39,201 nt of DNA, from contig NZ_AJHH01000130.1 in NCBI RefSeq assembly GCF_000256565.1, positions 1 to 39,201 on the forward strand. The letters run 5' to 3'. Position numbers and translations under genes: made by a program. This document shows positions 1-39,201 of this stretch, piece by piece. The stretch is from Herbaspirillum lusitanum P6-12. Its GTDB lineage: Bacteria > Pseudomonadota > Gammaproteobacteria > Burkholderiales > Burkholderiaceae_D. The notes beneath the pieces were generated by a model. The model was given only the letters and a program-made list of their open reading frames with translations, was not told the DNA's origin and made no database searches. Every line of letters begins with the position of its first letter. Position 1 is the first letter of the stretch.

Positions 1-15
1 TTTTTTTTTTTTTTT
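1..15. other. Poly-T run at the window's left edge
   Basis: Fifteen consecutive T residues open the window, followed by ATTGG. A + strand transcript entering from the left could end here, but no upstream hairpin is visible because the window starts here. A contig end or a low-complexity artefact is equally possible. Confidence 0.3.
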
Positions 16-32
16 ATTGGGCCAAAGGATAG

Positions 33-647
33 TCAGCGCGCCGGATGGAAGCCCTCGAACGCCACCTGCAACATGTGCTGCACGATATCTTCATTGCTCA
101 TCTTGCTGAAGCGCTGCAGGTATTCCACCGCCGGATCGCAGGTGCGGGCGTAATAACTGAACAGGATGACGTCGCTCGGCAGCGCCGCGTCGAGTTCGCC
201 GTTCTTCTGCGCGGCCAGCACCAGCTTTTCGATCTGGCCGTTGAGCTTGAGCACGCGCGTCACATACTTGAGATTGCGCATGAGCATGTCGCGCACATGC
301 GCGCTGGTCGACGGCAGGAACGGCAAGCCGCCGTCCAGCCGCACGCGCAGGGCCCATTCCAGCAACGCCGCCAGCTTGCTTTTCGGGCTGAGCGCGTCAT
401 CGAGTTGCGCCAGATAATCCACCGCGCCGTCGATCAGGCGGATCAGCGCTTCGCCCACCAGGTCTTCCTTCGATTTGAAATGCTTGTACAGGCTGGGTTT
501 GGAAATCCCTACCGCGCCGGCGACGTCGTCCATGGTCATCAGGTCGTAACCCTTGGCGCCCAGTACTGACGTGGCCGCATCGAGGATGGCGTTCTCGCGC
601 AGCTTGAAGGCCTGGTCCTTGAAACTTAATTTTCCAAAAATACTCAT
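33..647 (-). CDS. TetR/AcrR-family transcriptional regulator
   Basis: This 204-residue protein has the size and layout of a TetR-family repressor. The N-terminal helix-turn-helix is at about residues 39-64 (DDVAGAVGISKPSLYKHF, then K-S-K-E-D-L). The C-terminal half is helical and variable, as expected for ligand binding and dimerisation. It is transcribed away from the lipid-type operon starting at 792, with about 145 bp between them. Three ATTGGTAG repeats at 20-bp steps lie in that gap, and the first overlaps its own ATG. It is therefore probably autoregulated and controls the operon. The ligand is unknown; a fatty acid or acyl derivative is my inference from the neighbours. The family call is secure, the target assignment moderate. 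Confidence 0.9.
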   Translation of the reverse strand: MSIFGKLSFKDQAFKLRENAILDAATSVLGAKGYDLMTMDDVAGAVGISKPSLYKHFKSKEDLVGEALIRLIDGAVDYLAQLDDALSPKSKLAALLEWALRVRLDGGLPFLPSTSAHVRDMLMRNLKYVTRVLKLNGQIEKLVLAAQKNGELDAALPSDVILFSYYARTCDPAVEYLQRFSKMSNEDIVQHMLQVAFEGFHPAR

Positions 648-693
648 TGGTAGCTTTAGTTACTAATTGGTAGATTTTATTTTGTATTGGTAG
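641..693. promoter_or_regulatory. Three ATTGGTAG repeats at 20-bp steps, probable TetR operators
   Basis: ATTGGTAG occurs at 646-653, 666-673 and 686-693, exactly 20 bp (about two helical turns) apart. Upstream bases are partly shared: TACTCATTGGTA at 641 and TACTAATTGGTA at 661, the latter almost a perfect 12-bp palindrome around AATT. The array lies between the divergent tetR gene and the operon and covers the tetR start codon. Binding by the adjacent regulator is inferred. Confidence 0.6.
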
Positions 694-791
694 TAATCTT
701 AGCACCGAACTGGCAAAACCAGCAAAACCAGCAGCGCGCGAATGCCGCGAACATGGCACATACACTACAAAAACGACAGGGAAGGCAGGCA

Positions 792-2075
792 ATGACGCAA
801 GCCAGGCAAAAAATCGCAATAATCGGGGCCGGCATATCCGGCCTTGCAAGCGCATATTTCCTTGCCCGCCGGCACGACGTCGTGGTGTACGAGGCCGGCG
901 GCTATATCGGCGGCCACGCCAATACCGTGGATGCGACGCTGGAAGGCCGGACCTTTCCGGTCGATACCGGATTCCTGGTCTTCAACGAAGCCACTTATCC
1001 GAATCTGATCGCATTGCTCGACGAACTCGGCGTTGACAGTTATGCCACCGACATGTCGTTTGGCGTGTCGCTGGACGGCGGCCGATTCGAATGGGCCGGC
1101 ACCAGTCTCGATACCGTCTTTGCTCAGCGCCGCAGAGTGATGTCGCCGGCTTTCCTGGGCATGTTGCGCGACATCCTGCGCTTCAATCGCGCGGCGGAAA
1201 GCAATCTCGCCGCCAGCCTTGTTTCACCCCTATCGCTGGAACAGCTGCTTGCGGCAGGCAGCTACGGCGCCATGTTCCGCGATGCTTATCTGCTGCCGAT
1301 GGCAGCGGCAATCTGGTCGAGCGCGCCGGCGGATATTTTGCAATTCCCTGCGGCCACCTTCCTGCGTTTCTGCCTCAATCACGGGCTGTTGCAGGTCAAT
1401 GATCGGCCGCAATGGCGAACGGTCAAAGGCGGCGCCCGCGAATACGTCAGGAAGATCACGGCGACGTTGCCGGCGGTGCGGCTCAACACGAAAGTAGTGG
1501 ACGTGCTGCGCGACGACGCGGGGGTAACCGTTCGCACGCATGACGGGTCCGAACGGTTCGACAGCGTGGTGTTCGCCACGCATGCCCCGGATACCTTGCG
1601 CATGCTCACCGACGCCGATGTCCAGGAACGCGCCCTGTTGTCGGCAGTACGGTATCAGGCCAACACCGCCTACTTGCATACCGATCTGTCGCTGATGCCG
1701 CAGCGGCGCAAGGTGTGGTCTTCCTGGAATTACCTGGGCGCGGCTTCTGCGGCGCAGGACGGCGCACGCGCGGTGTGCGTCAGCTACTGGCTCAATCAAT
1801 TGCAAGCCTTGCCGTGCAAGAGCGCGGTGATGGTGACGCTCAATCCGTTCTCGCCGCCTGCCGCCGACAAGACGATTGCCAGGTTCGACTACGATCATCC
1901 GATATTCGATCAGGCGGCCATTTCTGCGCAACACACCTTGGCTTCGATCCAGGGAAAACGGCGCACCTGGTTCGCAGGCGCCTGGACCGGTTATGGCTTC
2001 CATGAAGACGGGTTGAAATCGGCTCTGCGCGTAGCAGCCGATTTCAGTGCCGCACCGTCATGGGCGAAGGTTTGA
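792..2075 (+). CDS. FAD-dependent oxidoreductase, COG2907 amine-oxidase-like
   Basis: The 427-residue protein starts with a Rossmann dinucleotide motif (IAIIGAGISGLASAYFLA, GAGISG at residues 12-17) and an acidic residue after the second strand (VVVYEAGG), typical of FAD-binding. The C-terminus has the flavin-contact motif WFAGAWTGYGFHEDGL. This architecture matches COG2907, amine-oxidase or desaturase-like flavoproteins that commonly sit beside DUF1365 and CFA-like genes. I chose ATG 792 because AGGGAAGG precedes it at good spacing; an upstream in-frame TTG has no ribosome site and falls in the operator repeats. It is the first gene of the operon, and its stop lies just before the next start. 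A role in oxidising or desaturating a membrane acyl chain is inferred from context; the substrate is unproven. Confidence 0.85.
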   Translation: MTQARQKIAIIGAGISGLASAYFLARRHDVVVYEAGGYIGGHANTVDATLEGRTFPVDTGFLVFNEATYPNLIALLDELGVDSYATDMSFGVSLDGGRFEWAGTSLDTVFAQRRRVMSPAFLGMLRDILRFNRAAESNLAASLVSPLSLEQLLAAGSYGAMFRDAYLLPMAAAIWSSAPADILQFPAATFLRFCLNHGLLQVNDRPQWRTVKGGAREYVRKITATLPAVRLNTKVVDVLRDDAGVTVRTHDGSERFDSVVFATHAPDTLRMLTDADVQERALLSAVRYQANTAYLHTDLSLMPQRRKVWSSWNYLGAASAAQDGARAVCVSYWLNQLQALPCKSAVMVTLNPFSPPAADKTIARFDYDHPIFDQAAISAQHTLASIQGKRRTWFAGAWTGYGFHEDGLKSALRVAADFSAAPSWAKV

Positions 2076-2077
2076 GC

Positions 2078-2896
2078 ATGACGAACCCGCGCGCACCGGC
2101 CTATATCGTTCGCGGCCAGGTCATGCACGAGCGGCTGCGCCCGGCGCAGCACCGCTTCGTCTACCCGGTGTTTTATGTGCGCCTGAATCTGGCGCGACTG
2201 TCCGATGCGAACAATGCCTGGTTCGGCGTCGATCGCCTGCGGCTGATGTCGCTGAGGACACGCGATTACGGTCCGCGCGACGGCAGCGACCTGGACGGCT
2301 GGATGCGCGCGCAACTGGCGGATGCAGGTTTGCCTTGCGATGGTGAAATCTGGCTGCAGACCTTTCCGCGACTGTTCGGCTTCGTGTTCAACCCGGTCAG
2401 TTTCTGGCTGTGCCATGACAGCGCCGGCGCCTTGCGCGCCGTGCTGGCCGAAGTGAACAACACCTTCGGCGAAACGCATCGTTATTTGCTGGCCGACAGC
2501 GAACGCAAGGCGATTACGCCCGACACGCGCCTGGTCTGCGCCAAGGCCATGCATGTGTCGCCGTTTTGCGAAGTGCGTGGCAGCTACCGGTTTCGCTTTC
2601 GCGACACGGCAACGACCACGTTGATCGGTATCGATTATGACGACGGCGCCGACAACCCGGACAGCGCCGGCGTATTGATCCACACCACCGTCGGCGGCCG
2701 CTTGCAGGCAATGACCTCAGCGGCGGCGTTGCGCGCGCTGCTGACGCAACCCTTCCTGACCTTCGGCATCGTCGCAAAAATCCATTGGCAGGCCTGGAAA
2801 CTCTGGTGCAAGCGCGTGCCGTTTTTTCGCAAACCCGTCCGTCCGACGGACAGCGCGGTTGCGACCGCCAATTTCAACAAGGAGATGTCACCGTGA
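2078..2896 (+). CDS. DUF1365 family protein
   Basis: A 272-residue protein of the DUF1365 (COG3496) family. Recognisable family stretches are YIVRGQVMHERLRPAQHRF near the N-terminus, LFGFVFNPVSFWLCHD, and EVNNTFGETHRYLL. The biochemical role is not established. The family is found between COG2907 flavoproteins and CFA-like methyltransferases, so it probably acts on the same lipid substrate. ATG 2078 is preferred over in-frame ATG 2060 because GAAGG (about 2065-2070) gives good spacing only to 2078. The start lies two bases after the previous stop, and the stop overlaps the next GTG (GTGA), so translational coupling is likely. No signal peptide or clear membrane helix is visible. Confidence 0.88.
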   Translation: MTNPRAPAYIVRGQVMHERLRPAQHRFVYPVFYVRLNLARLSDANNAWFGVDRLRLMSLRTRDYGPRDGSDLDGWMRAQLADAGLPCDGEIWLQTFPRLFGFVFNPVSFWLCHDSAGALRAVLAEVNNTFGETHRYLLADSERKAITPDTRLVCAKAMHVSPFCEVRGSYRFRFRDTATTTLIGIDYDDGADNPDSAGVLIHTTVGGRLQAMTSAAALRALLTQPFLTFGIVAKIHWQAWKLWCKRVPFFRKPVRPTDSAVATANFNKEMSP

Positions 2897-4155
2897 ACCC
2901 GACCGAGATGAAGCACTTCAGCGCACCCATGCCCGAAGCTGCGGCGTCCACATCATCGCGTCCCGCCGACGCCTTCACTTCCGCCCCGCCGGCTACGCGC
3001 CTGTTCCTGCGCTTGCTCAACTGCTTCTCGCACGGCCACTTGCAGCTGACTACGCCGCATGGCAATACGCTGACCTTCGGCGACTTGCATCAGCCGCCCA
3101 GCGCGCACATGGTCATTCGCGACTGGCGCGCCTGCGCCCGCATGCTGCAATCGGGGGACATCGGTTTCGCCGAAAGTTATGCCGCCGGCTGGATTGATAC
3201 GCCCGACCTGAGCGCGTTGCTGCGCCTTTGCCTGCGCAACCAGGCGGAACTGGAGCGCATGATGTTCGGCGGCAAGCTGGCCGGATTGTGGTATCGCCTG
3301 CGGCATCTGATGCGCGCCAATACGCGCGCCGGCAGCCGCAAGAACATCCACGCGCATTACGACATCGGCAATGCCTTCTACCATCAGTGGCTCGATGACA
3401 GCTGGACGTATTCGAGCGCGATCTTCGACGGCGACCACGGGCAAAGCCTGGAGGCGGCGCAAGCGCGCAAATATCAGCGCATCATCGACCAGCTCGGCTT
3501 GCAGGCCGGCGACCACGTGCTGGAAATTGGCTGCGGCTGGGGCGGCTTTGCGGAACACGCGGCATCGCTTGGCATCCGCGTGCACGGCGTTACCATCTCG
3601 GCCGCGCAGTTGCAGGTGGCGCAGCAGCGCCTCGCCGAGCGCGGCCTCGATCATCTGGCCCGGCTTGAGCTGTGCGACTACCGTGACCTGAAAGGCGAGT
3701 ACGACGCGGTGGTGTCGATCGAGATGTTCGAGGCCGTCGGCGAGCGCTTCTGGCAACAGTATTTCGATACCGTGTCGGCACGCCTGAAGAAGGGCGGCCG
3801 CGCCATGATCCAGTCGATCACGATTGCCGAGCAATATTTTGAACGCTACCGCAGCACGTCCGACTTCATCCGCCAGTACATCTTCCCGGGCGGCATGCTG
3901 CCGAGTCCGGAGCGCTTCTGCGCCAAGGCGCGCCAGGCCGGCCTGCAGACGCTCGATCAATACGGTTTCGGTCGCGATTATGCGGAGACGCTGCGCCGTT
4001 GGAACGCCTCCTTCCTGCACGCCCGCGATGCCATTCGGAAGCAGGGATTCGACGAGCGCTTCATGCGGCTGTGGCAACTCTACTATGCCTATTGCGAAGT
4101 AGGTTTTGACGAGGAGCGCACCGATGTCATTCAGTTCATGTTGCAGAAAAACTGA
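2893..4155 (+). CDS. CFA-synthase-like SAM-dependent lipid methyltransferase
   Basis: This 420-residue protein belongs to the cyclopropane-fatty-acyl-phospholipid synthase family (COG2230). The SAM-binding motif is VLEIGCGWGGFA (around residues 209-220), followed by VTISAAQ, IEMFEAVG (E280) and YIFPGGMLPS. By remembered alignment with E. coli Cfa, the active-site E239 and Y317 are kept (E280, Y363). C139 is Ser175 and H266 is Gln307, and the family FEHVG is FEAVG. Loss of two bicarbonate-pocket residues suggests methyl transfer without cyclopropanation, as in methyl-branched or furan fatty-acid pathways; this is inference. The GTG start has AAGGAG eight bases upstream and overlaps the previous stop. 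An additional housekeeping Cfa elsewhere in the genome is likely but not visible here. Confidence 0.85.
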   Translation: MNPTEMKHFSAPMPEAAASTSSRPADAFTSAPPATRLFLRLLNCFSHGHLQLTTPHGNTLTFGDLHQPPSAHMVIRDWRACARMLQSGDIGFAESYAAGWIDTPDLSALLRLCLRNQAELERMMFGGKLAGLWYRLRHLMRANTRAGSRKNIHAHYDIGNAFYHQWLDDSWTYSSAIFDGDHGQSLEAAQARKYQRIIDQLGLQAGDHVLEIGCGWGGFAEHAASLGIRVHGVTISAAQLQVAQQRLAERGLDHLARLELCDYRDLKGEYDAVVSIEMFEAVGERFWQQYFDTVSARLKKGGRAMIQSITIAEQYFERYRSTSDFIRQYIFPGGMLPSPERFCAKARQAGLQTLDQYGFGRDYAETLRRWNASFLHARDAIRKQGFDERFMRLWQLYYAYCEVGFDEERTDVIQFMLQKN

Positions 4156-4180
4156 CCGCAAAAAAGCGGAGGCCCGGACC

Positions 4181-4743
4181 GTGTTCGCCGGAGCAGCACT
4201 CCTGCGCGCAATGTTCTGCACGGGCTTTGCCGTACGCTGCTTGCTGGTCGCTGCGCTGTCGGCGGGGCCTGCACAGGCCGCGAGCTGGCGCGACGATCTG
4301 CCTCAGGCGCACCTGCAGGGTAGTGCGGGACTGCGCTGGTTCGGATTGAAGGTCTATGACGCAGCCCTATGGAGCCGGCCGCGGCGCCGTTCGATCCCGC
4401 GCAGCCGTTTGCGCTGGAGCTGACCTATCAACGCAGCATCAGCCGCACGCGCATCGTGCAGACCAGCATCGATGAGATCCGCCGTCTGTCCGAAGGCCGT
4501 TACAGCGACCAACAATTGCAGCGCTGGGAAGCCGACATGGCGCGTGCTTTCACCGACGTCAATGAAGGCGATCAGCTTACCGGCGTCTACCTGCCGGGCA
4601 TTGGTTGTCGCTTCTACAGCCGCACGCGCTTGTTGGCGGAGGTGCGCGATGCGGAATTCGCCCGTGCTTTCTTCGCCATCTGGCTCGATCCGCGCACCAG
4701 GGACACGCAATTGCGCAATCGTCTGCTGGGGGCCGAAAAATGA
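4181..4743 (+). pseudogene. Chalcone-isomerase-like exported protein, frameshifted
   Basis: Two overlapping frames together make one protein. The first encodes a signal peptide (core MFCTGFAVRCLLVAALSAGPAQA) and SWRDDLPQAHLQGSAGLRWF-GLKVYDAALW. The second continues as PAAAPFDPAQPFALELTY through to GAEK. They resemble the periplasmic chalcone-isomerase-like family (Chalcone_3), which shares the fold of fatty-acid-binding proteins. The break is at about 4370-4380, in a GGCCGCGGCGCC stretch, and adding one base restores a single frame. I chose GTG 4181 because GGAGG (4168-4172) sits eight bases upstream; ATG 4211 is an alternative. The 3' end overlaps the MFS start. As written the product ends early, so this is either a pseudogene or a sequencing error. 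Confidence 0.75.
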
Positions 4744-6020
4744 AAAACGAGAGCCGGCTCCGCTACTTCGCCTACGGCCTGCTGGGTCTGCCGCTGGCGA
4801 TGTCGGCTTTGCCCGTCTATATCCAGGCGCCGCTGTACTACAGCTCCTATCTTGGCGCGACGCTGGCAGGCACAGGCTGGGTGTTGTTCCTGGCGCGAGT
4901 CGTCGATACCGTGCAAGACCCTTGGCTTGGACAGTGCATCGACAAATTGCAGGGTACTCGTTTGCACTTGTGGATGATGCTCGCCGGCGCGTTGCTGGCG
5001 CTGGCGTTCTTCGGCATCTGGTTGCCGCCGGCGAGCGTGCGCGTTTCCGGCGCCTATCTTCTGGCGTGGCTGGGCGTCATGCTGGTCGTTGCCTACACTG
5101 CGCACAGCATGCTCAATATTGCTTACCTGGCGTGGGGTGCGCGCCTGTCGGAAGATGCCGGCGGATTGCTCGGGGCTTCCGCCTTGCGTGAGTTGATGGG
5201 TTTGCTGGGAGCCGTGCTGGCCAGCGTGATTCCGGGTGTCATCATGGCGAGCGGCGCCCGCAGTCAAGCTGGTTTTGCGCTGTATTCGGGCGCCTTCGCC
5301 GTCGCAGTCGCGGTATCGCTGGCAGCCTTGCTGTGGCTGGCGCCACGCTGGAACAAGGTGGCGGCGCACGCCGGCGGCTGGCGCAGCGCCGTGGCGACGA
5401 TGCGATCCAATCCTGGATTTCGACGGTTGCTATTGCCGTATTTCCTGAATGCCGTGTCGGTAGCGATCCCGGCCACGCTGGCGCTGTTTTTCATCAACGA
5501 CAGATTGCAGGCGCCGGATTATGCCGGCGGCTTTCTCGCGACGTATTTCATCTCCACGGCGATCGGCTTGCCGCTCTGGGTGGTTGCCGCCCAGCGCGTC
5601 GGCGTATTGCCGGCCTGGCGCATCGGCATGCTGCTGGCGGTCCTTGCCTTCGGCGGTACAGTGTTGCTAGGGGCGGGTGACGTTCTGTTGTACGGAGCGG
5701 TGTGCGTCGCAGCGGGTCTGGCGCTGGGCGCCGACCTGGCCCTGCCGCCGGTATTGCTGGCAAACGTGATCGGCAGCAACGAAAGTACTGCAGCCTATTA
5801 CGGCGTCTGGACATTGCTGGCGAAGCTGGCGCTGGCGTTCTCGGGCCTTGCGTTGCCGCTGCTGGCGTTGTTCGACTATCAGCCCGGCATGAGCGGCAAT
5901 GCCGCACTGGGCTGGACGTATGCCGCCGTTCCCTGCGTGTTCAAACTGATGGCCTTGCTGTTGCTGAGAACGGCGCCGGCATCCGATTCCCTTGCTGTTT
6001 TACCGGAGACCTCCTCATGA
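4740..6020 (+). CDS. MFS transporter of the GPH/MelB-like (MFS_2) type
   Basis: The 426-residue product is an integral membrane protein with about twelve hydrophobic segments. The early motif DTVQDPWLGQCID (about residues 56-68) is the Asp-Pro-Gly-Asp signature of the glycoside-pentoside-hexuronide / MFS_2 group. That group includes sugar symporters and also lipid carriers such as LplT- and MFSD2-like proteins. The start overlaps the preceding stop (ATGA), and the stop overlaps the next ATG, so it is coupled within the operon. The partners suggest an acyl or lysophospholipid substrate rather than a sugar, but nothing in the sequence proves it. No frameshift or truncation is seen. Confidence 0.82.
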   Translation: MKNESRLRYFAYGLLGLPLAMSALPVYIQAPLYYSSYLGATLAGTGWVLFLARVVDTVQDPWLGQCIDKLQGTRLHLWMMLAGALLALAFFGIWLPPASVRVSGAYLLAWLGVMLVVAYTAHSMLNIAYLAWGARLSEDAGGLLGASALRELMGLLGAVLASVIPGVIMASGARSQAGFALYSGAFAVAVAVSLAALLWLAPRWNKVAAHAGGWRSAVATMRSNPGFRRLLLPYFLNAVSVAIPATLALFFINDRLQAPDYAGGFLATYFISTAIGLPLWVVAAQRVGVLPAWRIGMLLAVLAFGGTVLLGAGDVLLYGAVCVAAGLALGADLALPPVLLANVIGSNESTAAYYGVWTLLAKLALAFSGLALPLLALFDYQPGMSGNAALGWTYAAVPCVFKLMALLLLRTAPASDSLAVLPETSS

Positions 6021-6562
6021 AAATCATCCGCCGTTTTACAGCGCTGTCGCTGCCCGTCGTATTGCTTCTATTGCTCGGCGCTTGCGCCGGCACCGACGTC
6101 TCGCACTATGCCAAGAACCAACCGGTGTTCGACCTGGTGCAATTCTTCAGCGGCAAGACCGAGGCATGGGGCATGTTCCAGAAACGCGGCGGCGAGGTCG
6201 TCAAGCGTTTTCATGTCGAGATCACCGGCAGCGAGCAGGGCGGCAAGCTGACGCTGGACGAGCGTTTTCGCTATGACGACGGCACTACGCAACAGCGCGT
6301 CTGGACCCTGACCAGGCAAGCTGACGGCAGCTGGCGCGGCACCGCCGGCGACGTCGTCGGCGAAGCGGTCGGCCATGCCGCAGGCAATGCGCTGAACTGG
6401 CGTTACACCTTGTTGCTGCCGGTCGACGGCAAGACTTATGAAATGCACATGGACGACTGGATGTACCAGATGGACCGGCACACCTTGATCAACCGCACCA
6501 GCATGAGCAAGTTCGGGCTGGAAGTCGGACAGGTGACGCTGTTCTTTCGCAAGCAGGATTGA
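6017..6562 (+). CDS. DUF3833 family lipoprotein
   Basis: A 181-residue protein with a lipoprotein signal: charged MKIIRR, a hydrophobic stretch and the lipobox LGAC with C23 as the likely lipidated cysteine. The body matches DUF3833 (FFSGKTEAWGMFQKRGGEV, then DDGTTQQRVWTL and MDDWMYQMDRHTLINRTSMS). It looks like a lipocalin-like beta-rich domain, though that is an impression from sequence character only. ATG 6017 overlaps the MFS stop and has GGAG eight bases upstream. Family members recur in clusters with SDR, MFS and CFA-like genes. A membrane-anchored lipid-binding or chaperone role would fit; the biochemical function is unknown. Confidence 0.85.
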   Translation: MKIIRRFTALSLPVVLLLLLGACAGTDVSHYAKNQPVFDLVQFFSGKTEAWGMFQKRGGEVVKRFHVEITGSEQGGKLTLDERFRYDDGTTQQRVWTLTRQADGSWRGTAGDVVGEAVGHAAGNALNWRYTLLLPVDGKTYEMHMDDWMYQMDRHTLINRTSMSKFGLEVGQVTLFFRKQD

Positions 6563-6573
6563 CGGAGACCACG

Positions 6574-7356
6574 ATGTTTAATCCCATGAACAAGCCGGTG
6601 CACGACTGGACCGGCAAGCGCATCTGGCTGATCGGCGCCTCCAGCGGCATCGGCGCCGAACTGGCGCGCCAGGCGCTGGCGGCAGGCGCCCGCGTGGCGC
6701 TGTCGGCGCGCCGCGCGGAGGTGCTGGAAGAAGTGGCCGGCGCCCATCCGGAGGCCTTCATCGCGCCGCTGGACGTGCTCTGCCACGATGCCTGGCGCGA
6801 CCAGCACGCGCGCATCGTCGAAGCCTTCGGCGGCGTGGACCTGCTGATCTTTTGCGCCGCCAGGTATCGTCCTGAACGCAGCTGGGAAGTGCAGGAAGAC
6901 GAGGCCGAGCACACCATCCGCACCAACCTGGCCAGCGTCTATTCGGCGCTGGGCGCAGCGCTGCCGGATATGCTGGCGCGCGGCAGCGGCGGCATCGCAT
7001 TGGTGGCCAGCGTGGCCGGGTACATGGGGCTGCCCAATGCCAGCGTCTACGGTCCCGGCAAGGCGGCCCTGATCAATCTGGCGGAAATCCTCTACAGCGA
7101 CCTGCGCAGCAAGGGCATCAATGTCTATCTCATCAATCCCGGTTTCGTGAAGACCGGACTGACGGAGAAAAACGACTTCGCCATGCCGGCCATGCAAACG
7201 CCTGCTGCCGCCGCCGTCGAAATCTGGAAAGGCATCGCCGAAGGGCGCTTTGAAATCCATTTCCCGCGTCGCTTTACGCGTATCCTGAAGCTGATCCAGA
7301 TGTTGCCGTATCGCTGGCGCTTTGCCTTGTTCCACCGCTTCCTGCACATGACATGA
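6574..7356 (+). CDS. Short-chain dehydrogenase/reductase
   Basis: A 260-residue classical SDR. The cofactor motif GASSGIG is at residues 21-27. The catalytic residues are S146 (VASVAGY), Y159 and K163 (YGPGK), with the family N in RTNLAS. An NAD(P)(H)-dependent oxidation or reduction of a hydroxyl/carbonyl group is expected. The C-terminus has basic and hydrophobic stretches (IHFPRRFTRILKLIQMLPY), which could associate with the membrane. ATG 6574 has CGGAGA just upstream; an earlier TTG at 6559 overlaps the previous stop but is less well placed. The stop overlaps the next gene by four bases. It probably acts on an oxygenated acyl intermediate, which is inference from operon content. Confidence 0.88.
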   Translation: MFNPMNKPVHDWTGKRIWLIGASSGIGAELARQALAAGARVALSARRAEVLEEVAGAHPEAFIAPLDVLCHDAWRDQHARIVEAFGGVDLLIFCAARYRPERSWEVQEDEAEHTIRTNLASVYSALGAALPDMLARGSGGIALVASVAGYMGLPNASVYGPGKAALINLAEILYSDLRSKGINVYLINPGFVKTGLTEKNDFAMPAMQTPAAAAVEIWKGIAEGRFEIHFPRRFTRILKLIQMLPYRWRFALFHRFLHMT

Positions 7357-7811
7357 CCGAGATGAGATTAAATGACCGACTCGATGCGCTGGCCGAATGG
7401 TACGTGACGCTGACGCGACAGAGCGTGCGCCATATCGGCCAGTTCTATGCGCCCGAAGTGCACTTCAAGGATCCGTTCAACGACATCCGCGGCATCGCCG
7501 CGATGATCGCCGTATATGAACACATGTTCGACACGACCGACCATCCGCATTTCATCATCCATGAGCGCATCGTCGCCGGCGATCAGGCCTTCATCACCTG
7601 GGTCTTCCATTTCGGGCTCAAGGGAAAGCACTACAGCATCGCCGGCGGCACGCATCTGAAGTTCAACCAGGAAGGCCTGGTCGTCCTGCATCGCGACTAC
7701 TGGGATGCGGCGGAAGAACTGTTCCAGAAATTACCGGTGATCGGCGGATTGATACGCTGGCTGCGCAGATTGTTCGAGACCAGGATCGACCTTACGGCAG
7801 GCCGCGGATGA
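7353..7811 (+). CDS. NTF2/SnoaL-like domain protein
   Basis: A 152-residue protein with the pattern of the NTF2/SnoaL fold: WYVTLTRQSVRHIGQFYAPE near the start, VHFKDPFNDIRG, HFIIHERIVAGDQAFITWVF in the middle and VVLHRDYWDAAEELF near the end. Members are small cone-shaped enzymes or binding proteins for hydrophobic ligands, including isomerases and cyclases. It is the last gene of the operon, starting inside the SDR stop (ATGA). Its partners and fold suggest a lipid or cyclised-lipid ligand, which is inference. No signal peptide is seen, so it probably acts in the cytoplasm. Confidence 0.85.
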   Translation: MTEMRLNDRLDALAEWYVTLTRQSVRHIGQFYAPEVHFKDPFNDIRGIAAMIAVYEHMFDTTDHPHFIIHERIVAGDQAFITWVFHFGLKGKHYSIAGGTHLKFNQEGLVVLHRDYWDAAEELFQKLPVIGGLIRWLRRLFETRIDLTAGRG

Positions 7812-7829
7812 TGTCGGCGCTCTTGTCCG

Positions 7830-7857
7830 GCGCCGGAATGAAGCAGAATTCCGGCGC
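7830..7857. terminator. Perfect 10-bp hairpin between convergent genes
   Basis: GCGCCGGAAT (7830-7839) is perfectly complementary to ATTCCGGCGC (7848-7857) across an eight-base loop. It lies between the operon's last stop and the end of the oppositely oriented opgD. There is no T tract, so it may be a Rho-dependent end or an RNA-stabilising hairpin rather than a classical intrinsic terminator. Confidence 0.4.
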
Positions 7858-7881
7858 GGTCAGGCGGACGCCCGCTCGCCT

Positions 7882-9429
7882 TTAATAGACGCCGCGCGTC
7901 TTGAACGGCTGGTATTGATACAGCCAGGTTTCCGAGAGCGTCTGGTTCTTGTGGCGCAGGTACAGGCGCAGGTCGACCGGATCCTCGCCGTCGACGGTGA
8001 GGTCGAACTGCGCGCGCCAGTGGCCAGCGACGCCATTCGGCACCGCTTCGGTGAAGATGTAGGAGAAGCTGCCGCGCGAGGACGACAATACGGCTTCGGG
8101 CAATTCGCCGAAGGCCAGTTTCTCCAGCGGCGCGCCCTTGAATTCGACCATGAACTTGCGCGTAGCGACGCAGCGCGCCAGCGGCGACGGGAACGGCTCG
8201 TCCTTCATCCAATGCAGCCGGTAGCGCAGGCGATAGCTGCTGCCGGCGGCGGCTTTGGCCTTCGGCACCCACATCGCGACGATGTTGTCGTGGATCTCAT
8301 CGTCGGTCGGGATTTCGATCAGTTGCACCGAACCTTCGCCCCAGCCTCCCAGCGGTTCCACCCACAGGCTCGGGCGGCGCTCGTAATGCACGCCATCCTG
8401 GTAATGATCGAAGTTGCGGTCGCGCTGCAGCAGGCCGAAGCCGCGCGGATTGTTGTCGCCGAACGCCGAGGCGGTGATGCGCGCCGGGTTGTTGAGCGGA
8501 CGCCAGATGTGTTCGCCGTTGCCGTTCCAGATCGCCAGGCCGTCGGAGTCGTGCACCTCCGGACGCCAATCGGCGCCGGTGCCCTTGACGGCTTCGGAAT
8601 ACCACAGCATCGAGGTGGCCGGCGCGATGCCGAGACGTCCCACGTCCTGGCGCAGGAACAGCGCGCAGTCGACGTCCATGACCACGTCTTCACTGCGGCG
8701 CATGATGAACTTGTAGGCGCCGACGATGCTCGGACCGTCGAGCACGGCGTACACCACGACGGTGTCGCTCTTGTCGGCCGGCGTTTCGAAATAGAAGTGC
8801 GTGAAGTTGGGAAACTCTTCCGGCTTGCCGGCCTGGGCCACGTCGATGGCGATGCCGCGTGCCGACAAACCGTATTGGTACAGGTCGCCGATGGCGCGGA
8901 AGTAAGAGGCGCCGAGGAAGGCGACCCAGTCGTTCTTGCGCCAGTCGAGTTTGGCCTGGTCGCCGCTGCGGCTTTCCTGGAAACGGAAACCGGCAAAGCC
9001 GCGCGCGGGGCTGTCGGCCGGCATGTCGAAGTAGCTTTCGTCGTACAGGATTTCGCGCGCCTTGGCGTTGTTGCCCGAGCCTTCCAGCGTGTACATGTGC
9101 ACCGGCGCCTGGAAGAAGCGGCCGAGATGGAAGAAGGTCACCGGGAATTGTCCCGGACCGTTGGCGAACAGCGATGAGTCGGTATTGAATTTGATCTTGC
9201 CGTGCGCCTCGTAGTCGATCTTGTCGAGGATGTCGGCCGGCGGTTTGTTCTGCGGCTTGTAGGGCGACTGCGCGGCCGTGCGCACTTGCGAGATCAGGGC
9301 GTCGAACGAGAAGGGCGCAGGGTTGCCGAGTTTGATGCGATTGGCGGCGAGCGCTTCGGGAGGAATGCCGAGGGCGGCGAGAGCGGCGGTCGCGGTGGCA
9401 GAGCTCAGGAAGGTGCGTCGATTGATCAT
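7882..9429 (-). CDS. opgD: Periplasmic glucan biosynthesis protein OpgD/OpgG type
   Basis: A 515-residue exported protein of the MdoG/OpgG-OpgD family, which helps build or shape osmoregulated periplasmic glucans. Its N-terminus is a twin-arginine-type signal (MINRRTFLSSATATAALAAL), and Tat export is typical of OpgD rather than OpgG. Family stretches include IDYEAHGKIKF near the start, LFLRQDVGRLGIAPATSMLWY, and NGNGEHIWRPLNNP with NPRGFGLLQRDRNFDHYQD. ATG 9429 is chosen because it places the RR motif at the N-terminus; the ribosome site is weak, and longer in-frame starts would bury the signal. No opgH-like glucosyltransferase is adjacent. A 14-bp palindrome lies about 25 bp upstream. Confidence 0.9.
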   Translation of the reverse strand: MINRRTFLSSATATAALAALGIPPEALAANRIKLGNPAPFSFDALISQVRTAAQSPYKPQNKPPADILDKIDYEAHGKIKFNTDSSLFANGPGQFPVTFFHLGRFFQAPVHMYTLEGSGNNAKAREILYDESYFDMPADSPARGFAGFRFQESRSGDQAKLDWRKNDWVAFLGASYFRAIGDLYQYGLSARGIAIDVAQAGKPEEFPNFTHFYFETPADKSDTVVVYAVLDGPSIVGAYKFIMRRSEDVVMDVDCALFLRQDVGRLGIAPATSMLWYSEAVKGTGADWRPEVHDSDGLAIWNGNGEHIWRPLNNPARITASAFGDNNPRGFGLLQRDRNFDHYQDGVHYERRPSLWVEPLGGWGEGSVQLIEIPTDDEIHDNIVAMWVPKAKAAAGSSYRLRYRLHWMKDEPFPSPLARCVATRKFMVEFKGAPLEKLAFGELPEAVLSSSRGSFSYIFTEAVPNGVAGHWRAQFDLTVDGEDPVDLRLYLRHKNQTLSETWLYQYQPFKTRGVY

Positions 9430-9453
9430 GGGCAATAAATGTCGAGTGAGTAA

Positions 9454-9467
9454 TGCTGCATGCAGCA
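9454..9467. promoter_or_regulatory. 14-bp perfect palindrome upstream of opgD
   Basis: TGCTGCATGCAGCA is a perfect palindrome 24 bp before the opgD start codon. It could be an operator or the leader hairpin of the opgD transcript. No protein can be assigned to it. Confidence 0.35.
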
Positions 9468-9678
9468 AAGATTGGTCGGGGATGCAGCGCGAAACAAGAT
9501 GGGAATGGACCGCATCATTGAATTCGGTGAACGAAGACGCTGCTGCAAAGGCGGAAATCCTAGCATGACGAGGGCGCTCGCGTGGGGCTTCGCGCCGGGT
9601 TAGTCGTGCTGGCCCGAGGGCTACTTGATAAAGAGTCTCATCCCCGCGCTTGGTTCCTGCTTCTTTGAGTATTTTCTA

Positions 9679-9707
9679 TGGACGCATAAAAATTAATTGA
9701 GTAAAAT
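9679..9707 (+). promoter_or_regulatory. Candidate promoter for the riboswitch-controlled exporter
   Basis: TAAAAT (9702-9707) resembles a -10 element, and TGGACG (9679-9684) matches four of six -35 bases at 17-bp spacing. Transcription would start near 9713, just where the riboswitch P1 stem begins. The rest of 9468-9678 shows no gene or clear signal. Confidence 0.35.
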
Positions 9708-9712
9708 TCGCC

Positions 9713-9822
9713 GGTCATTGGGGAGTAGTCGCCTTCCGCCCTGAGGAGGGGCTTATGTCAACATACTTGGTCCACACGACCATGGCATAAGCGGTCCTAA
9801 AAGCTTGACAAGACCTTTGACC
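9713..9822 (+). ncRNA. yybP-ykoY manganese riboswitch
   Basis: The element contains both hallmark segments of the yybP-ykoY family: GGGGAGTAG near the 5' end (9720-9728) and GTCAACATACTT in the middle (about 9757-9768). It closes with ACAAGACCTTTGACC. GGTCA (9713-9717) pairs with TGACC (9818-9822) to form the P1 stem. The family binds Mn2+ and is commonly found before manganese exporters, which is exactly what follows here. Sequence and context agree well; exact ends are approximate. Confidence 0.88.
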
Positions 9823-9870
9823 ACGTTGCCTCCGGAATGGCCGGGGAGAGGCGTGGTCAATCGTATTTTT
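9817..9870 (+). terminator. Riboswitch expression platform, intrinsic terminator
   Basis: TTGACCAC (9817-9824) pairs with GTGGTCAA (9853-9860), extended by GCCTC (9828-9832) with GAGGC (9848-9852), and is followed by TCGTATTTTT. The 5' arm re-uses the 3' strand of riboswitch P1, so the two structures exclude each other. Mn2+-bound P1 should prevent the terminator and switch the exporter on. The logic is inferred from base pairing. Confidence 0.75.
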
Positions 9871-9891
9871 GTCCGGCCATGGAGACCCCAA

Positions 9892-10467
9892 TTGGATGCA
9901 TTTCTCATTTCCACCGGCGTAGTCGCCTTAGCTGAAATCGGCGACAAGACGCAACTGCTGGCCTTTATCCTCGCTGCAAAATTTCGCAAACCGATTCCCA
10001 TCATTCTGGGCGTTCTGGTGTCGACCATCGCCAACCATGCCTTTGCCGGCGCGCTCGGTGCATGGATCACGTCGCTGGTCTCGCCCGAAACCATGCGCTG
10101 GATTCTCGGCGTGTCCTTCATCGGCATGGCGATCTGGACGCTGATTCCCGACAAGTTCGACGAGAGCGAAGCCAGGTTTGCACGCTTCGGCGTGTTCGGC
10201 ACCACCGTGATTGCCTTTTTCCTGGCGGAGATGGGCGACAAGACGCAGGTGGCGACCGTCGCATTGGCGGCGCAGTACCACGCCTTCGTGCCGGTGGTGG
10301 CAGGGACGACGCTGGGCATGATGATCGCCAACGTGCCGGCGGTATTGCTGGGCGACCGCATTGCCGGCAAGATTCCGGTGCGCGTCGTGCATGCCATCGC
10401 CGCGCTGATCTTCGCGATCATCGGTGTGATGACGCTGCTGGGAGCGGGTAAATCGCTGGGATTCTGA
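9892..10467 (+). CDS. mneA: UPF0016/GDT1-family manganese exporter (MneA-like)
   Basis: A 191-residue, six-helix membrane protein with the duplicated UPF0016 signature: EIGDKT at residues 15-20 and EMGDKT at 113-118. These acidic motifs form the cation site in the TMEM165/GDT1/MneA family. Bacterial members export Mn2+, and the yybP-ykoY riboswitch directly upstream supports that substrate. No ATG is available at the right place. TTG 9892 gives the usual family N-terminus (DAFLISTGVVALAEIGDKT) and has GGAG at 9881-9884. A longer reading back to 9805 would run through the terminator hairpin and is unlikely. The name mneA is by family and context. Confidence 0.88.
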   Translation: MDAFLISTGVVALAEIGDKTQLLAFILAAKFRKPIPIILGVLVSTIANHAFAGALGAWITSLVSPETMRWILGVSFIGMAIWTLIPDKFDESEARFARFGVFGTTVIAFFLAEMGDKTQVATVALAAQYHAFVPVVAGTTLGMMIANVPAVLLGDRIAGKIPVRVVHAIAALIFAIIGVMTLLGAGKSLGF

Positions 10468-10531
10468 TGCTGGCGGCGATCCTTTCGCACAATGAAAAAA
10501 AAAAATTTTTTCTTGCTGCACCAGATAGTGA
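10468..10531. other. A11T6 tract between convergent genes
   Basis: The 64-bp gap between the exporter and the convergent asparaginase gene holds eleven A followed by six T. It may serve as a weak bidirectional transcription end. No GC-rich hairpin precedes the tract on either strand. Confidence 0.3.
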
Positions 10532-11512
10532 TCAATACGAATAGAAGATCTTCTGGATTTCTTTTGTGTCGCTGGTCTTGGTCAGCGCCAGCATCAGCAG
10601 GATGCGGGCTTTTTGGGCGTTCAGCGTGTCGGAGACGACGAAGTCCAGCTTGTCGTCATCCGCTTCGCCATTGCGCGCCACGATGCCTTGGCCGACGCGG
10701 CTGGCGCGAACGATCTTGGCGCCGGCGGCGACGAAGGCGTTCAGCGCGATCGGGTTCATGTTGGCGTAGCCGTAGACGATATCGACTTGCGGCAGCACAT
10801 CCAGCTTCGAAATGTCGAACTCGGAATCCACAGTGTGCTTGCGGGTCGACTGACGATAGAAGAATGGCTTGCTGCCCTGGATATAACCCAGGAAACCCAG
10901 TTCAGGCGTCTTGAAAGTATCCAGCGTGGAGGTATTGGTCTTGGTGACTTCACGCGCAGCATTGATCTGATCGTTCAGCGTCACGAGCACGCCCTTGCCG
11001 ATGGCTTCCTGGCTGCCTGCCAGCAGGACGGCGTTGTACAGGTTGATCGGGCCGTCGGCGCTGATTGCTGTCGATGGACGCATCGAGCCGACGATCACCA
11101 CCGGCTTCTTGCTGTGCACGGTCAGGTCGAGGAAGTAAGCGGTCTCTTCGATGGTGTCGGTGCCGTGCGTGATCACGATGCCGTCAACGTCGCTTTGCGC
11201 CAGCAGCGTGTTCACGCGCTTGGACAGCTTCAGCCAGTAGTCGTTGTTCATGTTTTCGCTGGCGATCTGGAACACCTGCTCGCCCTTGACGTTGGCGACT
11301 TTCTTGAGTTCCGGAACGGCATCGATCAGCGCTTCAACGCCGATTTTTGCAGCGGTGTAGCCGACGGTGGTGGTGCTCGATGCACCGGTGCCGGCGATGG
11401 TGCCGCCGGTTGCCAGGATCATGACGTTGGGAAGTTTTTGCGCGTGCGCGATGGAGACCAGGGCGGCACAGGCCAGGATCAGAAACTGGCCGAATATTTT
11501 TTTGGAATGCAT
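10532..11512 (-). CDS. ansB: Periplasmic L-asparaginase/glutaminase with internal deletion
   Basis: A 326-residue type II asparaginase-like protein with a signal peptide (MHSKKIFGQFLILACAALVS, then IAHA before QKLP). The first catalytic motif is ATGGTIAG (nucleophile T38) and the second is ITHGTDTIEE (T118, D119); SMRPSTAISADGPINLYNAV also fits. ATG 11512 has GAGGAAC upstream. Compared from memory with E. coli AnsB, the protein jumps from FVAAGAK directly to IVRASRVG (about residues 260-274). It lacks about 29 residues, including the GxGNG loop whose Asn reaches the partner subunit's active site. The remaining C-terminus is intact and in frame. It may be inactive, or the sequence may have lost about 87 bases. 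The symbol is by family. Confidence 0.85.
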   Translation of the reverse strand: MHSKKIFGQFLILACAALVSIAHAQKLPNVMILATGGTIAGTGASSTTTVGYTAAKIGVEALIDAVPELKKVANVKGEQVFQIASENMNNDYWLKLSKRVNTLLAQSDVDGIVITHGTDTIEETAYFLDLTVHSKKPVVIVGSMRPSTAISADGPINLYNAVLLAGSQEAIGKGVLVTLNDQINAAREVTKTNTSTLDTFKTPELGFLGYIQGSKPFFYRQSTRKHTVDSEFDISKLDVLPQVDIVYGYANMNPIALNAFVAAGAKIVRASRVGQGIVARNGEADDDKLDFVVSDTLNAQKARILLMLALTKTSDTKEIQKIFYSY

Positions 11513-11973
11513 GTCGTTCCTCTTGATGAAAGTATGTTTTTTAGTCTCTTCTCCATGTATTCCGACGCGAGCAGATGCACGCCGGAGCTTGCCCTTGTGA
11601 GGCGCGGAGAGCAGCCAAGATAGCACTCATTGGAGCTACTTAGAAGATATGCGGAGGGATTTCTGAAAGTATTTTTATGCGTGGAGTGAGGCGACGATTT
11701 TGTGCTCGCAAGGAGTGCGTGGGATGCGCCCTTTGAGGGCGGGAGAAATCCATTTCTGCACTCTAATCGACCGTCTTCGGAGCGGCATTTGCATACTGAA
11801 AGGAATGTGGGAAATCACGCAGCGCGCTGTTTCGATACTTTGAATTTTTCACGCCTCCCATTTTTGTGAATGAAAAAATCAGCATGCGGAATATTTGATT
11901 CTATTCAAGAATGGCAACGAGCGGCGAAATGAACGCGAGGCCGTTGCGCGAGACCTCAGTTTCTGGAATTCAG

Positions 11974-12001
11974 TTGGCCTTTTTGTTTATATAGGTACAA
12001 T
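11974..12001 (+). promoter_or_regulatory. Candidate sigma70 promoter for amn
   Basis: TTGGCC (11974-11979) and TACAAT (11996-12001) are separated by 16 bp, with a T-rich spacer. This is the best -35/-10 pair upstream of amn and would give a leader of about 115 bases. Confidence 0.45.
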
Positions 12002-12020
12002 GAAATCGGACGTTGCCGTG

Positions 12021-12041
12021 ATGAATCCTTGTCGGATTCAT
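12021..12041 (+). other. 8-bp hairpin in the amn leader
   Basis: ATGAATCC (12021-12028) pairs perfectly with GGATTCAT (12034-12041) around the loop TTGTC. It lies in the predicted amn 5' leader, upstream of the tandem repeats. No terminator T tract follows. Confidence 0.4.
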
Positions 12042-12062
12042 ACCGAACCGGGGCGACTAATC

Positions 12063-12102
12063 GTGGACCCGTGAACCTGTGAATCTGTGAACCCGTGAAC
12101 CG
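12063..12102 (+). repeat. Five tandem 8-bp repeats (GTGAACCN)
   Basis: Five contiguous octamers: GTGGACCC, GTGAACCT, GTGAATCT, GTGAACCC, GTGAACCG. They end ten bases before the amn ribosome site GGAG (12112-12115), so they sit in the 5' leader. The unit is not a multiple of three and is outside the coding frame, so copy-number change would alter leader length, not protein. Confidence 0.85.
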
Positions 12103-12123
12103 GAATTGATTGGAGCCAAGTTG

Positions 12124-13620
12124 TTGACCGAAAAATTTACCGATCCGCAAGCGGCGGTCGATCGCGTGATCGAAATCTATGAGAGCAACACCGCCATCCT
12201 CCGTGACGCCTTCAAGCTGTTCGCCAAAGGCGAAGTGCTGCAGGACCGTGTGCGAGCGTGCTATCCCTTTGTGCGCATCACCACCGAGAAAGTCACCCAC
12301 ACCGATACGCGCCAGTCGTTCGGTTTTGTCGCCGGGCCTGGAACTTACCAGACCACGCTGACGCGTCCTACGCTGTTCAAGAATTACCTGCTGAGCCAAT
12401 TCACGCTGCTGCTGCAGAATCACCAGGAGCCGCTCGAGGTCGGCGTCAGCGAGTTGCCGATTCCTGTGCACTTCGCCTTCGCCGAAGGCATCCACGTCGA
12501 AGGCGATCTCGATCCCGAACATCTGCGCTTGCTGCCCGACGTGTTCGACTTGCCCGACCTGGCCGAGATGGATGACCGCATCGTCAACGGCACCTATGAA
12601 GCCGACAACGGCGGCTGGCGCGACGGCGTGCATCCGCTGGCGTTGTTCACCGGACCGCGCATCGACTATTCTCTGCATCGCCTGCGCCATTACACGGCGA
12701 CCGCGCCTCAGCATTTCCAGCGTTATGTGCTGTTCACCAACTATGCGTTTTACGTCGATGAGTTCGTGCGCATGGGACGCGAACTGATGCAGGCCACGGA
12801 CGATCCGGAACTGCGCTCCTACCGCCAGCAATACACCGCCTTCGTCGAGCCCGGCAACGTCACCACGCCCAACGCCAATGTGGAAGGCATGAAGGGCGTG
12901 GCCGGTTCCGGCACGGCGCCGGCGCGCCAGCCGCAAATGCCGGCCTACCATCTGCAGCGTTCCGACGGTTCCGGCATCACGCTGGTCAATATCGGCGTCG
13001 GACCTTCCAATGCCAAGACCATCACGGACCATATCGCCGTGCTGCGTCCGCACGGCTGGATCATGCTCGGTCATTGCGCCGGCCTGTCGTCGTCGCAACG
13101 CATGGGCGACTACGTACTGGCGCACGCTTACGTGCGCGACGATCACGTGCTGGATGACGACCTGCCGTTGTGGGTGCCGATCCCGGCATTGGCGGAAGTG
13201 CAGCTGGCCTTGCAGGACGCGGTGGCCGGCATCACGCAACTGGAGGGCTACGACCTCAAGCGCATCATGCGCACCGGCACCGTGGCTTCGGTCGACGACC
13301 GCAACTGGGAGCTGCGCGACCATCGCACGCCTTTGCTGCGCTTCAGCCAGAGCCGGGCTATCGCGCTTGACATGGAAAGCGCAACGGTGGCGGCCAACGG
13401 TTTCCGCTTCCGCGTGCCTTATGGCACTCTGCTGTGCGTGTCGGACAAGCCTCTACACGGCGAAATCAAGCTGCCCGGCATGGCGAATCGTTTCTACGAG
13501 CAGCGCGTAGCGCAGCATCTGAAGATCGGCATTCGCGCGCTGGAGTTGCTGCGCAACCATGGCGTCGAGCAATTGCACAGTCGCAAGCTGCGCAGCTTCG
13601 GAGAGCCGGCATTCCGCTGA
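12124..13620 (+). CDS. amn: AMP nucleosidase
   Basis: A 498-residue protein with the two-domain layout of Amn, which hydrolyses AMP to adenine and ribose 5-phosphate in purine salvage. The N-terminal AMP-nucleosidase domain covers roughly residues 1-260 (RACYPFVRITTEKVTHTDTR, FAFAEGIHVEGDLDPE). The C-terminal phosphorylase-type domain holds ITLVNIGVGPSNAKTITDHI, VLRPHGWIMLGHCAGL and ALDMESATVAANG, the last being the usual ribose-binding ME(S) motif. The start is a TTG: 12124 has GGAG eight bases upstream, while 12121 and 12106 are alternatives, so the exact start is uncertain by a few residues. A strong bidirectional terminator follows. Confidence 0.92.
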   Translation: MTEKFTDPQAAVDRVIEIYESNTAILRDAFKLFAKGEVLQDRVRACYPFVRITTEKVTHTDTRQSFGFVAGPGTYQTTLTRPTLFKNYLLSQFTLLLQNHQEPLEVGVSELPIPVHFAFAEGIHVEGDLDPEHLRLLPDVFDLPDLAEMDDRIVNGTYEADNGGWRDGVHPLALFTGPRIDYSLHRLRHYTATAPQHFQRYVLFTNYAFYVDEFVRMGRELMQATDDPELRSYRQQYTAFVEPGNVTTPNANVEGMKGVAGSGTAPARQPQMPAYHLQRSDGSGITLVNIGVGPSNAKTITDHIAVLRPHGWIMLGHCAGLSSSQRMGDYVLAHAYVRDDHVLDDDLPLWVPIPALAEVQLALQDAVAGITQLEGYDLKRIMRTGTVASVDDRNWELRDHRTPLLRFSQSRAIALDMESATVAANGFRFRVPYGTLLCVSDKPLHGEIKLPGMANRFYEQRVAQHLKIGIRALELLRNHGVEQLHSRKLRSFGEPAFR

Positions 13621-13640
13621 TGTTCGTTTGATTTGCACGC

Positions 13641-13682
13641 AAAAAAAGCGCCGGCACGGGAAACCGCATCGGCGCTTTTTTT
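13641..13682. terminator. Bidirectional intrinsic terminator
   Basis: AAAAAAAGCGCCG (13641-13653) pairs with CGGCGCTTTTTTT (13670-13682), with A and T tracts on both sides. It lies between the convergent amn and YbfB-type MFS genes and can serve both. Confidence 0.85.
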
Positions 13683-13696
13683 CATGCTTCCGGTGT

Positions 13697-14923
13697 TTAC
13701 GCCGCAGCGATTTTGCCGGTCCGATCACGTGTGGCGAGCCATCCATACACCCCGGCGCCGGCCAGCAGCGTGGCGGCCGCGATCGACAGCGACGGCGTGA
13801 ACGAGCCGCTGACATGCACCAGTTTTGTCGCCAGCGGCGGCCCGGCGATCTGGCCGATGCCATAGGAAGCGGTCATCAGGCCCATCAATCCGGGCGCGTG
13901 ATGGCTGCGCAGGCGGCGCGCCTCGCGCATGGCGAACAGCGTGATGGCGGTGAACGGCAAGCCCAGCAGGATGCTCCCCAGCGCGAAGCCGAACTCGTTG
14001 GGCAGGATCGCGCTGATGATGACGCCGATCGCCTGCATGACGTAGCTGATCGCCAGCAACCGGCGCTGGTCGGCATGCACCGGGATGCGCGTCGCACCCA
14101 GCGCGCCCAGCGCCACGCACAGGCCGAACAGCGGCCAGAAGAAATCGGGCCACGATGAACCGGGCAAAGCCTGGCGCGCAATCACCGGCAGGAAGGTGGC
14201 GGTGATGATGTAGCCGAAGCCGGCCAGGCCGTAAGCCAGCACCTGCCACCGCACCTCGCGCGTCACGGGCGCAGGCTCGGTGTAACCTTGGTCGGCGCTG
14301 CCCGTTGCTGCGGCGCCCGCACGCAGGTCGACTTCGCCGCGGAAGGTTTTCCACACCAGCAGCGTCAGCAGGGCCGCCATCAGGCCGAATGCCATCCATC
14401 CCGCCGCGGCGTGCCAGCCGCCGGCCACCATCGCGCTGCTCGACAGTCCGGTCAGCATGATGCCCAGGCCGGGACCGGAATAGATGATTCCTCCCAGCGC
14501 CGGCAACTGCAATTGCGCCAGTCGCTGCAGGCACCAGCCCGAGCTGTAGACGAACACCAGCGCACTGGCGATGCCCGACAACAGGCGCAGCAGCAGCCAC
14601 AGGCCTTGGGAATGGAAGGCGCCCATCCCCGCCGTCAGCAGCACCGCCGCGAGCAATCCGGCGCGGATCGTGCGCGTCGGCGGCAAGCCGCGCCAGAACG
14701 CGCATAGCAGGGCGCCGATAAAGTAGCCGAGGTAATTCGACGTCGCCAGCCAGCCGCCGCTATTGAGGTCGATGGTCTGGTCGTGCAGCATCATCGGCAG
14801 CAGCGGGGTGAAGGCGAAGCGGCCGATGCCCATGGCCACCGACAGCGCAATCAGCCCGGAAAGGGCGATGCGCAAGGCAGTCTTGCGGTTGGCTTGTGTG
14901 TCCTGCGTATGCTGAGTAGTCAT
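13697..14923 (-). CDS. YbfB/YjiJ-family MFS transporter
   Basis: A 408-residue MFS protein with about twelve membrane segments. The early motif VAMGIGRFAFTPLLPMM (residues 34-50) is the signature of the YbfB/YjiJ family (DUF1228), whose substrates are largely unknown. Later landmarks are SNYLGYFIGALLCAF and GWCLQRLAQLQLPALGGIIYSGPG. ATG 14923 has GGGAAGA upstream. It is divergent from a LysR gene, with a LysR-type inverted repeat between them, a common arrangement in which the LysR protein controls the transporter. No defect is seen. Confidence 0.88.
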   Translation of the reverse strand: MTTQHTQDTQANRKTALRIALSGLIALSVAMGIGRFAFTPLLPMMLHDQTIDLNSGGWLATSNYLGYFIGALLCAFWRGLPPTRTIRAGLLAAVLLTAGMGAFHSQGLWLLLRLLSGIASALVFVYSSGWCLQRLAQLQLPALGGIIYSGPGLGIMLTGLSSSAMVAGGWHAAAGWMAFGLMAALLTLLVWKTFRGEVDLRAGAAATGSADQGYTEPAPVTREVRWQVLAYGLAGFGYIITATFLPVIARQALPGSSWPDFFWPLFGLCVALGALGATRIPVHADQRRLLAISYVMQAIGVIISAILPNEFGFALGSILLGLPFTAITLFAMREARRLRSHHAPGLMGLMTASYGIGQIAGPPLATKLVHVSGSFTPSLSIAAATLLAGAGVYGWLATRDRTGKIAAA

Positions 14924-15015
14924 GTCTTCCCGTGGTGATGCCGGTCATCTTTGCGTGTTCTTGCTCCGTCTTGCCGCGGCATTTCTGTTATTGCGCGAAT
15001 ATTGCTGATGACCTA

Positions 15016-15036
15016 ATGGTAGCTTGTCTTTACCAT
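15016..15036. promoter_or_regulatory. LysR-type T-N11-A operator
   Basis: ATGGTA (15016-15021) and TACCAT (15031-15036) form a perfect inverted repeat with a 9-base spacer, containing T-N11-A. It lies between the divergent MFS and lysR genes, 117 bp before the lysR start. It is probably bound by that regulator. Confidence 0.65.
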
Positions 15037-15152
15037 CCTAAAAAATGAATAATAAGAATGGATTCATCTGTTTTGGGGATGGTTGATGAAACTTATTGAA
15101 GCGAGGATTGGTGGAGTTGGCGAGGTACCCCCGCAATCCACAGGAGAACGAC

Positions 15153-16016
15153 ATGGAAATTGCCGCACTTGAAATTTTTCGCGCCGTGGTCAGCGAGGGC
15201 GGCATCACGCGCGCCGCGGAGCGCCTGCATCGCGTGCAGTCGAATGTCACCACCCGCATCCGCCAGTTGGAGGAGTCGGTCGGCGTGCCGCTGTTCATCC
15301 GCGATCGCAAGCGTCTGTTGCTGACGCCGGCCGGGGAGATCTTGCTGGATTATTCCGAGCGCATCCTCGGTCTGGTGCAGGAGGCGCGTCAGGCGGTGCT
15401 GCCGCAAGGACCGCGCGGCCGGTTGCGCGTGGGCGCGATGGAAAGCACCGCCGCCAGCCGTTTGCCGGCGCCGCTGGCGGCGTTCCACCAGCGCTGGCCC
15501 GAGGTGCAGCTGGAACTGACCACGTCCGCGTCGCAGATGCTGATCGACCAGGTGCGTGCTTTCAAGCTGGATGCCGCGTTGGTGGCCGGCCCCATCGATG
15601 ACGATGTCTTTGTGGCAACGCCGCTGTACCAGGAAGAACTGGTGATCGTGGTGCCGCGCGGGCATGCACGGGTGAAGAGCCCGGACGACCTCACAGTCGA
15701 GACGCTGATTGTGTTCGAACAAGGTTGCGCCTATCGCAAGCGCGCCGAACACTGGTTCGCTTCAGGAACGATCAAGGGCCGTCGGCCGGCGCGTCTGCTC
15801 GAGCTGGGGTCGTATCATGCAATGCTGGCATGCGTGGCGGCAGGCGCCGGGATCGCCTTTGTTCCGCGAACGATATTAAATATGCATGGACAACAGAATT
15901 TTTCGACCTATTCTTTAGGAAAAGAAGGCCGCATCACCACGTATCTGATTTGCCGGCATGATCAGCAGACAACAGTTTACGATGCGTTGCGCACGCTGTT
16001 GCTGACTGAGTCCTGA
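15153..16016 (+). CDS. LysR-family transcriptional regulator
   Basis: A 287-residue LTTR. The N-terminal winged helix-turn-helix spans about residues 4-60 (EIFRAVVSEGGITRAAERLH, then RVQSNVTTRIRQLEESVGVP and LFIRDRKR). The rest is a periplasmic-binding-protein-like effector domain. ATG 15153 has AGGAGA at 15142-15147; an upstream TTG in frame adds an unrelated tail and is rejected. It is divergent from the YbfB-type transporter and probably regulates it through the box at 15016-15036. The effector is unknown. Confidence 0.92.
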   Translation: MEIAALEIFRAVVSEGGITRAAERLHRVQSNVTTRIRQLEESVGVPLFIRDRKRLLLTPAGEILLDYSERILGLVQEARQAVLPQGPRGRLRVGAMESTAASRLPAPLAAFHQRWPEVQLELTTSASQMLIDQVRAFKLDAALVAGPIDDDVFVATPLYQEELVIVVPRGHARVKSPDDLTVETLIVFEQGCAYRKRAEHWFASGTIKGRRPARLLELGSYHAMLACVAAGAGIAFVPRTILNMHGQQNFSTYSLGKEGRITTYLICRHDQQTTVYDALRTLLLTES

Positions 16017-16097
16017 CACCAACGGTGCAATCAGGCGCGGCCGCTCCGGGCGGCGTAACAATTTGTAAAAAACACTGCGGTCCGGCAATGCTTTTTT

Positions 16098-16103
16098 TAT
16101 AGT
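16098..16103 (+). promoter_or_regulatory. Candidate -10 element of the C-rich small RNA
   Basis: TATAGT follows a T7 run and would place transcription start near 16109. The -35 region is poor, so this is a moderate call. Confidence 0.35.
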
Positions 16104-16107
16104 CTGG

Positions 16108-16176
16108 TTTCCCCCTCCATTCTCTCCCCCGAGAATGGGATTTACCCCGCGAGCCGCAAGGCGCGTGGGGTTTTTT
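16108..16176 (+). ncRNA. Candidate C-rich small RNA with anti-Shine-Dalgarno motif
   Basis: A compact 70-base unit lies between lysR and nhaR. A -10-like TATAGT precedes a 5' tract TTTCCCCCTCC containing CCTCC, the anti-Shine-Dalgarno core. Then comes a perfect 8-bp hairpin, CCATTCTC (16117-16124) with GAGAATGG (16131-16138), whose loop is TCCCCC. An intrinsic terminator with a GCAA tetraloop ends the unit. No reading frame fits. The layout recalls the small RNAs of Betaproteobacteria described as toxic in E. coli; that comparison is from memory and not checked. It could alternatively be only the 3' end of the lysR message. Confidence 0.55.
16145..16176 (+). terminator. Intrinsic terminator with GCAA tetraloop
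   Basis: CCCCGCGAGCC pairs with GGCGCGTGGGG across a GCAA loop with two internal mismatches, and six T follow (16171-16176). It ends the candidate small RNA and would also stop read-through from lysR. Confidence 0.75.
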
Positions 16177-16200
16177 CTTTGTGCTTCGCTTTTTGCACGG

Positions 16201-17112
16201 TCATTTCCCTTTCGGAATGATCAGGCTTTCGCGTGCAGCAGACTGGATCGCCAGCACCGCCGGATGCGTCAGGCGGCGTTCCACCGAAATCGCATAGAAC
16301 TGTTCCGTGATCTGCTCGGTCTGGCCGATCTGCACCACACCGAGTTGCTGCTTCAGTTGCGCCGCAACCGCAGAGGGAGCGGCAAAGATGCCGGTGCCGG
16401 CTTCGCCGAATGCGTTGAGCAAGGCGCCGTCATCGAACTCGCCGGCAATCTGCGGACGTATCTTTTCCTTCTCGAACCAGCGCAGCAATTTTGGACGCAC
16501 TGCTGCGTCCTCTCCTGGCATCAGGAAGGGCGCGCCATCCAGGCTTTGCGGAAAATTCTTCTTGTGTGCTTTGGCCAGCGCCGGCGTGGCGAAAAAGCTG
16601 GTGCTGCATTCGCCGAGCAAGTGGCTGTAGCCGCGCACGTCGATATTGCCGGGCATCGGGCTGTCGGCGATGACGATGTCGAGCCGGTGAATGGCGAGAT
16701 CGCCGAGCAGGTTGTTGAGCTTGCCTTCGCGGCAGACGATGCGTACCGGATCCTCCAGTTTCAATGCGGTTTCCAGCAGCAGGTAGGCGATGGTCTTGGG
16801 CACGGCATCGGCGACGCCGACACGGAATTGCAATGGCCTGCCGCCGGGGCGAAAGCGCATCACTTCTTCGAGCTCTTCCCCGAGGGTGAAAATCTGGTCG
16901 GCATAGGCAAACACGGTACGGCCGGCGTCGTTGAGTTCCAGCTTGCGGCCGACGCGGTTGAATAGGCGGTAGCCGAGCGTCTCCTCGAATAGCGTGATCT
17001 GTCCGCTGATGGTCTGCGCGGTGAGATGCAGGCGCTCGCCGGCGCGCGCGATGCCGCCGGTCTTGGCGACGGTCCAGAAATAGTGCAGGTGTTTGTAGTT
17101 GAGCGCGGCCAT
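16201..17112 (-). CDS. nhaR: NhaR-type LysR regulator
   Basis: A 303-residue LysR-family protein whose N-terminus (ALNYKHLHYFWTVAKTGGIA, then LTAQTISGQI) is diagnostic of NhaR, the Na+-responsive activator of nhaA in E. coli. NhaR also acts on osmC and the pga genes there. The HTH covers about residues 5-64 and the effector domain follows. ATG 17112 gives the family-typical N-terminus. No nhaA antiporter gene is nearby, so its target here is unknown. The gene is divergent from the zinc-ribbon/terC pair, separated by 115 bp, which leaves open control of those genes. Confidence 0.85.
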   Translation of the reverse strand: MAALNYKHLHYFWTVAKTGGIARAGERLHLTAQTISGQITLFEETLGYRLFNRVGRKLELNDAGRTVFAYADQIFTLGEELEEVMRFRPGGRPLQFRVGVADAVPKTIAYLLLETALKLEDPVRIVCREGKLNNLLGDLAIHRLDIVIADSPMPGNIDVRGYSHLLGECSTSFFATPALAKAHKKNFPQSLDGAPFLMPGEDAAVRPKLLRWFEKEKIRPQIAGEFDDGALLNAFGEAGTGIFAAPSAVAAQLKQQLGVVQIGQTEQITEQFYAISVERRLTHPAVLAIQSAARESLIIPKGK

Positions 17113-17227
17113 GGTGTTTTCAATACATCGGTTTTTACGAAGATAATGAAAAGTATATTCGAATTTTCAAGAGTATCGGATTTGGCTAAAGTGGCACCTG
17201 TCTATTGCACAGCCATGGAGGCCCATC

Positions 17228-17548
17228 ATGAAATGTCCCGTTTGCACTACCGTCAATCTGAGCATGAGCGATCGTCAGGGCGTGGAAATCGATTACTGCC
17301 CGCAATGCCGCGGCGTCTGGCTCGATCGCGGCGAGCTCGACAAGTTGATTGAACGCGCGCAGGCCGTGGCGCCGCAAGTAGCTGCCCGCGCACCGGCGCC
17401 GCCTCAATATGCGCCGCCGATGCCGCCGCAACAGCAGCAGCGCGGTTACGATGACCGCTTCGGCCACGGCCGCGAGTACAAGGATCATTCGGATTACCGC
17501 TCGCGCAAGAAGAAGGGTTTTCTGGGCGAGATCTTCGATTTCGACTGA
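17228..17548 (+). CDS. Zinc-ribbon (zf-TFIIB) protein
   Basis: A 106-residue protein. Residues 1-40 form a zinc ribbon with two CxxC pairs: CPVC at 3-6 and CPQC (YCPQCRGVWLDRGELDKL), the typical zf-TFIIB layout. The middle is Pro/Gln-rich (about residues 55-75), and the tail is charged and ends RSRKKKGFLGEIFDFD. The function of this family is unknown; a metal- or nucleic-acid-linked role is possible. ATG 17228 has GGAGG six bases upstream. terC follows after 44 bp in the same direction, so the two are probably co-transcribed. Confidence 0.88.
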   Translation: MKCPVCTTVNLSMSDRQGVEIDYCPQCRGVWLDRGELDKLIERAQAVAPQVAARAPAPPQYAPPMPPQQQQRGYDDRFGHGREYKDHSDYRSRKKKGFLGEIFDFD

Positions 17549-17592
17549 CGTATCAATGCATCGATGCACTTGAATAACAAAGGGGAAATGCC

Positions 17593-18558
17593 GTGAACGG
17601 TGTAGAAAGTTTTGCAAGTCCGCTGATGTGGGGCGGATTCATTGTGTTTGTGCTGGGCATGCTGGCGTTCGACATGCTGGTGCTGGGCGGTCGCCATGCG
17701 CACAAGGTGACCGTCAAGGAAGCGCTGGGCTGGTCGGTGGCGTGGGTAATGCTGGCGCTGCTGTTCAGCGGTTTGCTGTGGTGGTACCTGGATCACAGCA
17801 TCGGCCGTGAATTCGCGAACCAGAAGAGCCTGGAGTTCCTGTCCGGCTACCTGATCGAGAAGTCGCTGTCGGTGGACAACATCTTCGTGTTCCTGGTGAT
17901 CTTCGGCTACTTCGCGGTGCCTGCGGAAATGCAGCGGCGCGTGTTGTTGTACGGCGTGGTCGGCGCGATTATCATGCGCGCCGTGATGATCTTGCTGGGC
18001 GCCTGGCTGATCGCGCAGTTCAGCTGGATCATGTACCTGTTCGGCGCATTCCTGGTCGTGACCGGCATCAAGATGCTGATCTTTGCGGACAAGGAAAGCG
18101 ACCTCAACGACAACCCGCTGCTGAAGTTCTTGCGCAAGCACATGCGCATCAGCAATGAGTACGACGGCGAGAAGTTCTTCACCATGCGCAACGGCGTGCG
18201 CTATTTCACGCCGCTGATGCTGGTGCTGATCCTGATTGAAGTGACGGACCTGGTCTTCGCAGTCGACAGCATCCCGGCGATTTTTGCGATCACCACCGAT
18301 CCGTTCATCGTGTTCACGTCGAACATGTTTGCGATCATGGGTTTGCGGGCGCTGTACTTCCTGCTGGCTGACGTGGCGGATCGTTTCCACTATCTCAAGT
18401 ACGGTCTGGCGCTGGTGCTGGTGTTCGTGGGCGGCAAGATGCTGCTGGCGTACTGGTTCCACATTCCGGTGATGGTGTCGCTGCTGGTGGTTGCCGCCAT
18501 CCTGGTGGCATCGGTGCTGATCAGTCTGGTGTTGTCAAAAAAGAAAATGTCGGCCTGA
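17593..18558 (+). CDS. TerC-family membrane protein (Alx-like)
   Basis: A 321-residue membrane protein with about nine hydrophobic segments and the TerC hallmarks: EKSLSVDNIFVFLVIF (acidic plus SxDN motif) and LIEVTDLVFAVDSIPAIFAI (ExTDLxFAxDSIPA). TerC/Alx proteins are linked to tellurite resistance, to Mn2+ efflux and to metalation of secreted enzymes. The GTG start has GGGGAA upstream. Unlike alx in E. coli, no yybP-ykoY element precedes it; the gap to the zinc-ribbon gene is 44 bp. A hairpin and T tract follow. A manganese role is plausible given the family, and a second Mn exporter lies 7 kb away. Confidence 0.9.
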   Translation: MNGVESFASPLMWGGFIVFVLGMLAFDMLVLGGRHAHKVTVKEALGWSVAWVMLALLFSGLLWWYLDHSIGREFANQKSLEFLSGYLIEKSLSVDNIFVFLVIFGYFAVPAEMQRRVLLYGVVGAIIMRAVMILLGAWLIAQFSWIMYLFGAFLVVTGIKMLIFADKESDLNDNPLLKFLRKHMRISNEYDGEKFFTMRNGVRYFTPLMLVLILIEVTDLVFAVDSIPAIFAITTDPFIVFTSNMFAIMGLRALYFLLADVADRFHYLKYGLALVLVFVGGKMLLAYWFHIPVMVSLLVVAAILVASVLISLVLSKKKMSA

Positions 18559-18587
18559 CGGGGGTTGGATCCGTGAAGGCTGAATAA

Positions 18588-18606
18588 ATTAGGGTCGGAG
18601 TGATTT
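18588..18606 (+). repeat. REP-like repeat copy 1
   Basis: AATTAGGGTCGGAGTGAT begins just before 18588. It is inverted relative to the two downstream copies, and its right half also forms the 5' arm of the terC terminator hairpin. Confidence 0.6.
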
Positions 18607-18636
18607 ACAATCGTGAATCGCTCCGGCTCTTTTTTT
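18596..18636 (+). terminator. terC terminator sharing the REP-like repeat
   Basis: CGGAGTGATT (18596-18605) pairs with AATCGCTCCG (18616-18625), with one G-T pair, followed by a T7 tract at 18630-18636. It looks like an intrinsic terminator for terC. Confidence 0.65.
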
Positions 18637-18668
18637 GATTTCATTCCTGATTCTCCATTCCTTTTCCT

Positions 18669-19430
18669 ATGGCTCGCTTGCCCCGCCTGGTTGTTCCGCA
18701 TCAGCCACACCACATCATCCAGCGCGGCCATGACGGCCAGGTCGTATTCCGCGACGCCGCCGACCATGCCGTTTTCCTCGACTGGCTCAAGGAGGGCGCG
18801 AAGCGCTTCAAGGTCGCCATCCACGCCTATGTCCTGATGCCGGACCACGTGCATTTGCTGGCTACCCCGGTGGACGCTGAGGGGCTGGCACGAATGATGC
18901 AGTGGGTAGGCCGGTATTACGTGCCCCATATCAACCAGAAATATCAGCGCAGCGGCACCCTGTGGCAAGGACGCTACAAGGCCACGGTGCTGGACGCGGA
19001 GCGCTACCTGCTGCTGTGCAGTCGCTACATCGAGCTCAATCCGGTGCGCAACGGCCTGGTCGGCAGCGCCCTGGATTATCCCTGGTCAAGCTACATGCAT
19101 CACATTGGCGCAAAGCCGGACCCGCTGATTACCGACCACAGCGTGTATTGGGCGCTGGGCAATACGCCGTTTGACCGGGAAATCGCCTACAAGCTGCAAG
19201 CGGAGCAATCGCTGGGGCAGGCCGAGATTGATGCAATCACCCAGGCGACGCTAAAAGGTTGGGCGCTGGGTGCGGAGGAGTACAAAAGCGGCTTGGAAAA
19301 GCAGGTCAGCCGCCGTGTCAGTCCTGCAAAGCGGGGCCGGCCGGTGAAGAAAATTGATGAAGCGGCATCCTCAGAAGAAAATGCGGCGGGCAACACCCCT
19401 GGGATAACTCTCGTAAATACAAAGAGTTAG
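18669..19430 (+). CDS. REP-associated tyrosine transposase (RAYT)
   Basis: A 253-residue Y1 HUH-type transposase of the IS200-like REP-associated family. It starts MARLPRLVVPHQPHHIIQRG and has the HUH metal motif PDHVHLL (H60, H62). The probable tyrosine region (VGRYYVPHINQKY) is followed by SGTLWQGRYKATVLDAERYL and YIELNPVRNGLV, all characteristic of the family. The C-terminal tail is lysine/arginine-rich. RAYTs are single-copy, domesticated-type transposases thought to spread REP sequences, and REP-like repeats flank this gene. It separates terC from gltB. No disruption is visible. Confidence 0.92.
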   Translation: MARLPRLVVPHQPHHIIQRGHDGQVVFRDAADHAVFLDWLKEGAKRFKVAIHAYVLMPDHVHLLATPVDAEGLARMMQWVGRYYVPHINQKYQRSGTLWQGRYKATVLDAERYLLLCSRYIELNPVRNGLVGSALDYPWSSYMHHIGAKPDPLITDHSVYWALGNTPFDREIAYKLQAEQSLGQAEIDAITQATLKGWALGAEEYKSGLEKQVSRRVSPAKRGRPVKKIDEAASSEENAAGNTPGITLVNTKS

Positions 19431-19451
19431 GGAATTGAATCATGAGCATGC

Positions 19452-19469
19452 ATTACTCTGTCCCTAATT
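19452..19469 (-). repeat. REP-like repeat copy 2
   Basis: On the minus strand this reads AATTAGGGACAGAGTAAT, matching copy 1 at 15 of 18 positions in opposite orientation. It begins 22 bp after the transposase stop. Confidence 0.6.
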
Positions 19470-19498
19470 AAAAATTACTGAAAATTCCAGGGATTTAA

Positions 19499-19515
19499 AT
19501 TTTACTCTGACCCCT
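19499..19515 (-). repeat. REP-like repeat copy 3
   Basis: On the minus strand this reads AGGGGTCAGAGTAAAAT, sharing the core GGGTCRGAGTRA with copies 1 and 2. It lies 74 bp before the gltB start. Confidence 0.55.
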
Positions 19516-19588
19516 TTTGTTCTTATTGAAGATTTGGGTGCAGTGCACTATCCTTAAACCCTTACTCTCAAAGTGGTGGAGCACCGTT

Positions 19589-22500
19589 ATGCACGCGCAA
19601 GGCCTATACGACCCAGCTAATGAACACGACGCCTGTGGTGTCGGTTTTATCGCCCATATCAAGGGCAAGAAAAACCATTCCATCGTTGAGCAAGGCTTGC
19701 TCATCCTGAAGAATCTGGACCACCGGGGTGCGGTCGGTGCAGATCCGCTGATGGGCGACGGCGCCGGTATCCTGATTCAGATTCCGGATCAGTACTATCG
19801 CGAAGAAATGTCCAGGCAGGGCGTCGAACTGCCGCCGCCAGGCGAATACGGCGTCGGCATGGTCTTCCTGCCGAAGGAAAACGCCTCGCGCATCGCCTGC
19901 GAACAGGAAATCGAGCGTTCGGTGCTGGCTGAAGGCCAGGTCGTGCTGGGCTGGCGCAACGTGCCGGTCGACATGGACATGCCGATGTCGCCGACCGTGC
20001 GTGAAAAAGAGCCGGTCATTCGCCAGATCTTCATCGGTCGCGGTCCGGACATCATGGTCACCGATGCGCTGGAACGCAAACTGTATGTGATCCGCAAGTC
20101 GTCCGGCCACGCCATCCAGGCGCTGAACCTGATCCACGGCAAGGAATTCTTCGTGCCGTCGATGTCGGCGCGCACGGTAGTCTACAAGGGCCTGCTGCTG
20201 GCCGACCAGGTCGGCGTGTACTACAAGGACCTGCAGGATCCGCGCTGTGTTTCCGCGCTGGCGCCAACCACCAATACCTTCCCGGAATGGCCGCTGGCCC
20301 ACCCCTATCGCCTGATCGCCCACAACGGCGAAATCAACACCGTCAAGGGCAACTTCAACTGGATGCGCGCACGCGAAGGCGTGATGCAATCGGCCGTGCT
20401 GGGCGACGACCTGAAGAAATTGTTCCCACTGATCTATGAAGGTCAGTCCGACACCGCGTGCTTCGATAACGCGCTCGAACTGTTGCTGATGGCAGGCTAT
20501 CCGCTGGCGCAAGCCATGATGATGATGGTGCCGGAAGCCTGGGAAAATCACACTTTGATGGACGACAACCGTCGCGCCTTCTACGAATACCACGCTGCGA
20601 TGATGGAACCATGGGACGGCCCGGCCGCCCTGGCGTTCACCGACGGCCGTCACATCGGCGGCACGCTCGACCGCAACGGTCTGCGTCCTGCGCGCTACAT
20701 CGTCACCGACGACGACCTGGTCGTGATGGCGTCGGAATCCGGCGTGCTGCCGATTCCTGAATCGAAGATCATCCAGAAATGGCGCCTGCAACCGGGCAAG
20801 ATGTTCCTGATCGACCTCGACGCCGGCCGCATCATCGACGACAAGGAGCTGAAGGACACCTACGCCAATGCCAAGCCGTACAAGCAATGGATTTCGTCGG
20901 TGCGCGTCAAGCTCGACGAACTCAAGGCCGAGCCGGTCGAATCCGGTTCGACCATTCCGCTGCTGGATCGCCAGCAAGTGTTCGGCTACACCCAGGAAGA
21001 CGTCAAGTTCCTGATGGCGCCGATGGCGTCGGCCGGTGAAGAAGCGATCGGTTCGATGGGCAACGACTCGCCGCTGGCAGTCATGTCCAACAAGAACAAG
21101 ACGCTCTACAACTACTTCAAGCAATTGTTCGCGCAAGTGACCAACCCGCCGATCGACCCGATCCGCGAAGCCATGGTCATGTCGCTGGTGTCCTTCATCG
21201 GCCCGCGTCCGAACCTGCTCGACACCAACAACATCAACCCGCCGATGCGCCTGGAAGTATCGCAGCCAATTCTGGACTACGCCGACATCGCCAAGCTGCG
21301 CAACATCAGCGCGCACACCGGCGGCAAGTTCAAGTCGCACGAGCTGAACATCTGCTACCCGGTCGCGTGGGGCAAGGAAGGCATCGAAGCACGCCTGGCC
21401 TCGCTGTGCGCCAAGGCCGTCGACGCGGTCAAGTCGGGTCACAACATCCTGATCATTTCGGACCGCAAGGTCGATTCCGAACAAGTCGCGATCCCAGCAT
21501 TGCTGGCGACTTCGGCGATCCACTTGCACCTGGTGAGCAAGGGCTTGCGTACGTCGACCGGTCTGGTGGTCGACACCGGTTCCGCACGCGAAACCCATCA
21601 CTTCGCATTGCTGGCAGGTTACGGCGCGGAAGCGATCCACCCGTACCTGGCGATGGACACGTTGAGCGAAATGGCCAAGGGCCTGCCGGGCGAGCTGTCG
21701 GGCGAGAAGGCGATCTACAACTTCCAGAAGGCGATCGGCAAGGGCTTGCTGAAGGTCATGTCGAAGATGGGTATTTCGACTTACATGTCCTACTGCGGCG
21801 CGCAGATCTTCGAAGCCATCGGCCTGAACAAGGCGCTGGTCGACAAGTACTTCAAGGGCACCGCATCGAACGTCGAAGGCATCGGCGTGTTCGAAGTCGC
21901 CGAAGAAGCGCTGCGCCTGCACCGCGCTGCCTTCAGCGCCGATCCGGTTCTGGCCAATGCGCTCGACGCCGGCGGCGAGTATGCCTTCCGCATCCGCGGC
22001 GAAGAACACATGTGGACGCCGGACGCGATCGCCAAGCTGCAGCACTCGACCCGCGCGAACAACTTCAATTCGTACAAGGAATACGCGCAGATCATCAATG
22101 ATCAGTCCAAGCGCCACATGACCTTGCGCGGCCTGTTCGAATTCAAGATCGATCCGTCGAAGGCGATCTCGATCGATGAAGTCGAACCAGCCAAGGAAAT
22201 CGTCAAGCGTTTCGCCACCGGCGCCATGTCGCTGGGTTCGATCTCGACCGAAGCGCACGCCACGCTGGCGATCGCGATGAACCGCATCGGCGGCAAGTCC
22301 AACACCGGCGAAGGCGGCGAAGACGTCAATCGCTATCGCAACGAACTCAAGGGCATCCCGATCAAGCAGGGCGCAACCCTGGCGTCGGAAATCGGCAAGG
22401 ACGTCATCGAAGTCGACATCCCGCTGCAAGCCGGCGACTCGCTGCGTTCGCGCATCAAGCAGGTGGCTTCCGGTCGTTTCGGCGTGTCGGCTGAATACCT

Positions 22501-24250
22501 GATCTCCGCCGACCAGATCCAGATCAAGATGGCGCAAGGCGCGAAGCCGGGCGAAGGCGGTCAACTTCCGGGCCACAAGGTCACCGATTACATCGCGACA
22601 TTGCGCGTGTCGGTGCCGGGCGTGGGTTTGATTTCGCCGCCGCCGCACCATGACATCTATTCGATCGAAGATCTGGCGCAGCTGATCCACGATCTGAAGA
22701 ACGTCAATCCGCGCGCCTCGATCTCGGTCAAGCTGGTGTCGGAAGTCGGCGTCGGCACGGTTGCCGCAGGCGTCGCCAAGGCCAAGTCGGATCACGTCGT
22801 GATCGCCGGCCATGACGGCGGCACCGGCGCATCGCCGCTGTCCTCGATCAAGCATGCCGGTTCGCCATGGGAACTCGGCCTGGCCGAAACCCAGCAGACG
22901 CTGGTGCTGAACGGTTTGCGCAACCGCATCCGCGTGCAGGCCGACGGCCAGATGAAGACCGGCCGCGACGTCGTCATCGGCGCGCTGCTGGGCGCGGACG
23001 AGTTCGGTTTCGCCACCGCGCCGCTGGTGGTCGAAGGCTGCATCATGATGCGCAAGTGCCATCTGAACACTTGCCCGGTCGGCGTGGCGACACAGGATCC
23101 CGTCCTGCGCGCCAAGTTCTCCGGCAAGCCTGAGCACGTGGTCAACTTCTTCTTCTTCATCGCCGAAGAAGTACGTCAGATCATGGCGCAACTGGGCATC
23201 CGTACCTTCAACGAACTGATCGGCCGTTCCGATCTGCTGGACCGCACCAAGGCTATCCAGCACTGGAAGGCGCAAGGTCTGGACTTCAGCAAGATCTTCT
23301 ATCAACCGGTCAGCGCGACGCCGTACTTCCACACCGAAAATCAAGATCACGGTCTGGACAAGGCGCTGGATCACAAGCTGATTGCACAAGCCAGGATCGC
23401 GTTGGAAAAAGGCGAGAAGGTCTCCTTCATTTCGCCGATCCGCAACCTGAACCGCACCGTTGGCGCCATGTTGTCGGGTGAGGTGGCCAAGCGTTACGGC
23501 AATGAAGGCTTGCCGGACGACACCATCCACATCCAGCTGCAAGGCACCGCGGGCCAATCGGCCGGCGCGTTCCTGGCGCACGGCGTGACATTGGACCTGG
23601 TCGGCGAAGGCAACGACTACGTCGGCAAGGGCTTATCGGGCGGTCGCATCATCGTGCGTCCGAACACCGAGTTCCGCGGCCGTGCGGTCGACAACATGAT
23701 CTCCGGCAATACCGTGTTGTACGGTGCAACGTCCGGCGAGGCGTTCATCAACGGCGTGGTCGGCGAGCGTTTCGCCGTGCGTAACTCCGGCGCCATCGCC
23801 GTGGTTGAAGGCACCGGCGATCACGGTTGCGAATACATGACCGGCGGCTCCGTCGTCGTCCTGGGCGCAACCGGCCGCAACTTTGCAGCGGGCATGTCCG
23901 GCGGCATTGCTTACGTCTACGACGAAGCCGGTGACTTCGCCGGCAAGTGCAACCTGGCCATGGTAGCGCTCGACAAGGTCCTGTCCGACACCGAACAGGA
24001 AGCCTCGACCGATCGCGCCATCTGGCACAGCCTGCAACGCGGCGGCGACGGCCAGACCGATGAAGTCATCCTGCGCGGCCTGATCGAGCGTCACTTCAAG
24101 TACACCGGCAGCACGCGTGCGCGCTACCTGCTGGACAACTGGGCGGCGTCGCGCGGCAAGTTCGTCAAGGTCTTCCCGACCGAGTACAAACGTGCGCTGG
24201 GCGAACTCCATGCAGCCAAAGCGGCCCCGAAGGACAAGGTTCCGGCGTAA
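19589..24250 (+). CDS. gltB: Glutamate synthase (NADPH) large subunit, short gap in glutaminase domain
   Basis: A 1553-residue GltB, which transfers the amide of glutamine to 2-oxoglutarate with GltD as partner. A 15-residue propeptide precedes the catalytic C16 ([13 protein letters not shown]). The glutaminase domain shows [13 protein letters not shown]. The FMN/synthase domain follows ([27 protein letters not shown]), then the 3Fe-4S cysteines C1151, C1157 and C1162 ([16 protein letters not shown]) and the C-terminal glycine-rich beta-helix. ATG 19589 has GGAG upstream. At residues 222-230 the sequence reads [10 protein letters not shown] where the family has SALALVHQRFSTNTF. The HQRFS segment, whose Arg is a glutamine-binding residue by analogy with GlmS, is missing in frame. 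Otherwise it is complete and upstream of gltD. Confidence 0.95.
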
Positions 24251-24363
24251 GCCGCAACCCTCGGCCCTCGGCCAGATCTGAAATAACGCAAGGCCGGCGA
24301 TTCTGATAACGACAACGACAGAATCGCCCGCCGCCTATCCTTAGCGAAGAATGTGAGTGGAAA

Positions 24364-25821
24364 ATGGGTAAAGTAACCGGCTTTATGGAATATGAGCGCC
24401 TGAAAGAGGCGAGCGAAGCGCCGCAGTCGCGCATGAAGCACTACAAGGAATTCGTCCTGCACCTGGGCGACGCGGAAGCCAAAGTGCAAGGCGCACGCTG
24501 CATGGATTGCGGCATCCCGTTCTGCAACAACGGCTGCCCGGTCAACAACATCATTCCCGACTGGAATGACCTGGTCTATCGCGGCGACTACAAGGAAGCG
24601 CTGGACACGCTGCACTCGACCAACAACTTCCCGGAATTCACCGGCCGCATTTGCCCGGCGCCGTGCGAATCCGCCTGCACACTCGGTATCAACAGCGACG
24701 CGGTCGGCATCAAGTCGATCGAGCACTTCATCATCGACAAGGGCTGGGAAAACGGCTGGGTCACGCCGCAACCGGCTGCCGTGAAGACTGGCAAGAAAGT
24801 CGCCGTAGTCGGCTCCGGTCCCGCCGGCATGGCCGCGGCACAACAGCTGGCGCGTGCCGGCCATGATGTGACCGTGTTCGAAAAGAACGATCGCGTCGGC
24901 GGCCTGCTGCGTTACGGCATCCCCGACTTCAAGATGGAAAAGTCGCACATCGATTTGCGCGTCGAGCAGATGCAGGCCGAAGGCGTCGTGTTCCGCACCA
25001 GCACATTGGTGGGCAAGGATTTCCCGGCCAACATCACCAACTGGTCCAAGGAAACGGTTTCCCCCGACGACCTGAAGAAAGACTTCGACGCCGTCGTCAT
25101 CGCCGGCGGTGCAGAACTGCCGCGCGACTTGCCGGTGCCCGGCCGCGAATTGAAGGGCGTGCATTTCGCCATGGAATTCCTGCCGCTGCAAAACAAGGTC
25201 AACGCCGGCGACAAGCTCAAGGGCCAGATCATGGCGACCGACAAGCACGTGGTCGTGATCGGCGGCGGCGATACCGGCTCCGATTGCGTCGGTACATCGA
25301 ACCGTCACGGCGCCGCTTCCGTGGCCCAGTTCGAACTGATGCCGCAACCGCCGGAAACGGAAAACAAGCCGATGGTCTGGCCGTACTGGCCAACCAAGCT
25401 GCGCACATCCTCGTCGCATGAAGAAGGCTGCGATCGCGATTGGGCAGTGGCGACCAAGCGCCTGGAAGGCAAGAACGGCAAGGTTGAAAAGCTGATCGCC
25501 GCGCGCGTCGAATGGAAGGACGGCAAGATGCAGGAAGTGCCGAACTCGGAATTCGAAATGAAGGCCGACCTGGTGCTGTTGGCCATGGGCTTCGTCTCGC
25601 CGGTGCAGCAAGTGCTGGAATCGTTCGGCGTCGACAAGGACCAGCGCGGCAACGCCAAGGCCACCACCGATGGCGAAGGCTGCTACAAGACTTCGGTCGA
25701 CAAGGTCTTCGCTGCCGGCGACATGCGCCGCGGCCAGTCGCTGGTGGTCTGGGCGATTCGCGAAGGCCGTCAATGCGCAGTCGATGAGTTCCTGATGGGT
25801 TCGTCGGTGCTGCCGCGCTGA
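24364..25821 (+). CDS. gltD: Glutamate synthase (NADPH) small subunit
   Basis: A 485-residue GltD, which passes electrons from NADPH through FAD and 4Fe-4S clusters to GltB. The N-terminal cysteines are [17 protein letters not shown] and [15 protein letters not shown] binds at [17 protein letters not shown] (about residues 145-161) and NADPH at [15 protein letters not shown]. The C-terminal FAD contact is [19 protein letters not shown]. Length and motifs are complete. It begins 113 bp after gltB, in the same direction, and a terminator follows. It forms one operon with gltB. Confidence 0.96.
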
Positions 25822-25842
25822 TACTGATGCGACAGCATATAA

Positions 25843-25878
25843 AGCAAATACAGCAAATACAGCAAATACAGTAAACGA
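25843..25878 (+). repeat. 9-bp tandem repeat after gltD
   Basis: Three exact copies of AGCAAATAC (25843-25869) are followed by a degenerate fourth (AGTAAACGA). They lie between the gltD stop and its terminator, in non-coding sequence. Confidence 0.75.
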
Positions 25879-25883
25879 AGCAG

Positions 25884-25917
25884 AAGCCGGATCGACGAAA
25901 GTCTTTCCGGCTTTTTT
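25884..25917 (+). terminator. Intrinsic terminator of gltBD
   Basis: AAGCCGG (25884-25890) pairs with CCGGCTT (25907-25913), and T residues continue to 25917. A weaker inner GAC/GTC pairing lies in the loop. Confidence 0.8.
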
Positions 25918-26062
25918 ACTTTCCGGATCAGGCGCCGGAAGATTGCGGAGCGACCCAAATCAGCCGGGTGTCAGCCCGGATCCGGCTTGCTCAAGTACAA
26001 TGGAATTTCACTTTTCAGACACGGCCTGCCGTCGCTCCTGCCGACGATAACCGAAGAACAAC

Positions 26063-27850
26063 ATGACGACCCCGATTCACTACAGCATCACCTCCAACGA
26101 CTGCGCCGCCCACGTGTTCGACATCACCCTGAGGGTCGATGCGCCGGCTGCCGACGGCCAGGTATTTTCCTTGCCGGCGTGGATTCCCGGCAGCTACATG
26201 ATTCGCGAATTCGCGCGCAACATCGTCCAGCTGCGCGCAGAAGCCGGCGGCAAGAAAGTCGCGCTGCGCAAACTGGACAAACACACGTGGAAAGCCTCGC
26301 CGTGCACCGGCCCGCTGACGCTGAGCTATCAGGTCTATGCCTGGGACTTGTCGGTGCGCACCGCACATCTGGACCAGACCCACGCCTTCTTCAACGGCAC
26401 CAGCGTATTCCTGCGCGTGGAAGGGCAGGAGCAGTCGCAACACGTCGTCGACATCCGTCGTCCGGCCGGCGACGCCTACAAGCGCTGGCGTGTGGCGACG
26501 TCCTTGTCCGAGCTGAAGGCAAAACGCTATGGTTTCGGCACGTATGTCGCCGCCGATTACGACGAGTTGATCGATCATCCGGTCGAGCTCGGGACCTTCG
26601 CACTGGCGACGTTCACCGCGCACGGCGTGCCGCATGACGTCGTGATCACCGGCCAGGTGCCGAACCTCGATCTGCCGCGCCTGTCGGCCGATCTGAAGAA
26701 AATCTGCGAAGCGCAGATCGCGTTCTTCGAGCCGAAGAGCAAGCGCGCGCCGATGTCGCGCTATGTGTTCATGACCATGGTGGTCGGCGACGGTTACGGC
26801 GGCCTTGAGCATCGCGCTTCGACGGCGCTGGTCTGCGCACGCAGCGATTTGCCGGTCAAGGGCAAGAGCGAGCTGAGCGACGGTTACCGTACTTACCTGG
26901 GTTTGTGCAGCCACGAGTACTTCCATTCCTGGAACGTCAAGCGCATCAAGCCGGCGGTGTTCGCCCCTTACGACCTGCGCGAAGAAGGCTATACCTCGCT
27001 GCTGTGGCTGTTTGAAGGTTTCACCAGTTACTACGACGACCTGTTCCTGGTGCGCACCGGCCTGATCGACGAGGCCGCTTACCTGGGCATGCTGGCCAAG
27101 ACCATCAATGGCGTGCTGCGCGGCAGCGGCCGCCGCAAACAGAGCGTGGCGGAGTCCAGCTTCGACGCCTGGGTCAAGTACTACCGCCAGGATGAAAACG
27201 CCCCCAACGCCATCGTCAGCTATTACACCAAGGGTTCGCTGGTGGCGCTGGCGCTGGACCTGACGATCCGCAGCGAAACCAATGGGCGCAAGTCGCTCGA
27301 CGACGTCATGCTGGCGCTGTGGCAGCAATACGGTCGCCAGTTCTATAGCCGCAACGGCGGCCACGGCCTGGGTGAAGAGGAGGCTGAAGCCTTGTTCGAA
27401 GCCGTCAGCGGCGTCAAGCTCAAGCGCTTCTTCGATCGCTACATCCGCGGCACGGAAGACTTGCCGTTCGCGCAGTTGCTGCCTGATATGGCGATCAAAT
27501 TCGACGACGCCGGCAAGGATCGCAAGCCGTCCCTCGGCCTGCGCGTGGTGCGCGACGGCGCCGACGCCAAGGTGGCGAATGTCTACGAAGGCGGGGCAGG
27601 GCATCGCGCCGGTGTGTCGGCCGGCGACAAGCTGGTGGCGCTGGATGGTTTGCGCGTGCCGCCGACCGGGGCGGACGGCTTGCTGGCGCGCTATCGTGAA
27701 AACGACGTGGTGGCCCTGCATGTGTTCCGGCGCGATGAGCTGATGAGCTTCTCGGTGAAGCTCAAGAACGACGATGCGCCGCAGACGGCATTGACGTCAG
27801 AGGCCAAGCCGGCGGCCGCGGTGCGCAAGCGCAAGTCCTGGCTGGGCTGA
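26063..27850 (+). CDS. M61-family glycyl aminopeptidase with PDZ domain
   Basis: A 595-residue M61 metallopeptidase. The zinc site is CSHEYFHSWNVKRIKP (H284, E285, H288), with E318 in LLWLFEGFTSYYDDL as third ligand. The N-terminal domain is beta-rich (FSLPAWIPGSYMIREFARNI). A C-terminal PDZ domain (VANVYEGGAGHRAGVSAGDK, then LVALDGLRV) ends the protein. Family members are aminopeptidases with a preference for N-terminal Gly/Ala. There is no signal peptide, so it probably acts in the cytoplasm. ATG 26063 follows a weak GAAGAAC site. It stands alone between the gltBD terminator and the terminator at 27893. Confidence 0.92.
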   Translation: MTTPIHYSITSNDCAAHVFDITLRVDAPAADGQVFSLPAWIPGSYMIREFARNIVQLRAEAGGKKVALRKLDKHTWKASPCTGPLTLSYQVYAWDLSVRTAHLDQTHAFFNGTSVFLRVEGQEQSQHVVDIRRPAGDAYKRWRVATSLSELKAKRYGFGTYVAADYDELIDHPVELGTFALATFTAHGVPHDVVITGQVPNLDLPRLSADLKKICEAQIAFFEPKSKRAPMSRYVFMTMVVGDGYGGLEHRASTALVCARSDLPVKGKSELSDGYRTYLGLCSHEYFHSWNVKRIKPAVFAPYDLREEGYTSLLWLFEGFTSYYDDLFLVRTGLIDEAAYLGMLAKTINGVLRGSGRRKQSVAESSFDAWVKYYRQDENAPNAIVSYYTKGSLVALALDLTIRSETNGRKSLDDVMLALWQQYGRQFYSRNGGHGLGEEEAEALFEAVSGVKLKRFFDRYIRGTEDLPFAQLLPDMAIKFDDAGKDRKPSLGLRVVRDGADAKVANVYEGGAGHRAGVSAGDKLVALDGLRVPPTGADGLLARYRENDVVALHVFRRDELMSFSVKLKNDDAPQTALTSEAKPAAAVRKRKSWLG

Positions 27851-27892
27851 TTCCGATTGGCTGTGCCCGGCTTCTTGCGCCGGGCGGACAAT

Positions 27893-27918
27893 AAAAAACC
27901 CGCCGAAGCGGGTTTTTT
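27893..27918. terminator. Bidirectional intrinsic terminator
   Basis: AAAAAACCCGC (27893-27903), loop CGAA, then GCGGGTTTTTT (27908-27918). It serves the M61 gene on + and rplY on the minus strand. A further 7-bp stem, GCCCGGC/GCCGGGC (27865-27885), precedes it. Confidence 0.88.
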
Positions 27919-27949
27919 ATTTGCTGCCGATGCTTTGCAGAATCGAAGA

Positions 27950-28558
27950 TTACTTCGCTTCAGCGTCGCCTGCTGCAGGTGCTTCGCCTTCAGCTTCAAC
28001 CTTGCCTGCCGGTACCGAAGCGGTAGCAACTGTCAGGTTTTCTTGCGAAACAGCGGCCACGCCGTTTGGCAATTTCAGGTCAGCCAAGTGGATCGAGTGA
28101 CCGACTTCCAGCTTCGCCAGATCGACGGAAACGAATTCCGGCAGATCCTTGGGCAGGCAGGAGATGTCCAGTTCGGTCATGACGTGGCTGATGATGCCCG
28201 ACGACAGCTTGACGGCTGGCGAGACTTCAGCGTTCACGAAGTGCAGAGGCACCTTGACGTGGATCTTTTGCGATGCATCGACGCGTTGGAAGTCAACGTG
28301 CAGAACCAGTTGCTTGTAGGCGTGGACTTGGAAGTCGCGCAGCAGAACTTGTTCGACCTTGCCTTCGATTTCCAGGTCGAGGATCGACGAGTGGAAGGCT
28401 TCTTTCTTCAACGCGTGGTACAGCGCGTTGTGGTCCAGAGCGATGTTCAGCGGTGCAGCTGTGCCACCGTAGACGATGGCTGGTGTTTGACCAGCAATAC
28501 GCAGGCGGCGGCTCGCTCCGGTCCCCTGCTCTTTGCGTGGAAATGCGATAACTTTCAT
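27950..28558 (-). CDS. rplY: 50S ribosomal protein L25 (Ctc form)
   Basis: A 202-residue long-form L25/Ctc protein that binds 5S rRNA in the large subunit. The N-terminal L25 domain ([20 protein letters not shown], then TPAIVYGG and [10 protein letters not shown]) is followed by a TL5-type C-terminal domain ([18 protein letters not shown]). An acidic Ala/Glu tail ends it. ATG 28558 has GGAG upstream; the codon at 28570 adds only MEFH and is less likely. It lies downstream of prs in the same direction, as in other Burkholderiales, with an unusual repeat-bearing spacer between them. Confidence 0.95.
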
Positions 28559-28626
28559 GTGAAACTCCAAAGGTTGCGGGACTTTCGTCTCGCGTTAAAA
28601 ATCCCCCGCGACCAGGGGATTCAAGG

Positions 28627-28650
28627 ATCCCGTCATTTGCATGACGGGAT
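28627..28650. other. 10-bp perfect hairpin between prs and rplY
   Basis: ATCCCGTCAT (28627-28636) pairs perfectly with ATGACGGGAT (28641-28650) across the loop TTGC. No T tract follows on either strand. In the prs-rplY transcript it could be a processing or stabilising element. Confidence 0.5.
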
Positions 28651-28674
28651 TGAAACTGAAACCTGAATTGAATC

Positions 28675-28711
28675 TAAAGCTGAATTTAAAGCTGAAATCT
28701 TTAAAGCTGAA
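28675..28711. repeat. Three TAAAGCTGAA repeats in the prs-rplY spacer
   Basis: TAAAGCTGAA occurs at 28675, 28687 and 28702, with degenerate relatives (GAAACTGAA, CCTGAATTGAA) just to the left. The spacer is AT-rich and non-coding. Confidence 0.7.
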
Positions 28712-28721
28712 TCTCTAAAAC

Positions 28722-29672
28722 CTATTCTGCAAACAGCGACATCACCGAGTCGCCCTTGCTGATGCGCTTGAATGTCTCGGCCAGCAGGCTGGCGCATGTC
28801 AGTTGGCGAATCTTGCCGCAGGCCTTGGCGGCGTCCGACAATGGAATCGTGTCGGTGACGACCAGTTCATCCAGCGGCGAATTGGCGATGCGGTCCAGCG
28901 CCGGGCCGGACAAAACAGGGTGGGTACAGTAGGCGACGACTTTCTTGGCGCCGCGCTCTTTCAATACTTCGGCAGCCTTGGTCAGCGTGCCGGCGGTGTC
29001 GACCATGTCATCCATGATCACGCAGTTGCGGCCTTCGACTTCACCGATGATGTTCATGACTTCCGACACGTTCGCCTTCGGGCGGCGCTTGTCGATGATC
29101 GCCAGGTCGCAGCCGAGGCGCTTCGCCAACGCACGGGCGCGCACCACGCCGCCGACGTCAGGCGAGACGACCAGCAGGTCGTCGTAGTTCTTGCTCACCA
29201 GATCGCCCAGCAAAATCGGCGATGCATAGATGTTGTCGACCGGAATGTCAAAGAAACCCTGAATCTGGTCAGCGTGCAGGTCCATGATCAGGACGCGTTC
29301 AACGCCGGCTTCCTGCAGCATGTTGGCGACGACCTTGGCCGAAATCGCAACACGGGCGGAACGCGGACGGCGATCCTGGCGGGCATAACCGTAGTAGGGG
29401 ATGGCAGCAGTGATGCGGCCGGCGGAAGCACGCTTCAACGCATCGACCATGATCATGATTTCCATCAGGTTGTCATTGGTCGGTGCGCAAGTGGACTGCA
29501 GCACGAAGACGTCTTTACCGCGGACGTTTTCGTTGATCTCGACCATCACTTCGCCGTCGGAGAACTTCGACACATTGGCCTTGCCCAGAGGGATACCGAG
29601 TTTTTCAACGACGCCTTGCGCCAGTTCTGGATTGGCGCTGCCGGTAAAAACCATCAGGTTTTCGTTTGCCAT
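28722..29672 (-). CDS. prs: Ribose-phosphate pyrophosphokinase
   Basis: A 316-residue PRPP synthetase, the family's usual length. It makes PRPP from ribose 5-phosphate and ATP for nucleotide, His and Trp synthesis. Landmarks are [22 protein letters not shown], the ATP loop [23 protein letters not shown] and the PRPP-binding loop [16 protein letters not shown] 29672 gives the standard N-terminus [11 protein letters not shown]. It follows ispE and tRNA-Gln in the same direction and precedes rplY. Probably one transcription block with the upstream lolB-ispE genes. Confidence 0.97.
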
Positions 29673-29804
29673 GTGGGTATCCCTGAATGCAATCGTTTAA
29701 AAGTCGAAAAGCCGACAATGCTTGACTGGTACAGTCTTGCGTTGGCGGCTTATCTCTTTGGCTTTTCTATTTCTTTATGGGCGCTTCACTATTGCCCAAT
29801 TTAA

Positions 29805-29881
29805 TGGCAGGGGAACAAGGATTCGAACCTTGGAATGCTGGAATCAAAATCCAGTGCCTTAACCAACTTGGCGATTCCCCT
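29805..29881 (-). tRNA. tRNA-Gln(UUG)
   Basis: On the minus strand the 77-base gene forms a full cloverleaf. The acceptor stem AGGGGAA pairs with TTCCCCT, followed by discriminator G and an encoded CCA. The anticodon stem CTGGA/TCCAG encloses the loop TTTTGAT with anticodon TTG, reading Gln CAA. The T loop is GGTTCGAATCC. Its position between ispE and prs matches other Betaproteobacteria. Confidence 0.96.
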
Positions 29882-29963
29882 ACGCAATCTGCTGTCTTCC
29901 GTCGAACGATCCGTGCGCTTCTTGCCTGCATCGTCTGTCATTCGCCGTCAAACCAATTCTTGA

Positions 29964-30827
29964 CTACGACTTTGTCAAATGGGCGAGAGGATGTTCCTGC
30001 ATCGCTTTGGCTTTCCACGCGGCCCACTGTGAAGGCATTTGTTTCAGCACTTCGTCGGCTTGGCGTTCATGTTCAAAAGCACAGAACACACAAGCGCCGG
30101 ATCCGGTCATCCTTGCATTCCCAAATGTCCTGAGCCACTTGATGGCTTCAGCGACAGGAGGAAACTGCCTGGCAGCCACCACTTCTAAGTCGTTTTTTCC
30201 GAAGCCGCTGTGAAGAAGATTATGCGCTTCAGGAAAGTCCGTTATTTTGACCACTTTCGTATCCCTTGTCAATTCCTGCGACGAAAAAATTATCGCGGTA
30301 GGAACGGACACGCCCGGTTCGATCACCACGAACCAGCAATCGGCGGTTTTTACAGGGAGAAGGTCCTCGCCCACGCCTTCGGCGAAGGCATTGCCGCCGA
30401 ACACGAAAAACGGCACATCGGCGCCCAGTTGCAGGCCCAGCGCCATCAGTTGCGCGCGCGTCAGCCCGGTTTGCCACAGATGATTAAGCACGATCAGCGT
30501 GGTCGCGGCGTCCGATGAACCGCCTCCCAGGCCGCCGCCCATCGGCAATTGCTTGCGCACGGTGATGTCGGCGCCCAGCTCCGGTTTGGCGGCCTGCAAC
30601 AGGCGGGCGGCACGCACCACCAGGTCGGTGTCGGCAGGCACGCCCGGGATGTCGTTGACACGATGGATGACGCCGTCGTCGCGCACCGTGAAATCCAGCG
30701 CGTCGCTACGGTCGATCAGCTGAAACACCGTTTGCAGCAGGTGATAGCCATCCGCGCGCCGACCGGTCACGTGCAGGAACAGGTTCAGTTTGGCCGGAGC
30801 GGGGCAGTCGAAAAGGCTTGCTGGCAT
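29964..30827 (-). CDS. ispE: 4-diphosphocytidyl-2-C-methyl-D-erythritol kinase
   Basis: A 287-residue GHMP kinase of the MEP isoprenoid pathway, phosphorylating CDP-ME. The N-terminal [20 protein letters not shown] and the ATP motif [14 protein letters not shown] (about residues 95-108) are diagnostic, and a C-terminal GSGACVF loop is present. ATG 30827 gives the family start; the ribosome site is weak. An in-frame GTG near 30890 would add an atypical extension. It lies 66 bp after lolB and just before tRNA-Gln and prs. Confidence 0.94.
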
Positions 30828-30893
30828 GAAGTGACTCTGGAAAACGGGTGGAAGAACGTCAAAGAGAACATCAAAGCGCCCTCGGTGCACTCA

Positions 30894-31529
30894 TTACGGA
30901 GCGCTGGCGGCTTTCCAGCTGTCTATCACGATACGGATGGCGACCGGGCCCGCTTGTCTTGTTTCGCGCGCCAGGTCGATGCGTTTCGGATGGTTCGAGG
31001 CCGTGTTGGCGGCGCCGTCCTGCCACTCGCCGTAGCTCAGGTTCCAGCCGTCGCGCGTTGTCAGGCGTACGGTGTCGGCCGCAGGCTGAGCTACAAACAG
31101 TTTGCCGTCGGCGCCGCGGCCGAAGCCCTGCAGCCAGTCGCGCAGGCCTGAAATCGGCAAGGGCCAACCCAATGCCTGTTCGGTGAGGATATCGACGTCG
31201 GTCGCCGTCATCGGCGGCTTGCCCGACTGTGTCAAGACGGCAATGCCGGGCTTGATGTCGATCGTGGCCAGGGTTTGTCCAAGCGGCGACAACAAGGTCA
31301 CGACGACGTGGCGGGCGCTCTGGTTCCAGGTAAAACTGCCGTGCACGGCTTCTTCGCGTTGATTTTGTTCATAGCGTACCGACAGCCGGCCGCTGAGATC
31401 GATGGCGTCGCTGTAGCGGCGTTCCAGGGCCGGACCGTTGTCCTTTGCCTCTTGCGGAGAAAGGCTGGCGCAGCCGGCAGCCAGCAGCACCAGGCCGGTC
31501 GCGGCCGCGTGTTTGAAAAATCGCATCAT
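30894..31529 (-). CDS. lolB: Outer-membrane lipoprotein LolB
   Basis: A 211-residue lipoprotein with lipobox LAAGC (C20). LolB inserts lipoproteins arriving from LolA into the outer membrane. Matching stretches are LSGRLSVRYEQNQREE, GSFTWNQ, LLSPLGQTLATI and WPLPISGLRDWLQG. It starts with two consecutive ATG codons, so 31529 or 31526 could be used. It lies between the TPR lipoprotein and ispE, as is usual in Burkholderiales, and the group is probably one operon. Confidence 0.92.
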   Translation of the reverse strand: MMRFFKHAAATGLVLLAAGCASLSPQEAKDNGPALERRYSDAIDLSGRLSVRYEQNQREEAVHGSFTWNQSARHVVVTLLSPLGQTLATIDIKPGIAVLTQSGKPPMTATDVDILTEQALGWPLPISGLRDWLQGFGRGADGKLFVAQPAADTVRLTTRDGWNLSYGEWQDGAANTASNHPKRIDLARETRQAGPVAIRIVIDSWKAASAP

Positions 31530-31574
31530 GGATGGTAACCGTGTCCTTGCATCAGCATTGAATCGTCGCCGGCA

Positions 31575-33377
31575 TTACAACTGCACTTTGAGGCGATCCA
31601 GCGTGCTCTTGAGGACGTCGTTCTTCGGATCTTTCGACTGGGCTTCGCGCCACAGGCGTTTGGCTTCGTCCTGCTTGCCGCGCGTCCACAGGATTTCGCC
31701 GAGGTGGATGCCGATTTCCGGATCGGGACGCAGGGCGTAGGCGCGGCGCAATTCCTTTTCCGCTTCGTCGAGGTTGCCCAAGCGGAATTCTGCCCAGCCC
31801 AGACTGTCGGCGATGAAGGCGTCTTCCGGCGCCAGTTGCACGGCCTTCTTGATCAGGGTAACTGCTTCCGGCAGGCGGATATTGCGATCGGCGAACGAAT
31901 AGCCGAGCGCGTTATAGGCGTGCTGGTTGTTGGGCGCCAGTTCGATGATCTTGCGCAGCGCGGTTTCCATGTCCTTGTAGTTGCCGGTCTTGTCGGTGAC
32001 CATTGCGTAGTCGTACAGCAGGTCGGTGCTTTCCGGGAAGCGCTTGAGTCCGGCCGACAGCACGTCGGCGGCGTCCTGGTAACGCTCGCCGTCGCGCAGG
32101 ACCTGGGCTTCGCCCTGGATCAGCTGCATTTGTTCGCGGTCGTTGCCGGCTTCGGACTGCGCCTGCTGCAATACGGCCCGGGCGCCGTTGATGTCGCCGC
32201 GCTTGGCCAGCAACTGGGCGCGACGGATCTGCACATTGATGTAGGCTTCACCCGGTTCGACCTGTTCCAGCCATTTCAGTGCGCCCGGGATGTCGTTGCG
32301 TTCTTCTGCGATCTGCGACAGCAGCAGCAGCGCCTGGGTCGGGTCGCGTTCATCTTCCGGCTGGGTTGCCAGCACCTGCAGGTAGCGCTTGAGATAGGTC
32401 TCGGCTTCAGGCAGATGATTGGTTTGCACGTTCAGGATGCCCAGCGCGAACAGCGTGGTCAGATCTTCCTGGTCGTCTTTCAACAAAACCTGGAACTGGC
32501 TGCGCGCCTGTTCGAACTGTTTCTGCTCAACCAGGCCGCGCGCATAGGCGATTCGGACTTCGCGTGCGTCAGGATATTTCTTCAGGAAATCGGCCACCAG
32601 CTTCATGGCTTCCGGCGGATCCTGGGTGACTTGCGCCAGCGTCAGGATCGCCAGTTCGGAATCCGGCTTGAGCTTGAGCGCCTGGTTGGCTTCGTCGCGT
32701 GCGCGCACGGCGTCGCGATTGGCGAATGCGCCTTGCGACAGCGCCAGGTGAGTTTCGACCAGCGTCGGATACGGCGCGGTCACCGCTTCCAGGATGTTGA
32801 ATGCAGCGGTCTTGTCGCGTGCACGGCTCAACAGGCGCTGGATTTGCAGGATCATCGGGCCGCGCGCTTGCGGCGCAGCTTCGGCCAGGCGTTGCGTCAG
32901 CAGCGGCTGCATTTCGCCGATGTTGTCGCCCAACATGATCAGGCCGAGGTAATTTTGCAGTGCTTCATCCGAATGCGGCGCCAGTTCGGTCCACAGACGT
33001 ACCGCCGCCAGCGCTTCGTTCGGGCGCCGCGCCGCCAGGGCGATTTCGGCGGCACGTTTGGCCAGGCGCGGATCGCGGGTTTGCTGCGCGGTGCCCAGCA
33101 AGGTCACGTAGGCGGCTTGCCATTGGCCGCGCTGAAAGGCGATTTCGGAACTGAGGATCTTGAACAGGATTTCTTCGCTGAGCTCGACCGGCGGCACCAC
33201 GTCTTCAGGCTGCTGGGCCTTGGCCTTCGCTTGTCCCTTGCGTGCGGATGAGGCCTTGACCAGAGTTTGTTTCTTGCCGCCCGCAACAGCAGCCGCATCG
33301 GTCTCGCTGGGTTGCTGCAGGCTTGCACATGCGGAAAGCATGAGGGAGAGCGTTACAATGGCGAGAGGTTTTTTCAA
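31575..33377 (-). CDS. TPR-repeat lipoprotein
   Basis: A 600-residue protein with a lipoprotein signal (MKKPLAIVTLSLMLSAC, C17) and many tetratricopeptide repeats over most of its length (for example YLGLIMLGDNIGEMQPLL, ALGILNVQTNHLPEAETYLK, ALGYSFADRNIRLPEAVTLI). Its exact role is unknown; such proteins scaffold envelope complexes. It is conserved upstream of lolB in this group, which suggests a link to outer-membrane assembly. The start is TTG 33377, with AGGAT upstream, because it puts the signal at the N-terminus; longer starts would precede the signal with an atypical tail. The linker after C17 is Lys/Ala-rich. Confidence 0.88.
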   Translation of the reverse strand: MKKPLAIVTLSLMLSACASLQQPSETDAAAVAGGKKQTLVKASSARKGQAKAKAQQPEDVVPPVELSEEILFKILSSEIAFQRGQWQAAYVTLLGTAQQTRDPRLAKRAAEIALAARRPNEALAAVRLWTELAPHSDEALQNYLGLIMLGDNIGEMQPLLTQRLAEAAPQARGPMILQIQRLLSRARDKTAAFNILEAVTAPYPTLVETHLALSQGAFANRDAVRARDEANQALKLKPDSELAILTLAQVTQDPPEAMKLVADFLKKYPDAREVRIAYARGLVEQKQFEQARSQFQVLLKDDQEDLTTLFALGILNVQTNHLPEAETYLKRYLQVLATQPEDERDPTQALLLLSQIAEERNDIPGALKWLEQVEPGEAYINVQIRRAQLLAKRGDINGARAVLQQAQSEAGNDREQMQLIQGEAQVLRDGERYQDAADVLSAGLKRFPESTDLLYDYAMVTDKTGNYKDMETALRKIIELAPNNQHAYNALGYSFADRNIRLPEAVTLIKKAVQLAPEDAFIADSLGWAEFRLGNLDEAEKELRRAYALRPDPEIGIHLGEILWTRGKQDEAKRLWREAQSKDPKNDVLKSTLDRLKVQL

Positions 33378-33647
33378 GTGTAATCCTGAGTAATCTGGAA
33401 ATAGTCCGGCAAGAATGAACCAGCGGACAGGCAAATATTAATTTTACGCTCAACCGCGTGTTCCTTGGTGTAAGCGAGTGTAAACCATCTGCCTGCATCT
33501 GCCGGGCATCTGCACTATCATAGCCGTCTTGCGCTTGTTCGCTTGCATCCGCTTTCATTCGTTATCTGTCGCGTTATATTTGTCGCGTTATTTGTCATCC
33601 TGTTTGCCGCCTTCAGCCAGCTCAGTCCAGCCAAAAGTCATCGTTCC

Positions 33648-34461
33648 ATGCCCGAATTACCCGAAGTAGAAGTCACCCGGCGCGGCGTCGCTCCCCATCT
33701 CGAGGGGCAGACGGTCGCGGGAGTGGTGACGCGCCACAGCGGATTGCGCTGGCCGTTTCCCGTCAATCTGAATGAACTGCTGAGCGGACGCATCATCCGT
33801 TCGACCGGGCGGCGCGGCAAATACCTGCTGATCAATTTCGACCATGGCACGCTGATCGTGCATCTCGGCATGTCGGGACATCTGCGCATTTTGCCGCCGG
33901 GTATCGTGCCGCAAAAGCACGATCATTTCGATCTGGTGGTCGGCAAGCCGATCAACCGATCCGCGTCGTTTCGGCGCCGTGCTGTGGCATGACAATGCCG
34001 ACGGCGACATCGAAGAGCACACGCTGCTGCGCGGGCTTGGCCTGGAACCGCTGGAAGACAAATTCTCCGCGCGCGAGCTGCATCGCCAGACGCGCAACCG
34101 CAGCGCGCCGATCAAGCAGGTGCTGCTGGCCGGCGACATCGTGGTCGGCGTCGGCAACATCTATGCGTCGGAAAGCCTGTTCAAGGCCGGCATCAATCCC
34201 AAGACGGCGGCCGGCAAGATCAGCCTGCCGCGCTATGAAAAATTGGTGACGGCAATTCGTGAGACGCTGGCCGCCGCCATCGAGCAGGGCGGCAGCAGCT
34301 TGCGCGACTTCATCGCCGTCAACGGCCAGTCGGGCTATTTCCAGCAAAGTTATTTCGTCTACAGCCGCACCGGCCAGGCTTGCCGTATCTGCACCACGCC
34401 GATCCGGCAGATCAAGCAGGGCCAGCGCTCCACCTTTTATTGCGTGGTCTGCCAGCGATGA
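33648..34461 (+). pseudogene. mutM: Formamidopyrimidine-DNA glycosylase, frameshifted
   Basis: The two parts together make MutM/Fpg, which removes 8-oxoguanine. The first frame starts [13 protein letters not shown], with the catalytic P2 and E3, and continues to [11 protein letters not shown]. The second resumes [14 protein letters not shown] and runs to the end. The C-terminal zinc finger is intact (CRICTTP...FYCVVCQR, spacing C-x2-C-x16-C-x2-C). The frames change at about 33954. Families usually have two further residues between GKPI and TDPRRFG, so a net loss of five bases fits better than a one-base insertion. As written, translation stops at 33992 with no catalytic C-terminus. ATG 33648 is the conserved start. 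mutY follows with an overlap of four bases. Confidence 0.85.
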
Positions 34462-35573
34462 AGCGCGTCCTCAACAACACCGAGGCGGCGCAGGATTTCG
34501 CCGATCCGACATTTTCAGCCGCGGTGATCGGCTGGCAAAAACAGCACGGTCGCCATGCCTTGCCGTGGCAAAACACACGCGATGCCTATCGCATCTGGCT
34601 GTCGGAGATCATGTTGCAGCAGACGCAGGTCACGGCGGTGATTCCCTACTATCAGAAATTCCTGCAGAGTTTTCCTACCGTCGAGAGCCTCGCGGCGGCG
34701 CCGTCCGAAGCGGTGATGGCGCATTGGAGCGGACTCGGCTATTACACCCGTGCGCGCAACCTGCATCGTTGCGCACAGCGCGTGACGGCGGAATACGGCG
34801 GCCGTTTCCCGGATGATCCTGAGTTGCTGGCGGATCTTCCCGGCATCGGCCGTTCGACGGCGGCGGCGATCGCTGCGTTTTCCTATGGCAAGCGCGCGGC
34901 GATTCTGGATGGCAACGTCAAGCGGGTGTTTGCGCGCGTGTTCGGCGTGGAAGGTTTTCCCGGCGCCAAAGCGGTCGAAGACCAGCTGTGGCGCCGTGCG
35001 GTGGCGCTGCTGCCGCAGGCCGACATGGAATCGTATACGCAAGGATTGATGGATCTCGGCGCAACCTTGTGCGTGCGGGGCAAGCCTGCCTGCGACCGCT
35101 GTCCGCTGGCGCCGCGCTGCGTGGCGCTGGCGACCGGCCGCACGGCGGAACTGCCGGTGCGCAAGCCGAAGAAGGCCGTGCCGGAAAAGGAAACCATGAT
35201 GCTGGTGGTCAGCGAAGGCAAGGACGTGTTGCTGGAGCAGCGTCCCGACAGCGGCATCTGGGGCGGCTTGCTGTCCTTGCCGGAATTGCCGCCGAGTTCA
35301 GATGCCGATGCCTTCGGCGTAGCGGTGGAGGGCGCGATGCAAGCGTTCGGCGTCATCGCGGCATGCCGCAAACTGCAACCGTTCTCGCATGTCTTCACGC
35401 ATTTCAAGCTGCATATTTCACCGTACCAGGTAGTGCTGGAAAAGCGTCATCTGCACGTCGCGGAATCGGTCCATGTCTGGTATCCGATCGCGCAGCTGGC
35501 CGATGCGCCGTTGCCGGCGCCGGTCAAAAAATTATTGCTGGGGGTATTGCAGACGGACGACTTGCTGAACTGA
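34458..35573 (+). CDS. mutY: A/G-specific adenine glycosylase
   Basis: A 371-residue MutY, which removes A mispaired with 8-oxoguanine. The catalytic E50 ([12 protein letters not shown]) and D151 (LDGNVKRV) are present. The helix-hairpin-helix is [15 protein letters not shown], and the 4Fe-4S ligands C205, C212, C215 and C221 have the standard C-x6-C-x2-C-x5-C spacing. A NUDIX-like C-terminal domain follows ([11 protein letters not shown]). ATG 34458 overlaps the mutM stop (ATGA), so the two GO-system genes are coupled. The protein is complete, in contrast to mutM. Confidence 0.95.
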
Positions 35574-35607
35574 CGTCGTCGGTGGTGTCGGCATCGTCGA
35601 TCCTGCC

Positions 35608-36471
35608 TCAGCCGAGCTGGCGATGCCGCACCACGACATTTTCCTGCGCGGCAAAATGTTTCGCCAACTGCTCGACGATGTACACCGAGCGATGCTGACC
35701 GCCGGTGCAACCGATGGCGACCGTGAGATAACTGCGGTTGTCGCGCTTGAACGATGGTAGCCACTTCTCCACGAAGTTGCGGATGTCGCCGAGCAGATCC
35801 TGTACCGCCGGCAAATCCTCAAGGAATTCAATCACCGGTGCATCGCGCCCGGTCAATGGCCGGAGCCGCAGGTCGTAATGCGGATTGGGCAGCATGCGCA
35901 CGTCGAACACCAGGTCGGCATCGAGCGGCACCCCGAACTTGAATGCGAAGGATTCGAACAGCACCGTCAGGCTGGCGCGGCTGGTGTCGATCAGATCGCG
36001 GATCCAGGCGCGCAACTTGTTGGCGCTCAGGTTGGAGGTGTCGATCACGTGACCGAGCCCTTCGACCGCGCTCAGCATTTCGCGCTCCTTGTGAATGCAC
36101 TCGGTCAGCGTCATGCGATCGCTCGGATTCTGGTTGGGCAGCAAGCGATGCGACAACGGATGGCTGCGGCGCGTTTCGGAAAAACGCGTGACCAGCGATT
36201 CGGTGGTGGCGGTCAGGAAGAACACCTTGACGTCGTGGCCCTGGTCTTTCAGCCATTGGATATCGGGACCCAGGCCGGCCAAGGAGTCCGCGCTGCGCGC
36301 GTCGGTGGCCACGGCCATGGTGTCGTCGCCCTCTTTCAAACGCGTTTCCACCAGGCTGCGCAGCAGGGCCGGCGGCAGGTTGTCGACGCAGAAATAGCCG
36401 GCGTCTTCCAGTACATGGAGAGCCACCGATTTGCCGGAGCCGGATATGCCGGTAATGAGGACGATACGCAT
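35608..36471 (-). CDS. rapZ: RNase adapter protein RapZ
   Basis: A 287-residue RapZ/YvcJ-like P-loop protein. Walker A is GISGSGKS at residues 8-15, followed by the conserved [14 protein letters not shown]. The C-terminal half carries [20 protein letters not shown]. In E. coli RapZ guides RNase E to the GlmZ small RNA to control glmS; in this group the same role is unproven. It lies downstream of hprK and ptsN in one direction, a common nitrogen-PTS arrangement, and converges with mutY across a 34-bp gap. Confidence 0.94.
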
Positions 36472-36604
36472 GAGTAGGATGATACCCCAAGCCTGAGTCT
36501 AAATCTGAGTCTGGGTCAGTATTTTGTCAGCTTAACGCCTGCGCGGTCTATGTGCACGGCGCGTGGAAAATCTTTACCTGACTTTGCTTTTATCCGTTCG
36601 CGGC

Positions 36605-37539
36605 TTATTCGCCGTTCATCGCCTTGCGCTGGCGATCGATGAATTCCTTGAGCGTGTCGATGCCGCGCAATTGCAGGATGGTGTTGCGCACCGCCGCTTC
36701 CAGCAGCACCGCGATATTGCGGCCGCCACCGGGATCACCACTTTGCGGATCGGCAAACCGAGCACGTCTTCGAATTGCGCATCGAGCGGCAAGCGCTCGT
36801 AATTTTCTTCCAGCGTGCTGCGGCGGACCAGATGCACGATGAGTTTCAGGCGCATTTTACGGCGCACCGCTGTTTCGCCGAAGATGGCCTTGATGTCGAG
36901 CAAGCCAAGGCCGCGCACTTCCAGCAAGTTTTGCAGCAGCGGCGGGCAACGGCCCTCGATCATGTTGGGTGCAATGCGCGCAAATTCGACCGCGTCATCG
37001 GCCACCAGGCCGTGGCTGCGCGAAATCAGTTCCAGGCCCAGCTCACTTTTGCCCAAGCCGGATTCACCGGTGATCAACACGCCCACGCCAAGCACGTCCA
37101 TGAAGACGCCGTGCATGGTGATCTGCTGCGCCAGTTTCTTCGACAGGTAGACGCGCAGGTAATCGATGACTTGCGCGGCCGGCAGCGGCGTGGAGAACAG
37201 CGGAATGTTTTTTTCGTCGCAGATGGCCAGGATGTCGGGCGGGGTCGCCAGGCCTTGCGCGATGATGAAGGCGGGCGGTTCGCCGGCGACCAGTTCCGCG
37301 GTCTGGTAGGCGCGCGAGGTGTTCGAAAGACGTTGGTAGTACTCGGTTTCCTGGTGGCCGAAGACCTGGATGCGGCCGGGGTGGATCAGGTTCAAGTGAC
37401 CGACCTGGTCGGCGGCGGAGGCGGCGTCGCCGGAGATCAGGCGTTCACCGCCAGGGAAGCCGGCAAACCAGCCCAGTTGCAACGATTCGCGATTTTCTTC
37501 ATACAGTTGCTGTATCGATAACGCGGTAAATGAAGGCAT
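36605..37539 (-). pseudogene. hprK: HPr kinase/phosphorylase, 3' frameshift
   Basis: An HprK that would be about 312 residues if repaired. HprK phosphorylates a serine of HPr-type proteins in the PTS. The N-terminal domain is intact ([18 protein letters not shown]), as are Walker [15 protein letters not shown] and the [11 protein letters not shown] signature. Near 36720-36735 the frame changes after VVIPVAA. The correct tail [16 protein letters not shown] and onward to KAMNGE, ending at 36605, lies in another frame. The site reads GCGGCCGC where GCGGCCGGCCGC would be expected, consistent with a four-base loss. As written the last 40 or so residues are wrong and the frame runs to about 36616. 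A sequencing compression is a plausible alternative. Confidence 0.85.
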
Positions 37540-37630
37540 GGTTCTCCGATTCCGATAGGGCGGTCAATGGCGTGGTTGAGCTGTATGAGCAACCGGTGCG
37601 AACGACATCGCATCGTTCGCGGCGCTTCGT

Positions 37631-38104
37631 TTAATTGGTTTTTTCCAGCGACGGCTGCCAGGTTACCAGGCGCGAATAGACCGACGCCTGGTCCGGGTCG
37701 GAGATCAATTCATTGCGGAAGGCATTGTCCGAAAACATCTCTGCAATTTCGGACAGGATTTCCAGATGCTGCTGGGTGACATTGTCGGGAATGAGCAGGA
37801 AGATCAGCAGCTTGACCGGTTCGCCGTCAGGAGACTCGAAAGGAATCGGTTCGGCCAGACGCATGAACAGCGCCAGCGGTGCTTTCAAGCCCTTGATGCG
37901 GCCGTGCGGAACGGCGACTCCATGGCCCAGTCCTGTCGAGCCGAGTCGTTCGCGTGCAAACAGGTTTTCGGAAACGGTCGAGCGGGCGATGCCGCTGTTG
38001 TTTTCAAAGGTAAGTCCGGCTTGTTCGAATGCTCGTTTTTTGCTGGAGACTTCTAGATCCAGAATGACGTTCTCTGGGGACAGGATTTTTGCAAGATTTG
38101 TCAT
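37631..38104 (-). CDS. ptsN: PTS-Ntr EIIA protein
   Basis: A 157-residue PtsN (EIIA-Ntr), a regulatory phosphoacceptor of the nitrogen PTS. The phosphorylated histidine is H67 in LGHGVAVPHGRI. Other family stretches are ENLFARERLGSTG and LLIFLLIPDNVTQQHLEIL. The start codon at 38104 gives MTNLAKILSPENVILDL. It is followed by hprK and rapZ in the same direction. The usual upstream hpf and rpoN genes are not present; pagP is instead. Confidence 0.95.
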   Translation of the reverse strand: MTNLAKILSPENVILDLEVSSKKRAFEQAGLTFENNSGIARSTVSENLFARERLGSTGLGHGVAVPHGRIKGLKAPLALFMRLAEPIPFESPDGEPVKLLIFLLIPDNVTQQHLEILSEIAEMFSDNAFRNELISDPDQASVYSRLVTWQPSLEKTN

Positions 38105-38280
38105 GACACAAAAGAAGGCGCTAGATAGGCTTTTGTGCAGGATTATAGGCTTCTTTGGGAGTTACGCAATGAATTCCGGTGTTGCCTCATTGCAAACAAC
38201 ACTATTGCCGGGAAGAAGCCCCGCAAGCTGCCGCAGCGGTACGACAGGCTTGCTTTACGGGCGAAACGCTCCGGCAAAAA

Positions 38281-38877
38281 TTACATCTCGATGCGACCGA
38301 AAACCAGCAATACGTCGCCGCTGTTCTTGTTCGACGACAGGCGCGGCACGTAGGCAAACATCACCTTGGCTTTCTTGGTGCCGATCGAAGCCAGCGGCAA
38401 CGGCACCGGGAACGGCACGCCGCCGAAATAATCCTGCCGGCTCATCAGCATCGCGGTGCCGCCGATGCCCAGTTCCAGCGGCGTATGACCAATCGGATAA
38501 ACCCATTCATAGGCATAGCCGGCCATGATTTGCGGGTGGCGATGTGAATCCTTGAGCACGAAACCGTACAACGACTCGTCGTTGCCGCGTTCGTTGCGCA
38601 TGGTCTTGCCGTAGCCGAGGCCCCAGGCGTGCTCGTTCAGTTGGTCGAGCTTTTCCTTGGTATAGGTGCTGCGGCCGTGATGCGCCAATCCCGATACGTA
38701 AATCGCATCGTCTCCCTTGTCGACGATTTCCGAGGCGTGATCCTTGATGGATTGCCACCAGCTGAATTCGTCGCTCTGTTGCGCCATGGCGGGAAGCGAA
38801 GTCGCGGCGCAGCCGAGCGCAAAGGCGCCGGCAAGCAAGGTGCGGGAGGAGCGAAAGGAGGAAAGTAATTGGCTCAT
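38281..38877 (-). CDS. pagP: Lipid A palmitoyltransferase PagP
   Basis: A 198-residue outer-membrane beta-barrel enzyme that transfers palmitate from phospholipid to lipid A. The signal peptide ends at LPAMA before QQSDEF. The catalytic residues by family alignment are H67 (AHHGRSTY), D110 and S111 (FVLKDSHRHP). The barrel continues with AGYAYEWVYP, PVPLPLASIGTKKA and YVPRLSSNKNSGDVLLVFGR. ATG 38877 is chosen to start the signal peptide, but the ribosome site is weak. It lies upstream of ptsN in the same direction with 176 bp between, in which no gene is recognised. Confidence 0.88.
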   Translation of the reverse strand: MSQLLSSFRSSRTLLAGAFALGCAATSLPAMAQQSDEFSWWQSIKDHASEIVDKGDDAIYVSGLAHHGRSTYTKEKLDQLNEHAWGLGYGKTMRNERGNDESLYGFVLKDSHRHPQIMAGYAYEWVYPIGHTPLELGIGGTAMLMSRQDYFGGVPFPVPLPLASIGTKKAKVMFAYVPRLSSNKNSGDVLLVFGRIEM

Positions 38878-39201
38878 ATTTTTATTGGCTATTTCTACTA
38901 TTTGTTGATGGTGTCGACAGACGATTGCTGCCGGCAGGAAACTGACCAGATTTCTGCGCCGTAAAAAATCGACGTAGCGATGCCCTGGACGAGCATTGAG
39001 CATTGCCTGGCGATGGAGTCGAGAGTGAGACCGGATCATTGCACAAGAAGTTTTATGCAATATCGATAAATCGTTTCAAAATGTTGCGGCCGAAATGAGC
39101 GGAAACGCCGCCTGCCGCGAGGGCAGGGCGTTACGCGGCAGGCTCCGCGATGTAATGGTTTTGTAACAAAGTCCCTCGATAATAATGGAATAAAGCAGTC
39201 A
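38878..39201. other. Gene-free right end with the pagP upstream region
   Basis: No convincing coding sequence is seen. The left half should hold the pagP promoter (minus strand). The last 50 bases carry a Pho-box-like pair and an AT-rich -10-like stretch pointing right. Confidence 0.5.
39151..39186 (+). promoter_or_regulatory. Pho-box-like repeat and candidate promoter
   Basis: TGTAAT (39151-39156) and TGTAAC (39162-39167) repeat at 11-bp spacing, as in PhoB sites, and ATAATAAT (39179-39186) follows as a possible -10. It points to a gene beyond the right edge. The match is partial. Confidence 0.3.

Follow-up and report, generated by a model that had tools for sequence, protein, structure and literature searches.

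What does the run of eight co-directional genes beside a divergent tetR in Herbaspirillum lusitanum P6-12 make, and what controls it? We addressed both questions in the window, that is, the whole stretch of 39,201 nucleotides that was analysed, and in related genomes. The earlier note had suspected a lipid-modifying operon akin to the furan fatty acid pathway, an interpretation that sequence comparison supports and that is largely explained by a published pathway. The pathway, which converts membrane fatty acids to furan fatty acids with antioxidant properties, is known from other bacteria; what is new here is its control. We consider it likely that the operon's enzymes build furan fatty acids from acyl chains already present in phospholipids and that the divergent TetR represses it, with a lipid-derived signal involved.

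Gene content of the operon

Profile matches confirmed every family proposed for the eight one-direction genes, which occupy 792-7811 in the order given here, with tetR divergent:

33..647, minus strand: tetR, TetR-family regulator (TetR_N, PF00440, E 1.6e-16)
792..2075, plus strand: ufaD homologue, predicted FAD-dependent acyl-chain desaturase (PF01593, E 7.5e-22; gene order)
2078..2896, plus strand: ufaO homologue, DUF1365, putative O2-dependent furan-forming enzyme (PF07103, E 1.2e-77)
2893..4155, plus strand: ufaM homologue, Cfa-like SAM methyltransferase (CMAS PF02353, E 1.9e-82; residue survey)
4211..4743, plus strand: chalcone-isomerase-like exported protein gene (chi), frameshifted (Chalcone_3 PF16036 on the C part, E 1.9e-13)
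4740..6020, plus strand: GPH-type MFS carrier (MFS_2 PF13347, E 5.2e-48; size suggests RSP1089 as its counterpart)
6017..6562, plus strand: DUF3833 lipoprotein (PF12915, E 2.3e-70; probable RSP1088 counterpart, from size)
6559..7356, plus strand: short-chain dehydrogenase/reductase, SDR (PF00106, E 3.8e-39; by size the likely RSP1087 counterpart)
7353..7811, plus strand: SnoaL/NTF2-like protein (SnoaL_2 PF12680, E 4.1e-17)

LkcE is the nearest PDB sequence to UfaD, and the lipobox of the DUF3833 protein was recognised by eye. The operon had been placed at 641-7811; its end is correct, but coding begins near 792, and 641 falls in the tetR start codon region. The overlapping stops and starts described earlier occur, with four bases each, at ufaO/ufaM, chi/MFS, MFS/DUF3833, DUF3833/SDR and SDR/NTF2; ufaM and chi do not overlap and lie about 55 bases apart. 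A terminator scan gave nothing useful.

The chi gene belongs to the family proposed for it but is not intact: in the window its N part (4211-4423) and its C part (4360-4743) lie in separate frames, and the N fragment alone had no profile match. Against its two closest relatives the window shows a net two-base difference, and the frame is open in all 16 relatives with a match among the 34 stretches compared (from 36 other DUF1365-positive relatives, G011 and G028 being left out). A second gene in the window, which looked by eye like hprK, carries a frameshift as well, so that the split of chi is most likely an error of the assembly. A real or programmed event was rejected given the open frame of the relatives and the frameshifted hprK-like gene.

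A comparison of neighbourhoods, called for in the earlier note, revealed that the cluster is conserved to a degree that chance would not produce. Of the 111 distinct loci compared, all related, 110 have ufaD adjoining ufaO and 108 have ufaM adjoining. One Mesorhizobium plasmid record, with a partial DUF1365 gene beside a photolyase piece (L156), was left out of the comparisons.

The pathway core and its accessory genes

In the portion of PMC7380195 available to us, the R. sphaeroides UfaD, UfaO and UfaM are the desaturase RSP1091, the DUF1365 protein RSP1090 and the SAM methylase RSP2144, their R. palustris equivalents are RPA2571, RPA2570 and RPA2569, and the three steps are described for both species. 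The suspected match to this pathway holds for the ufaD-ufaO-ufaM core, which has the same families in the R. palustris gene order. Based on homology, gene order and active-site residues, we infer that UfaM would methylate the vaccenoyl double bond with SAM, giving a methyl-branched alkene with no cyclopropane closure, that UfaD would convert this alkene to a methylated conjugated diene, and that UfaO would introduce an oxygen atom from O2 into the diene to form the furan. The assignment places genes for furan fatty acid synthesis in Herbaspirillum and many other betaproteobacteria.

The earlier proposal that the whole gene set modifies acyl chains fits this core well and the five accessory genes less well, as single deletions of RSP1087, 1088 and 1089 in R. 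sphaeroides left the fatty-acid profile without detectable change, according to the available text of PMC7380195. Among 95 loci, chi and the MFS gene occur together in 52, alone in 6 and 6, and are both missing from 31, and SDR and NTF2 occur together in 68, alone in 4 and are both missing from 23; this co-occurrence suggests two modules, though relatedness and the joint loss of the entire operon tail both inflate it. The accessory genes probably handle modified lipids, or oxidation products of these, rather than making the furan. A more specific version, compatible with furan synthesis by the core, is that they degrade, export or recycle furan lipids, the MFS protein acting as a carrier of the lysophospholipid or fatty-acid type and the exported chalcone-isomerase-fold protein serving as its acceptor. 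The paired occurrence and the dispensability of RSP1087-1089 for synthesis in the text cited both favour this version, which we regard as plausible but somewhat short of probable. Their presence in one operon would make it possible to test what the neighbours of chalcone-isomerase-like, DUF3833, MFS and NTF2-like type do.

The furan-forming step would depend on UfaO, whose homologues fall to 30% identity in the aligned set and whose cofactor and mechanism are given as unknown in the part of PMC7380195 at hand. Both points would suit a DUF1365 protein that has diverged towards a different reaction, in which case the operon's end product would be an acyl chain that is methylated or conjugated. 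We think this unlikely, as UfaO covers nearly the whole length of the DUF1365 model, 38 columns are invariant in the 56 aligned sequences (alignment A2, which took in 55 of 80 named loci), and ufaO lies beside ufaD at all but one of the loci compared. The predicted UfaO structure (pLDDT 89) had no Foldseek match at E 0.001. VIA-align matched it weakly to nitrobindin/FABP-like barrels, namely nitrobindin (Z 7.5, rmsd 4.2 over 135 residues) and OlmO (Z 7.5, rmsd 4.0 over 129 residues), and these Z scores are in the tool's usual range for models without a clear relative; therefore, we make no claim of heme or another cofactor.

TetR and its predicted operators

TetR control in place of an ECF/ChrR pair, as proposed in the earlier note, is supported by conservation, co-occurrence, a predicted operator footprint and the result for ChrR, the anti-sigma factor, which had no match at E 0.001 in this draft genome (96% complete). 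The same note had reported no photolyase; none was seen in the window, but the genome encodes one elsewhere.

Both features by which we recognise a TetR-family local repressor are present, a TetR_N domain and, in the promoter region that tetR and the operon share, a predicted operator of palindromic form. The palindrome facing tetR, TACTNATNRGTA, occurs twice, 20-21 bp apart, and this tandem arrangement is found once in the genome. The sites and a further block are as follows:

641..652, no strand: predicted operator O1 (TACTCATTGGTA), a pattern match overlapping the tetR start codon; its left half is also that start codon, and its conservation may reflect coding alone
661..672, no strand: predicted operator O2 (TACTAATTGGTA), a pattern match 20 bp from O1
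683..703, no strand: intergenic block, the third that is conserved; may belong to the ufaD promoter

The operator pattern was detected in 38 of 42 TetR loci, with two sites in 31 and one in 7; the exact pattern is absent from the other 4. Shuffled sequences gave a mean of 0.01 loci, and none of 47 LitR-type loci had the pattern. In the genus, TetR is found in 21 of 23 operon-positive genomes (two are without it) and in 0 of 11 operon-negative ones, with a Fisher p of 2.7e-7 that ignores descent. The TetR match of G047, which sits on a different contig from its operon, was excluded from the operon-linked count.

The switch of the operon thus appears, from these sequence patterns, to be a dedicated TetR with its own tandem predicted sites, where other bacteria are described as using sensors of light or singlet oxygen. 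TetR genes are common, and a sigma-70 promoter scan found no promoter, so one might see in this TetR a mere neighbour of an operon under another regulator, for example an unlinked ECF sigma factor. That seems improbable given a tetR that is adjoining and divergent in 41 of the 111 distinct loci, with matched predicted operators, the co-occurrence in the genus and the missing ChrR match. As a dedicated repressor, TetR would bind the two palindromes, two helical turns apart, and repress its own gene and the operon, leaving the DNA on a lipid-derived signal, which may be an acyl-CoA or else a lipid that has been oxidised; an activator role is possible.

The predicted TetR structure (pLDDT 89) has among its top structural matches FadR (B. 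subtilis), FasR (M. tuberculosis) and PvrA (P. aeruginosa), at 15-22% identity, which we take to be acyl-CoA-responsive TetR regulators. It matches DarR as well as these three, and because TetR folds resemble each other, such matches do not establish a common ligand. The sole cysteine (in RTCDPAV) is invariant in 20 aligned sequences, the window included; of the 22 homologues found at named loci, this alignment (A3) kept 19 and left out L080 and L081, which end in a stop codon, and the distant L078.

In many related betaproteobacterial operons the regulator is not TetR but a MerR-B12 protein of LitR type, and the twin palindrome there is another one. This palindrome, TTGTCNWRNACAA, was present (at most one mismatch) in at least one copy in 36 of 40 LitR-type loci and in two copies in 31, and in none of 42 TetR loci; since the motif was derived from the same LitR-type loci, the counts are a description and not an independent test. 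The Herbaspirillum genome has no LitR-type match at 1e-15, and its one B12-binding domain lies within a 1279-residue frame. TetR would stand in for the LitR-type regulator, or for the ECF/anti-sigma pair, found with the operon in related bacteria. More tentatively, this lineage may have swapped a B12/light-type regulator and its operator for the single-cysteine TetR and a tandem operator, so that synthesis would answer a lipid signal and not light or singlet oxygen, the candidates being an acyl thioester and a lipid, electrophilic or oxidised, that reacts with the invariant cysteine. A system of one regulator and two operators offers a handle on what, other than light or singlet oxygen, prompts a cell to make furan lipids.

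UfaM and comparison with known systems

Of the 110 operon UfaM copies, all 109 alignable at the E. coli Cfa His240 position have Ala there, and all 108 alignable at the His266 position have Gln. The Ala/Gln pair recurs in every one of 87 further UfaM-type proteins. His/His is kept by all 19 proteins of the Cfa and paralogue set (E. coli and the two of this genome included) and by all 8 Cfa proteins from alphaproteobacteria that scored lower. In E. coli Cfa, His266 binds bicarbonate (PMC11387697); of the ligands Glu239, His266 and Tyr317, the window UfaM has the first and last (Glu280, Tyr363), and Gln307 replaces the histidine. The single row among 229 in the larger UfaM alignment that reads A-HRAA is presumably a cut contig-end fragment (L057), which gave nothing but gaps in the residue survey. 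The matches listed from two alphaproteobacterial families form two score bands (at least 293 bits versus below 219), one fragment at 270 being the exception. Residues and score bands together set the UfaM-type proteins compared apart from Cfa. Cys139 of E. coli Cfa was dropped as a UfaM marker, as operon copies have Ser, Ala, Gly and, in four cases, Cys, and Ser or Ala also occurs in some other paralogues.

That UfaM makes ordinary cyclopropane acids while its neighbours modify other lipids is very improbable: Pfam and NCBIfam cyclopropane synthase family models do match it, but the NCBIfam cyclopropane and mycolic models score it below their curated cut-offs, it has neither His266 nor His240, two further strong CMAS proteins of the genome retain the residues of Cfa, and ufaM is in fixed linkage with ufaD and ufaO. 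General models match both types, and the Ala/Gln marker may tell UfaM from cyclopropane synthases.

UfaM here shares with E. coli Cfa the CMAS family, SAM methyltransferase character and the equivalents of Glu239 and Tyr317, and differs in having Gln for His266, Ala for His240 and Ser for Cys139. The light-inducible ufaM cluster of Pseudomonas, in the excerpt of PMC9758184 consulted, likewise combines UfaM, an FAD oxidoreductase, an SDR, unannotated genes and a local regulator, but has a MerR-type LitR, a photolyase in the cluster and light induction, whereas the operon here has TetR and another operator. The LitR/PplR box in that excerpt is T(G/A)TACA-N12-TGTA(C/T)A; within 1.5 kb upstream of ufaD, TRTACA-N12-TGTAYA (at most one mismatch) was found in 0 of 45 LitR-type loci, and the Pseudomonas motif thus does not carry over.

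Halomonas sp. YLGW01, from a different bacterial group, also has consecutive ufaD-ufaO-ufaM. Its UfaM produced 11-methyloctadec-12-enoate in E. coli, with cyclic fatty acids beside the methyl alkene in a host that has its own cfa gene, according to the sections of PMC12089945 available. With the Ufa pathway of R. sphaeroides and R. palustris, as far as the available text of PMC7380195 describes it, the operon shares the three families and the R. palustris D-O-M order, and the three further genes after D-O in R. sphaeroides would correspond by size to the MFS, DUF3833 and SDR genes. Unlike in those species, the genes here form one contiguous operon that includes ufaM, has chi and the NTF2-like gene in addition and is adjoined by tetR, in a genome with no ChrR match.

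Layout of the operon and its neighbourhood in related loci

Positions 33-7811 of the window carry eight genes in one direction and one divergent tetR. The eight had been described in the earlier note as a one-direction lipid-tailoring operon, and this operon is real, with the families and their order present at 792-7811.

641-652, predicted TetR operator O1
661-672, predicted TetR operator O2
792-2075, ufaD, FAD desaturase
2078-2896, ufaO, DUF1365 protein
2893-4155, ufaM, Cfa-like SAM methyltransferase
4211-4743, chi, chalcone-isomerase-like exported protein, frameshifted
4740-6020, MFS_2 carrier
6017-6562, DUF3833 lipoprotein
6559-7356, SDR
7353-7811, SnoaL/NTF2-like protein

The chalcone-isomerase-like gene named in that note is present at 4211-4743 but frameshifted: it has a net two-base difference from its two nearest relatives, and the frame is open in all 16 relatives examined. 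The source genome is a 4.9 Mb draft of 820 contigs (completeness 96%). A gene taken by eye for hprK (36616-37539, minus strand) has a frameshift near its 3′ end, with the conserved C-terminus in a different frame, and is a second sign, after chi, of assembly indels. Elsewhere in the window we identified a Mn2+ riboswitch (yybP-ykoY, 100 bits; 9708-9887) at a membrane-protein gene that we take to resemble the UPF0016/GDT1 family. A homologue of the lipid A acyltransferase PagP (Pfam; 38281-39060, minus strand) is a second lipid-modifying gene, ~30 kb from the operon.

The neighbourhood comparison proposed in the earlier note was run on 111 distinct loci (the best 80 from titled contigs plus 34 stretches from other genomes, minus three duplicates). 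Among the matches listed, ufaD adjoins in 110 loci and ufaM in 108. Apart from locus L100, the exceptions (four in all) sit at a contig end or close to one. Among the 95 listed loci with 6 kb downstream, chi occurs in 58, MFS in 58, DUF3833 in 66, SDR in 71 and NTF2 in 69. By co-presence, in counts that ignore relatedness, chi-MFS and SDR-NTF2 behave as two modules. Two MAG records with ufa loci are titled Klebsiella pneumoniae (L149) and Bordetella parapertussis (L137), and these titles look doubtful; the L149 ufaO is identical to that of another genome from the window's order.

The TetR regulator and its predicted operators

Among the matches listed, 39 of the 111 loci have TetR only, 46 a LitR-type (MerR-B12) match only, two have both and six have an ECF/anti-sigma pair; 18 have no recognised regulator, some of these loci being incomplete. 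MerR and B12-binding domains were both found in a LitR-type representative, and 40 of the 46 listed LitR-type-only matches score ≥120 bits, the rest being weak or distant (e.g., L037, L039, L041, L121). Several LitR-type loci have a folE2 or glutathione peroxidase gene inserted between ufaD and the regulator gene. The two loci with both regulators, L096 (Rugamonas fusca) and L102 (a Janthinobacterium), have an adjacent TetR with the LitR-type match ~5-6 kb off, perhaps a transitional state. On a quick UfaD tree (110 rows, some long branches) the TetR label requires 5 changes, compared with 33.9 for shuffled labels; at least two are imposed by branches with good support. Thus, the regulator seems to have been exchanged a few times at most and inherited afterwards.

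Within the genus, DUF1365 occurs in 23 of 34 genomes, the window's included. A TetR orthologue (≥80% identity) was found in 21 of these 23 versus none of the 11 DUF1365-negative genomes (Fisher p = 2.7e-7, ignoring descent); completeness is as low as 63% for one of the 11. The two DUF1365-positive genomes lacking the orthologue, G013 and G023, have diverged operons (core ~46-55% identical). No full-length LitR-type protein was found in the genus at 1e-15; G023 has one 74-residue match.

Of the 42 listed TetR loci (41 distinct plus the window), 38 have one or more copies of the motif TAC[CT]NATN[AG]GTA in the tetR-ufaD interval and 31 have two, spaced by 20 bp in 26 loci and 21 bp in 5; in shuffled intervals it occurs in 0.01 loci on average. 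A search of the 2.5 kb upstream of ufaD found it in none of the 47 listed LitR-type loci, one of them a duplicate. The O1-O2 tandem occurs once in the source genome. Because O1 overlaps the tetR start codon, its left half may be conserved through coding constraint, a concern that does not extend to O2. A conserved block, GGTAGTAATCTTAGCAC (683-703, downstream of O2), recurs in many TetR loci and is perhaps the ufaD promoter.

With up to one mismatch, TTGTCNWRNACAA occurs in 36 of 40 listed LitR-type loci, from which the motif was derived, and in none of the 42 listed TetR loci. Twin copies of this palindrome lie upstream of the LitR-type gene in L042, L103, L108 and others. The box of PplR, the LitR-type regulator of the Pseudomonas light-inducible ufaM cluster, was found in none of 45 listed LitR-type loci.

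Across 20 aligned TetR sequences (window's included) mean column identity is 77%, and the one invariant Cys is the sole Cys of the window protein. Its model (pLDDT 89) has B. subtilis FadR as nearest Foldseek match (E 4.1e-7), and VIA-align places DarR, PvrA and FadR at Z 15.6-16.2 (rmsd 3.2-3.9 over 180-188 residues). These structural matches suggest that the ligand may be lipid-derived; DarR, going by entry titles, binds nucleotides. TetR control rather than the ECF/ChrR type, as claimed earlier, agrees with the adjacent TetR, the genus co-occurrence, the predicted operators and a search for ChrR in the source genome that gave no match. One photolyase is encoded in the genome, on a different contig from the operon.

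UfaM and cyclopropane synthase

In E. coli Cfa, bicarbonate is bound by Glu239, His266 and Tyr317 (PMC11387697). We aligned 134 Cfa-like proteins from the listed loci, 110 of them operon copies. Where alignable, the operon copies have Ala at the His240 position (109/109) and Gln at the His266 position (108/108), and retain Glu239 and Tyr317. The remaining 24 fall into two groups: five UfaM copies from other plasmid loci (Rhizobium, Acinetobacter, Pseudoalteromonas, Burkholderia, Azospirillum), all Ala/Gln, versus 19 Cfa proteins or paralogues, all His/His, including E. coli Cfa and the source genome's two other strong CMAS (cyclopropane synthase family) proteins. Ala/Gln also occurs in all 87 UfaM-type proteins from further loci (27 phylum-wide, chosen by DUF1365; 60 from two alphaproteobacterial families, chosen as best matches to the window UfaM), and the full Cfa residue set in all eight lower-scoring Cfa proteins selected from the same two families. 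Methyl transfer without ring closure would fit the loss of a bicarbonate ligand in UfaM. The main text of PMC7380195 does not contain the word "bicarbonate" (word search).

Comparison with the furan fatty acid pathway

In the published pathway, cis-vaccenate within phospholipid is first methylated by UfaM and then desaturated by UfaD (RSP1091), after which UfaO (RSP1090, DUF1365) forms the furan with O2 (PMC7380195). By sequence, the nearest solved structure to the window UfaD is LkcE, an amine oxidase (E 7e-42), with other amine oxidases far behind. Structure comparison of the UfaO model (pLDDT 89) found no clear structural relative. The DUF1365 protein of loci L037, L039 and L041 is of a second type, marked by an NTPWNER motif; it has FAD and Cfa-like partners of its own, and the UfaM-like protein there keeps Cys139.

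In R. sphaeroides the next genes are RSP1089, 1088 and 1087 (402, 186 and 245 residues), each dispensable for the fatty-acid profile (PMC7380195). They may correspond to the window MFS, DUF3833 and SDR, judging from size and two plasmids, a Paracoccus one with a FAD-DUF1365-MFS-SDR arrangement and an Azospirillum one with DUF3833 downstream of ufaM.

In the part of the open-access literature covered, with subscription papers mostly outside it, we found no TetR regulator described for a ufa operon and no report of furan fatty acids in Herbaspirillum. What is new is the local TetR regulator-operator system (operator predicted), for which no description was found; the pathway itself is already known. 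R. palustris UfaD, UfaO and UfaM are RPA2571, 2570 and 2569 (PMC7380195), identical in families and order to the window's ufaD-ufaO-ufaM. The earlier guess at a furan-fatty-acid pathway is supported, and the window operon probably encodes this known pathway in a betaproteobacterium.
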